A program made the position numbers and the translations under genes. 64,000 nucleotides of DNA, from assembly GCA_024516035.1 (NCBI GenBank), contig CM044957.1, positions 19,181,031 through 19,245,030 on the forward strand, given 5' to 3'. The DNA is from Bactericera cockerelli. Taxonomy: Eukaryota > Arthropoda > Insecta > Hemiptera > Triozidae. Positions 1 to 64,000 of the stretch are shown here, piece after piece. Position 1 is the first letter of the stretch. Each line of letters opens with the position of its first letter. The notes under the pieces were generated by a model. That model had not been told where the DNA came from, searched no databases, and saw only the letters and a list, made by a program, of their open reading frames with translations.

Positions 1-20
1 TACGAGTATATGTACATTGT

Positions 21-103
21 GCACTGGTAGTCAAGTGGTTAACGCGCTAGTCTGGTAATCCAGGTAGCGTAGGGATTCGTTGGTTCGAATCCCACCCAGT
101 GTA
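21..103 (+). mobile_element. SINE-A copy 1, tRNA-like head only
   Basis: This is a tRNA-derived SINE head. The acceptor-like GCACTGG (21-27) pairs with CCAGTGT near 96-102. An A-box-like TAGTCAAGTGG lies at 28-38 and a B box GGTTCGAATCC at 82-92. The anticodon loop reads CTGGTAA, which suggests descent from a threonine (GGT) tRNA, but the anticodon stem is imperfect, so a functional tRNA is unlikely. The same head recurs at 225 (+), 30340 (-) and 62440 (-), which marks it as a dispersed repeat. This copy lacks the conserved SINE body. Confidence 0.75.
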
Positions 104-224
104 TAAATTTTTAAAAACACCTATTTTTTTTAAATGATGACCTCAATACCTCATATTTGACTGTGTACTTGAATTTCAATTAGTTCTCCCTATTGGAAAC
201 TTAAAGTTGTCTTAACTTAAAGGT

Positions 225-461
225 GCACTGTGATAGTCAAATGGTTAACGCGCTAGTCTGGTAATCCAGGTAGCGTAGGGATCCGTTGGTTTGAATCCCA
301 CCCAGTGCATGAATTTTTCCTCATTGAGTTTGTGACCATGCACAATTGCACATAGTAATAATAGTAATAAGACTCTGAGGGTTAGGTGGTAGAAAATGCT
401 TCGAGCATTAACCTCGCCTGGTGGTTACCTTTACTAAAGCGTTTCATTTTCATTATTATTA
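225..461 (+). mobile_element. SINE-A copy 2, full-length tRNA-derived SINE
   Basis: This copy has the whole architecture: tRNA-like head (225-309, B box GGTTTGAATCC at 288-298), a linker, a conserved body around 370-440 (GTTAGGTGGTAGAAAATGC, then GAGCATTAACCTCGCCTGG) and a TTA/ATT-rich tail. Matching bodies occur at 30236-30393 (-), 43172-43266 (+) and 62295-62517 (-). SINEs are transcribed by Pol III from the internal A and B boxes and mobilised by a partner LINE. The partner here is unknown. Confidence 0.75.
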
Positions 462-2102
462 CATAGCAATGCCCAAGTTTTCAAGTATCATTGCCTGTTT
501 TTCACTCCTTTCTCTCATCCCTGTATTTCTCGGAATATATTATCAATAAAATCGTAAGGAGTTTCATCATCATTGTCACTCATCAGTAGCTTCATGCTTC
601 TCAGCTCGCGATTCTTGAGGGACGGTCACCTGCTTCATTATCGGAATTCCAGCAGGTACGTCTATCCTTTGTCTTGAAAAGAAATTCGAGCGAGAAAATA
701 TCCCTGGCAGAAGAGTTAGTGGAGAGAGAAAGAAAAATGACCTTTTTCCTCTGAGCCTCTCTTCATAGTCCTAATTCTTTTTCTCAGGATTTTCATCTCT
801 CGTTCCTCAGCTACGTTATTGTGTGTTATCTCAGTTGAACATGTGAACTCACATCCACCCTCGAGGAGACATAACTCAAGAGTCCAAGTCTTTTCACTCG
901 AATTGTTGGTTTTCCTAACAAAGGTTCACCTTGGATATTTATTAGCGTGGGAAGTGAAATAAAAATTGTTTACTTCGGATATGAATCCCAAGATGGACAT
1001 AATATTAGGTACTAGTTAATTTTTAGATGTTTCGTCCGCTTACACAGGAAAACCTGCCGTGAGATTCTAGCTCGTAGTAGCTTGGCGTTTGTACAATCAC
1101 CTCATTCTGTTCTCGCAATCATCATACCGTAATCCTTGCCAAAACTTTGCCTGATTTTGGAGAGAAGAAAAACATGTTTTTCCTTGTTGGTAGACAAAAT
1201 ATTGATTCAATAATGTGTTACAAATACTTGAAGATAAAAAAAACGAAGAACAACAACTTTCTTTTTATGTACTTTTTACAAACTTTGTTAACACAGGGAT
1301 GATGGGTTGTCAGGTGGTATATAGAGCTTGGCGAAGAAAGGAATCGGACATGATTGATGGGCGTGAACTTCTGTGTCATGAGCCTCCTCTAAACCAGTCA
1401 TTCCATTGTGATGAAACTTTTGTGTCACTCACAGCTCCGTGAATTTTTTTTGGGAAGAACATGGCTTAGCGCATTGTTCTGGTTATAGGAAGCGTCTTTG
1501 AGATCGTTTATGAAGACGTCTTTCAACAGAACGTTTCTCTCAGTTCCTGCATGTATATGTTCTATGCTTCTTTACATTATCTACAATTCTACACCCATGT
1601 GCATATTTGACACAACAGTTACTAATAGGTTTAATGCAATTGCTATGTTTCAGGTATGTGATTCTGCTGCTTCTGTCTGGAACTGTACATTGTTCATGTC
1701 TCAGAAGTACGTGAAAGCCTCCTAGATAATGATATTAATTTATCTCAAGTGTGAATATTATATATTCTTAGTAGAAATGGCTTCAATAGGTAAGACTTGA
1801 ACACATTTTGTGTATTCAATTATAAATTTATAATTCGTCTGATGGACATTTTAGGATTAATGTCTGAGATTTCTAAGATTAGATTACATTAATATTAAGA
1901 GATGTAGTTGAATAAATCATGTCATGAAGTATTCTGCACCTGTTTTGAATAATCTTGCTCTAGAATTTCTGCTTGGAAAATGGGTTTATATTTAGGTCCG
2001 TAGAACATTGAACACCACAGCTGTGGAAAGGGGGAAAAGAAAATGTAAGCAGAGACCTCCTCTGTTGTATCATTAGCAGAACATTCACCTGTCAGTGTCC
2101 TG
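462..2102. other. Unassigned AT-rich DNA
   Basis: I recognise no gene, RNA or repeat here. Two 75-codon reading frames (1215-1442 and 1498-1725, both +) have no motif I can name and look like chance ORFs. An isolated GGACGAAAC on the minus strand (1028-1036) recalls a hammerhead core but has no CUGAUGA partner. Confidence 0.5.
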
Positions 2103-2417
2103 TTACTGTGTGGGCCAGTGAATGAAATCTGACCATACGGACAAAATTTATGAGAGTTTGTGCTTTACTGTGTGGGCCAGTGAATGAAATCTGACCATAC
2201 GGACAAAATTTATGAGAGTTTGTGCTTTACTGTGTGGGCCAGTGAATAAAATCTGACCATACGGACAAAATTTATGAGAGTTTGTGCTTTACTGTGTGGG
2301 CCAGTGAATGAAATCTGACCATACGGACAAAAATTATTAGAGTTTGTGCTTTACTGTGTGGGTCAGTGAATGAAATCTGACCATACGGACAAAATTTATG
2401 AGAGTTTGTGCTTTACT
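2103..2417. repeat. 62-bp minisatellite, about 5 copies
   Basis: The unit TTACTGTGTGGGCCAGTGAA... recurs with an exact 62-bp period. The first A of TTACTG falls at 2105, 2167, 2229, 2291, 2353 and 2415. Copies are nearly identical, with single substitutions such as GGCC to GGTC, which implies recent expansion or homogenisation. It is non-coding as far as I can see. Confidence 0.95.
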
Positions 2418-2882
2418 GGGTGAATTCTGAATTAGTTCCCTTGTGGAAACCCATTGCCTCCTTTTCAGCTCAATTTTATATTGTTTTACCAACTGCGTTA
2501 GCTACGCCAAATTGTTTTGATGGTATCAAACCATTCAAACCGTAGTAGATTTTTTTGCATTGGTAGGCAAGGCCATTCCATATAGCCACCGTTAATGTAA
2601 GTCAAAATTAAAATTTTCAAATGTTGGTATTCGAGTTTGGTAAGTTACGAGTGTACGTGCGTGCCGTTCGCATTGAATTAATAAAAATTACTTGCTTTTA
2701 AATACTGTTTGGATTCATTCTAAATTAGTGACTCTGCAATTCCCAGGAATACATGTAGTGTTATCTGTCACGGACGGACAGACGTAATTTAGCTGGTATT
2801 AAATAACGGATTTGAAATATGTCATTTAATCCCGGACTTATCTATCTTTCAGACCGTTGCAATGTTGGATAATGCAATTTTA
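2418..2882. other. Unassigned AT-rich DNA
   Basis: I see no gene or repeat that can be supported in this stretch. Confidence 0.45.
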
Positions 2883-2921
2883 TTGTTACGCTTTAATTCC
2901 ATCTCTCTATCCCATCTTGTC

Positions 2922-2957
<36 letters not shown>

Positions 2958-3235
2958 CCCCTCTCTTTTTCATAAAATTATAATTAGTGTCAATTAATTA
3001 TTTTAATTAACATTGTCAAATCTCAAGTCTTCTCTCCTGTCTCCTGTCCTCCTTAATTCTGAAGTGTTCTGTTCCCTTTTGTATTGCCACCCCCCACCAC
3101 CAACTATTCTACTTCTCTCCCCCTCCCTCCCGTCTCATCCTGCATTTGATCGTCTATCCCTTGTTCATCTTGTCACTCTTCTTCACACCTTATTTCTTCT
3201 TCTTCTTTTATTCAACCCATTATAGCTCTTCCCTG
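2883..3235. repeat. Pyrimidine-rich tract with (TC)n
   Basis: A (TC)15 microsatellite occupies about 2925-2954, and C/T-rich sequence continues to about 3230. Short reading frames on either strand here are compositional. Confidence 0.8.
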
Positions 3236-3654
3236 CATCGTATCCTGCACGCTACTGAGAGGAAAACAGATACAGAGATAGAAAGAAAGATGTTGTGAAA
3301 GAGAAAGTGGCAAAAAAGATAGATAATTTTGAGAAGGAAGAAAGAAGAGAGGATTTTGAGAAAGAATTTTCTGGAAAAGTCTTCGAAAGACTTTGAGAAA
3401 ATTTGATTCGTCGCCAAGTTCCAAGTTTTTTCCTAAGTAGTTTTTCTCGCGACAGAAATACTATAGCTATAATTTCTGCCGTAATACTTGAAGTGTTTGT
3501 CGTCTACTGCTTGTATGTTGTAGGATATTGCGACAGTAATATTTCTTGTATTGAGCAGCCGTTAACATAATGACGCATGAAGGCTTTCTTCTCTCCATGT
3601 CATATAAGCCTTTTAAAGTTTTCTTTTTAGGTAGTCTGTAGTTGTGAAAGTTTT
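3236..3654. other. Unassigned, partly purine-rich DNA
   Basis: A GA-rich patch lies at 3255-3390. Overlapping 65-70 codon frames on the minus strand are explained by base composition. Nothing else is recognisable. Confidence 0.45.
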
Positions 3655-4265
3655 TACTTCCGATGAATTTTTAAACTTTAGAAATCGGAAGTATTGTGTT
3701 CGTTTTTGTGAAAAATATATTTTTGTTTGATCCGATTTCAATTTCTGGACGATTCATCATCTCCTGAGCAACTTTGGTTTTGTGTCTGTCTGTCTCTCAA
3801 ATGGATTCCTTGTAACGCGCAAATCTTAGAAACTACTGAACGGATTTCAACGAAATTTGTACCCATATAGGAGACGTACTGTAGATGGTCCCATTTTAAA
3901 TTCATTAACTTCACACGAGCGGTTCTTGGATATAGAGACTATGCATCTGACCTCTAACTTTTTACACGCTTATATCTCGTGAACGGTACTCCCAATTTTG
4001 ATGAAATTATAGTATCAGGGTTTTACATAGTATATTTGTATTTTTTATTTAATTATTTTATATTTGAGCCTTGATATATAAGAAATTGCAAAATATGGGA
4101 GCAAAAATTAGAAAGTAAGGTCTTCTGCCGATACAGATTTTTATTTTATTTTTCCTACCATGTTAAACGATTTTGAAGAGAATCGATTGAAAACTTATGA
4201 AGTGACTTCAGTAAAAAATCTCTGACTGTGGCGTGATTCAGTAAAATATCTCTGATTTTAGCGAT
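3655..4265 (+). mobile_element. Interspersed repeat Z, copy 1
   Basis: This is the longest forward copy of a dispersed repeat that also occurs at 29449-29935 (-), 53301-53840 (-), 58063-58165 (-) and 59794-59930 (+). It begins with a short inverted repeat (ACTTCCGAT ... ATCGGAAGT, 3656-3695). It then carries GTATTGTGTTCG, TTTCAATTTCTGGACG, TGTCTGTCTGTCTCTC, GGATTTCAACGAAATTTG and ATATCTCGTGAACGGTAC. I saw no open protein. The class is unknown. A terminal hairpin is compatible with a non-autonomous rolling-circle element but does not prove it. Confidence 0.65.
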
Positions 4266-4339
4266 AGTAGAAAGTTGAAAATCATGATTGCCATTCACGA
4301 TTAAGTGTTGTGTTGTTGTGTAAAACCACATTTGAAAAA

Positions 4340-4480
4340 GACGCGGGCGTCATTCCCCGTTCACTGAAAACTGACAAACCACCTAACTACTCATTATGTT
4401 CACCCAGTATAGGTGAAAAGCCAGCATCACGAGGATTCTGATTTCAGTGGTTACCCAATTAGTTCTAACCTCGCTGTACA
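4340..4480 (-). mobile_element. Highly diverged SINE-B fragment
   Basis: The order of short words (CATTATGTTCACCCAG, then AAGCCAGCATCACGAGGATT, then AGTTCTAACCTCGCTG) loosely follows the reverse complement of SINE-B as seen at 59930-60045. The match is poor, so this is a tentative call. Confidence 0.3.
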
Positions 4481-4489
4481 TGTCTTAAC

Positions 4490-5920
4490 AGGAAATACCA
4501 ACATATGATTTTGGTCCGTATTGATTCACTTTTTTGGTGAATTTTTTCTCATATTAACACCTAAATAAACGCTTTCGGGTGACCTCTGCAAGATCTATTC
4601 CGTTTATTCAAAAAGAGGCCATTTCATGGGCTTGAATGCTCCACATGACTCCGATACCAAACCAATTGGAAAATGTTCACATCACAAGTTAGCTACCTTG
4701 GGGAATGGCATACTTGCACGTACAATAGGTGCGTTAGCTAGTTCCCCTATTGGCAGGAAAACTCATGGCATTTGACGTGTGAACTCGATTGGAAAATCAG
4801 AAAGTTCTACTTGGCTTCATTTTCGGGGGAGAGGATAGCTCTTGAAAGTTTTCGATTTGTTACTTCCATTTAGTTTTCCTTTTGTAACTTGTTGTTCGCT
4901 TTTGTTTATTTTTGTTTGTAAATTACAAATAAATGATTGTCACATAATTTTATGTACTGACGATTCTTGTGATATTTTTTTTGTATTAAGTATTCAATTT
5001 CGAGTGAAAAAAGACCAATACATGAAAAGTTACGTTTTATCATCATCTTCAATATTATCTGAGGTAAAAGAAAGATATGTAAGAGTTTAGTTCAAGGGCC
5101 CGTATGCCTTTACGTTATTTTCATAGAGCAATGACATCTGTTTTGATTCTGTGCCAGAAGACATTGGTTAAAACAATTTTCAACAATAACAATATTAACA
5201 TTAAATATATGTACCTAATATAAAATGAAAATGAAAACCGTTATTGCTCAAAACTACTTTTATTTTTTTTCTCAGTAAAACAGGTCAATGAAATCGATAA
5301 GTTATGTTTTAACGACGAGGCACAGTAGGAAATTGTTCTCTTATATTGAGGTTTCTCTTATATCCAGAATCGATTGTATAGAAAGAAAATCTCAAAGTAT
5401 AGCGATTATAGAAAGTTGATAAAAAATGAATTCTAAGTGAATAAAATGTGAACCATTCACGAGGAAGTATTGTATCCATAATTGGCAGTGTATTTTTACC
5501 TAATACATATCCGCACACAGCATTAAGAGGTTCAATCTGATTCGTCACTTACAAACATTATTTTGGTAGACATTGTTGAACTTCAGTAATCTTGCGATAA
5601 CTCGAATTCATCGAACTACATATCACGTCTTATAATCTAAAAGCAATCAAATAGTGCTTTGAAAAATAGTGGCCAAGAAAAAGATTCCAAAAAAATCTTT
5701 GGGTCTGTCTGTCTAGTTGCCCACTGTTGGAACATTATGTCCGACATATAATTTTAGACACAGCGTGAAAAAAGTTCTCTTGAAAATTATTCCGAGTCAT
5801 TTTCAGTTCCAACAAACAGCGTCGCTGTGATATTTAGAAGGAAAGGAATGGAATTTAAAATTGTAAAAAATACCATTTTATTGTTTACAGTTTAATTTCC
5901 CAGGCCATAGTAAGCTTTTC
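4490..5920. other. Unassigned AT-rich DNA
   Basis: No supported gene or repeat. Reading frames of 79-82 codons at 4842-5090 (+) and 5309-5548 (-) show no recognisable motif. Confidence 0.45.
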
Positions 5921-5921
5921 A

Positions 5922-5951
5922 AGAAAGCTCATTGCGAACAATGAGCTTTCT
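5922..5951. repeat. Perfect 13-bp hairpin, 4-nt loop
   Basis: AGAAAGCTCATTG (5922-5934) and CAATGAGCTTTCT (5939-5951) are exact reverse complements around a CGAA loop. Function unknown. Confidence 0.9.
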
Positions 5952-6116
5952 AACATGATTGTTGCTTATTTCCCCCTTTTTCTGTTCTCCAGTGTGATAA
6001 AGAAATCAGTTCTCAAATTTACAATGTTTACGTGTGAAAATAAAAGCGACTTCTTTCTTTTAGGCTACATTGGATTCTTTTGAAATTGGTATTTTTTAAA
6101 TTTGTACCGTCTGTTT

Positions 6117-6118
<2 letters not shown>

Positions 6119-6180
<62 letters not shown>
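6119..6180. repeat. (TC)n microsatellite
   Basis: About 62 bp of TC dinucleotide repeat with two interruptions (CAC, TGTC). It produces an artefactual Ser-Leu repeat peptide in the forward frame. Confidence 0.95.
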
Positions 6181-6181
<1 letters not shown>

Positions 6182-6963
6182 TTTTAAGTTTTTACCAAGT
6201 TATTCTAATTCTAGAAATATTATATTAAAAGCACGCAACGACCTGACTTCTCTGCAATGTTGTTGTACTTCTGCCCTCTTCTATTAACAGAGATTTTCAA
6301 TTCTATGTTTCTATGTATAACTGTTCTATGTTTTTATTTGAAAATTAATAATGGTAGTAAATTTTTGTGAATGGTTAATATTTCATTCAAAAATTCGTTG
6401 TCACTTCTGAGATAGATATCTTTATGTAGATAAATGTCACTTGTAGAGAAAATGTTGGAATATTTTTTTGTAGATTTGAATTTTTTATACAATATCGTAA
6501 GGAAAGGAAAAAAAGCTTTATATACCGTCGTATCTGTACCCTCCGACCTATTAATAAAACATGAGACAACCACATGTTACCTAGTATGTTATTAAAATAT
6601 TTGCACCGTTTCGTTCTGTGCACTAGTTTAATTTCCTGGATCAATATACTTTGTAGTCCTCCTAGGATTTAAATATTTTCTCACTGTTGACACATGTCAG
6701 TGAATCACAATCTGTTTGTGAATCTTCCATCGATAGAAGAAACAAGAAATACTTCTGATTCCTGATTTAAGAAATTTATCGGAACTAAAATGACCGCAGA
6801 CCATTTGCTACTAAACTCCTGAAATCAAAAGTAAATTCAAGTCCCAACTAGTATCAAATTGTGGCAGTTCAAGCAACGAATCATGTTAATTGAAAAGTAC
6901 AACAGTAAATGCAGCAGAGCTCCCTTGGAAAGGAGAAAAGCCACAAATCAGATTGGTTTGGCA
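6181..6963. other. Unassigned AT-rich DNA
   Basis: No supported gene or repeat. Two overlapping minus-strand frames (6334-6644) have no recognisable domain. Confidence 0.45.
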
Positions 6964-7554
6964 ACTAGTTAAGTCACATCCTCTAACACAGAAATTTCAA
7001 TGTAACTAGAAGTTGAGTCACTTCCTCTAACACGGAGATTATACTTTAACTTGTAGTTGAGTCACATCCTCTAACACATAAATTATCATTCAACTTGTAG
7101 TTGAGTCACATCCTCTAACACAGAAATTATAATGTAACTTGTAGTTGAGTCACATCCTCTAACACAGATATTATAATGTAACTTGTAGTTGAGTCACATC
7201 CTCTAACACATAAATTATCATTTAACTTGTAGTTGAGTCATATCCTCTAACACAGAAATTATAATGTAACTTGTATTTGAGTCACATCCTCTAACAAAGA
7301 AATTATAATGTAACTTGTAGTTGAGTCATATCCTCTAACACAGAAATTATAATGTAATTTGTAGTTGAGTCACATCCTCTAACACAGAAATTATAATGTA
7401 AGTTGTAGTTGAGTCACATCCTCTAACACAGGAATTTTAATAGAACTAGTAGTTAACTCTCATCCTCTAACACAGAAATTTCAATGTAACTAGTAGTTGA
7501 GTCACATCCCCTAACACAGGAATTTTTATATAACTACTGGTTAGGTCGCATCCA
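6964..7554. repeat. 44-bp minisatellite, about 14 units
   Basis: The unit is GTTGAGTCACATCCTCTAAC followed by about 24 more bases. GAGTCA or a variant recurs every 44 bp (about 6971, 7015, 7059, 7103, 7147, 7191 and on to 7543). Internal units are the most alike, and the edges are degenerate. Each unit carries GAGTCA, close to an AP-1-type half, but that may be chance. Confidence 0.95.
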
Positions 7555-9300
7555 TTACCACTATTATTAATCGTTCGTTATAAAGTGTCCAAATTTCTAC
7601 ATTTTCGCATATTCTCGACAGTCCACTTCTTCTAGAGCAAAAATTCTTCGCACAATTATGTAGTTATTTATCAAATTCAACACCCATGTTTTGTTTTGGG
7701 AAAACTGATAGGTAAGAAAGGAAAAATTACAAAACACACTGTTCTGTAACTATAGGCCATACTAAGTACAATACTACAAGAACAGGTATCTTACTGGAAA
7801 GGTTTAATAGATCCTTGCAATTAATTTTTAAATACATATTTATTATTTCTTTAGTATACATATTTTGCTCCTAAGAAAATTGAAGAAATATTTTCCATCT
7901 TCTATCAGGAACAGAAAAAAAAACTTGTGTCGCTTCGTCGTTGACATTTTTAATGAAGAAGGAACGGAAATTTATATTTTTCGAGACAAAAAAGTCAACT
8001 CTAGAAAAACAATAATTCATTTTTCAGCGACTCACTGACTTGGTTTTTATCTGACGTATTTTAAAGGTGATGCTCATTGTTCATTGTTGAAAAACTTTCA
8101 TACGGCTCCCGGCACATTTACGTCGAAAGCATTATTTTGCCATGTCCTGCCTGCTATGTGCAATTGTGCATGGTGTTTGTTTTTCTCAACGGATAGACAC
8201 ATCCGTCTGTTAGAGGAAACTTGAAGAATTTTATACTATGAATAAGATATCTCTGTGTCTTTTATAGCATTGAATGTTTGAATTGTGTTGGTTAACGATT
8301 ATTTTCAGAAGCATTCATTCCATGAAATAGAAAATCCATTTCCAATCATTATGTAATGTATGGATATGTTCGTTTTGACATGATATCCACTGAGCTGAAA
8401 TTATTTCCATGAAACTTTTTTACACAATATGTTTATTATGTTCCATAGGAGCATAGAACTCCTAGATGGTTACTTACAGGCTGAATGTCATTTCATAATA
8501 TGCTTTTCCTTTTTTATAAAAAGGTAATTTTAATTATAATTTGAGCCCCAGTATTTCTAGTTGCAATCGTTGCTGCGATAGAGACACTCCGTTCTCTATA
8601 TTCAGATAAGAAGGCATACTTTGCAGAGAATTCGGCCATGCCTCAGTCACGATCAAGCGGGTGGAGCCTGGTAGTTATAATTTTATGTTCTCCGGTTTTC
8701 CATCGACTGTTATCATAGTTTCGAGCAACATTTGCAAAATTTCAGCTTGCTTGCTTGGTGTATCTGTTACGAAGATACAGAGATTAGTGAGTACTTAAAA
8801 CAGTTAATGTGTGGATCTTGTTTCAATTTTATAGTCAGATATAGAAGCCAAGTTGAATCTCTCATCACTCCGAGAACTTGTGTAGAATACAGGCTGTTGT
8901 GATAAAATTGTTACCCATGTAATATTTTTGGAAAGGATTTCATTTGTTAGAAAGTATAAAGTTTATCTAGTATGTGGGTAGACTTTACTATACGTGTATC
9001 ACATGTTTCTTAAATGAAAGGATTTCACTTTGGTTATAAAACGAGGTTCACGAGGTTTTGTTATGAAAGGGTTTGGGGCTGGTATGCTAGGCTTCTAAGA
9101 TGGTGTCATTTTCCATTGGAAAGATTCTCATTAAAAATGATATATAAATTTATGATAACGAATGTAAATTCGTTTTTTAAATGACCTTTTTCACTTTTAC
9201 TTCAACTCAAAAGATATTCGTAAGCTATGTTACCTTCTGTCCCCCCCTCTCAACTTTGTGCCCTGACATTCTCCCCCAAGTTACATTATTTTCTATTACC
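7555..9300. other. Unassigned AT-rich DNA
   Basis: No gene, RNA or repeat that I can support in about 1.7 kb. Confidence 0.45.
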
Positions 9301-9452
9301 TCGCGAATATAAATTAAGAGAGAGAGAAAAATTGGAGAAGAACAGACGGAACAAACTTATCCAATGAAGAAAAAGATTCCCTTTTACCTCCTCCCATACT
9401 CCCTCTCTCTCCTCCTCTTTCCTCTTCTCTTCCCGCTCCTTCCCTTCTCATT

Positions 9453-9499
<47 letters not shown>

Positions 9500-9500
9500 A
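9301..9500. repeat. GA tract and (TC)n microsatellite
   Basis: A short (GA)n near 9318-9328 is followed by CT-rich DNA and a (TC)n run at about 9461-9495. The minus- and plus-strand frames across it (9314-9532, 9364-9702) encode low-complexity peptides and are not called as genes. Confidence 0.85.
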
Positions 9501-11023
9501 CCTCCTCCTTCTTCTATTTCTCCCGTTTTCATCCGAAATAAATGAGATCTGGAGGAGTGGAATCAGAGCAGAGGAAGAGAAGGCGGAGGCCAAGGTTCGC
9601 GTATTCTATTCCGCGCTTCGTTTAGCCCAGCTCAAGTACCGCCTACCTATTGCTGTGAAAATGCTAATTTTTCTGTGGAACAAGTGGAAAGAGAAGACAT
9701 AATAAGAAAACTTGCCATTGAAGATAGGAGACTTAGACCGAGGCATTCAATGAGGAATAGGAAACAAAACAGCAGAGGGAAAGAAAGAAGGAGGTGGAGA
9801 AAATATAATATTGTAGTTGTATTTATTTATATAAATAAAATAGTGCCCATTAGTAGATATTATTCTGGTAACTACAGGAGTCGATATTTTACATGCGCGC
9901 GAGATACTACAGGATAGCTTATGTTTGACCGTGCTTGTAGCGGGAATATTCAGTCCAAAAGTCAAGTTCGGTCAGTTCTCGAACTGGTATTCTTTGAGTA
10001 GTGAGTCTACCTTTCCTCTAGTAATCAAGCTCGCAGGCAGACAGGTATTAAGGCCTTTCTCGATACGAAACAGAGATTTTTTTAAATTGATTTTCCGAGA
10101 ACAGTAGTTCTCACATTTGTATGGTGGGCACTGAAAGATATTATTGGATTTAATATGCATCTCTTAATGTGTCCCATAGGACATGTATGGAAAGTACCCA
10201 ACCACCTGTAGGAATTGCGAGCCTAACATTTGATGATATTAAATGATATGTATTAACTAATAATTGTACTTTCTATACTGTCACGTTGAATACACCAGTT
10301 TTTGATAGATCGCTAGTTAAGCAACGTCCAGCGAGTTTAGGACTTAAGGGCTGACTACTTGGATTCGAAGTACGGTGCTGACACTTGTGTTTTATGAAGT
10401 ATCGAACTTTAAAACCTTAAAGAATTTTTTCATTGAAAAATGTGTGGGGTTCTGTAAATTAATATCATGCGTCAGCTACCTTATGTTATGAGTGCATAGT
10501 TGCATACTGATACTAAGTGCAAATTCCAGTGGCGCCCCAGGATATATACAAGCTTGTTAAAACTTATGCCACGAGTACTTAGCTCCTTGTGGATTACTAA
10601 GCAAAACATATATGCATAATAATTAGTAATTTTATATAATCTAGCAGGATGTATATTGTGTTAAGGTATACATAAGAAACAAAGAACCCTAGAAAGTATA
10701 CAAAGCATTCGTAGTGTTCATTGTGCTAGGATCTCTGTTCATAAAAGCGCAGAAAAACGAGTTGCTTTCGAGAATTTACATTTGAAAGAGCTCTATAAAG
10801 TATAAACAAAAATGTAATAGAGTATTATACATAATGAGCAAAAAAGATTTTTTTTCTTTCCAGGCGATGATTTCACAGGTTTTTGAATATGAATGTGAAG
10901 GATAATACATTTGACCATGCCTAGAGATGTAGATGTTATCTTTACTGTACTGAATAATGCCTTTTTGTGCTGCTGGAGAATTTTTAGAACTTTCCATGAA
11001 TATTTTTAATTTGTTCATTTCTA
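9501..11023. other. Unassigned AT-rich DNA
   Basis: No supported feature. Reading frames at 9675-9917, 9747-9965, 9925-10107 and 10776-11018 are short and unrecognised. Confidence 0.45.
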
Positions 11024-11033
11024 TTATTATAAA

Positions 11034-11367
11034 ACAGCCTCCGTGGCGTAACGGTTGTGACTACTGCCCGTAGTCCAGAGTTCCCGAGTTCAACTCCCGG
11101 TTGGGGCAGACTTTTCGACGAAAATTCTGTTCCATCCAAACACGTGAGGCTGGCATTTCCGGCCCTACCCAGGCTGGGTGAGGTTAATGTGGGTAGCTGG
11201 TACGATTCCCAGCGAATGGAGGGTAAAACCCCCGTCCTGACTATCTATCTCAGTCAGGACGTTAAAACCAAATAGAATCAACTGGTCACAATAGATCTAA
11301 TTAGGTCGCAGTGTTAATTGTAAGGGTTTCACTGAAAACCCTGCAACCAGGTCAGATAATAATAATA
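11034..11367 (+). mobile_element. SINE-B copy 1, full-length, with probable TSD
   Basis: The tRNA-like head begins GCCTCCGTGGCGTAACGG (11037) and has an A-box-like TGGCGTAACGG and a B-box-like GAGTTCAACTCCC. A conserved body follows (GGCTGGGTGAGGTTAATGTG near 11173, GGGTAGCTGGTACGATTCCC near 11191). It includes a short hairpin GTCCTGACT ... AGTCAGGAC (11236-11262) and ends in a TAA-rich tail. ATTATTATAA occurs at 11024-11033 and again at 11368-11377, a plausible 10-bp target-site duplication. Partial copies occur at 30400-30572 (-), 52108-52204 (+) and 59930-60045 (-). Confidence 0.75.
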
Positions 11368-11543
11368 ATTATTATAAGTAAGAGAAGTCTGTTCCAAGCA
11401 TCATGTTCTAAAGGCTCCTCCTTATGGACTGTCAAATGTCTCTGTACATGTGTACAGACCGTTTTACTTTACTTTCAGCTTTCTATCGTTTTGCGTTTGA
11501 GAATGCCGGCTTAATTTTTGGCTTTTAATGGCGAATGTAGAGT

Positions 11544-11568
11544 TGACCGCCATTTGCAAGCGGTCCAT
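11544..11568. repeat. Small inverted repeat
   Basis: GACCGC and GCGGTC flank a 9-nt loop just upstream of the hammerhead ribozyme. It may be part of the same element or chance. Confidence 0.4.
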
Positions 11569-11661
11569 GATAAAAAGATGAAATTTGTGTCAAAGAAAAC
11601 ATAAGTTTAAGTTATCATATTTGTGTTAATCACTTGTAAGTCCGCCGCCTTTCAAATCAAA

Positions 11662-11716
11662 TTAGACATAGCTCTCATTATCAGTTAGACATAAATGGGA
11701 GCTATGTCTAACTGAT
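11662..11716 (+). promoter_or_regulatory. Alternative hairpins overlapping the ribozyme
   Basis: Two perfect, mutually exclusive stems can form with the 5' part of the hammerhead. TTAGACATAGCTC (11662-11674) pairs with GAGCTATGTCTAA (11699-11711), 13 bp. ATCAGTTAGACATA (11680-11693) pairs with TATGTCTAACTGAT (11703-11716), 14 bp with a 9-nt loop. The second would bury CUGAU of the catalytic core. The complementarity is seen directly; a regulatory role is inference. The 11662 segment also resembles the ribozyme's own 3' stem I strand, so it may be a remnant of a neighbouring monomer. Confidence 0.6.
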
Positions 11717-11755
11717 GAGTCCAAATAAGGACGAAACTAGTCTTAGACTGCTCTC
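11697..11755 (+). ncRNA. Hammerhead ribozyme, type I, minimal stem III
   Basis: All hammerhead core parts are present in order. Stem I 5' strand is GTCTAA (11706-11711), followed by the core CTGATGA (11712-11718). Stem II is GTCC/GGAC (11719-11722 with 11729-11732) around the loop AAATAA. Core GAA is at 11733-11735 and a minimal stem III, ACTAGT, at 11736-11741. The cleavage nucleotide C is at 11742, and the stem I 3' strand TTAGAC is at 11743-11748. Stem I extends past an internal loop (TAT versus T) by GGGAGC (11697-11702) with GCTCTC (11750-11755), including one G-U pair. Predicted self-cleavage falls between 11742 and 11743. Short stem III type I hammerheads are known from Penelope-like retroelements and retrozymes and are thought to work best as dimers; ACTAGT is self-complementary, which fits. 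I found no Penelope reverse transcriptase nearby, so the carrier is unknown. Confidence 0.88.
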
Positions 11756-12066
11756 TAAATCTTTTAAAGTCTATGATATAGACAGGTCAAGCTTTTAATC
11801 TTGTTACTATGAATTAGTCTAGATGACAATGAATTCTCATATTATGAATATATAATTGTTCGAAAATTTACTACTTAGTTTATGTTTTAGCAACAACTCC
11901 TTCTGAGAAATTTTAGACTGGCCAACACCTGATTTGACTTAAGGTGCATCAAATTTAAGCAAGGGATTCTCTGTCTGCAAATATTGAAAGCAATTAGGGT
12001 TTGGAAAACATGAGGGGGTCCCACTGGTGTATGTGCCTCGTTTAATGTAAAATATTCAGCTTTCCA
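11756..12066. other. Unassigned AT-rich DNA downstream of ribozyme
   Basis: This may be the rest of the ribozyme-bearing element, but I see no terminal repeat or coding remnant. Confidence 0.4.
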
Positions 12067-12168
12067 GGGGAGGTGGGGAATGACGGGAGCGGGGGGGGGA
12101 CTTTGAGGGGGGAGTGGAATGTGGGTGGGGTGGGAGTAAGGTACAGGGAGGGAGGAGGGGGGGGGGGT
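12067..12168 (+). other. G-run cluster, G-quadruplex potential
   Basis: At least eight runs of three or more G occur in about 100 bp, including runs of nine or more near 12091 and 12158. This meets the usual G3+ quadruplex pattern on the plus strand. A minus-strand frame across it (11887-12258) encodes a Pro-rich peptide that is compositional. Confidence 0.7.
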
Positions 12169-13964
12169 TACATTTATGTGCGGAGGAGCAGAATGTGAAT
12201 GTGGGAGTTGGAGTAGAATGTAATGGGCAATTAGAAACCTTTTATACAGACAAGACAATGGGATAGGTAATGGGCCCTAGGAGGCTATGAAAGGGGCTGG
12301 TATGTGTTTATCAGGGATTCAGAATGAAAGCAGGGGAAAGAGCTGTGGCCAAATGTTGAGCTCCCTGTTGTGTTTTCAGATGATTGTAGGGGACGGGACA
12401 TTAAGTGACAGATTTATGTTAAAAATTGAGACCCCACCATACCACGTTCGGAGACAACAAATGTAATAAGTGCAAAAACACTTTTTGTAATTTTCAACAA
12501 ATTTTAGAAATCTTCTATCTGATGAGGTCCGGTGGGTAGAAATAGCTGTACATACCTACTCTCAGAGAACTCGATTTTGTACCTACATAATAATATTATG
12601 TAGATATCCTATGTTAGAAGACATTTTAAACGATATTTTATTTGGATCCAGTAGTATTCATATAATTTATAATTTAGACAATAAAATAAAACTTATAAAA
12701 ACTTTTGTACTTATTTACTAAATAACGGAATTTTTCAACAATGTTCATAAAATGAAATTTCTTAAGCTTGCGGTGCATAAGGTTAGAATACTGAAAGTGA
12801 AATGTGTCAACAAGGTTTTAGTAGCTATTAAAGAGCATATAATATAAATAAAGTAGAACAAATAATGTATTACATATTTTTTAAATATTAACCATAGCCA
12901 TGGTACCTTAGCTGCGGTGTAACGCAGGGACGACAGAATTTTACGCTTTCTTCGTTTTTCGGTAAAAGCTTTTCTTATTTGGGGACTGACATCAAATGAA
13001 ATTTTCCTAGGGAGAGCGGGACAGGGAGCTTCGTTTGAAAAGAAAATGTTTTATATTTTGCAGGAAAGTGTGAGTGAAGAAAAAACAGAAACTGATTATT
13101 CGGGACAAAGTCGACGTGAAGTAGAAATTAGAAGGCGGGGGGAGAGAGAGAAAGAAAATGAAAGGGAGAAAGAGACTGGTTCGTTTTTAGTCAAAGAAAA
13201 AACTAAAACTTTCATTTTATACAAGAGAGGGAGAGAAGGGTGGAGGTGAGAGACAGAGACAGCTAGAAGGAGAGGGAAGATTAGTGAGATAATTTATGTG
13301 CAACTCGTATGTATAAAACATGTTGTGAGTATGATGAGCAGGAGAACATATGTAAACGCTTAGCGTCTTTCTTTAAAACACCTGTATAAAAAGTGATACA
13401 GAAATAATAGTTTTCTGGGATTTTAGATTGTTAAAATTAAACACTACAAAGTACTTTTGATAAATTTAGAAATCTCCCTCCTCAAACAGTCTGTGGGATA
13501 CACTGATATACGGCCTTGTGACGACTACTTCACTTAACTGCAAAGTCCGTGTTTCTGGGATATTTTTATGTGATTTTTAAAAAAAAATTCAAAGAGAAAA
13601 TGATACCTTTTTATCGCCTTGTCTTTGTAACATCATGTTGACTTGTTTTTACTTTAAAATATAACAAGTACAAAGTGGATTAGTTTATGTAAGCCAACAT
13701 TTTGGCGTCTACAGTAATCCCGCTTGTAATACTACGCATTCATTTACAAAGAGATTCAAATTAAGGATATCACCATTTCTCTGCGTGCAATGAGCACGTG
13801 ATGACTTTCAGTTGATCAAAGAAGGAAAATGAAATATTCCCGCAGACCTGATGCTCGACTTTCTGACCTAGTTGCATAATCTGCTCCCTCTGGTATAATG
13901 ATCCTGCTCATCTTCAAGAGCCTTCAGTAAGTTTACTTTGTCTTATGTTAATAACGTCTTTTCC
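12169..13964. other. Unassigned DNA with purine-rich patch
   Basis: Mostly AT-rich with no gene. A GA-rich patch lies at about 13040-13290. The short plus-strand frame there (13046-13249) is rich in Glu, Arg and Lys because of composition. Confidence 0.45.
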
Positions 13965-16178
13965 CTTCTAGTCTCTCCCCTTCCTTCCCCTCTCTTCTCG
14001 TCTCCCTCTCTCCCCTTCCTTATTCTCTCTTCTCGTCTCCCTCTCTCCTCCTTCCTTATTCTTCTCTTCCTCATTTCTCTTCCTCTCTCCCCCTCCTTAC
14101 TTCCCTCTCTTCTCATCTCCCTCCCTCCTCTCCCTTCTTCCCCTCTTCTTTCTCTCTCCCTCTCCTTCCCCCTTATTTTCCTTCTCTTCCCCTCTCCTTC
14201 CTTATATCCTTCTCTCCTCCTTTCTTATCTTTTCTCCTCTCTCCCTTCTTCGTCTTCCTCTTCTCTCCCCTTCCTTATTCTCTCTTACTCTCTTCTCGTC
14301 TCCCTCTCTCCCCTTCCTTATTTATCTTCTTTCTCGTCTTTCCTCTCTTCCCCTTCCTTATTTTATCTCTTCTCGTCTCTCCTCTCTCCCCTTCCTTATT
14401 ATCTCTTCTCGTCTTCCTCTCTCCCCTTCCTTTATCCTCTCTCTTCTCTCTTCCTATCTCTTCCCTTCCTCTCCCCCTTCCTTATACTCTTCTCGTCTTC
14501 CTCTCTCCCTTCCTTATTTCTCTTACTCTCCTCGTCTCCTCTCTCCCCTTCCTTATTCTCTTCTCGCTCCCCTTCCCTCCTTCTCTCTCCTCTCTCCCTC
14601 TCTCCCTTCCTTATTTCCACTCTCTTCTCGTCTCCCTCTCCCCTTCCTTATTTCTCCTCTCTTCTCATCTCCTCTCTCCCCTTCCTTCCCTTCTCTCTTC
14701 ACGTATTCCTCTCTCCCCTTCCTTATTCTCTCTTACTCATCTTCTCGTCTTCCTCTCTCCACTTCCTTATTTTCTCTTACTCTCTTCTCGTCTTCCTCTC
14801 TCCCCTTCCTTATTTTCTCTTACTCTCTTCTCGTCTTCCTCTCTCCCCTTCCTTATTCTCTCTTACTCTCTTCTCGTCTCCCTCTCTCCCCTTCCTTATT
14901 TTCTCTTACTCCCTTCTCGTCTCCCCTCTCTCCCCTTCCTTATTTTCTCTTACTCCCTTCTCGTCTCCCTCTCTCCCCTTCCTTATTTTCTCTTACTCTC
15001 TTCTCGTCTCCTCTCTCCCCCTTCCTTATTTTCTCTTACTCTCTTCTCGTCTTCCTCTCTCCCCTTCCTTATTTTCTCTTACTCTCTTCTCGTCTTCCTC
15101 TCTCCCCTTCCTTATTTTCTCTTACTCTCTTCTCGTCTTCCTCTCTCCCCTTCCTTATTTTCTCTTACTCTCTTCTCGTCTTCCTCTCTCCCCTTCCTTA
15201 TTTTCTCTTACTCTCTTCTCGTCTTCCTCTCTCCCCTTCCTTATTTTCTCTTACTCTCTTCTCGTCTCCCTCTCTCCCCTTCCTTATTCTCTCTTACTCT
15301 CTTCTCGTCTTCCTCTCTCCACTTCCTTATTCTCTCTCACTCTCTTTTAGTCTCCCTCTCTCCCCTTCCTTCCCCTCTCTTCTCGTCTCCCTCTCTCCCC
15401 TTCCTTATTTTCTCTTACTCTCTTCTCGTCTCCCTCTCTCCCCTTCCTTATTTTCTCTTACTCTCTTCTCGTCTTCCTCTCTCCCCTTCCTTATTTTCTC
15501 TTACTCTCTTCTCGTCTTCCTCTCTCCCCTTCCTTATTCTCTCTTACTCTCTTCTCGTCTTCCTCTCTCCACTTCCTTATTCTCTCTTACTCTCTTCTCG
15601 TCTTCCTATCTCCACTTCCTTATTCTCTCTCACTCTCTTTTAGTCTCCCTCTCTCCCCTTCCTTCCCCTCTCTTCTCGTCTCTCCTCTCTCCCCTTCCTT
15701 ATTTTCTCTTACTCTCTTCTCGTCTTCCTCTCTCCCCTTCCTTATTCTCTCTACTCTCTTCTCGTCTTCCTCTCTCCACTTCCTTATTTTCTCTTACTCT
15801 CTTCTCGTCTTCCTCTCTCCACTTCCTTATTCTCTCTCACTCTCTTTTAGTCTCCCTCTCTCCCCTTCCTTCCCCTCTCTTCTCGTCTCCCTCTCTCCCC
15901 TTCCTTATTTTCTCTTACTCTCTTCTCGTCTTCCTCTCTCCCCTTCCTTATTCTCTCTTACTCTCTTCTCGTCTTCCTCTCTCCACTTCCTTATTTTCTC
16001 TTACTCTCTTCTCGTCTCCCCTCTCTCCCCTTCCTTATTCTCTCTTACTCTCTTCTCGTCTTCCTCTCTCCACTTCCTTATTCTCTCTCACTTCTCTTTT
16101 AGTCTCCTCTCTCTCCCCTTCCTTCCCCTCTCTTCTCGTCTCCCTCTCTCCGCTTCCTTATTCTCTCTTACTCTCTTC
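13965..16178. repeat. 2.2-kb polypyrimidine minisatellite, unit near 43 bp
   Basis: Almost every plus-strand base is C or T. The unit reads CCCCTTCCTTATTTTCTCTT then ACTCTCTTCTCGTCTTCCTC plus a few bases, about 43 bp. Units are irregular at the left (13965-14700) and very regular at 14700-16178. A variant with CTCTTTTAGTCTCC recurs with TTTTAG ending at 15350, 15643, 15850 and 16102 (spacings 293, 207, 252), close to multiples of the unit, so there is higher-order structure. A 470-codon frame at 13938-15350 is an artefact: pyrimidine-only DNA contains no stop codon on that strand. Confidence 0.95.
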
Positions 16179-17990
16179 AGTTGAACCTCTAGCGACTCTA
16201 GACTGTTGATTTGGTATATGAAAAAAAAAGTGTATATTACGAACACCAAATGGCAGAATTCTCCTTACTGCTTTCAACGAAAGGAAGATATAGTAGCAAC
16301 AGCATTAACATGGGGGAGTAGCAACAGCATTAATATGGGGGACTCAAAAAAGAGAAGAATCAATCGAAAAGTATATCAAGATTTTTGACTTGATTTGAAT
16401 ATGGCATGCTGACATAATGAAACCTACTTAAGGAATTTAAGTAGGCTCCAGTGTTTGTCCTTCGAACTTCCGGATTCTTGCATTTTGTTTCCTTTTTTGT
16501 AGTTCTATTCTCATGATGATCATTCTTCTGAAATACTAAATTGTGAACAAAATTCTTTTACCATCCATTAATTTCTTTATATCTGTTTATTAAGCATTTC
16601 TTTGTTAATGTCCTCTTTCTTGCGCTAAGAAATTTCCTCGCTGCAGACGAAATAAATTTCAAACTATTTCATTATTACAGAGTTTACTTAATGCTCTAAG
16701 TACTGTTTGAAAGCACTCCAACTTGTGCGCTGCTTGTATATTGCTGCCCGGAGCGACTTCATTTTGATGATGTTGCTTCAGTTGGAATAAGAGGAGGAGA
16801 ACGCTTGTTCAGTGTGTTGATATTCAATGTGGACAGTGTGAAATGGAATGTTAGTTCGCCCTCTTCTTCTTAAATTATTCTTTTAATACAACCCTTGACT
16901 TCATATTACTCCTTTTTGGGCATTGGCGAAATAGGGTTTTTACTGTAAATATTAAATCTCCTTTTTCTCTGTATTAAGACCCGCAAGAATGTGCTTTTTT
17001 CCCCCACAAGTAATGAGATCGCTCCAAAAAAGAAAATTCGTCTCTTTCCACTGTGCTTCTGTCTTACCTCCTAAACTTTGCTCGGCTTGTGATCTGAACA
17101 GTTTTTTTCAAAGTTATTAATCAAAAACTTTGACAACCTTCGTTAGAAACTACCGCTATCTCTGGACACAAGAGCTATGGAACCTCTTGTTTCTAATTTT
17201 GGTGTTCCTACAGCTTCAGTGACAAGTCAAACATATTTCAAAGGAGGATTTAATCAGGCCAATGTTCGAACCTCCCGGTGCCTATTGCTCTGACTAATAG
17301 ACAAAATCGAGAGCTTTGATATGCTCTTGTGTTACGCAAAAATATGAAACTGTCCCCAATATGAATACCTATATATGTAGAAATTGGCGCGAACAACCCG
17401 TCGCGTCGATCACAGTATTAAAGCCTTAATACCGAAAAAAAGTTCTACGCTGCGCTGTGACAACTTGTCATCATGAACAAGGAACAAGTTTTCCCTTGTG
17501 GCAGCGATATTTCTCTTTATGCTCTTTTGTTCTTTAGATCAAAGCAAAAGAAAATTGTGAATTTCCTTCACAAATAAATTGCTTTTTTCCCGTTTTAATC
17601 AGTATACACCTAGTATTGACGGATTTTGACGACAGAACAGAGTGTTTTATTGAAATTCATTCCTTGTTGTTCCCTCATATCCCCCAAGTTTCGAAATGTG
17701 TCTAGATTCGAGGCGTATTTTGCTTTAGTGTAAAAAATTCTGAGCCTTTGCATGTTTACTGATTGGTCCAATTTTCTTCAAGTTATCATGTCCAAATTCT
17801 AACAAAAACTTATGTTTCTATGGACTAAAATTTATGACTACTACCCATTTTAGCCATGTATCACCTTTTACCTTTTTTTCTAATAGCAGCTAAAAAGAAA
17901 AAGTTGGATAGTATGAAATGAATCTAGTGAGAAAAAATCTACCCAGTTTCGTCCCATACATATCCAAATTGCATTTCATCTTGGAGACAC
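16179..17990. other. Unassigned AT-rich DNA
   Basis: No gene seen. A weak B-box-like GGTTCGAACAT on the minus strand near 17253-17263 could be an eroded SINE head. Confidence 0.45.
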
Positions 17991-18037
17991 GTGTGACGTC
18001 ACACAATTATCAGGATATTGTTTCCTGTGACGTCACA
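17991..18037. promoter_or_regulatory. Two consensus CRE palindromes 34 bp apart
   Basis: TGACGTCA occurs at 17994-18001, inside the 14-bp palindrome GTGTGACGTCACAC at 17991-18004, and again at 18028-18035, inside TGTGACGTCACA. TGACGTCA is the consensus site for CREB/ATF bZIP factors. No promoter is evident close by, so regulatory use is only possible. Confidence 0.45.
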
Positions 18038-18127
18038 ACACTAAATACGGCCCTATCTTGTCTCACTTTAATCCTTTCAAGAGAGACTAAAGTTCATTTG
18101 CCTCCGAGCTATCGTTTCTGTTTATAG

Positions 18128-18550
18128 TCAAGTTTATTGTTAACAGGGTGTCGAGTGCTGTTGCCGTATTGATTCTATTTTGTGAATAGTTTTGATGAGT
18201 TTTGATATCGTCCAGCTAGAAGGTTACTGTTAACATTGTGTTGTGTCAGTTGTGTGCTCTATCGATCCTTTATTGTTGGAGGGCTTTGACTAGTCGGATA
18301 TCGTCTATAATCTTATTATTGTTAACAGGGTGTTGAGTGTGGTAATGATTGTTGTTGAGATTTTTCACCAGTCTGATATATGTAGAAGTTTATTGTTGTG
18401 AGCTGTATCGATCCCATTTTGTCGCATGTTGTTGAGAGTTTTAACTTGACTGACATGGTCTAGAAATTTATTTTTAACAGCAGGGTGTTGTGAGCTTTCA
18501 TTTGTCTCATGCTGTCGGTAGTTTTAACTAGACTGATATCGATTAGCTCT
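18128..18550. repeat. Degenerate tandem repeat, about 5 units of 75-95 bp
   Basis: Diverged units share the ordered words TTTATTGTTAACAGGGTGT, GAGTGCTG or a variant, ATCGATCC or similar, GTTTTAACTAGACTGATATC and TCTAGAAG. Unit length drifts, so this is an old array. It directly precedes a retroposon-like tail, and may be a repeated untranslated region of that element. Confidence 0.6.
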
Positions 18551-18559
18551 AGTGAATCG

Positions 18560-18682
18560 ACCTTTTTAAATCATGAGTTATTTTTACACCAATAAACGAG
18601 GCTTTGTTTAGACTGTGAGAGTAAAGGGGCTCTTTAGTCTCAATCTGGCAGGATAAACAGAGTATTGTATTGTATTGTATTT
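18560..18682 (+). mobile_element. Probable retroposon 3' end with ATTGT repeat tail
   Basis: Sequence ending AGGATAAACAGAGTATTG runs into three or more tandem GTATT pentamers (18662-18681). Short-word tails are typical of some non-LTR retrotransposon 3' ends. No coding part is preserved. Confidence 0.4.
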
Positions 18683-21523
18683 CCTTCATTATCGATGTTA
18701 TTTTCACTTTTCAAATACATACATTTTTCATGAAAGTGAATGAATTTTGTCGTAAAGGTTTTCCACGTTTAATGTAATTAATTTAATATCTTGGTTTGTT
18801 TTAACTCTATCTTTTCTCTGTTTCAGGTATGTATCTTCACTCCTGCTGCCTGAAGGAACTATTTATGTATGTATGTCTTGTCTACTTATCTAGAATCTCA
18901 AAGAAAGCTATAATTTGTAAGTACAGAAGAGACCATTTATTTATTTACAATATTTCATTTTATTACTTAAATTGTTGTCGATACTTTAATCCAGAATATA
19001 TTTTTCAACTTTTGTAATATTAATATTTTAAATTTATCGTATTTTTTTCTTATCTAATTTTTAAATGATTTGTTTCTTATTTATTATGAATATCAAGTAG
19101 TGTTATAATAAAATTTCCCTTCTTGTGAGTACGAGCTTTGTCTGGCTCACCCAGTATTCTGTCACATTCTTGCAAAAGCATCAGCCTTGTGTAGCAGAAC
19201 AGAACATTATACCATACAGGATATAATTCAGTGTACCCTGCGAATAGAGTGCAAAGGCTCGGAATAATCAAGTTTTTCCTGCTGATATCGCTAAGGAATT
19301 TATTATATTGGCACAATGACGACGCCAGACTCGATACATGAGGAATATTATCAGCCCCCCGAACCCTGCCTTCTAGCTTCTCTGTCGTTAAAAATCCGTT
19401 TAACCCTTTGTCAAAGAATAAGGAAGTCCAGCTGAAATGTTTTATTTTACTGCTAGTTGAAATACTGGAACCCTATTCTTTTCTTCCCTTCAAAGTTTAT
19501 TAAGTTCAATGTTTTCTCGAATTAATTTAATCTTTTTCTAAATTAATTCAAGAATCCAACGATCATTTAAATTTAAATTTTCAACAAAATGGTAATTTTT
19601 AGTGAGCTACTCAGAAGTTACTTCATTACTTCCGACAAATTTCTGATATTCGTTTTTTTTTAAGTTCTGTGAGACCCCAAATGGAGACTCATGGCACTGA
19701 GGTTGTTATAGTCGTACATGTCAACTTCTACGGTCATACACACAACATTAAATCCCAAAAGTGTTTGGTTTATGGTTTTGAATATCCAGATTTGGTATTA
19801 TTTTCATATTTGAGATGACGCATAGTTAATATCTCAACACTTCGCTTTTTAAAAGTTTTCACCTTCGTTTCTGCCCCACTCGTCTTTCCCGGGTTAAGCT
19901 TATATCTCGTCACACATGATTGTCACCTTAAGAAGACGCGTCTCTCGCGGGATTTTCAGCTCGGCAGCGAACAAAGAATTAAATTAGATTTCAGCTCCAC
20001 TCAAACTTGCCTCTAGATACCATCGGGCTACGAGAAGCACTGTCGAAATAGTTTGAAAAAACACTTGTTGGCCTACTTTTACTTTCTACAGGGTCCGCCA
20101 AAAAAAAGGATTTTCATGCCTTTTTGATACCATTAGCTTTACCAGGGCAAGTTTTAAGGGATCAAACTATTTTTTACGAGCTTCATTTGTGCTAAATATA
20201 TCACTTGTGCATGTGTTGTTGTTTAATGTAAATTTAAGATAATAGTGAAAACAGGACCGGAGACTAGGACTGCACAAGGTTTTTAGATTTTTCACATCAA
20301 TTTGAAGTAACTTCGGCGCTGTTTTTAGTTTAGATTGAGTATGATTTTCTTATTTGTTAAATTATGAATCGAGAAAATCATCATTTTCATCTTCCGACTC
20401 GCTCTCTGCCCATTTACCTTCTCTTGTGTCACAGTCACACTCGCATCAATTTACGAATTTTCAGCATTATTGCCTTCGATAACATGGTCTATTTTTCTTA
20501 TTTTCTCTCCTCTTTTCTTCTCTCAATTCTTTTTTTTTCTGCTCTTGTTTCCTTGGTTCCCAATTTTGTATTTCTCCCCCTCCCCTACTCATTTCCTATC
20601 CATCTATCCATTTTCCTCCTATTCTCCCATCCCTCCTCCTGCTTTTACTTATGCTTTTTCCTCGTAATTCCATTTTCGATCATTTCTCTCGCTACTAACT
20701 TCATTACGTATGACAGCATCTAAAAGGTCGGTGAGCTAAGGGTTGGTGTTGTAGTATTTTTCTTTACTTTGCTCTTCTATGTTCTCCTATTACATTACTC
20801 TCGTTAGATTTTCTTTCTCTTGCTCGTGTGCCTGTCTTGGCTTCCTGTGTTTCTTTACTTTTCTTCAAGACTCCCTCAATTCAGTGCTTTTCAGAGGTAT
20901 CAACTCAAATTTTTGAAATTCATACGTGTGTTTTAGAACTATTTTCAGTGACGCCCAGAGCAATTCGTGCTTACCACAGAAAAAACAAGTGAGATATTTT
21001 TGAGATAAACGTTAACAGATATTGAAATTTTCATGGGAATGACCCCCCCCCCCCCCTGAACCACTGTGAAACTACCTTGGAAATTATCAAAATTAAAATA
21101 TCTATTACCTTTTTCAAGATATGGGAATTTTCTAGTAGCAATATAAAAATCCAAATAGGCAACAGCCACGGGCATAAACCTCAACGGCGATAAAGTGCCG
21201 GGTATTAGCTAGTAATAATATAAATAAAGAAAAAACACATTTTTGCGTCAGAAGAAAAAAGTGATTCCTCATCCTTCTCTTGCTTTTTTTCTTTAAAAAA
21301 AAAGTATATGCACGTGTAGTAGAAAAAGCGTTTTCCTACTTTATAAATTGAAATTGGTTCTCTGACCATTCAGCGAGACATCTTTCAGCCAAGATAGCTT
21401 TTGAACCTGATATGTCTCACTCATTGCCAATCCTTCCAGTATTGAATATGAATCCTCCCGCCTTTGTGTGGTCTCCTAAAGTCATCATCATTTCCACTCC
21501 ACGAGGATTTCATTTTCCTTAGT
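18683..21523. other. Unassigned AT-rich DNA
   Basis: No supported gene in about 2.8 kb. A pyrimidine-rich stretch at 20480-20660 gives low-complexity frames. A C14 homopolymer lies at 21043-21056. Confidence 0.45.
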
Positions 21524-22017
21524 GATATACAGGGTGACACTTAAATCTAAACTTTTCCATAGGGATATACAGGGTGACTCTTGGATCTCAACTTTTCCTT
21601 AGTGATATACAGTGTGACACTTGAATCCCAACTTAATCGCACGTCGATACTCTTCATCTTGTATAATCGCCGAAATTATCATTAACCTAACGTAAAATAT
21701 CCTGGCCGTGATCACTCCAGATGTGTTTCTAGCATAATTATGAAACTTTAAACCCCCGTCTCGGAATTCTATACGAAAACCCTGATATAAACATGTGAAA
21801 CTAATCCAGCACTCACTCACTCTTCGAGGTCTTTCATTTATAACTATTTATGTGGGCATTGTTGGTTTTTCATCTGTTGAGGTGAATGTTTACATCAGAC
21901 TACTAAAAGTTTTTTGGCTTGAAAGAACGCAGAGCGGAAGAAATTCTTTGATCTAATGACGATTCCTCTGATTCGTGTTTTTGGTCAATCTGATGCTTAT
22001 TTGTCACCCTGTATAAG
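21524..22017. mobile_element. Candidate DNA element with triplicated left end
   Basis: GATATACAG recurs at 21524, 21564 and 21604, giving a 40-bp unit in about three copies. Each unit contains TACAGGGTGAC or a variant. The reverse complement, GTCACCCTGTA, lies at about 22006-22016. Inverted TACAGGGTG ends are common in Tc1/mariner-type and related small elements. Only about 12 bp of the ends match, so the call is tentative. Confidence 0.45.
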
Positions 22018-23720
22018 TATAAATACTATTCATATACCTACATATAAAGGTACCTCTTAAGGAGAAAATAAATATGAGATTTGTTCGCTTTTCTCAAAGC
22101 TGGAAAATGCTTGAAGAACGGATAATAGAGAAAATTACCGACAGAGATGATGAAAATGATTTCTTACGAGGAAATTGAGACGAGAGAGGAAAAAAAGAAA
22201 GCGGAGAGATGCAGGGAGACAGAGAGAAGAAACTAGTTTGAAATTAAAAACAGAAGAAGTGAAGAAATATTAGAAAATGTAAAGGAAAATGAAGAGAGAG
22301 GCATTCATAAAATTTTCTTTTCATCGAGTTTTTCATTTACTTCCTTCATTTAGTTGTGGGTTCCATCATGCTGTCTACTTGATGTATAGCTGAGATCCAT
22401 CTGTAAAGTGCATGGTGCTTTTCAAGGAAAGCATCTTTCGCACCTAAAATACCAAAATATTCAGTTTGAAATCTTTGTATCAACAATATTGACCTTGGTA
22501 AATTGTTAAGAGGTACTCGTATACTTTGTAAATTAATATTTGTAACCAAAATTGGGATTTAAGTTTTTTATTGCCTAAAAAAATATTTACTAATTGGGGT
22601 ATGCTGTGTATTTTTAGCAATGAGCAAAAACGCTGACAGCATGTTTGTTTTATTGTTATTAAATAAATAAAACATTTGTTTCTCTTTCTTACGGATGTAT
22701 AAACTATGTATTACCAAGCTGATACCACTGATAGAAAGATGAGTTTGTGTGACCGATAGTTTTTTTTACTCTGGTTCTTGCATTGAATCTAAAACCAGCA
22801 CTCCCGGTTTTCACATATTAACTGCACTTTGATATTTAAGATTCCCGGACTGCGAAGTTTTGCAAAGTAAGTTTCATTCTGCATGGGGAAAATGAAGCCA
22901 GTTTTGAGCGTGATCAAGTTGAAGAAAAAGTGCAGGAAGGCAACTCTTGCTATATTGTGTGGATGTTTCATTTCCTATCCCCGAGTCTTGTGAGAAGATA
23001 AGGCGAAGAAATATTGCAGCTTAGAGCTTTGGCTGCCATGGAGGTGGGAAAATTCCAAATTAAGTGAGGAAGAGGGAGGAGATAGTATGTGGTTCTAGAA
23101 ATACGGAAGCTTATTTCAATACATGATGTTTTTTCTTCATGTATAAATAGAAAATCCTCTCCTCATAAGCATATACCTCATTGCATACATCTTATACATC
23201 TTCTCAAGCGCAATCTCTCTCTCTCTCTCTCTTTCTCTTGCTCGCTAGCATATTCCTATCTTTTGAGTGATTAATACATGACTGTGTCCTTTAGCTTTAT
23301 GTTTATTAGATCAGATTATTCTTACATGTTAATTAACACGGGTGTTTCTTCAGTTCCCTGCATCCCCAACTGTACTACACTGGAGTCTCTGTCTGCCTAC
23401 GTACAAAAATTATTGAAGTTTCCCAATAATCCTTCGTCCATAGTCTATACCAAATCTGTAAACATTTTAGACCACAAAAAGGTATATGTATAGACGCAGA
23501 TTATTCCTCTATTTAATGAGGGTCTGAATAAAAAAAATGCTACTCGAAAAATATTGAAGAGCCTGAAAATTACTGAAAGCAAAGTTTTCTTTTTAATAAA
23601 TTCACGTTTCAGTACGGAGAAAAAGTTTGCTTCTCGTTAAGTACACACAGATTGGGCTCTTATGCAAACTTGTGAGGCAGGTAATATTTTGCCTCCAAAT
23701 GATAAAATGGCAACTTTTTC
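22018..23720. other. Unassigned AT-rich DNA
   Basis: No gene seen. A purine-rich patch at 22170-22300 and a short (TC)n at about 23213-23232 are present. Confidence 0.45.
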
Positions 23721-24336
23721 CTCTTCAAGTACAGCTGAGGTTACACTCTGGAGGACTAGTAAATATACAGGGTTGACTAGTAAACATACAGGGTTTCCTC
23801 TTCAAGTACAGCTGAGGTTACACTCTGGAGGACTAGTAAATATACAGGGTTGACTAGTAAACATATAGGATTTCCTCTTCAAGTACAGCTGAGGTTACAC
23901 TCTGGAGGACTAGTAAACATACAGGGTTGACTAGTAAACATATAGGATTTCCTCTTCAAGTACAACTTAGGTTACACTCTGGAGGACTAGTAAATATACA
24001 GGGTTGACTAGTAAACATATAGGATTTCCTCTTCAAGTACAGCTGAGGTTACACTCTGGAGGACTAGTAAATATACAGGGTTGACTAGTAAACATATAGG
24101 ATTTCCACTTCAAGTACAACTTAGGTTACACTCTGGAGGACTAGTAAATATACAGGGTTCACTAGTAAACATATAGGATTTCCTCTTCAAGTACAGCCGA
24201 GGTTACGCTCTCGAGGACTAGTAAATATACAGGGTTGACTAGTAAACATATAGGATTTCCTCTTCAAGTACAGCTGAGGTTACGCTCTCGAGGACTAGTA
24301 AATATACAGGGTTGACTAGTAAACATACAGGGTTGA
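23721..24336. repeat. 77-bp minisatellite, 8 copies
   Basis: CTCTTCAAGTACAGCTGAGG or a variant starts at 23721, 23798, 23875, 23952, 24029, 24106, 24183 and 24260, an exact 77-bp period. Each unit contains two copies of a roughly 22-bp subrepeat based on GACTAGTAAAYATAYAGG. Variants CAGCTGAGG and CAACTTAGG are interspersed, so units have been shuffled or exchanged. Confidence 0.95.
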
Positions 24337-26422
24337 GTACAGGGAGGTGACACATTGAGCTAGATACTCGTATTATTGAAATCGAACTAAACAGACCGAA
24401 ATCAATTTTTGGGACAATGTTCACATGCAAATGCTATTTCCTAAGTATGAATGCAGTGTGCTAGGTTGAAAGAGCCTAGTGCTTTTTATAAGTTAGTGTA
24501 GATTACTACATTAAAAAAATCATACATACTCGTATTGTTGTTACAAATGGCTTACTTATATCAAAATATTTCTACAGACCATTGCAGTCTTTATAAAAGC
24601 CTGGTTTAATGATTGCGACAAGAACAAATTAATTGCAATTTTTTTATATATATTTTATAAAAATATTTTAGTGTACCGGGGTCAATACCCTAGCCTTTTC
24701 GAGAAAAACTCTAAGAATATGTTGTTCGTTAGAAATATTTTTTAATCATCCGATCTCGATATAAATCCACAACTTATCTCTTGGAAATAGGAGTGCTCAT
24801 TTCTGGGCATACAAGGCAAATAGGCTGGCTGACATAAATAAAGAAAAGCGTGGTTGGTCTAACGTTTTCTGTAATAAAGGTTCTTAGAGGCATCGAGTTT
24901 TATTGCAGTTGTTTTAGAAGTTGTTGAAATAGTTCGGGCTTTAATTTCTCTTTCCTCTCCTCCTTGTCACGACGATTTCATTTTATGCGTCAAACTGTTC
25001 ATTTTCACCTGAACAGATAAAGTTCTTCCATTCTCAAATAGATATCTGGCAAAGTTTTAAGAGCGTTAGCAATTTTATACGTATATTACAGGTACAATAC
25101 GCGTGTCTCATGTATTTTGTGCTTGCGTGGGGAGTTCTATGTAGAATCCGCTCATGTCCATTATTTAGACCTGTGAACAAATTCGTTTCTGTAATATGAT
25201 GATAATAACTAAAAATAAGTATTTACTTGTACATGAAAATTTAATTGACTTCACCTGGGATTGATCACGAATAACACAATTCTTCTACAATGCTGGAAAT
25301 TAATAACCTTTGAAACCATAAGGTATAAGTACAAAGGTACAAGGATAATGTCGGTACAATTCTAATGTGACGATAGTTAAAACTTATAATGTGCGAGTAT
25401 GTTAGGTATTGAGTGACTGGATGTGGGTTAGGATCCCTGGATAAAGTTTTAACTTTCTAGAACGAGGGTCATTAGACGGCTTTGCATTTAGAAATTTATA
25501 AATGTAATGTATTCTCGCTCCTTCCTCGTTCATTTCCTCCACATTTTTAAATCTAGATACTATCTCCTTTCTCCCTCTCACATCCATCTTACACAAGCTT
25601 CCTCTATCCTCTCTTTCTACCATTTCTATCCTCCTTAACCATCATAATATCAGATGTATCTCTCTTGTCATGTCCATCCTCTTCTCTCTCTATATCTCTT
25701 ACTTTTTGTCTCTTCTCTTCTCTCTCCCTCTTCATCTCTGGCTCTTTTTCTCTCTCTATTTCACACACTCTTCCTCTCTCTCTTATTTACGTCTCTCCCT
25801 CTTTCCCACTCTCCCTCTCCTATCCATGCATCTATTGCATCTCGCCTACACTCCTTTCCTCGTGCTAGAAGGCATTCATCTCCTTTAGCTCCTATGTATT
25901 GCTTCCTCTTTAATCCCTGCACCTCCCGAGCTTGTAGCAAGCATTACCCACATGTGCCACTACTTACTTCGATAAGTACTCTTTTATGAAAAGATGTTTC
26001 AAAAAGTATGTGATCATCATCGTGTATAGTTAGATATTATTATTATTATTCTTGCTGTTATAATTATTATTATTCTTATCATATCTATCATTACTATCAG
26101 AACATCCCCCCCCCCTACATTATTCCTTCACTCTTATCATCAGTGTCATCACCAGTATCATACTGACCATACTCGTATGTTCCTTGCATGTAATCCCTTG
26201 CTATCTCTTCAAAAGAAATTTTCAAATACATAATATACGTATATGCTCTTTTTTGTTTTAAATATTCATACTTAGTATGCATGTGTTAAATTGCAATCTT
26301 GGTAAAATTTGAGGTACATCCAGTAACCCTGGTTCCATGATAACACGTGTGCACCTACCTGGAAGGCAGCACTCCCCGTGGAATAAACATTCATGGCAGT
26401 TTCTAGTATAACTTCATAGAAA
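24337..26422. other. Unassigned AT-rich DNA
   Basis: No supported gene. A pyrimidine-rich stretch at 25560-25870 creates overlapping Ser/Leu-rich frames. A short ATT-rich microsatellite lies near 26035-26080. The word TACTCGTA occurs at 24365, 24527 and 26170. Confidence 0.45.
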
Positions 26423-26755
26423 CAAGTTCTCCTAGTATCACTCTTTCCTATTTATCAAGTTCTCCTAGCATCACTCTTTCCTATTTATCAAGTTCTCCTA
26501 GCATCACTCTTTTCTATTTAGCATGTTCTCCTAGTATCACTCTTTCCTATTTATCAAGTTCTCCTAGTATCTCCTTTCCTATTTATCAAGTTCTCCTACT
26601 ATCACTCTTTACTATTTAGCAAGTTTTCCTAGTATAACTCTTTCCTATTTACCAAGTTCTCCTAGTATCACTCTTTCCTATTTATCAAGTTCTCCTAGTA
26701 TTACTATTTCCTATTTATCAAGTTCTCCTAGTATAACTCGTTCCTATTTAGCAAA
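26423..26755. repeat. 33-bp minisatellite, about 10 copies
   Basis: The unit CAAGTTCTCCTAGTATCACT, then CTTTCCTATTTAT, repeats every 33 bp from 26423, with occasional single-base changes and a small deletion. Confidence 0.95.
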
Positions 26756-29448
26756 GGCAAATCTGAACTAGATTTTGTTTCAAAATATTGTACAACTTGG
26801 CCGGAGCACTACAAGTTGTAAAGTGCACGAAGACACGAACCCTCCACCTCCCCCCTACCTCCTTGTGTCTGCCCTGGTGACGTCACTGGCTCCACTCTGT
26901 GTAGATAGTCGCTTCTCTCCCCAGTTGTGTCTACTCCGTGCCAGGTGGAGGAGACACAAACATAGCTTTCCCAACTTGCAAATAATGTACAGGGTCAATG
27001 TTGGGGAGTGGGTCTAGTAATATTTGATCAGAACTATGTATTTGGAATCGAATCCATCGCCTAGAAGCGAGACGGATATGCACAGCAATCAATTTGTTGA
27101 TTTTGGTGAAAACTGTTATTATTCTTTTTCTGTGTAATATAAACTTTATTTTTTATAATGATGTATGTTTTTCATTGTTTCTGGTGTTGAAAGAATGTCC
27201 AGGGCTCCCAAGACCTTGATGAGAGCTGAGTCTGGGTAGTGTGGTGTTTTTAAGTTTTACTACGAATCATGTCAATAACGAAAGAGAGAAGAAAAGCAAC
27301 ATGTTAGAATACATTATAGGACTAAATCATAGATGTTGTCTTTCACGTCATTTTTCCTTTAGTAAATGAAAATGACCATTTTTATACCCTGAATATTAAG
27401 ATTGAAGCTTAGTGCATGCTTTACGTGGTAACTGCGATATAGCCCGCCGAGTTGCTCCAACTATCGATTTTTTCAACAGCAATTATTATGAAAAACTTTA
27501 AACTTTATTAGAACGAAAATAAAACTTGTACTTGTGCTCCCATTTTCCTTCTCTGTTTTTCTCCCTTCATTTTGAAATTTTCAAAAGGGAAAAACTCCAA
27601 GTTGTTAAGCCAGTCCCAAAATTTCATATTTGGTATTTCAATAATTTTTGCTTGGCGAAAAGTTCTTTCGGTTCGAGGTCTGGTTTTTTTCAAGAACAAA
27701 TTTTGAGGTATAGAAGGTATTATAAACGGTCATTTTTCCCAAAATTGAGCTCAACATGGCTTGTAAATAAATTGTAATAGAAAAGCACTATAGATTCTTT
27801 TTACCTATAGATTAGATTTAAAGGTCGCTTTTAACAGTTTTACAAGGACCATGGTGGGAAGTGTCATTTGCCCCCAGAACCATGTAAAAATAATGATATT
27901 TTACTTTTATTATTTTAGAAACCCTTTCACACTTTCTTTTTTCTTTTCTAACTCTATGGTATATAGTTTGTGCATAATATGTATTTTTAAATTTGTATTT
28001 GAAAAAGAAATACTTACTAAATTTTTGTCCTTGCGAACATGCTCTTGCGTGTTAGTGACTTAGTGTCAGGTATCAGAAGGTAAAATAGATTCGCTTGTGC
28101 ATAGACAATCAGAACATCTGGACTACTGCTGCTTTTTCCACCTAATTGGATCTCTCCAGCAGGTAGAAGTTCCGAATATGCATGAGGCCAATGTTGTACA
28201 AAATAGACCAGCCCTTTCCCCTGTAATAGTAACTAGAAGCTCACAATACTGTGTTTAAAGGTTATTTGAATTCGAAACTTGATCCTTTTTAATTAGGTAC
28301 CTCAAAACCTTTGAGAAACTTCCAACTTATTGAATCAAATGAAAAGTTTCTATGGGCAGTTGTCATATTATTTTTGTTCTATCAAAAGTGTTCTACACAG
28401 ACGTATGTGTGTCTGTTGCTCCTCAGTTTAGAGGTAAACTTTTCTGTGTTCAAATATAATTGTGTATTATACTCGTACCATATTCCTGTGATACCACTTC
28501 ATCCGTGTCACATCCTCGTGCTGCCTGACCCTCTACCCTCCTTGCTTGAAATTGAAACTTTCAAAATTTTGGGGAAATGTTTCCCTGAGCTGCTCCGTGC
28601 ATTTGTACAAATTAGTGTTCTACATGTCTTAAGCTACGGCGGCTTTTGCTGAATTGATGCACGTCTTAAGAAGCTGACAACCTAGATTTCAGAATCGACT
28701 TCGATATAATTATCTTATTAAAATTAACTTCCTTTGATCGGTACGATATGGTAGTTTTGAAAACAAAAGTACGTTTTGTAGATCTAATGATGTTTAAGAA
28801 TTAAATTCAGTAAAGGTGGTCTCTTGCCCAAGAAAGTCAGAAGGTCTCTTAACCATTGAGTTTCCTCTGTATTGTGGAGTGTTTTTTGCGCTCTTAAACT
28901 ATGTCAAATTCTTTTTGCTAGATTTTTGTGAAATTAATGTAGTATTTTTTCAATTATTTTGTAAATATTGAAAAAATACTGCATATGTATATGTAATATT
29001 AGAATAATATTATTTCACCTTAGTTGTCTTATTATCGATTATCTTGCACATCTCATCTTGAGCCTCCATGTCTTGTGTTAAATCTAATGGCAGGGAATAA
29101 GAAGTCATTTTCATTAATGTGAGAAAGTAGGTGCGCTGTGGAGTGAGGGAGGTGTGGGTGGTGGGTGAACGCATTACGTGATGTCACCGTGTGCGACGTG
29201 GGTCTTCCTAGTCCTACGATCCACCCTGTGATGTTTTAGCAGGAATAATGAGAACAATGATTGTTATTCATATTTGTAACAAAGATGTACTCGAAGTTTA
29301 GCTATTGGTAATTCAGTTCCTTAGACAATTCATTTAAAAGATGGAACATGGGATTTTCTAAAGAGAAAACAAAAACTCTTTCCTAGAGACTCATGAGTCA
29401 TAACAACACCCTATTTCCCTCTAAAGAAATTAAAATAAAATATGTATA
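26756..29448. other. Unassigned AT-rich DNA
   Basis: No supported gene in about 2.7 kb. One consensus CRE TGACGTCA is at 26878-26885. A weak B-box-like GGATTCGATTCC on the minus strand near 27035 could be an eroded SINE head. Confidence 0.45.
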
Positions 29449-29935
29449 AAAAAATACACTGCCAATTTTATCATGGACACAATACTACCTAGTGAATGGT
29501 AATAAAAAAATTCAACTTTTACTAGCCCTGGAATGACAAATCCTTTACTGAATCACTTGTATTTCTAAAACTACTGAGATTCTCTTCAACTTTGTATTGA
29601 ATGGTAGAATTTTTTCTACATTGAAGATTCTACAAAAAATTCTGTATCGGTCAGTCGTGGACTTTATTTTTTGACTTTATTGCCTTAAATATCAGAGCTG
29701 AATCAAAATTTATTAAAACATAAATATAAATTCACTATGTAAAACGCTAATACGCATGTAATACGAAATTTTATCAAAATTGGGAGTACCGTTCACGAGA
29801 TATAAGCGTTTAATTAAAAATTTAGTGGTCGGGCGCATGGCCTCTATCACCAAGAGCCGCTAGTGCGAAGTTGATGAATTTAAAATGGGACCATCTTCAG
29901 AGTATCTTCTAAATCTTTACAAAATTTCTATCTGC
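29449..29935 (-). mobile_element. Interspersed repeat Z, copy 2
   Basis: The reverse-strand copy shares AATACACTGCCAATTTTATC at its left edge with the copy at 53301. It also shares ATTGGGAGTACCGTTCACGA and GATGAATTTAAAATGGGACC with copy 1 on the other strand. It is truncated before the Z hairpin end. Confidence 0.65.
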
Positions 29936-30235
29936 TCCGATAGTAACTCTACATAAGTAGGTACTATAGCAGCCATAGCTTATGAAGCTATGAGAATCAT
30001 TTTAGCTAATGCTAGATCGTGTCGGGGAGGAGAGAGAGAGCCAGAATAAATAACTTGTTCAAATTGTGTCATTGTGTCAACCTTCAGGTTGTCGTTAGTG
30101 ACGTCACGTAGCGGACCGTTTAGTCAACTGTCAGCGAGGAAACGGACATTTCTCAAGATGTCTTAACACGTTGGCACGAGGAACTTTCCGTCCCAAAAGG
30201 GAAAGTGTGGATTTCGTCGGACGAAAATTGTTGTT
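29936..30235. other. Unassigned DNA with one CRE
   Basis: No gene seen. A consensus TGACGTCA lies at 30099-30106, and GC content is somewhat raised at 30090-30220. Confidence 0.4.
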
Positions 30236-30393
30236 TTTAATAATAATAATAACACTCTTTAGTGGAAGGTAACCACTAGGCGAGGTTAATGCTCAAAGCA
30301 TTTTCTACCACCTAACCCAGGAGGAAAAATTCATGGACTGGATTGGATTCGAAACAACGGATCCCTACACTACCTGGATTACCAGATCAGTGT
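30236..30393 (-). mobile_element. SINE-A copy, internally deleted and 5'-truncated
   Basis: Reading the minus strand, a tRNA-like head (TCCAGGTAGTGTAGGGATCC) is followed by the conserved SINE-A body and a TTA tail. The linker between head and body is shortened compared with 225-461. The far 5' end of the head is lost exactly where a SINE-B tail begins, which suggests that two insertions adjoin. Confidence 0.7.
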
Positions 30394-30399
30394 AATTAT

Positions 30400-30572
30400 A
30401 GTTTTTATTATTATAGACTGGTTAGGATTTCACAAGAGAAGCATCAATTATCACACCGACCTCTATTAGATGTATTGTGACCAGTTGATTCTATTTGGTT
30501 TGAACGTCCTGATTTGAAGTAGTCAGTACGGGGATTTTAGCCTCTATTCGCTGGAAATCGTACCAGCTACGC
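30400..30572 (-). mobile_element. SINE-B copy 2, 5'-truncated
   Basis: The minus strand carries GTAGCTGGTACGATTTCCAG and GTACTGACTACTTCAAATCA, with the CCAAATAGAATCAACTGGTC block and a TAATAATA tail, matching 11191-11367. The tRNA-like head is missing. Confidence 0.7.
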
Positions 30573-31816
30573 TTTTTGTTAGTGAATTTTAATTTCCATC
30601 TTCAAAACTAGATAACATTTTATCAACACTTTTTTTTTCTTGTTCACAGGTATGTCTGCATAGTAATTGATAAATTCTGTTTGAAAAACCGAACGCCCAC
30701 ATAGTAACAAATTTCAAAATATTGATTGAGATTCATTAGATTATTTCTACATTAATGAAGTGAATATCTTTGGATTTGAGGGTATTTTGGCAACACGTTA
30801 GAGGTAAGGAAAATGTTAAAGGATGCCGACGGTAGCCATATTAAAAGGAAAGGCCTTACAATCTAGATAAGTACATGACTACAAAGTAAAAGAGGTTACT
30901 AATGAGATTGGCCCCCTTACCTTGTCAATGTCAATAGCTGCCTGGTAATGGAAAGCATTGGGCCGCGGCTCTTGATACATAATGTATGTACAATTGTACA
31001 TCTACTGCGACATAGATGTGGAAGAAGTAAGCTCTTCGTAGTTTTTAAATTGTGCATCGTGTAAATGCTGTTTATAGTGGATTCTGTATTTTGAAGATGA
31101 GGTTTATTTCTTTAACGAACCAAATTTTACAGGAACCTCCCTTCCTTTATTGGATGACGCTCTCTAGGCAAATACATCAATAGACCTAAAAGGCATCTCA
31201 TATCAGTAAGGATGTAGATTTTATGTAATGGAAAATCAACCAAAAAAATAATATTCAATATTCTTTTTCAAGTGTTGAGAAAAAGGAATCCAAGATGAGA
31301 CAGCAACATAGGAGAGGAGGTTTGAGGTGTTGTGGTGATGAGAGGTTGTGAAGAATAGCAGGCCACAATGAACTGCGCACCTCTGTGCTATTTCATTGTG
31401 AGAATGAAGACAACTCTTCAAGTCTTCACAGGATGTGATGGAGAAAAAGAAAACAAGGACGAAGCATTCAAGTGCCTCTGACTAGAATGAAGCAGAAAAT
31501 TTCAAGTGGGAACTCTTGTGAAATTTCTCTCTCTCTTTGACGTGAACAAGAATGCTCCTGCGTTGCTCTTCTGTTTCCTGTGTTGGATTTTATCCTTGAG
31601 TTTCCTGTTAATTTTTTTACAGCTTTCAATATTAAATTTATCTCTGATTTTCTTGTTGAAATTTCCAGGTTGTCAATAGGATTGGAAATTCGATTTCGAG
31701 AAATAAAATTGGGAGATTCATCTGTGTAGAGCTTTTAATTTAAACTTATATTTTCCTCACACTTTACTAGTTGTCAAAACATTTCCTCACACTCTTTGTA
31801 TTCTTATTATTGTCTC
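30573..31816. other. Unassigned AT-rich DNA
   Basis: No supported feature. A 61-codon minus-strand frame at 31236-31421 has no motif I can name. Confidence 0.45.
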
Positions 31817-32330
31817 CGCTGGCTTTTTTTTAGGACCTACGATTTGTTATATTGATCTGATTAGGGATACCCAACATATTCTATTAAATTTATGTCGAGA
31901 CTGAGTACCCTGAGTACCGGCCATTCTATTGTCACAATATTCATCAAGTTCAAATATTCTGAAACAGATGGCTGTGTGAGGGCGTGCATTATGTTGTATG
32001 AAGAAAAAATTATCCCCAATTTCATGTGCGAAGGGAACATCATGTTCCTCTATTATCTTTTAATGAATCGCTCCAATGTTAGCACCACAGGGGATGGAAA
32101 CCAAACCATTTTTTTTTTAAGTGAAATTCTTGTCCAGATCATACGTACAAGAGCCACCTCTAAAACTTATTGTTTCTTTGATACAACATTGAATTTATCA
32201 ATCACCTTGTCATCTGTAACTCTGTAACTTTATGCGTAACTCTGCAGCCACTTTACTTTGAGGCAACCTTAGTGTAATAGTGAAACCACTTGGGCGGTAG
32301 TTCTTCGCGATGTATTTTCATTTTGACATG
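31817..32330 (-). pseudogene. Tc1-type transposase fossil (C-terminal part)
   Basis: On the minus strand, pieces of a Tc1-family DDE transposase are scattered across three frames. One frame gives HNARPHTA, which matches the DNARPHTA block around the second catalytic Asp, with that Asp replaced by His. A second frame gives EYLNLMNIVTIEWP, matching the usual ...IEWP segment. The same frame later gives SLDINLIEYVG, matching the SPDLNPIE-VW block that ends in the third acidic catalytic residue. Frameshifts and stops separate the pieces. The family cleaves and joins DNA at TA sites in the nucleus; this copy cannot encode an active enzyme. Terminal inverted repeats were not found. Family assignment rests on remembered motifs, not a search. 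Confidence 0.7.
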
Positions 32331-32350
32331 AGAAAGTAAACTCATGCATC

Positions 32351-32372
32351 TTTTTTTTTTTTTTTTTTTTTT
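32351..32372. repeat. T22 homopolymer
   Basis: Uninterrupted run of 22 T next to the Tc1 fossil. It could be the poly(A) tail of a minus-strand retroposon, but no retroposon body is recognisable. Confidence 0.8.
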
Positions 32373-33548
32373 AATTAAGAAATATGGTAATTTGTTTGGC
32401 CAGAAATTGTTGAAAGCATTATTTTACAGGTAGCATTTCATGAAAAACACTGTATTTCTAAAACAAACTGTAACTTCTATCAAAATTTCCGTACTATCGT
32501 ACAAAGGAACAACAAATACCTAAAGAATCAGAAGAATCTATACTTTCAATAAACTATAAAAATGGCTACAAAATACAAATTTTATAGAAATTTCGATGAT
32601 TCTATTATAAAATGCAGTTTTTGTCCACGCAAGTGTTGTAGTTGAATTCAGAATCACGAACTTGTTCACAAATTACCTGGTATTTAAATAACTTTTTATT
32701 TCATAGGTCTTTGTTTACCAACAATTTTTTATTGAATTATCATTTACATCGCATGAAAAATCATTCGATGAAAAAAAAAATTGTTTGTCCGTGGTAGGTA
32801 ATTAAACAGACAACCCCTAAATAATATAATGTCCGTCTCAAGGTTCAAACCTTTGCTCATTTGCATGGTGAGGGAACACAACACACGTGCACGAAACCTT
32901 GCTCTCAGTGTCATGTCATGGAATTTCATCTTTGCACCTTTAGTACACCTCATTGTTTCTTGGTAAAAAGACACTCACACAAGCTGATGTTTTTTCTAAG
33001 GTTTCACCTTAAGCTCGGTTTGATCATATTCATACATTATCCCGGAGAGAAAAGTTTCAAGTTACTTCAACTCCCAATACTTTCCGTCGTGCTCGGGTGA
33101 AGCCGTTCTCACATCGTCACATCTGATATGATTTATGGTGAGATTCCGCGCCTCTAATTAATGAAATTTGTGAATCTTCATCCTCTTTCTCCCAGATTCC
33201 TCCCTCATTATTTTCTTTGTAAAGTTCCCGACGAAACTTTGTGACGTGCATTGTCTCGTAAGAAAAACATCTGGAGAAAGCGCTTCTGAATAGCATACCC
33301 CGGTGAAAGCTAAAGTCTCAAGTAAACAAAGGCATGGCAATATAAATTTAATAATATCATTAGGAAAGGAAGACAGACTTTGAAGTGTTCTGTTCTCCAG
33401 TGTGCATCAGGTTCTTGTGAAAGTAAGAGCTAATGTTCTTCTGAAAGGCGCTGTCTATTGAAGCATATACTCTTTTGAGGTCATTGCTTTTTGATGCCAA
33501 AAAAGATGTACAAGTAGAAGAAGTACAAAATGCTCAAAAGTAAGAATC
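32373..33548. other. Unassigned AT-rich DNA
   Basis: No supported gene. Short frames at 32744-32974 (-), 32861-33100 (+) and 33158-33340 (-) are unrecognised. Confidence 0.45.
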
Positions 33549-33964
33549 ATCAAAACAATCACAAGAACGGTTCTAACATATAGAGCTGAAAGCAAACAGA
33601 AACCAAGCTAACTTTCGAAAATAAAATATTGAGAAAAATGTATGGCCCAGCATATGAAATAGATAGAGAATTAAATACAATGGAGAAATACAAACCCTTT
33701 GTAAAGAACCTGATGTGGTAGCAGAAGTAAAGAGTGTAAGATTGAGATGGGCTGGACGAATTTTGAGAGTGGAAGAAGAAGCAACAACTAAGAATGTATG
33801 GCAAAACAATCCTGAGGGACATCGACCCAAAGCAAGATGGTGGGACCAAGCGAAGAAGGATATGGTTGGCTCTTAACCTATCAGAAGAAGATGCAGCAGT
33901 CAGACAGAAATGGTGACAAAAAGTGGACGAGGCGAAATACCATCTGAGGTATAGATGGCCATGA
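33549..33964 (+). pseudogene. LINE reverse transcriptase C-terminus, decayed
   Basis: Plus-strand frames carry, in order, the blocks that end many insect endonuclease-reverse transcriptase ORFs. IKTITRTVLTY lies at 33549, ILRKMYGPAYE from about 33626, VRLRWAGRILRVEEE from about 33739, NNPEGHRPKARWWDQAKKDM from about 33808, and LNLSEEDAAVRQKW from 33872. The sequence closes with YHLRYRWP and a stop at 33962-33964. The frame changes at least three times, and an in-frame TGA follows the QKW, so the copy is dead. These blocks are the thumb-like and basic C-terminal regions downstream of the RT catalytic domain, which is missing (5' truncation, normal for LINEs). The minus-strand 154-codon frame over the same DNA is an antisense shadow. 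Confidence 0.82.
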
Positions 33965-35886
33965 ATGTAAGTGCAAGTATGTCTAGTCCATGTTGGTTGA
34001 AAAATTAAAGAATTGATGGTCATCCTAATAAATGGTAGTTACTAAATATATTGCATAAACTTTAATACTCATAGAAATTAACTTCGATAGTGTTATATTT
34101 TGAACCACCGTAAAAGTTCAAGTTAGCCCTGTATCAACAAAGATGGCAGGAATGGATATTCCATGTCACAATTTTCACTGTCTTCCTCATCTCTATATTG
34201 CACCATTATGCCGAAAACAATGCACACTGTTATGAGCTGACAGCCTTCCATCCGAGCTGGAGTAAATAAGTGTGTATCTTGTTTTTTCTTCAGAGCTAAA
34301 GTTACTTGGGCCATGTTCAACCCAACTGGAATGGGGCTTTTGTCCCCCTTTCTCTCTTTTTTCTGCATCCCTTTCCTCTCTTACATTCCTTCTACTTCTC
34401 TTGCCTATTCCTCCGTCTTCCTTCGTGCTACGTGAAACTTTCTGATTATTCGCGCCGCTGAAATTTGAGTGTTTTTCGAGTGTCGAAAAATAAATAGAAT
34501 GGTATGTAAATATACGAGTACCCACATAAACATTTTATGTATGTATATATTTTTTTTTTCTAAAAAAATACCGCCAAGATTCTTGAAAAGGTAATAAAAT
34601 GGGGTTTTTTCGGCTGAGGCCTGGACGCCATGGAAACAATTTCTAGGCTCCTTCCTTGTCCAATTTCTACTGTTAACGAATAATAATATTAAATGTAGAT
34701 GTGAATATTTATCAACGTATAGCAAATTTTTCTTGGAGTTATGTCATCAGTTACCTACATATAAATTTAAATGAACTTTAGTTTCCGTTGTTACTGTGTT
34801 TTCGGATCCCAGCTTTCAAAGTACTGTATAAGTGTACCCTACAAAGTACTGTATAAGTGTACCCTACAAAGATTTAATTTAAATATTTATAGCTGTTACC
34901 TGATTGTTAACAAGTTTGAAATGCTACTTCAGTTGACACACTTCTGAAGCTTGGAATATATTGTTCCAGTGCTGTGTACAACTTACTTAGTGAATATTGA
35001 AACAATGCTCTTTGTCACCTCCCTCTATGTTTCTCCCTTTTTCTCCCTCTCACTCTTTCTCACTTCCTCTCCCTGTATCTCTCATTTCTTTTCTTTTCTC
35101 CCAAAAAGTTAGAAATAAGCTCAGGAGGTAGGTATTTGTCAATGTAGTTATTTTAATTTTTTCCAATTCAATTTTCTGCCACTTATAAATCCCACCCTAT
35201 CAGTATACCTATATTATCTCCTTTCTTTCCCAACTTCTCTCTTTCTTTTATCTCTCTCTCTGTTTCTTTCTCTAACTTTCCACGTCCTTCAACTATTCTG
35301 TTTAACATGCTGAATAGAGCAAATCAATTCGCATTTTGGAAATTGTCACATTTTCGAAGTTGAAGCTTTTATCTTTTTCACTATCTAACTTCCAAATCAT
35401 TAATCTATGAGTGCCTCTTCGAAAAAGCTATCGTCAAGTGCTGATTTTAGATTTGTTGTGATGAACTTTTTTTGCTGTGTTTTCTGCTATTAAAAAAGGT
35501 CATTCAGGACGTAGTTTACCCCACTAACCTTTACCCTCAAGCTAGCTGCGTTTGGCTGGGTTGTTGCACTTGTTGCTTATTTTCATCCATTATGTAGACG
35601 AAACCTCGTTTTGTAATATGACTAATGAGCCATGGGCGAAAGTCCTATTCCTCCATCATCATTTTTATTCAACTGCCTACTTTATATAATTCTTCATGAT
35701 CCTCTTCACTAGAATCTGGATTCTATTATTCAGCTAAACCAAAATCGTTCTACCACTGTGTACACAGGGTGCATGAAAAAATATAGGATAAGGAAAGTAT
35801 AGGATATGGTTGGGTGGAAGAGCTCACTCCAGTGAGAATCCTGCCATAAAAAAAGAAAGCCTATAAAAAAAGTAAAAATCAACGGT
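33965..35886. other. Unassigned DNA with a 25-bp tandem duplication
   Basis: No supported gene. CAAAGTACTGTATAAGTGTA plus ACCCTA is tandemly duplicated with a 25-bp period at 34817-34871. Pyrimidine-rich patches lie at 35010-35100 and 35210-35290. Confidence 0.5.
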
Positions 35887-35893
35887 AAAAAAA
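35887..35893 (-). terminator. Pol III T7 terminator of tRNA-Gly
   Basis: Seven A on the plus strand (T7 on the minus strand) lie 3 bp beyond the 3' end of the tRNA-Gly gene. Four or more T is the standard Pol III stop. Confidence 0.85.
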
Positions 35894-35896
35894 TCA

Positions 35897-35967
35897 TGCA
35901 TCGTCCGGGAATCGAACCCGGGTCGCCCGCGTGGCAGGCGAGCATTCTACCACTGAACCAACGATGC
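35897..35967 (-). tRNA. tRNA-Gly (anticodon GCC)
   Basis: The minus strand encodes a complete 71-nt glycine tRNA: acceptor GCATCGT paired with ACGATGC, D arm TGGTTCAGTGGTAGAATG containing the A box, anticodon stem-loop CTCGCCTGCCACGCGGGC with GCC in the loop, T arm CCCGGGTTCGATTCCCGG with the B box, and discriminator A at 35897. It delivers glycine to GGC/GGU codons in cytoplasmic translation. All stems pair. Compared with the usual animal tRNA-Gly(GCC), the innermost acceptor pair is T-A where G-C is usual (my recollection of the consensus). A double change that keeps pairing argues for function, as does the T7 stop 3 bp downstream. Confidence 0.95.
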
Positions 35968-37240
35968 TTGCTAAGCCCCGCAATAATAGGTGTATTTAAT
36001 CCGTGCATCACAACATCAGTTGTGTTGATGTAGGTCAGATCCATCATAGCGCCTTAAGAGTAAGCGTCAAGCATATTGTAGTGCTTTCTCTTTTGTTTAT
36101 CATTGCGGGAAGTTTTGTCAGCTAGTTGAACAGAGTAAAAATGTTCCTATTTTCTTGTTTTTTTCTTTGGTAGTATATTGGGAAAGATAGATTCGAAATG
36201 ATATAAAGAAATGAGCAATATTTGTTTGCGACATAATGAAATAATAATTTCAAATGATTGAACCTCAGAGTTCGAAGTTGCTCTCACGAAAGAAAACATG
36301 AAAATACTCTCTATGCAGAAGTCTCCCAGAAGAACTCTTTAGTATTGTGAAGAGTACGGCCCCAAGTCACTTAGATCCGCACTTGTTTTAGTGTCATTAA
36401 AATTATTATCATGACCTATTTTCAATAAAATGCAGAAATGTTTAGGGTTTAGGTGGCATCCAAACTTACGAATTTTTGCTCCTCAAAAAGCAGTTTTCAG
36501 AAGAAAAAAACACAACTTTTTTTCCTTGTTGACTATATCTGAGAATAATTAGGATTCAATTTTATGAATACTGTACGTCTGCCACTGTTTGTATTATGTC
36601 TGCTGCTCTTGTTGGTCTTACTGTTGTTACTCTAGAACAAGAGCTCCAGCACTGATGCTGATATCTACCATCTCTCCTATCAGCTTCAAATCTGTGTGTC
36701 TAGACACAGTGTCTATGACTCATGGGAGAGATAATAATAATAATGTATACAGCACCTAGATCTAATGTATACATATAGAGAGGTGCAGCTGCCGTGACCT
36801 CACATCTTCCTTATGACAGGACCGAAGTCTTGGTGATAAAAACATTCTGCCTGATGATGACTCAGGATACAAGATACGGGAGGAAGCGTGGGTGTTCTGT
36901 TGACTATATGGAATAAAACTAGTCATTCTGGGAACTTCATAAACCTTTTAAACCCATTAAAAAATAGCAATCTAATTTGCGCAAGGATCGTAAGATTAGT
37001 TCAGAATTTCAGATGCCACTCAGTGCATGTATGCCATTACTCGAATATTACTGAATTTGGCTCTTGAAAAATGGCACTCAAGTAGGGACCTCGTTCAATT
37101 CGAGCAGTATAAATAAAATCTTTTATTATTAATCTTTAGCTCCGACACTTTATCACAAGGGTTTCCAGACCATTACCAGCTGTGAGATTTCCCGCCCAGG
37201 CCAATCCTCACAATGGTCAACAACTCCGCATGGGGTCTCC
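35968..37240. other. Unassigned DNA with a 14-bp palindrome
   Basis: No gene seen. TGTGTCTAGACACA at 36695-36708 is a perfect palindrome. A short (TAA)n lies near 36730-36742. Confidence 0.45.
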
Positions 37241-37680
37241 ATCCCTCCCTCTACTCTTTCTTTCTTTAGTTTCATTCGGTTCCTTTCCCCTCACTTTCTC
37301 TTTATTGTCCCTTTTCTCTCTCAATCTTTCTCCTATCTTCATACTCCTCTTCCTCCTCTTCCTCCTCTTCCTCCTCCTCCTCCTCCTCCTCCTCCTCCTC
37401 CTCCTCCTCCTCCTCCTCCTCCTCCTCCTCCTCCTCATCCTCTCTCACCCCTACAATAGTCAAATAACCCCTGGGTTCTCTCTCCGTTCAGTCCTTTTTT
37501 CCTTTATCTCTTTCTCTCTCTCTCTTTTCTTTCCTGTTAGTGAATCATATTCCCTGCTATTCTCTGTCTCTCTTTCTCGCGCTCTCCCCCAGCATCCTAT
37601 ATCTTTTATTTATTCTCTCTCTTAACCTCCTTCCTTTCTTCCTCTTTCTAGCATTTCTCCCTCCTTCTCATCTGCCTTAC
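37241..37680. repeat. Pyrimidine-rich tract with (CTC)n
   Basis: A CTC trinucleotide repeat runs from about 37344 and is uninterrupted from about 37370 to 37436 (about 22 units), flanked by CT-rich DNA. Poly-Leu and poly-Arg frames on the two strands (37182-37625, 37217-37438) are artefacts. Confidence 0.9.
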
Positions 37681-40600
37681 CTTTCATGGTCAAAAACTCC
37701 ATGGGGTCTCTGTTATTAATTCCCCGCCATGATGAATGTGTTCCGCCACAAAGCCCGCCGTGCGCCGTCCCCAGAGCTTTCCAATACCCAGCTTTCTCGC
37801 CGAATCCTATTAGACGACACCAAGAGCACTGGTGACGCTTAAACCCCTCCCCTTATTTACAGGGAAATACTTAAATGAAATCATATCAATGAATATTGAA
37901 GTCATAATATTGAACCAAAATTGCCTGCAAAAGATCAACAGAAATAAATTGTCCTTAATAAATTAATAAACTCACCTCTTATATTGAGCCAGCCTAGTAA
38001 GTGAAGTGGGTATCACTAAAAAATTCAATCGCCTGTTTGTTCAAAATCTTGCCTCCACTCGTCTGTACCAGCAAGCGAAATCGTCATAAGTAAATAAAAT
38101 TATCATAAAAAAATAACATTATTTTTCTGAACTTTTTCTTAACCCATCTAGACGCTACTTACCCTAGGCTACAGACATAATGTATCTAAATTGAAGGTTA
38201 TTGACTGGCAGATTTTTCTTTCCTCTGCGCTATCAGGTTGACGACCGTGAGACCGACACTTTGTCTTGTCTTCCCCTACGAAGCACAAGACATGTTTTCC
38301 TGTCTTCTCCACGTTTTCGGACCCTTTACGAAATAACTGGGTGACACACAGGGGTTGATGTGATACGTGCCTTCTATCTTGAAATAGACCATGTCCTAGG
38401 GTCCTAAGGGAATTTTAAACTAAGAGTATGTCTGGGTTTTTCAAGGACCGAAAAAGAAAAAAAAACCAACTAAATTTTCTAACTGTATTCTGTGATTGCT
38501 CTGGGAGACGAACATTTATAATGAACTGGTCTGAACATCTTACATCACTCCACTATCCTTGTCCCCCGAAAATCTGCTTCACTGCAGGTGACGCTATACC
38601 TACTTCTATTGAAGAAAAAATCGGATCATGTTTTTTTCAATAACTCCACTGTCCAGAAACGCCAAATCAGACAAAAAGCGTTCGAATTTAGTGGAAAATT
38701 AACCTCATAATATTCTAATTCACAGCACTTGAAAGCATTGGGATTTGATAGGCCAAAACCCTAATTTATTATAATATGAATAATAAAATTATTTTATTGA
38801 AATACTCGAAGACGGCGCGGCGTCCAACATTGAACCTAGAACTTTCGGGTGCAGATTTCCGTGTAAAGATTTCTTGAGCTATTGTAAAAAGCGCCATCCA
38901 GTTGTATTCCAGTGCTCCCTCATCCCTTATTATTCATATTTAGCCCGCCGACTTGCTCGTGTGGGGTGGAGACTAAATATTTATTGAAGACAGTTTGTTA
39001 ATTTATGCACGTCCGGGGACTTACACCACATTGTAGCGTCGAATATTGGACTGTATGTATACTGTTACCATTGTAATAATGTATGCTATGGAAAACATGT
39101 TAGAATACATAATAATTCAGCGAGTTCTTCGCTGTAATAGCTGTAAACCTGTGCATGTTCATAATTCATCCTAAGAGTTAAGGTTAACAGCTCGGTGCTT
39201 TCTCAGGAATATGGATCGATATCAAGTATTAAAAATTATTGGAACATCTAGATTTTGTAAGTAGAGCATGTTTTGATTTTAAACCTTCAAATCAGATCAG
39301 TCCATAAAATTTTAGAGTGTGCGAAGAAATATTTATGGAAGGCGTAAAATAAATTTGGAATATCCGGAAAACCCAAATGTTTATTAACGGTTCTTATCTC
39401 TTTATTAGAAGCAGGAGGAAAGCGCTGAAATTTTTGATAAGAATAACGGATATTTTTCTACAATCTGATGGGCATTGTTCCAGTATAAAAGTGCGGGCCA
39501 TCAGTTATCAAAATAGGCCATCAAAACTCGCCTGCTCATTTCTCCCCAGCTCAAATTCTCACTCCCATGTAGAAAGAAGGAGGAGTGAAGAATTCAGCAG
39601 GGCTGTGAGTTTTTTACATTATGGTCATGCCCACTTCCGTGCTCCTTTGTGCCGAAATGTCTCACCATCGCACCCTGAATACTTGGTCCCTAGAGTCGTA
39701 AAATGAGGAGAGAGGCGAGGGTGAGGGAGCATCACAAGACCAGATAGTCCCATCTGATTGGTATTCTGTCCCACGCCTCATATGTCTTCAGACTGACTTC
39801 CCCTCCTACATTCAATATTAGAGATATTCCTACTCCTTTTTCCCTTAATATTACTGACATTCCTATTCTGTCATTCTTTCCTCCTCTTATACTTTTACTG
39901 GATTTTATATCCCCCCCCCCTGCTTTCTCTTCTTTCTCCTCATTTTACATCTCTCCCCCCACCTCTCCCTCCTTAAATTAGTTCTCCTCACTCTTCCCTT
40001 TCCCTATTACCAATTTTCTCTCCTTGTTGAACGACGGCAACGCATTTATTTTTCCAATTCGCAATCTTTTCCTCATTTCCGGCGCTGTCGGCAAACAGAA
40101 TGCCTCTGACAACACAAAGAGGCGTAAACCACATTTTCGAAATTTTACAGGAGAGCCAAAATGAGCTTTCTTGTGCATAAATTTTCTGTTCACGGTAGGA
40201 ACATTATCACTTCCCTGTACCCGTGAATGACCATACGAACTTTTTCTGTTGACAAATTTGATTATTTAACTGTGACTATCGATTTACGCCTATTTGATTT
40301 GTCTGAAAAAGAGAAAATGAGGGATACGCCTGATTTTAATTTTTGTTGTATCTTTTCTTTGGATTATATTTGGGTTACGTCTATTTGTGAGAACAAAATA
40401 TAGCACAAGTAGACTCAATCCAAGCAATAAAAACGATTTCAAAAATTTGTGGTTTACGCCTTTTTGTGTTGTCAGAGGCGAGATGAGTAGCAACGATAAT
40501 TCTCGTTACATCTCTTCTGCACTTGAAGAGTGTATCTGGATAAAAAGAAAAATAAATCTCGCTTCACCAATCAATACTAATAATGTCACCTTCCGCCCTA

Positions 40601-41459
40601 AACTAGAGTCTCTACTAATAAGCCTCATTTGTTGAAGTATCAATACAGACTATCTCGATGCTGATGATTCATCTCTATGAATTTTTTTACCATTTTCTGC
40701 ATGAATTTAAGTTTCTAAGATACATACCTAAAGGTGGACTTGATTGCATCAGGGCCATCACCTAGGGAGGGAAAAGTCCCTCTCTCTCACACACATCCAT
40801 ATGCTTTTCTTGCTCAAGATAGTCACCTATCACATGTTGTGCAGTCTCAGTCTCTGCCTTGTCTGTGTTCTTCCACCCTCTCTTCTACCTACCTCCTTGT
40901 GTTGTGCCTCAGTCCCTCCATTTTGTTTCTTTCCATGTAACTGCTGCCTCATTTAACAAGCTCTCATTCTTTTCCTTTGCATGTTCCTGGGCTGCCTGTC
41001 CCTTGTCTTCAGTCTCCCTTTTTTTTCTCTTTTCGTTCTCTGTTTCCAACAGAACTTTAACAAATACATTGTTGTCATTTCTTCCTAAGTTCCTAAGTAT
41101 TTATTGATTCTTTTTTCGTATCTGCTTGAATTACTTTGTTTTTTCTCGTCGAGGTATTCCATACTATTTTAACAAATTGGGAAAAAGTCTCCTTGCTCAT
41201 AAAGAAATAATAAACAATCAGCGAGGTGTTGGTAAATATTTTCAGTTTCTGTTTTCCATTTTTTATGGAAAAGGTTTTAGATGCATTGAAACGTGATTGT
41301 CATTTCTTCTTATTATTCCTAACTATACTACTTGTAACCTGGAATTCGAGGGTTTGTGTCAGAGTTTTTCAAGACGCATTTCACTTATTTTGACATCACT
41401 CTTGTGGTAAAAAAATAGATATTTACAAAAATACTTGACATTTATCACAAAATCACAAT
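37681..41459. other. Unassigned DNA, 3.8 kb
   Basis: No supported gene. Pyrimidine-rich patches at 39840-39975 and 40850-41040 give low-complexity frames. AGCCCGCCGACTTGCTC at 38942 nearly repeats AGCCCGCCGAGTTGCTC at 27440, possibly a shared repeat fragment. Confidence 0.45.
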
Positions 41460-41570
41460 ATCTTGAACCCGCCTTAGACCCTAGGCATTAAAGTTTTTTA
41501 TGCTTGAAACTCAAACCACCGACCTCCAGGTTAAAAGCCCGCTGCCAACGACTGAGATGGGTATGTTATA
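41460..41570 (-). mobile_element. SINE-C copy 3, diverged
   Basis: The minus strand reads AACCTGGAGGTCGGTGGTTT, then a degenerate B box, then ATGCCTAGGGTCTAAGGCGG. The head block is shared with 42157-42294. The tail block recurs at 45936-45972. Confidence 0.55.
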
Positions 41571-42156
41571 CAAAACATCGCAATTGTTTCTTGATATGCT
41601 AGTTCCCAGCAGATTTCCTGGAGGAGACAGGATTGTAGCATTGATTGAACCCATTGTTCTGCCCTCACTGGGGGATCCTATTGTTTTCCACTAAGCTCCC
41701 GCGATTCATGCTATTCATGTGCCTTCTCCATACAAATACACATACATACACCTGTTATATGCATACGTTTTATTTTTATGGACTACATTTATCAGTATAC
41801 TTATTATTATTATTTTGAAATGTATCACAATAATGACGATTTATATCTCGAAAACGGCCAGGAAAATTTCAAATCAGCATGGCATGATAATGGTACAACA
41901 TTTTATTCGCTATTATTTAACTACGTCAATGTTTTAACCAAAATATACCGTTTTCGAGAAATGGTCGAAAAATTCAGTTTCCTTGCAACCTCAGGAAAGG
42001 AATTTCAGTGTGTTTCCTTTCCGAAGGAATTGACACCTCTCATGCATTCCATCCACAACTCAGTCATTGCAACGACTAAACATAGATATTTATTAATTTT
42101 AATACATTTTTTTGAAGTCCATACTTTTAATACTTTTACATTGAATGATCCTTACA

Positions 42157-42294
42157 GACCCTCAGTAGCGTGATCGATAAGGCAGCAGACTTGTAACCTG
42201 GAGGTCGGTGGTTCAAGTCCCGGTTTCAGCGTATTTAGTAAGGCCAGTTTGAGTCATTAACACAAATATGATAATAATTTTAAAAAAAAATAAA
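42157..42294 (+). mobile_element. SINE-C copy 1 with target-site duplication
   Basis: The tRNA-like head starts CCTCAGTAGCGTGATCGATA and has AACCTGGAGGTCGGTGG and the B box GGTTCAAGTCC. A short body (GTATTTAGTAAGGCCAGTTT) and an A-rich tail follow. The flanks ACATTGAATGATCCTTACA (42138-42156) and ACATTGAATTATCCTTTACG (42295-42314) are almost identical direct repeats, as expected of LINE-mediated retroposition. The anticodon-arm position reads CTTGTAA, suggesting a Thr(TGT)-type ancestor. Total length is only about 138 bp. Confidence 0.8.
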
Positions 42295-42314
42295 ACATTG
42301 AATTATCCTTTACG

Positions 42315-43171
42315 AATAAGACAATATTACAGCCTAAGTTTTATCTTTTCTTATAGCTTTATTAAGAGTAATGTAAGTTTTCTATGATGAGCTTGAGGCT
42401 CTTTTTTTTTACATTTAACTAATTCATTAACAACGTGTTATCCTGAAGTGTTCTATGTCCTTCATAGCTTTTTGATGTTGCCATTTTCCGAAATAATAGC
42501 TTCTGGCAGGCTCTGCATAGCAGGTTTCATCCTTGATAATATGGTGAACAATATGTGTTTGCAAATATCACTGCTTTGTGTTTAGTCACATTTAAGATAG
42601 CCCTGGAAGTGGCTGCTTCTGTTCAAAACATGTTTTTCTTTCACTTCACCATGGTCTTAACCTTCATGTTTATTCTTATCTTATGAAATAGTCGGATACT
42701 ATCATGAATGTTATTAGATAGCAAATGTATACTACTCCATATTTGTAGCAAAGGGCGAAAAACATTCTAAAAAATAGTGTTATATATACCTGTGTTATTA
42801 TATACTGACAGCAAAATTCATTTTCATTTGTTTCAGGTAAAAGCACCGGCATATAGAACACACAACATCCCGTCATGGGTAAATTCAGTAAATTCATTTC
42901 TTGTGAAACCCTTTTCGGCAGATAGGTAATAATGTTGTCTTCACGCTTTGATATCACAGTTGCATTTAATTGGTTCCCCTCATACCTATCTAGCTTGATA
43001 TATTATCATGTAAAAGACAAGTTTAGCAGCTGCTCTAGGTCACGGATCACAATATCAATTCAATACGTGTACAACTGTACATACTTGTTATAAACTATCT
43101 AGCGCATGATCTGTGGATTGTATTCCACCAAATGCTTGGATTTTTCCTCATTTATTTTAATATTTTACCAC
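42315..43171. other. Unassigned AT-rich DNA
   Basis: No supported gene. A 93-codon minus-strand frame (42676-42957) is unrecognised. Confidence 0.45.
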
Positions 43172-43266
43172 ATTATAATAAGACTCTCAGAGTTAGGTGG
43201 TAGAAAATGCTCTGACCAGTAACCTCGGCTGGTGGTTATCTTCCACTAAAGATAACTACCAGCCGA
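43172..43266 (+). mobile_element. SINE-A body fragment ending in a hairpin
   Basis: TTAGGTGGTAGAAAATGCTC and the following AGTAACCTCGGCTGGTGG match the SINE-A body without its tRNA head. The 3' part then folds back: TCGGCTGGTGGTTATCTT (43225-43242) pairs with AAGATAACTACCAGCCGA (43249-43266), 17 of 18 Watson-Crick with one G-U, loop CCACTA. Confidence 0.7.
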
Positions 43267-44442
43267 TTTTACTTGGGATTTCTAATATCTACTTAACAAA
43301 TAATTATCATCCAATTATGATATGGCTTTACTATTAGTCGGTGTATGATAAAAGTTTGTCTGGCTGGGAACGTATACCTATTATTATTGTGTATTACAGG
43401 TCTGTCCCCATGTAGTAGTCATCTCCCTTTCCTCTCTCTCTCTCTCTCCTTCCTACACTTTTCTCCCTCAACCACATAATTATTTTCCCTTTTTTTGGCT
43501 AAGTCACCGAACCATTTCTTTTCTTTCCAAAACCCTGTGGATTGCTCAGGACGCGGGACATACTTGAAATATTTTCATTAGTCCGTCGAGAACTTAATGT
43601 CTTCATAGAGATGAAATTTCTTCCAGTAATTATGGCAGAACGCCAAATGTATAATGACATTACACCTCCACCCCAGAGCCTCCCCTGTACATTTCTTCGC
43701 CTCCTCTCAACCTTTTCTTTTATAATTACAGTGATAAGACTGTATCGCTTCCAGAATTGTAAATCCTGAGCTCCAAAAGCGTCCTATTTGGTGTGCAAAT
43801 TTCCCCCTGAAACCCATCGTATTACGCGTAAAACTTGCCCTCTTATGCATGGCCCCAGAATTTTTATCCAGATTCTTGAGTCCAAACTCTAAAGTCCACT
43901 GAACATTCCAATCTATACATTACTAAAGTAAAATGCTTTACTGTCCTGCCCAAATCTTGCTTTCATGGGGATAATATGAGTGGGGTCATTGACCCCTGAG
44001 CAAGACAAAGGATGCATTATAAGAAGCTTTCTAAGGTGTGCTCTGAGTTGTCAGCGTTTTCCAGGAAGGGTTTCCGTATAATTTATTGCTATGGAAAGCT
44101 TAGTGTCTTCTTTTTCGTGCTGCATGTTTTGCATACTCGTTCCATTGCCAAGGAGAGCCGTGAGTGTCGTGACTAGAGGCAATCTACGGCGCTAGACAGA
44201 AGGCTCAAGTAGAGACTGCTCAAATTCTCAAATAAATGAAGAGCGCTTCATGCATTGGTTGGAAACAATACTTGTGAAAAGAAGAAGAAATAATAACAAA
44301 GTTGAATTATCTCTCAACTTCTGCCACGTCGGAGGTCATTTAGATTGCTGTCGGTAATGCTATCTTCCATTTTCTGCAAATTCACAAACCAGCTATCAAC
44401 ATGAACCTCACCCAATCTGTATTTAGCCGGTAATCGGTAATC
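43267..44442. other. Unassigned DNA with possible SINE-B trace
   Basis: No gene seen. AACATGAACCTCACCCAATC near 44398 resembles the reverse complement of SINE-B (ACATTAACCTCACCCAG), so 44375-44420 may be an eroded minus-strand copy. Confidence 0.4.
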
Positions 44443-44549
44443 CTGGGTGTCTCATTTTAAACAAACCAACGCGATTATTAGGAAACTATTGATTTTACAG
44501 AATAAATATCCTAACCAAATCTTCCTTAAAAATAGAAGGAAAATTGATA

Positions 44550-44577
44550 GTGACCTTGAAAAGTATCTCAAGGTCAC
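44550..44577. repeat. 10-bp inverted repeat with two TCAAGGTCA words
   Basis: GTGACCTTGA (44550-44559) and TCAAGGTCAC (44568-44577) form a perfect inverted pair 8 bp apart inside the TIR element. TCAAGGTCA is the extended half-site recognised by FTZ-F1/ERR-type nuclear receptors. Use as a binding site is inference. Confidence 0.6.
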
Positions 44578-44913
44578 CCTTTTACGTTAGATGGAATAGT
44601 AGATGGAATAGTATACTATGCAATAATCACTGAAAAAAAACAAATGAACGAAAAGAATGTTTGATGGTAAAAAATGTTATTCGGTATTGAGAAAAGCCGC
44701 CAATACACTGAATTCTACTGAAAGCAGTACCACGAACTTTCTACAGAAAATTCTTAACTTTGGTGGAGGCTTGTAAGAGCGAAAATATAAGTTAAATCAA
44801 AAATTATCTCGGTAAAAGATACTCATTTTTTAGTGGTTAATTCATTGTCAGAACCATATATGGTTCCATTTAAATTTTTGAAGTTGACCTTAATCTAACC
44901 TAGAAGGGCGACA

Positions 44914-44952
44914 AAATATTATTACCAAAGGGAATATTTGGTAATAATATTT
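44914..44952. repeat. Perfect 16-bp hairpin near right TIR
   Basis: AAATATTATTACCAAA (44914-44929) pairs perfectly with TTTGGTAATAATATTT (44937-44952) around GGGAATA. It abuts the right TIR of the surrounding element. Confidence 0.9.
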
Positions 44953-45015
44953 TTCTGTAGACTCAATAGTTTCCGAGTAATCATCGCGCTGGTTCCTTTA
45001 AAATGAGACACCCAG

Positions 45016-46149
45016 TATATTATGGTCAAAATCTGAGTGATGACCAACCAAACCTCGCTTTGTACGGTACTTAACTGGTATTATTACAAGATAAAGAACT
45101 GCAATATTCAACGAGTCGGTGACGTACACAATTTTTTTACATTTAAACATAAATTCTAATGACGTAGTTAGTAAGTCTAAAGTAGAGAAAGTAATTAACA
45201 ATAATGGAAATCCAACTTGAAAAGGACGATAAGCTAAATTAGGACTAAAACGTAATGTAAACTAAACTAAATGTGTTGAAAATACTTATCACTTCTGCAG
45301 ACAGAATCCGAATAAAAAAATTGTGACTGTAAAGTTATGGTTTATTTTACTTGCATATTGCAAACTATAATTTGCTCATATTTGCTTTATTTTGCAAATT
45401 AACTCGCTACTATGTATTTGCCGAACTAAATCACTCGCTTGTTTACTAGCGTGGCATATTTGCATATTTCTCGCATAGTAGCCGGAAAACAGTTAACTCG
45501 GAGTGCCCCCGAGATAGAAGCTCAGCGCTAATTATTAGCGTATCGCATGCCAGAGGAGCGTTACAGTGGACGGGCTGAGATTCATACGGTGCGGTGGCTC
45601 CTAAAGCTTCGTCTATAATTGTGCTTTCCTATGTATACTCGTATACTGAGCTTACGGGTGTTTAGAACTCCCATGATGCCCCAGCTTGCTGATAAGTGCC
45701 GTGTTATGTAAATATGTAAGGTTATTATTGTATAATTTTTAGTTGATATTATGTCACATAATGTATAGTTTTGTGGGTATGAGTTTCACCGAACTTTAGT
45801 GCGTGGACACTACGGAAGCCTCTATACAGTCTATACCCTGGATCTTGGGGTAGAGCCAGTACCATGTGAAATAATCAAACCATATTATTAAATGTAATTC
45901 AAATGTAGTTTGAGTTGCAAGCATGACAAAATTTAATGCCTATTGTCTAAGGCGGGTTCAAGTTATATAATCGTCTATATCAAGCTGTAGATACCAGGGT
46001 CTGTGTGGGGTCGAGAGTCTAGGGTATATAGGCCCAGGCTCCTCGTTGTGGCCGCCTACTTAGACCTCAAACTGTAAAGCATTCAAACTTAGCCTATAGC
46101 CATGAATGTTTCATCAATACACAATAAAATGTATAGAAAACTAATGGAA
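45016..46149. other. Unassigned DNA with repeat traces
   Basis: TATTTGCATA-like words cluster at 45350-45475. GTCTAAGGCGGGTTCAAG at about 45946-45963 matches the tail block of the SINE-C copy at 41460-41570, so 45936-45972 is probably a fragment of the same repeat. No gene seen. Confidence 0.45.
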
Positions 46150-46235
46150 ATCCGGCCTGGATTTGATCCTCTGCTCCTTCGGACCAGGAGGCAGAGGTGT
46201 TACTTTTTCACTACTAAGCTCGGGAATGGAAATCT
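46150..46235 (-). mobile_element. Possible tRNA-derived SINE head
   Basis: The minus strand reads GAGCTTAGTAGTGAAAAAGT, then CCTCTGCCTCCTGGTCC, then a B-box-like GGATCAAATCC. The order and spacing are tRNA-like, but pairing is poor and no second copy was found. Confidence 0.35.
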
Positions 46236-47273
46236 GCCATCTCAAGAAAAACACAGCACATTCGGTATGCGAGGCTTACGTCATCAACAGCTCGCGTTAT
46301 TTTTTATCACACTCGTTGTGTCGCAACGTTGTATTCATGCCATTATCATTGATTTTTACAAGCGAGAGCTTTCGCTTGTTGACAGCCGGCGAAAGCATGC
46401 AGACTCGAAACAATTTAATGGATACTCGTAAAATTTTCGGCAGAGAAAAGACGCTGTCTATAAATGTACATGTCTATCTACAAACACACTTATTTTATGC
46501 ATAAGCTGAAGACTTAGTTGTGTGTTCGTGCCAGGTTCCATTTAAAGCCGACATTTGCTGATCATAATTTAAACGAATATATTACTTTAATACAAGGCAG
46601 AATTCGCCTGATCATCCACTAAGGATAGAAGGAAGAAAAACTATGATTTTGGAAGTCATCACAAGTGACAAGAAAAGTCGTGTGGTGTCACACCAGATTT
46701 TTTCATTCTGTTCTCTCTCTCTCTAAAGCAGTATTATATCTTAGATGTATTAGAAATCAAAATGCTGAAGCAATAAAAGGCAAACCTCTGGAGGCTATTG
46801 GATTGGTTCAATTTTATAAAAGAAAAATTTTCAATTTATTTTTCTTTGATATGGCTTAGCAAATGAAATGCTCCTTTCATTTATGGAATTTCTTCGAGTC
46901 AGGCTGGGGTAATATAAACAGGGTGTAACGTTCCCTCTCGGAAGGCTCTTGACCTCAGACCTCTGGTTTGAGGCCTGTCAAGCTCTAAGGGCCAATTCAT
47001 GAAACAGAATTAAATATCTAGGATTTGTTAATCCAAGCCACTCTCACTTAACAGCTGATATCAATGTGCTATGATTGATGGTTGAAATTACCACTAGAGG
47101 GCGTGTTAAGGGCATTTGTTTTGTATTATCTTAACTATAATTCTCTTTCATAATTCGGACCTTAATGATCACATTGAGTTAATTTGGAGGTCAATCCGTT
47201 ATAGAAGTACAGTTTTGTTAGCTTTATCTGAATTAACTAACTGCATTAACATATTAGGTAAAAATAAACCACC
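46236..47273. other. Unassigned DNA
   Basis: No supported gene. The 109- and 113-codon overlapping frames at 46102-46504 start in the possible SINE head and show no domain. Confidence 0.45.
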
Positions 47274-47350
47274 TCAGTTAGCTGATTGATGAGAGAACGG
47301 GCTCGTTTCGTCACAGGAGGTCAGTGGTTCAAATCCCATCGGAATTACAG
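47274..47350 (+). mobile_element. SINE-C copy 4, diverged head
   Basis: CCTCAGTTAGCTGATTGATG, then AGGAGGTCAGTGGTTCAAAT, aligns in order with the SINE-C head at 42157. The middle is diverged. Confidence 0.5.
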
Positions 47351-47519
47351 ATCTGTCTGGAGTTTCACTAACTGTATGCAATTATGCATACGCAACAATG
47401 TGAATGCAGGATGTAGACATGACGCTCGGGGATGATGCAAGATTCTGAAGGATTCGAAAAATCATTACCTATGTCATATCACCAATAAAGTACTTACCTA
47501 TATTGAAAAGAACAGTAGT

Positions 47520-47700
47520 CACCATGGCCGATTGTGTATTAGCGTGCTAGGCTTGCTCGCGCGGTGACCTGGGTTCGAATCCCGATGGAGTAGGAATTTT
47601 TCGGCTCCGTACTCTTGGATGTTTGGGTTCCAAGCACACCTCGTGAGGAAAAATGAGTAGCTGATTTGATGTGAGCAGCAATCAGTGACTGCTGCTGCTC
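47520..47700 (+). mobile_element. tRNA-derived SINE, separate family
   Basis: The tRNA-like head CACCATGGCCGATTGTGTAT, CGTGCTAGGCTTGCTCGC and perfect B box GGTTCGAATCCC is followed by a non-tRNA body (GGAATTTTTCGGCTCCG...). Only one copy is visible here. Confidence 0.55.
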
Positions 47701-49112
47701 AGATTCTTGGGTATGAAATGATAAACAAGAATTTAAAAGAAAAGGAAAAATGCTGTAATTCGTTTTTTTTTTTTTATATAATATACAAATTTACGGGTTC
47801 AACCCATGTGTCATTCTGCGCTACCCACTAATTTATGATATAATAACACAAAGAAAATAAATATATTTATTATTGATTTATTGAAAAAGAACATGGACAT
47901 TGTGTAATTTACATTAGGTTTTATTCCTGAAGGCCGGATGTTGTATGGTCTACATAATATTTGATTGTATGTAATTCAGCTTGAATCTATTTATAAGGGA
48001 TTTCTAAAACTAGAAACGGTTGACAGATGAGACTAGTATTAGAATTTAGATATCCCAGGATTCCTTCCTAACAGACAATTTGTAATATCAAGTCAAGTTA
48101 AAATTCCAAAGGAGAAGGGAAGAGAAATGGATAGACAGAAAAAGTAAAAAATAAAAAAAAGAAGAGAGAAAAAGGGAGAGAAGCTATCCTATCCAAAGCA
48201 ACCTTTTTTCATAAAATAATGTCTCTTCAGTCTTTTATTCGCCTCTCCCCCCCTTCCCACTCTCCTCTCCTCTACTCTTATGATTTCCTCTTTAGAAACG
48301 AGACGAGCACTGGGAAAGCATCAGAAAGGTCTATTACTCCCCCCGGCTAAATCAAACACCTCGGCCGAGGTGTGAAGAACGCCTATACAAAGAAAGAGAC
48401 AGCCCGGCAGAGTGTAAGGTTACGGAAAACATAGTTCCCATGCATTTCATGTACTTTCAGCCAGCAAAAAGTGCAACATGAATTTCAAAAATCGCGATTT
48501 TTATTGCAGAAATGGGCTCTACGTTGAAAAAGAAGTTGATTTGACTCTTTGTTTGACTTCCTAGGCCACCGGGAACCCTATTTTCGAGACCCCCCAACAA
48601 TCGTGAAAGACATGAAAAGATTCATAATTTTGTTTTTTTTTTTTTTTTTCTGTTTTTTTTCATACGGATCCTTTGAGACCCGACTTCGTGTCTTTAACTT
48701 GGCACTGAAGATTAAGTGAGGTGTCTTAAGTGATCAAGATATAATGGAGATGAGCCCGGACCAAAAAAAAATTCTAAATTATAAGCGGGCGGCCCATTTG
48801 GGCGGCCTCGGGTTTTGGGAGCCGAAATCGGGAATTGAAGGATAATACTAATCTCAAGTGGTATCAAATGAAAGATCTTGATGAGCAGATACCAAATTTA
48901 TTGATTTTATTCCTTCATCCGGTCCACTGGGTGGCACCTGGTGGCCTTTTCATTTTCTTTGGCGGGTAGGTACCTTCGAATCCTTAGCTTAGTGGTCAGA
49001 TCTTGGCCAGTATGTATTTTTCGAGATGACCTCGCTCTCTCTCACTGCAAAATTTTAATGTTTAAGTTTCCAAGTATTAATTTAGTTCAATTTCCGTCCG
49101 TTTCTTTAGAAG
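47701..49112. other. Unassigned DNA with palindrome and T-runs
   Basis: An 18-bp perfect palindrome ACACCTCGGCCGAGGTGT lies at 48356-48373. T17 and T8 runs lie at 48633-48660. GC is raised at 48780-48830. No gene seen. Confidence 0.45.
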
Positions 49113-49260
49113 ATAACTTTGTCTATTGGTAGCATGCTCGACCTGCCATCCAGTCAGCCTGGGTTCGAATCCTGGCGGGGACGAAATTTTTTTGCCTTCT
49201 ATGTAATATCCCTAACCCTACTATATTCCTGAGGCATGGCCTTCTATCTATTTTACCTAA
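49113..49260 (+). mobile_element. tRNA-derived SINE, Gly-like head
   Basis: ATTGGTAGCATGCTCGACCT gives an A-box region, CTGCCAT an anticodon loop with GCC, and GGTTCGAATCCT a B box, followed by a T-run and a CCTTCTAT-repeating body. The acceptor does not pair well, so this is a SINE head and not a gene. Confidence 0.55.
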
Positions 49261-49853
49261 CTCTACTATACACTGAAGGCATTGCCTTTCATTAGTTAGA
49301 GATTTAAAAGATTTCCTTATAAAAGGCCGATTCTTATATAAAATAATAATTTTATAGTTTTCATTTTCTTAAATACCTAATGTAAAAAAGCATGGTCTTA
49401 TTTCCGGGAGAGACACTCGTGGTGACCCCTGCAACAAGCCGGAGAGAATTCGGGTAAGAAAAGGTCAACGGGAGAGAACTCATTACCTCACCTTGATAAG
49501 GTGATTACAAATTAATTTCTTTGGCATTCGTAAATCGAGGTGTTTCACTGTCCCTCATAGGAAACTCCGAGGTCTATTTAGCATTGAAAGATAAACCTAA
49601 TCATGTTGAGGATAGAATCAAAAGGTCTTGCATTGCAAATTTATATATTATTTACTCACTTTAGGGACTCTGGGGGCCAAATCTGTGATCCAAATACATA
49701 TTGACCTTAGAAAAATTAAATACGTAATGCTAAAACTGTATCTTGAAAAAAAGACAACTTGGTACATTCACATTTTCCCAGCTTATTTACTTTTGTTATT
49801 CATAATGTTTCAGTAGTGTATGAACCTATATTTTCGTACAAAAAGAACTGATA
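49261..49853. other. Unassigned AT-rich DNA
   Basis: Nothing supported. The left flank of the foldback element lies at its end. Confidence 0.45.
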
Positions 49854-50395
49854 TCCCCCCAAAAACACCACTTCGTGGTTAAAAAAAGAAGAACGCCTCA
49901 CTCAAAAGAATGATTATAATTAGCTAAAAATAAATGATATCAAATTGAGAACACTTTACCACCTTTCTTTCTATATCTCTGCACTCCTCTCTGATTTTAT
50001 TCCTCTTATGTTTATCTTTCTTTATCTTTTCTAGGGGTCATCCCAAACTTGATTTCTCTTTAAATTTACTTGTTGCACGGCAATAAAAAATGGCGGTCGC
50101 GGTATAATTTTCTCGATTCAAATCAAATAAGTTCAGAAAAATCATACTCCGACCGCCATTTTTTTATGCCGTGCAACAAGTAAATTTAAAGAGAAATCAA
50201 GTTTGGGATGACCCCTAGAAAAGATAAAGAAAGATAAACATAAGAGGAATAAAATCAGAGAGGAGTGCAGAGATATAGAAAGAAAGGTGGTAAGGTGTTC
50301 TCAATTTGATATCATTTATTTTTAGCTAATTATAATCATTCTTTTGAGTGAGGCGTTCTTCTTTTTTTAACCACGAAGTGGTGTTTTTGGGGGGA
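49854..50395. mobile_element. 542-bp foldback element, 246-nt arms at 99% identity
   Basis: The left arm 49854-50099 and right arm 50150-50395 are reverse complements over 246 nt. I count two differences: ACACTTTACC versus ACACCTTACC, and GGCAATAAAA versus GGCATAAAAA. The 50-nt centre pairs only weakly. The ends are TCCCCCCAAAAACACC and its inverse, flanked by TA on both sides (49852-49853 and 50396-50397), which suits a TA target-site duplication. Just inside each end is CCACTTCGTGG, a small sub-terminal hairpin. No protein is encoded. It is best read as a foldback-type MITE. Any transcript would form a roughly 246-bp double-stranded RNA, so a small-RNA hairpin locus is an alternative or additional role. 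An assembly inversion is less likely, because the arms differ and the centre is unique. Confidence 0.9.
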
Positions 50396-50756
50396 TAGAC
50401 TGCTACGAGAATATATCTAGAAATTATTCTCATCTCTTAGAGGCTAGTCAAGATTACTGGACAGTTAAGCTCAGAGGTTTGCTAATGGTCTCAGGTATGC
50501 TCCAGAAGGCAGACCTTCTCTTGAACCCTGTCATTACAATACATGCTTTCCGTTGAAAGTGGAAATTTTTACATTCTTAGTTCGTACCTACATTATTCAA
50601 AGTTAAACAGTCCAAGTTGACGATTTAGTTTTGACATTTTACTTTTTAACTATAAGTTCATTGTGCCATGTATAAATGATTTACTGATGTTGTCAGGATT
50701 TTTGTTGATATTTATTATTCTCGTATGTAGTTATATGATATACTCGTGGTATAAAA
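50396..50756. other. Unassigned AT-rich DNA
   Basis: Nothing supported in this stretch. Confidence 0.4.
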
Positions 50757-50945
50757 ATGGTCAGGCCAAAAGACAGTAACAAAAATCGTTAGCGTCCTAA
50801 ACAAGATTGACGTTAGGAAGGGCATCCCGCCCTAAAATGCCAATGTAGGAGTTTCAGAATTAAACAACCTCAACCATGAGGAAGAGGTTGACTATGCAAT
50901 GGCGACCCTGAGCCGGTTTAGGAAAGGTAAAGTGAAGGAAGAATT
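50757..50945 (+). mobile_element. Probable LINE/SINE 3' tail fragment
   Basis: GACGTTAGGAAGGGCATCCC, CGCCCTAAAATGCCAATG and GAGGTTGACTATGCAATGGC, then CGACCCTGAGCCGG, recall the 3' untranslated tails of insect RTE/CR1-like elements as I remember them. No coding region is attached, and no second copy is in the window. Confidence 0.35.
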
Positions 50946-52107
50946 CAGTATGAAAAAGGTCTTGAGATTGAGATAATAGTATAGCTACATACTCTCGCTA
51001 AAATACCTTGCCTTTCCTAGAACCTGTCATCCCGTCAAAAACAGGCAGGACTTTTGAAAGAACTTTCATTTCAAGCGACCTGCATTTTGTCGGGTTGAGG
51101 CTAGGTTATGGCCTCTAATCTTTGTCTTACTCAAAGCTTTTCCCACAGGATGTATGCAAGAATGCAGAAAATTTTCCTTTGTTGATAGATATACTTACAT
51201 TAAGATATTGCCAAATATCACAGACTAATAGCAATACAATAAGTAAGGACTTTCTCTATTATTTCTGGCTCAATAATGGCAGTGTGTCGCCGCAAGAGTT
51301 TTTCGTCCATATCTGGTGTTTTTTTTTGAGACCTGCATTGTGGGACCAGTCTCATTTGTATTCTAGATTTATTTGTTTCTGATACCTTTGTTTCTGTGTG
51401 AGTTTTTGGTCCATGGGTATTTTCCATTGGGAGTTGCAGAAAACTTTCTTCTCCCACACCCGTATTACTCTGTACTAAGAAAATAACTCAGCACCACATA
51501 CAGAGATACAAAAAAATCGGTCATTTCATCAACCATTCAGTGAGTGGTTTGTGAAGGATGTGCGGTGGTAGCCAAATGCTGAATGATAAGGAACCATATC
51601 AATGGATATTGGTACTTGGATTAAATTCTAATTGTAGAGCATTGTTTCCTTTGTAAATTGTATCCTGTGTCTCAATCTCCTCTTGACAGGAGTCTCAAGA
51701 GTAAATGTTCCTGTATAGTATTCCTCCACATTCAAAATGTTAACTTCTCTAACATTTACGTTTCAAAACATTACAGCTTTTTCTGAGAAATTATGTTGTC
51801 TTAACTTTTAGCACCTTCACTAAATTTAAGCACTTTTTACTTGTGCTTTTCTTTTCGTCTGATCCTCCCACCACCCTCTTCGCTACTCTTTTGTTTTTCT
51901 TCTTCGCTGCAGTGACATTTTCAAATATGATGAACTCTCACTAAACTATTTACCGTTTTTCCCTTTGAAAGCGCTCCTCAAGTTAGCCCATTAGGAATCC
52001 TCCTGCACCGCAATATAGGTTTGTGGGGTACCCTGTAACAAGACTCACAAGTTTAACCTCCTTAAAGATGTTGTTCCAGATTGGGGTAGATGGTATAGTG
52101 TTGCTCC
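50946..52107. other. Unassigned AT-rich DNA
   Basis: No supported gene. Short frames at 51122-51382 (+) and 51218-51457 (-) are unrecognised. Confidence 0.45.
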
Positions 52108-52204
52108 AATGTGGGTAGCTGGTACGATTCCCAGCGAATGGAGGGTAAAACCCCCGTCCTGACTATCTCATGTTGGGACGTAAAACCAAATAGAATCAAT
52201 TAAC
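52108..52204 (+). mobile_element. SINE-B copy 3, body fragment
   Basis: ATGTGGGTAGCTGGTACGAT, CCCAGCGAATGGAGGGTAAA, ACCCCCGTCCTGACTATCTC and CCAAATAGAATCAA match 11188-11281 almost without change. The head and the TAA tail are absent. Confidence 0.8.
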
Positions 52205-52609
52205 ATGAAAGGAGCCGACATTGAATCTGGGCGTCCATAATATATATAATCCTCTCACCACCTTGATATAGGTATCTGTACCCATCTCACGGACACGGAA
52301 TTATTATTATGCCTAAAAATATTCCGTACGTACAAAGCTTTTTGGTTTAGCGTCTAATAAGTTGCCGTGATTCTAGAGGTCAAGCAAATTTGGTTGTCAG
52401 AAATAAATTGTATATGTCCTATTTCCTACCACTAGTGTAAGAAAAGAAACATATGAATATTTATCCTTAATTTTCTGGCTTATTCCTCTGGTATTATATT
52501 TTACATTTCATCTGATAGTTAAATAGGTAATATTATAATATCTTGTGGTAGTAAGAATGTTAATTTTATCCTTGATTTCCTGTCTCATTGCCTCCTCTAG
52601 TCTCTCATC
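52205..52609. other. Unassigned AT-rich DNA
   Basis: Nothing supported before the CpG-rich patch. Confidence 0.4.
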
Positions 52610-52740
52610 TTCACGGGCCAGGAAGTATCACCTTGACGCGCGTCACAGGAAGTCGCCACTAGGTCTGGCCGTGCGTCATGCGTCACGCGCGGGCGACGCC
52701 GGGCCCAGGTGCCGTGACGCCGGCTGCGTCAACACGACCC
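52610..52740. promoter_or_regulatory. CpG-rich patch with six TGACGC/GCGTCA hexamers
   Basis: About 19 CpG occur within about 107 bp, in a window that is otherwise AT-rich and CpG-poor. The hexamer TGACGC or its complement GCGTCA is found at 52634, 52640, 52673, 52680, 52715 and 52726. The first two join into the perfect palindrome TGACGCGCGTCA. TGACG is the CREB/ATF half-site, so a bZIP-bound regulatory element is possible. AT-rich homeodomain-like words (CAGCTAATTGCAC, GGTTAATAGCC) follow at 52765-52820. A 108-codon frame crosses the region (52545-52871) without a domain I recognise, so a small coding exon is not excluded. Confidence 0.5.
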
Positions 52741-53300
52741 GGCTTCTGCCATTCTCTTTGCAAATTATTCAGCTAATTGCACATTTGTTCTGCGTGGCGC
52801 GACGCTGCTGGTTAATAGCCGCTTTGTTTTATGCTAATGTTCCTGAGATTGCTGTGATTTATGTGCTCTGATTGAGATAAAAAGCCGCGTTTATGTTACC
52901 TATTATGTTAATTGTTGCGGTGGTGTTAAATAAAGATTTTAAAATCTGGAAGAATAAAGAATGTATGAATTTTAATAGCTTTGTAAACAATCAACCATCA
53001 TGACTATTTATTTCTGCAAGACCAAGTCTAAGATTTTTTTTAAGGTCCTTGAATTTTATCCTAGCTGTTAGAACTTCTCTTCAAAACAAATGCGAGATTT
53101 ATTATCTTTTAAATATTCATAATTTATTTTCCTATTTCATGTGTTTCTTTGAAGATGAGATTGAACGCATTTTGTTGATAAAATTTAAAATCTTGGGTCT
53201 CCTCACTAAACTATTGTAGTGTAGACCTAAGATTTTTTTTTATTTAATGATTTGATTATAATCTAAAATATAATCATTTCGAGTTGTCTCACTTTACATC
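52741..53300. other. Unassigned DNA 3' of the CpG patch
   Basis: TAATTG- and TTAATAG-like words occur at 52765-52820. The rest is AT-rich with no supported feature. Confidence 0.4.
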
Positions 53301-53840
53301 AAAATACACTGCCAATTATGGACACAATACTTCCTCGTGATTGGTTAACATTGTATACACTTGGCAATTTTGAGATTTTATACTAAATCACTTGTATTTC
53401 CAAATTTTCTTAAATAATAACAAATTTATTATGTAAAACACTAATACTCATGTACATGCAAATTTTTGTCAAAATCGGATGTGTGGTTCACGAGATATAA
53501 GCGTATAAGTAAAAGTAAGTGGTCAACCGCATGGTCTCTATCTCCCAGAACCGCTATTAGTGCAAATTTGATTAATTTAAAATTTGACCATCTACAATAC
53601 GTCTCCAATATGTTTACAAAATATCGTTGAAATGCGTTGACTATTAGTGTATGTGATTTGCGCGTTACAAGGAATCCATTTAACAGACAGAGAGACAGAC
53701 CGGCAGACACACAAAACCAACGTTGCACGTTGCTCAGGAGATTATGAAACGTCCAGAAATATGAAAAAATGAAATCGAACCAAATTTTCTTAATTTTTTT
53801 ACAAAAACGAACACAATACTTCCGATTTCTGATATCGTAT
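53301..53840 (-). mobile_element. Interspersed repeat Z, copy 3
   Basis: On the minus strand it begins with the TACTTCC hairpin end (around 53817-53830) and TGTGTTCGTTTTTGT. TTTCTGGACGTTTCATAATC, the TGTCTGTCTCTCTGTCTG stretch, GCGCAAATC-like text, ATATCTCGTGAACC and finally AATTGGCAGTGTATTTT follow. It is the most complete copy and aligns with copies 1 and 2 over its length. No intact protein is seen. Confidence 0.7.
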
Positions 53841-54444
53841 TAGGATTTTTTCTTAAGTAAAATCATTTATCACATTTTTGGATTTTTGTGTGAAGTGCTA
53901 ACTAATTTGGTTATGGTGAGTGGTGACTACTGACATAGCTTCATAAAAATCAGCACGATCAGTGTTTTCCGCTTCTCTTGATTGTTACTTTTCCTTCCTT
54001 CAGAGCTTTTTGAAGCTCTTGAATTCCCCAGGTCAGAATCTTTAGGCACGGGTTACTTCAGCCTTTGTGAGAGTATCTCGGACGAAAATTTAATTTGGGT
54101 CTAATGCTGCATCTTCAGTGTCTGGTGAACAGAACATTTCTATTGTTCTATGTACGACCGATCATTACTTTCTTGTTCATTGAATAATTTTAATGAAACA
54201 TTTAGAGCTAATGAAACATTTAGATATAGATAATCAATAACTTAATTTTTGCAGCGTGAAGTGGTTAGTTATATGACGGAAAGTAACAGCTGAAACAGAG
54301 CTGCAAAAAAATATGACTGACCCCGACATCTCTTATTTTGTTACATTACTGAACCTTCACGCTTCATATCGCGAAATAGTTTCCTGAAGTCAACCGAATT
54401 GTTCGCTATATCACCTGAAAGTCAACGGATACAACTTTGGAAAT
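53841..54444. other. Unassigned DNA, possibly LINE-derived
   Basis: Immediately upstream of the LINE fragment. ATACAACTTTGGAAATATGA near 54429 may still belong to it. No other feature. Confidence 0.4.
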
Positions 54445-54746
54445 ATGATGTCTCATGTCTCACAACCGATCTTAGAAGCAAAAGAAGAACTTGGACCAGG
54501 ATCCCACCTCCCTTACCCGGTATGGAGAACTCTTAATAGGTTGAGAACTGGGGTCTCTAAATGCAAGGCCAACCTAAAGAAATGGGGATACAGTGCCGAC
54601 GATAAGTGTGACTGTGGTGATTCTCAGGATGAAGCACATCTACTTATATCTGCCTTCAATTAAATCAGCCCTGTTCATTGGCAGATGTCATCGAAGCCAA
54701 CGAGAGAGGCATTCAAGTTGCACAACATTGTAAAAGAACAATATGA
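54445..54746 (+). pseudogene. LINE ORF2 C-terminus (Jockey/R1-like), frameshifted
   Basis: The plus frame from 54445 gives PVWRTLNRLRTGVSKCKANL then KKWGYSADDKCDCGDSQDEAHLL. This matches the conserved C-terminal block of Jockey/R1-type non-LTR retrotransposon polyproteins (LNRLRTG, then KWG, then a CxCG...HL cysteine-histidine cluster). At about 54656 the frame shifts, and CSLADVIEANERGIQVAQHC continues from about 54669 to a stop at 54744-54746. In intact elements this region follows the reverse transcriptase or RNase H domain. Here only the end remains, as expected of a 5'-truncated, decayed insertion. Confidence 0.82.
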
Positions 54747-56420
54747 AGCTTAAACAGGACACGGAAAGTAAAAGTAAGTACCTAAGGTATTATAAATGAA
54801 ACTGTCTTTACTTGGCGGGTCGGAGCGCTACCACGCTCCATACAGGAATGAAGTCCATAGTACAAGAGGCACTGGAGAGGAAGGTAGCATTGTTATTGAG
54901 AGGAGCTTTCGTTTTCTCCATCTAGCATTACAAAATCTCCAGGCGGGCGCAACTTGCTCGACTGCCCTCATTGTTTCCATTAGCTATCCCGTTGGAAAGC
55001 TATCTCTCGTGCCGACAAAACCCACCGCTTTCTTTGAGGCCTTTGTTTTTGCGCGAGGATGTTAATTGTATTAAGAGCTTATGGTTGAGTGTGAATGCTG
55101 GGTTGTTTAGATAAATTTAGAAGACGGAAAAAGTTAAGATGCATTTTTTTCAAGTGGACTAATACCCGTTCTTGTTAAAGAGTCGAGTTAGTGCATGGAT
55201 TTTCTAAAGTAAGCATAATTTTGCAAAGAGCTTCGTTTGTCTAAGTATACCTTTCTTGGCCATTCAGAAGGAGATTGCAGCCTCATTCCCTCGCACAAAT
55301 TCTTTGAATGAAGTGTTTGTCCTGTAGCATAAAATATTAAGAAATCTGTAGATGATGCAGATTGCATATACTTGTGTCGTGTTATAAACAGGAGACTGAT
55401 AAAGTTTGACCTCGCTCCATATTGTACCCTAACGTCCCTAAACTGCTTTTGTGTTAAGCAAGTGCCATACCTACAAAGAGTTTGCTTTTCTAAAAAGTTT
55501 GTGAACTAACCTTGTAATTTATTCATACGCCCTTGGTATTTTTATTTTACTCGTACATAAAGAAAAAATATATTTTTGTGTATTAGCACTTTAAAGTTGC
55601 CCACTGTTAGCCGTCAAAACAGTAAAAGCACGATTCAATCGATAGCACTGCTGGCATGACTACAAAAGTTTAATCGATAGCGACTTAACACGTCATATTC
55701 TCACAAGGCAACTGGGAGGGAAGTTGTGCTTTCAATGAAAATCATAACTCCTCTTTCCATACCTACTGATTTGAGTAAGTAAAGAGCCAGCGCAGACAAA
55801 AGCCAAGAACAAGAGGGGGTCAGCTTGGGAAAAAAGTCAAGGTCATGGAAAATAGAGTTTCTTAAAGCTCCTGCCCTTTTCCCCTTATACCTCTGCGTCT
55901 TCCCCACCCCTCCCTTTTCTATTAGGTCTCCTCCTCGTACTTCCTTCATCCTCATTCCTATGTAGGCTCCCCTCCTCTTCACCTTCCGTAACCTCTTACA
56001 CTTCCTAATCCTGTATGGGTCCCCCTCCTCGCCTGCACTCCTCTTACTCCTTCCCCTTTCTCTATTGTATTTCCTATGCCTTCTCCTTTTCCTCCTCTCA
56101 GACGTCCTTTCTCTATTCAGTGCAAACAGAACGATTGGTTTTCCTTCTTCTCCTTCCACTTCTTACTCTCCTATGCCTTGCTCCCTTGAGCTTACAGTCA
56201 TGTTGTTGGTAAATAATTTCTGCATTGATTTAAAAAACGAGAAGTTGTGTGAGGAGGAGGCAGTACTGGAGGCACACAGGGTGAGAAAAAGTCCTGTGGT
56301 CATACAAATTTGACTAAAGGTGAAGGTAACTAAATAGCTGGATTGATATTATTTTGCTGGCCGCTAGCTCACAGCAGGCAGGAGCTTTCCACCAATCACA
56401 CGAAGTATTTTCCTATTAGT
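54747..56420. other. Unassigned DNA with purine/pyrimidine patch
   Basis: No supported gene. A pyrimidine-rich patch at 55870-56170 gives a 152-codon Arg/Glu-rich minus-strand frame (55701-56159) and plus-strand Ser/Leu frames, all judged compositional. Confidence 0.45.
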
Positions 56421-57283
56421 GTGGAGGTGATTGGTTCACCATAATAGTATCTTCCTAATGTGAAGCTTGGAAACATGGTACATTAGAACTTAAAAAAATT
56501 GACCAAATAATTCAACAAGGATTTGAAATAATCACTAATGTCAATCAGAACAGAATTTCATGGCTGCAAGCTTGTCTACCAGTGGAATTGTATCTGGTGG
56601 AGGTGACTGCTTCACCATAACAGTATCTTGCTAATCCAGAGGTCCAGGTCACCATTAAGTATCTGTACCTGTTCATGAGTGGTGGAGGTGACTGCTTCAC
56701 CATAACAGTATCTTGCTAATCCAGAGGTCCAGGTCACCATTAAGTATCTGGACCTGTTCATGAGTGGTGGAGGTGACTGCTTCACCATAACAGTATCTTG
56801 CTAATCCAGAGGTCCAGGTCACCATTAAGTATCTGTACCTGTTCATGAGTGGTGGAGGTGACTGGTTCACCATAACAGTATCTTGCTAATCCAGAGGTCC
56901 AGGTCACCATTAAGTATCATTACCTGTTCATGAGTGGTGGAAGTGACTGCTTCACCATAACAGTATCTTGCTAATCCAGAGGTCCAGGTCACCATTAAGT
57001 ATCTGTACCTGTTCATGAGTGGTGGAGGTGACTGGTTCACCATAACAGTATCTTGCTAATCCAGAGGTCTAGGTCACCATTAAGTATCTGTACCTGTTCA
57101 TGAGTGGTGGAAGTGACTGCTTCACCATAACAGTATCTTGCTAATCCAGAGGTCCAGGTCACCATTAAGTATCATTACCTGTTCATGAGTGGTGGAGGTG
57201 ACTGGTTCACCATAACAGTATCTTGCTAATCCAGAGGTCTAGGTCACCGTACCTGGTTCACCATATTATTATCTTGCTAAATA
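56421..57283. repeat. 85-bp minisatellite, 8 units plus an outlying unit
   Basis: AGGTGACTGC or a variant starts at 56601, 56686, 56771, 56856, 56941, 57026, 57111 and 57196, an exact 85-bp period. Each unit includes TTCACCATAACAGTATCTTG, CTAATCCAGAGGTCCAGGTC, ACCATTAAGTATC and TACCTGTTCATGAGTGG. Units 5 to 8 alternate AAGTGACTGC and AGGTGACTGG types (with GGTCTAGG in 6 and 8), so a 170-bp dimer has been duplicated. An older, isolated partial unit (GTGTGGAGGTGATTGGTTCA) lies at 56419-56470. Confidence 0.95.
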
Positions 57284-58062
57284 ATATTAAACTGTAGTAT
57301 TCTTCATTGAAAAGCTTCTAATAAAAAAAACGAATGCAAAATTTGCAGATATGAATGTAAAATATGGTAATAAAGTTCCTTAAGTTGGAAAAATCAAAAG
57401 AAAGAAAATATTTCTTTGTAAATTAGAAAATAAGAAAAATGCGCATCGGAACCTGTCTAACAGTATTTTTACTTTCCTTATCCTATAACAAGGAAAATAT
57501 GATAAGGAATTAAAAAGAGTAATGCAATCATGAGGGCCTGACAAAGAGGAAAGTATATGGTTCTTTTAATACGAAATTAGCTTTGTATAACATGACACCT
57601 GTACTCTGTGGTATATGTACATGTAATTGCTGGCTTGTTTGGCATGGTAACCTAGGTGACAGGGGTGGTGGATGAAGGGAACTGTGCAGTGTTGATTATA
57701 GCTATAAATTGTGTTGGTACTTCTAATTAGATAATGTTTTTGTAAATGAATTTTCAGAAATAATTGCTGATTCTGCTAGCATCTATTGAAATCGTGGAAT
57801 TGAAATGACGAATTGTTATATAAACTCTTCGACTAAAAACACAGTATAGGTTGTTTAGCACCATGATATACAATTGTACAACACTGTGCATCAGCGTCCT
57901 AAGTGTAAAGAACAGTTCCCAAGAGGTGAGAAAATGATGGGATTGATGTGTAAGTGCAGAGTTAACTTTTCACTTTCTATTATCTGTAAGGTGTAGAAAG
58001 TATTTTTCTCGGTCACTTTTTCGACGTTTGGGTGGTAACATTTCTAGAACAAATTATGAATC
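57284..58062. other. Unassigned AT-rich DNA
   Basis: Nothing supported in this stretch. Confidence 0.45.
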
Positions 58063-58165
58063 CTTGCTCAGGAGGTTATGAAACGTCCAGAAATATAAAA
58101 AAAATTGAAATCGCAGCAAAAAATGTCTTTTACAAAAACGATCACAATATTTCCGATTTCTAATT
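58063..58165 (-). mobile_element. Interspersed repeat Z, copy 4, end fragment
   Basis: CTTGCTCAGGAGGTTATGAA, ACGTCCAGAAATATAAAAAA and ACGATCACAATATTTCCGAT correspond to 53731-53830. Only the hairpin-proximal 100 bp remain. Confidence 0.7.
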
Positions 58166-58735
58166 TTAGAAATTCCTCAAAAGTAATATTGAGAATGGTG
58201 TAAGTTTTCTACAGTATTTCGAGGAATTTCTTCTGAGATATATCTTGAACATTTCATCACACAACTCTCACTGTAAAGAAAACGATGTCATCCTGCAGCT
58301 GACCCACATTATAAATCTCAAGCGTAATCCACATCAGCAATGAAACAAAGGGAGAGAGATGGAGAGCAAAAGTAACTTTGTTGTTTATTTTCTCAATGTA
58401 TTAAATTTAAAATGAAAATCCACAATCAACGGCAACGTTCAGTCAGAATGGAAATAGAAATATGCTGCTCGCCTCTCCTCTGCACGTTTTGTATTTCTGT
58501 TATTTTTAATTAAAATTTTGACGTCCAAAACAGAGCCGGGGAACAGTTGATACAAGCAAGGAGACAATTTCTTCTGAACAACAAAATTTTAATGTATTTT
58601 TTTACATTCTATATTGCTCTTTCTCCCTCTCTCCCTTTGTCCTCTTCTATATCCTTCCATTTTTCCTTTTCCTTTGTCTGAAGAATTTAAATTTCAGAGC
58701 AGGGAGTCCTCGCAACTCTTTCCTTTCCATCAACT
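58166..58735. other. Unassigned AT-rich DNA
   Basis: Nothing supported in this stretch. Confidence 0.4.
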
Positions 58736-58870
58736 TGTCAAAGCCTCTGTCCCCTCTCTTCTCGCTCCTCTCGGCTAGCTCGTCCTTCCCAATTCCTTTT
58801 CTCCCTCCCTCTCCCCTCTCCCCCCCCCCCCTCTCCCTCCCTCGTTATCTCGGACTCGGGGTTTCTTTCA
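58736..58870. repeat. CT-rich tract with C-run
   Basis: Pyrimidine-rich DNA with a C11 or longer run near 58819-58831. It carries many GAGA-type words on the minus strand. No promoter evidence. Confidence 0.7.
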
Positions 58871-59793
58871 TTCTCTCCTTGTGTACCTACTCTTTGTTGG
58901 CATCATAGTCTCATCTTTTAGCTCATCCATACTACTTTTACCTTACCTTTTTATATTTCCATACCTCATTTCTCTCGTTACCTTCAGTTTACTCATTAAT
59001 AATAAAAAAAGTATCTGTTTTTCCTACTTATATTATGACCAAATTTACTCTACAGGTACCTTTTTTCTCTGAAATTTTCATAAAATATAATCATTTTTTA
59101 CTTAAGTTGTGCGTGTGTGCGTGCGTGAGGGCGGGCAGTACATACGTTATTGATTTCCATGAGATCTTTACTGATGGTATTAGAATAAACCTTTGAATGT
59201 AAGTTTTTTACAACGGGTTCGAATTCAAAAAAAAAAATTAAGGTACAACACCTAGCTTGATGAAGAATAATGTCTGAACGTATGTTTAAATTTTCCTGTT
59301 TGTGAAAGACATATAAATTTTCCTGTTTGTGAAAGACATATAAACTTTTGAAACAGCGTGTATGTGCTGAAGAGATTTTAATGACAAAACGGAATGTGAT
59401 GCCGGAGTGATGAATTATGAGGCGGCATTCCTCCCGTCCTGTAGGGTAGGTTCTAATCCTGAGCGTCTTGATGCCAGGGTATGATGAATCTCTTTCTCCC
59501 GTGTGCTGTCTTGAGGCTTACACTGTGGAGCCTCGAGACTGGGGGGCTTGTTTCCCAGTGCGGGAAAGCTCGAGGTAGGTTCGTGTTTTTCTATCGGAAG
59601 TATGACAGAAGAATAGTCGAGCCAGGAGATCTCCCGAGCAAATTATTTGGTATCTTCACCAGTAGTTTCAGTTTCGGCGGTTTTCAGGGTAGTTCACGAA
59701 AAATAGGAAATTACGAGAGATTTTTTATTGACAATAATACTCGTCGGTTGAAATTTAAGAAAAAAAGAAATTAAATAGTAACTGGCTTTATTT
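58871..59793. other. Unassigned DNA with a 27-bp duplication
   Basis: TAAATTTTCCTGTTTGTGAA plus AGACATA is tandemly duplicated at 59287-59341 (27-bp period). A weak B-box-like GGTTCTAATCC near 59449 could be a SINE trace. The 97-codon frame at 59481-59774 is unrecognised. Confidence 0.45.
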
Positions 59794-59928
59794 TACTTCC
59801 GATAAATTGTAAAGGAAGTGTTGTGTTTGTATTTCCAAAAAACCCCCATTTCAATTTCTGGACGTTTCATAACCTCCTGAGCAATTTTGGTTTTATGTCT
59901 GTCTCTCGATCTGTTAAATACCTCGGTG
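59794..59928 (+). mobile_element. Interspersed repeat Z, copy 5, end fragment
   Basis: ACTTCCGATAAATTGTAAAG, GGAAGTGTTGTGTTTGTATT, TTTCAATTTCTGGACGTTTC and CTCCTGAGCAATTTTGG match the hairpin-proximal end of copy 1. It stops where a SINE-B fragment begins. Confidence 0.7.
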
Positions 59929-59929
59929 T

Positions 59930-60045
59930 TACCCTCCATTCGCATGAAACTCACAAACTTGCTACCCACATTAACCTCACCCAGCCTGGGTTGGGCCAGA
60001 ATGCCAGCATCACGAAATCTTCACCTCGCTGGAGGTTGCTTAACT
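59930..60045 (-). mobile_element. SINE-B copy 4, body fragment
   Basis: The plus strand reads CTACCCACATTAACCTCACC, CAGCCTGGGTTGGGCCAGAA and TGCCAGCATCACG, the reverse complement of 11140-11205. Moderately diverged. Confidence 0.65.
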
Positions 60046-60904
60046 TCGGTGACTTTATTTTATTATACATCTAATAATCATTGATTTACTTTCCATGACC
60101 TGGTTACTCTTGAATGTTCAACCTTAAAAAAGTAGTATGTTAAGTTAAAGAAGAAGAAGAAACTGAACAAAGAATGAGAAAAACAGAATGCCTCATCCTC
60201 AGTAGAAAATAATAATAATTCAATTCAAGAAAGATAATGTAGGATATTATGAACACAAAGTAAATAGAAACATAATATTATTATAAGAAACTTTTAACCT
60301 TATAATAGCTTCGTCTCGGCTTTTTTGCGAGACGGTGGAAAATCATCTAGTTCCTATCTCGTTCTCATTAGATATGCAAATTAGGCTGGAGCAAAGGCAG
60401 AACGCGAGGGAGGGAGAGTGAGGAAGAGATAGAGAGCAGCAGAGAGAGAAAGAAGGAAGAGAGAGCAACTTTCATTGTTGGAAAATTATTTTTACACTAA
60501 GGAGGATCCTTAAATCTCGGGATTCTCAAGAGGAAGACCTTTTTATTCAAAGCCACTTTATCATCCAGGTCACTTTAGACGTGGTTTTTACCTTCATTTC
60601 CAGTGTTCCTATAAGTCAGGGAAAGTTAGGAAATCCAGATTCAGTAAGGAAACGTCAGGAATAAAATTGGAAAAAAGAAAATGGAAAAATCAGGGAAATA
60701 TGCAGTTTTCTCTTAAATACATGATTTTAGCTTTTGTTCAAAATAAGTGGACTTGAAACTGAATTTATTCTACTCTTTCCAATTCAAGATTTTTTTATGC
60801 TATTCTAGATTCAAAACCAGACCATTTGCCAACATGCATGATAAAAGTAAAAAAGTCAGGAATTTTTTTTAAGTTAGTTTGGAAAAGTCAGAGAAAATGA
60901 TTTG
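60046..60904. other. Unassigned DNA with GA-rich patch
   Basis: A GA-rich patch lies at 60405-60468. No gene seen. Confidence 0.45.
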
Positions 60905-61020
60905 CCGAAAACTGTGGGAACCCTGCATTCGCGGGAAACTTACAAACCTTGCTCCCTTTATTAATAAACTCTCCCAACAAGGTTTGGAACGGGAATAATT
61001 ATAGCATCACGAAGATATTC
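60905..61020 (-). mobile_element. Diverged SINE-B fragment
   Basis: CATTCGCGGGAAACTTACAA, then CTCCCAACAAGGTTTGG, then AGCATCACGAAG, follows the SINE-B reverse-complement order with many changes. Confidence 0.4.
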
Positions 61021-61092
61021 TGCGGGTCACCGACCAAGTCTTGGTCTCTCTGGACGATTATATTATGTGTATTCGTTATCCAATGTGTCATG

Positions 61093-61141
61093 AAAAAGAT
61101 GAATATCCTGCTGACTCTAACGTCAGGATATTCATCTTTTT
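61093..61141. repeat. Perfect 18-bp hairpin, 13-nt loop
   Basis: AAAAAGATGAATATCCTG (61093-61110) and CAGGATATTCATCTTTTT (61124-61141) are exact reverse complements. The stem is shorter than a typical microRNA precursor and has no bulges, so I do not call it a microRNA. Confidence 0.9.
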
Positions 61142-61411
61142 GTGGAGGAATACTAGAACTTGAACAACTTTATTATAGTTTTTGTTAAAATTACGTTTAC
61201 CACGAAATTACGTATTTATCCTGGAGATAGTCTGCATGTATTTTGTGGAAAATTCATACAAACATTGAATAAAAGTTCCTAGAACTAACATTACGTGGAA
61301 ATTATTAAATGTGTGATGGTAACAAACTGGAATAGCACAAGCAAAATGCAGATATATAATTTAATAGCACAGAGAAATACATTTATTTATTCCTTAATTA
61401 TATAGTTATCT
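61142..61411. other. Unassigned AT-rich DNA
   Basis: Nothing supported in this stretch. Confidence 0.4.
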
Positions 61412-61537
61412 TATTTGTTTGAATCACAATTACTCAAACTAGCTTTACTAAATATTTGCTTAACTTGGGACTTGAACCACCGACCTCCAATTACACGTCT
61501 GCCGCCCTATCGATCAAGTTTCTGAGGTCAGTTTTCT
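61412..61537 (-). mobile_element. SINE-C copy 2, with probable TSD
   Basis: The minus strand reads ACTTGATCGATAGGGCGGCA, then AATTGGAGGTCGGTGGTTCA, then AAATATTTAGTAAAGCTAGT, matching head and body of the copy at 42157. AATTATATAGTT (about 61397) and AAATTATATGTTT (about 61538) may be the target-site duplication. Confidence 0.7.
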
Positions 61538-61550
61538 AAATTATATGTTT

Positions 61551-62294
61551 ACCCGTAAGTGTAAGTGTTCACGCCGTATAATGAAAGTATATTTAGATAA
61601 TATGCATAGTATAGTACCGCTATCCTCACGAGGCTGGTAATGCATTTAACATCGCTTGACCTGAACAAAGCTTCTGTTAAAATGTTCACGTTCCAAACTA
61701 GATTTTTTACTACTCAACCACGCAGCATTGGGAATGATCTGACAGAGAGGGAAACTCTCCCCTCCCTCCTTATCCTTGCAAACATTTCCAATTTTTCATT
61801 CGTACCCGTGGTTCAGAACATATTAATTTATTATTTATTAATATTTTTCGAAAATACATTTTCAATCAAAATTCAATTTTAGTTTTTTTCCGACGTTGCT
61901 GAAAAAAAGGTGTTAGAAGAGATGTAGAGAGGAAGGACCACGCTGGTATTCCCAATTCCCATTAATTTGTATATTATTTAGAAAATATATCCTATGTATA
62001 CGTAGGTATATAAAATGAATAACATAATATAATATAGTTTTATGCATGTGCTTGTGCTCAGGCTATTTTCATCGGTATGAAGCGATACAATTTTTATCTA
62101 TGAAACCCCTGCTATTGGGGATTGCGATTTGCCAGAGTGTACGTTATTGCTACAATAACTGCATACTGAATAATGTATAATGTACATACCAATAATGTAG
62201 GTACGTACACAAGCTGACGAGTGGGTGTAGACTTCCAGGAAACTTAGCTTGAAGAACAACACCATTGAGACCGAACAGGTGATCCCTCAGAGAG
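61551..62294. other. Unassigned AT-rich DNA
   Basis: Nothing supported in this stretch. Confidence 0.45.
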
Positions 62295-62517
62295 ATAATA
62301 ATAATAATAATAACACTCTTTAGTAAAAGCATTAAAACCAGGCTAGGTTAATGCTCAAAGATTTTCTACCACCTAACCCTCAAGAGTCTTATATTTATGT
62401 GGTCACACACTCAATTTAATGAGGAAAAAAATATGCACTGGGTGGGATTCGAACCAACGGATCCCTACGCTACCTGTATTACCAGACTTAGCGCGTTAAC
62501 CACTTGACTACCAGGGG
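62295..62517 (-). mobile_element. SINE-A copy, near full-length
   Basis: On the minus strand: tRNA-like head with B box GGTTCGAATCC, linker TGCATATTTTTTTCCTCATT, body GGGTTAGGTGGTAGAAAATC and ATTAACCTAGCCTGG, then a (TTA)n tail. It matches 225-461 through all parts. The first acceptor bases are diverged. Confidence 0.75.
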
Positions 62518-62689
62518 ATGGCCTTGTCGTCGCCCGGCAACTTTACTGGGGGAAAGATCATTGTTTATGGCAAGAAAAGATCACCGGTTGCAGACATCAG
62601 TTTTCATCGGATCACTGATGTTTAGCAACGTCTAACATGAAGTAGCCCTGGAATATACCCGTAGTGAACGTGACAGTTTTTTTCCTGCT
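62518..62689. other. Short unassigned spacer
   Basis: Between a SINE-A and a SINE-B fragment; nothing recognised. Confidence 0.35.
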
Positions 62690-62750
62690 GGTTTTCCATT
62701 TCCAGTCCTATTAAGGCTGGTGAAGTCAGTGTAACGGCTAGTATAGTAGG
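62690..62750 (+). mobile_element. SINE-B fragment ending at the mariner insertion
   Basis: TTTCCAGTCCTATTAAGGCT, then GGTGAAGTCAGTGTAACGGC, resembles 11155-11195 of SINE-B. The match stops exactly at the TA where the mariner element begins and does not clearly resume after it. Confidence 0.4.
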
Positions 62751-62752
62751 TA

Positions 62753-63113
62753 CGAGGTCTGTTAAAAAGTTCCCGAACTCATTTTATTACTCCCCCACAG
62801 CAAATATTATTTGAAGTCGACTGACACTCATGTGTCCAAAATCAGGGAACTGATTCGTGAAAATCGACAACTGTATGTTTGGGAACTTGCAGAAAATGCC
62901 AACATTTCAATCCGTTTAAATTATTCAACACCAAAATTCAATTGCACACCGACTGTCAAGGTGTTTCTCCGCTATCAGATAAGATAACACCAATCTGGAA
63001 AATGTAGGTTACTCGTGAGGCTTCTACGAACACAATGCGCTCTGGTGGAAGTCTGTGGCATCTACTGGGAGGGAACAATTAAATAAATTTGGGAACTTTT
63101 TGAACAGACCTCG
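62753..63113 (+). mobile_element. 361-bp internally deleted mariner element
   Basis: Terminal inverted repeats CGAGGTCTGTTAAAAAGTTC (62753) and, inverted at the right end, CGAGGTCTGTTCAAAAAGTT (ending 63113) match except for one inserted C. TA flanks both sides (62751-62752, 63114-63115). A frame from 62832 to 62915 reads VSKIRELIRENRQLYVWELA then ENANISIR, the N-terminal helix-turn-helix region of mariner-family transposases, which binds the element's own TIRs. The catalytic DD34D part is deleted. The element could only move with transposase supplied elsewhere. Confidence 0.88.
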
Positions 63114-63115
63114 TA

Positions 63116-63840
63116 TATAAAGCGGCGCGGCGGGTGACAATGGTGATATTGACAGGGAGGGCTTGTGACATGATTACCTATACTTCTTGTGGAACAGGAG
63201 AAAGAAAACAACGACCGGTTTCCTGGTCCAAACTCCAAACAGAGGGAATGGACCATTAACTGCATCTGGAAATAAGTGGCACAAGGAATTAGGAAAGCAC
63301 TATTTTCCTTTCATACCACACATTTTTCATCTCTTATCCCCTTTATCACTTCTTCAGTTTTCTCTTCTCCAAGTTTTCTCAAGACAATGCGGAAAATTCT
63401 CGCATTCTTCTTGAAATCCCCATTATACCCTCATTTTAGGATTTTAATTACTTATCTCCCTCATTTGATCAATTATGTCCCGTTTCCCGAACATTCTTTG
63501 TTATCCACGTTTTCATCGAGGTTGAATTTCTTCAAATTTCTGGAAACAGGTAATTTTTTGTTGTTGATAAATTAGATGACATATTTCTAAGAACGTCAGC
63601 TTTTGTTGACGTGGATTCTGAATAATATGTGAATGATTTGTGAATTAATCCTTAAAAGCCTAAAAGACACTTCAATCGAACATCATTTTCACAAGAATTA
63701 TTTACTTTAATATATGTGTGTTTTTTAATTGTGTGAATTCTTAGTAATAATTAAAAATACGAATAATTGAATATGTATTCATTATTGTAATATCCCCCAA
63801 GTAGCTATTGGAAAGTACCCTCTAATAATATTGCTAATTG
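63116..63840. other. Unassigned DNA
   Basis: No supported gene. Frames at 63062-63575 are short and partly pyrimidine-driven. Confidence 0.45.
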
Positions 63841-64000
63841 CAGCTCTTGGCGAAATACACGGATACTAGAGAGGTCTTATCTGGCAACAGGCGCTACAAG
63901 GGCGGGGGCGGGACCTCCCCTCTCCATTCACATGGATGGAGGCCGGGTGGAGGTGGCGAATAAATTCAAATTAAAATAAATTGAAATGCACCACCATACT
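63841..64000. other. GC-raised patch at window end
   Basis: GGGCGGGGGCGGGAC at about 63899-63913 and GGAGGCCGGGTGGAGG near 63940 stand out from the AT-rich background. This may be the edge of a promoter or exon outside the window, but it is cut off. Confidence 0.3.

Follow-up and report, generated by a model that had tools for sequence, protein, structure and literature searches.

A hammerhead ribozyme motif in the window, as we refer in the following to the whole 64,000-nucleotide stretch of Bactericera cockerelli DNA that was analyzed, is real, and its carrier is a dispersed repeat family, designated family A. The feature is probably the relic of a small non-coding hammerhead retroelement, an animal non-LTR retrozyme, that was copied by the machinery of a Penelope-like element (PLE). 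We also lean, by a narrower measure, towards the reading that this is an animal retrozyme family inserted by Penelope-type priming on both target strands, and that the same mark is found on an autonomous PLE of the same genome. If true, this would hint at the machinery that copies retrozymes around animal genomes.

In a covariance-model search of the window, the motif was matched by the Rfam hammerhead type I model (RF00163) at 40.4 bits (E = 8.3e-7), above the curated cut-off of 34 bits. The core pattern, allowing up to three mismatches, had a single match in the window and none in 100 shuffles. The model search was a check proposed by a first-pass annotation, which had described a complete hammerhead at this place, and both the score and a reading of the sequence bear that description out, part by part (Table 1). 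The start that it predicted for the 5′-OH product, position 11743, agrees with the location of the cleavage C, after which the window hammerhead would be expected to cleave. The Hammerhead_HH9 model (RF02275) also aligned to the motif over all 77 positions with a score of 40.6 bits; because this is under the gathering score of 52, the motif was not considered a Hammerhead_HH9 member.

Table 1. Features of the window copy of family A, with positions numbered from the first nucleotide of the window.
Feature	Position	Strand	Basis
Hammerhead ribozyme type I core	11706..11748	+	RF00163 score; stem covariation across three families
Inner stem I	GTCTAA 11706-11711 / TTAGAC 11743-11748	+	Sequence
CTGATGA core box	11712-11718	+	Sequence
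Stem II	GTCC 11719-11722 / GGAC 11729-11732	+	Sequence
GAA core box	11733-11735	+	Sequence
Palindromic stem III, ACTAGT	11736-11741	+	Sequence; full pairing possible only between two strands
Predicted cleavage C	11742; cut between 11742 and 11743	+	Sequence
Outer stem I, beyond internal loop	GGGAGC 11697-11702 / GCTCTC 11750-11755, one G-U	+	Sequence; present in minimum-energy fold
Direct arm: hammerhead and ≈115 nt of body, end AATTGTT, no 31-nt tail	11694..11862	+	Match to other loci
Inverted stub, 32 nt: two short reverse-complement copies of the hammerhead 5′ end	11662..11693	-	Inverted repeats
Predicted hairpin, 11662-11679 with 11694-11711	11662..11711	+	Fold of 11650-11865, z -3.95

The annotation had also assigned a minimal stem III to the motif. 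This stands as far as the palindromic ACTAGT and the type I assignment are concerned, but a 3-bp hairpin cannot form from the palindrome, which in a monomer is limited to one A–U pair with a CUAG loop. Since the palindrome is too short to accommodate a loop, a two-strand (dimer) hammerhead appears likelier than a monomer. The minimum-energy fold predicted for positions 11694–11760 differed from the hammerhead, at −21.2 kcal/mol versus −13.0 kcal/mol when folding was constrained to the hammerhead pairs. Next to the hammerhead, the two inverted repeats of the stub (I2, 18 nt, 94%; I3, 14 nt, 100%) would be what is left of a second arm, or else a trace of strand jumping; a comparable short inverted copy of the 5′ end was seen at another family A locus, L049. 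In a read-through transcript, the predicted stub hairpin would sequester the 5′ strand of stem I and compete with the ribozyme. Because this hairpin takes up the ribozyme 5′ strand, read-through RNA of the window copy may show no ribozyme activity. Matches to miRNA-like models near the hairpin (mir-1784) fell far under the cut-off and are accounted for by the inverted stub.

Several other features were observed in the window. Adjoining the element, at 11612–11651, is a remnant of a dispersed repeat, which by eye is tRNA-like and in antisense orientation; a fuller copy of the same repeat interrupts a family A element elsewhere (L063). A strongly skewed tandem repeat, rich in pyrimidines and two kilobases long, occupies 13979–16178, the 470-aa open frame inside it being a by-product, and a good tRNA gene (65.6 bits) lies on the minus strand at 35897–35967.

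When the 565-Mb assembly was searched with RF00163, at least 54 matches were found, at least 51 of them above the cut-off, both counts being lower bounds from the best 74 of 85,613 candidates scored. Most of the fetched matches fell into three sequence families according to their stems II and III, with stem III reading ACTAGT in family A, to which the window copy belongs, ACGATCGT in family B and ACAGCTGT in family C. We aligned 56 sequences (51 distinct) from the three families, chosen by a core pattern that ignores the stems; a match at L056 was excluded as a false pattern match. Stem III was palindromic in 50 of the 56 copies, with a single departure in the other six. In stems I and II, 89.2% of cells were paired across the families, and sliding the partners by 1–3 columns left at most 34.2% paired. 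Cells changed on both sides numbered 76, versus 22.0 in shuffles, and the covariation score was 0.364 versus 0.141; none of 500 shuffles reached either value, a comparison that may be inflated by kinship among the aligned sequences. In the same alignment, there was no excess of pairs changed on both sides (7 versus 7.2 in shuffles) or of further pair types (20 versus 18.2). The predicted stem pairing is thus backed by covariation among three families of the same genome.

Families B and C showed some arrangements of their own. One family B array, confined to one strand (G000:C7:17218609-17234923; L029, L030), has a spacing of ≈0.7 kb or multiples of this that shortens at the end, and ≈0.7 kb past the array lies a family C hammerhead. 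A head-to-head family B copy, with one arm longer by eye, was seen at one locus only (L007:1352-1629), and L031:1166-1515 contains a minisatellite with units of ≈23 bp from the first half of the family B hammerhead. A tRNA-derived head on family B, considered on account of a box-like stretch seen by eye, was rejected: ARAGORN found no tRNA in six loci, and Rfam reported none in L001, L003 and L007.

Family A cores with up to three mismatches were found at 83 sites genome-wide (35 forward, 48 reverse), versus none in a reversed control. The first-pass annotation had recommended a search for other genome copies, and the dispersed nature of the family supports its suggestion of the carrier, either a solo terminal repeat or a non-autonomous retroelement not previously described. 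As the reference for comparing 81 family A loci, we took an uninterrupted unit of L045; this set covers part of the 83 core sites with their flanks, four exact repeats having been removed and L041, a duplicate record of the window locus, not being entered. A reduced set of 69 loci was obtained by removing 12 segmentally duplicated loci, while L061 and L075, which have partly common flanks (79%), were both kept. The element unit is ≈180–250 nt long (249 nt in L045) and carries one hammerhead. When the host PLE protein described below was used as a tblastn query, there was no match in the window, in agreement with the earlier remark that no reverse transcriptase is visible there, nor in the family A loci compared, which have short flanks.

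With arms joined only within 120 nt, so that longer interruptions were missed and short stubs such as that of the window were counted as single, 43 of the 81 loci had one arm, 12 had same-strand pieces only and 26 had inverted arms. All 26 inverted pairs were head-to-head, none being tail-to-tail, and head-to-head arms were present in 23 of the 69 loci left after removal of the duplicated ones. Tandem copies, the other arrangement for which the first-pass annotation had suggested a search, occur in complete or partial form at a few loci (L045, L058 and L099, the last with hammerheads 196 and 176 nt apart) but not at the window locus. The GAA box had changed to AAA in seven of the 34 otherwise exact family A cores of fetched loci (L045, L078, L079, L081, L082, L097 and L098), three of the seven being duplicates of one another. 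These copies are expected to be inactive, and perhaps make up a subfamily with a dead ribozyme.

Read outward, many arms stop either at the end of the body (AATTGTT) or after an additional tail of ≈31 nt. Tails were sought with a probe up to 250 nt from the arms. One arm was tailed in 20 of the 26 head-to-head loci, counting six in which the other arm was too short to judge, whereas both arms were tailed in none and neither arm in six; the chance of finding no double tail was 0.0019, or 0.0076 for the 17 of 23 loci that remain without duplicates. Where both arms extend as far as the body end (15 pairs), there was one tail in 14, two tails in none and no tail in one (chance 0.0017; 0.0055 without the duplicated loci and 0.0098 also without L042). 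In two duplicate loci, L042 and L111, another mobile element adjoins the end of the untailed arm, and a tail may lie beyond it. The one-tail class includes L049, with the tail ≈160 nt beyond the arm, and L084, where the tail matches both strands at one place. At L042, L056 and L058, differing sequences starting with CAGGGTG or CAGGGCG follow the same GAATATA site of the family A arms; these are probably mobile elements.

Target-site duplications of 10–14 bp, AT-rich, were found in a minority of family A loci. Flank matches with a score of at least 10 were present at six of the 69 loci, three of them head-to-head, versus 0.31 expected from mispaired flanks; at a score of 9, there were 8 versus 0.88 expected, and at a score of 6, a slight excess of 25 versus 20.7. 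Two duplications, of 13 bp at L065 and 10 bp at L066, were recognized by eye, the automated search having missed them through misplaced arm ends. The partial tandem at L045 is bordered on both sides by a 10-bp direct repeat.

Inverted arms flanked by AT-rich target-site duplications might also have come about if a hammerhead had been acquired by a fold-back DNA transposon or MITE. However, a terminal inverted repeat should match on both sides, whereas the family A arms are unequal at their outer ends owing to the tail; 43 of the 81 copies are one-armed, and direct tandems occur. We consider this origin highly improbable. Target-site duplications of 10–14 bp also suit LINEs, and another explanation is that LINE machinery mobilizes family A, the inverted arms being products of twin priming. 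In twin priming, the inverted part begins inside the RNA, whereas both outer ends were at the body end or tail in 15 of the 26 pairs; nor was a poly-A run evident at the arm ends examined. Mobilization by LINEs is unlikely on these grounds, even though LINEs are named beside PLEs as candidate retrozyme drivers in a passage of a review (PMC11722881).

Compared with these insertions, the window copy appears to be a relic, consisting of one tailless arm, an intact hammerhead and the 32-nt inverted stub, with no visible duplication. Its direct arm was 88.8–94.1% identical to the best 11 other loci over 135–175 nt. The tail probe had no match at this copy, and no flank match above a score of 7 was found in the search for a target-site duplication.

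Open frames of 837–838 aa contain six of the 25 matches given by a genome search for GIY-YIG domains, several being in divergent pairs. At L114, two 834-aa open frames that are 99.8% alike stand head-to-head and encode a PLE protein with RVT_1 (5.5e-12) and GIY-YIG (7.6e-6) domains. The protein most similar to it was from the psyllid Cacopsylla melanoneura (63% identity). By eye, the palindrome ATGGCCAT forms part of a hammerhead-like motif in the L114 pLTR, a motif that was not reported by Rfam. A shorter PLE copy, L115, represents the PLE side of the insertion comparison with one complete insertion. Its arms (654–2353 and 2353–4105) are head-to-head, each with a hammerhead-like motif, and a 65-nt tail is present on the right arm only. 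The arms are flanked by an 11-bp match, ATAAAATTATA, which overlaps the arm ends by 1–2 nt and whose score was reached by 9 of 3430 mispaired window pairs.

Given the PLE-type insertion structure of family A and the hammerhead-like motif in the host PLE, the copies could be pLTRs, solo or in pairs, that belong to an autonomous PLE family, either extinct here or unsampled, rather than an independent non-autonomous element. Published pLTRs measure 181–218 bp, have an inverted counterpart and may carry a 31-bp tail, which would fit such an origin (PMC3846280, in part). Against it, a relative of the host PLE protein was encoded only in L114 and L115, the loci chosen for PLEs, although the flanks of the other loci are short, and by eye there was no family A core site within ≈200 kb of any GIY-YIG match. 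Furthermore, stem I of the family A hammerhead is extended and includes an internal loop, which distinguishes this hammerhead from the minimal PLE motifs of a 2020 review (PMC7761336, in part). We regard the pLTR origin as doubtful, if less so than mobilization by LINEs.

Returning to a retrozyme copied by PLE machinery, we envisage transcripts of partly tandem units in which cleavage would be carried out by two-strand hammerheads, held together by pairing of the palindromic stem III. The PLE protein, with its reverse transcriptase and GIY-YIG domains in an 834-aa frame, would then open AT-rich DNA, and cDNA would be primed from the 3′ end of the element on both target strands. The product would be two arms that meet at their hammerhead ends, with a ≈30-nt tail on one of them, between duplications of 10–14 bp. 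This arrangement is seen in part of the copies, and from it we infer the enzyme and the order of the steps; later decay would leave single arms. Family A has presumably been transcribed and mobilized, judging from its sequences. The head-to-head polarity, the one-arm tail, the duplications, the host PLE copy at L115 and published PLEs all argue for copying by a PLE. Against the model, the 43 single-arm and 12 same-strand loci among the 81 must be ascribed to one-sided insertion or decay, six of the 26 head-to-head loci are tailless, and few loci have clear duplications. The lack of similarity to the host pLTR, apart from AT-rich or chance-level matches, and the distance by eye of at least ≈200 kb between family A core sites and GIY-YIG matches also weigh against it. 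The head-to-head product also has one hammerhead per strand, so that cleaving RNAs of either polarity could arise from a single locus. The arm polarity, one-arm tail and duplications, together with one host PLE copy, provide a testable structural link between retrozymes and PLEs, and family A copies might serve as natural small substrates for studying PLE priming.

Kinship with the hammerheads of PLEs and retrozymes, proposed in the first-pass annotation, is supported by the family structure and insertion marks; the head-to-head arms, one-arm tail, target-site duplications and competing hairpin lay beyond its reach. Like the animal non-LTR retrozymes described in parts of PMC7229834, family A has a type I hammerhead, is non-coding, has a unit within 170–400 nt, and occurs as dispersed copies, at a few loci in tandem, with duplications of more than 4 bp. 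Assessed on sequence alone, it would be classed with the animal retrozymes. The published retrozymes are described as tandem repeats, however, whereas family A often has head-to-head arms (26 of 81 loci) and seldom tandems; the word "inverted" is absent from the main text of PMC7229834. The satellite hammerheads of newt and axolotl share with family A a stem III of one base pair and a palindromic tetraloop, and cleave mainly as dimers, but they form tandem repeats of 330–350 bp with ≈60,000 motifs of each kind (PMC7229834, in part).

According to passages of the 2020 review, animal retrozyme repeats have no conserved motif pointing to the mobilizing retrotransposon, and PLEs and Terminons are the likely mobilizers on account of their type I hammerheads and co-occurrence (PMC7761336). 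In one open-licence PMC paper on retrozymes and hammerheads, inverted repeats are treated with regard to back-splicing and viroids, and in the parts of this literature consulted we found no description of a head-to-head, one-arm-tail insertion signature in retrozymes. The term "head-to-head" was likewise absent among the matches listed there for non-autonomous Penelope elements and hammerheads. The ribozyme class is already known, and the insertion signature of family A is the part that we have not found described.

That signature has its counterpart in PLEs. In rotifers, some PLEs have head-to-head pLTRs, an optional 31-bp tail on one of them and, in several copies, duplications of 8–10 bp, while other Penelope copies lack the duplication or the inverted pLTR (PMC3846280, in part). 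In a lizard PLE, both target strands are cleaved and extended, as stated in an excerpt of PMC11167929. Family A differs from PLEs in having no PLE-like coding sequence attached, with the host PLE protein as query, and no similarity to the host pLTR, against which families A, B and C gave only AT-rich or chance-level matches. It shares with the hammerhead-like motif of the host PLE a palindromic stem III, and with PLE pLTRs, as partly described in the literature, the head-to-head arms, a ≈31-nt tail on one arm, duplications of ≈10 bp and partial tandems.
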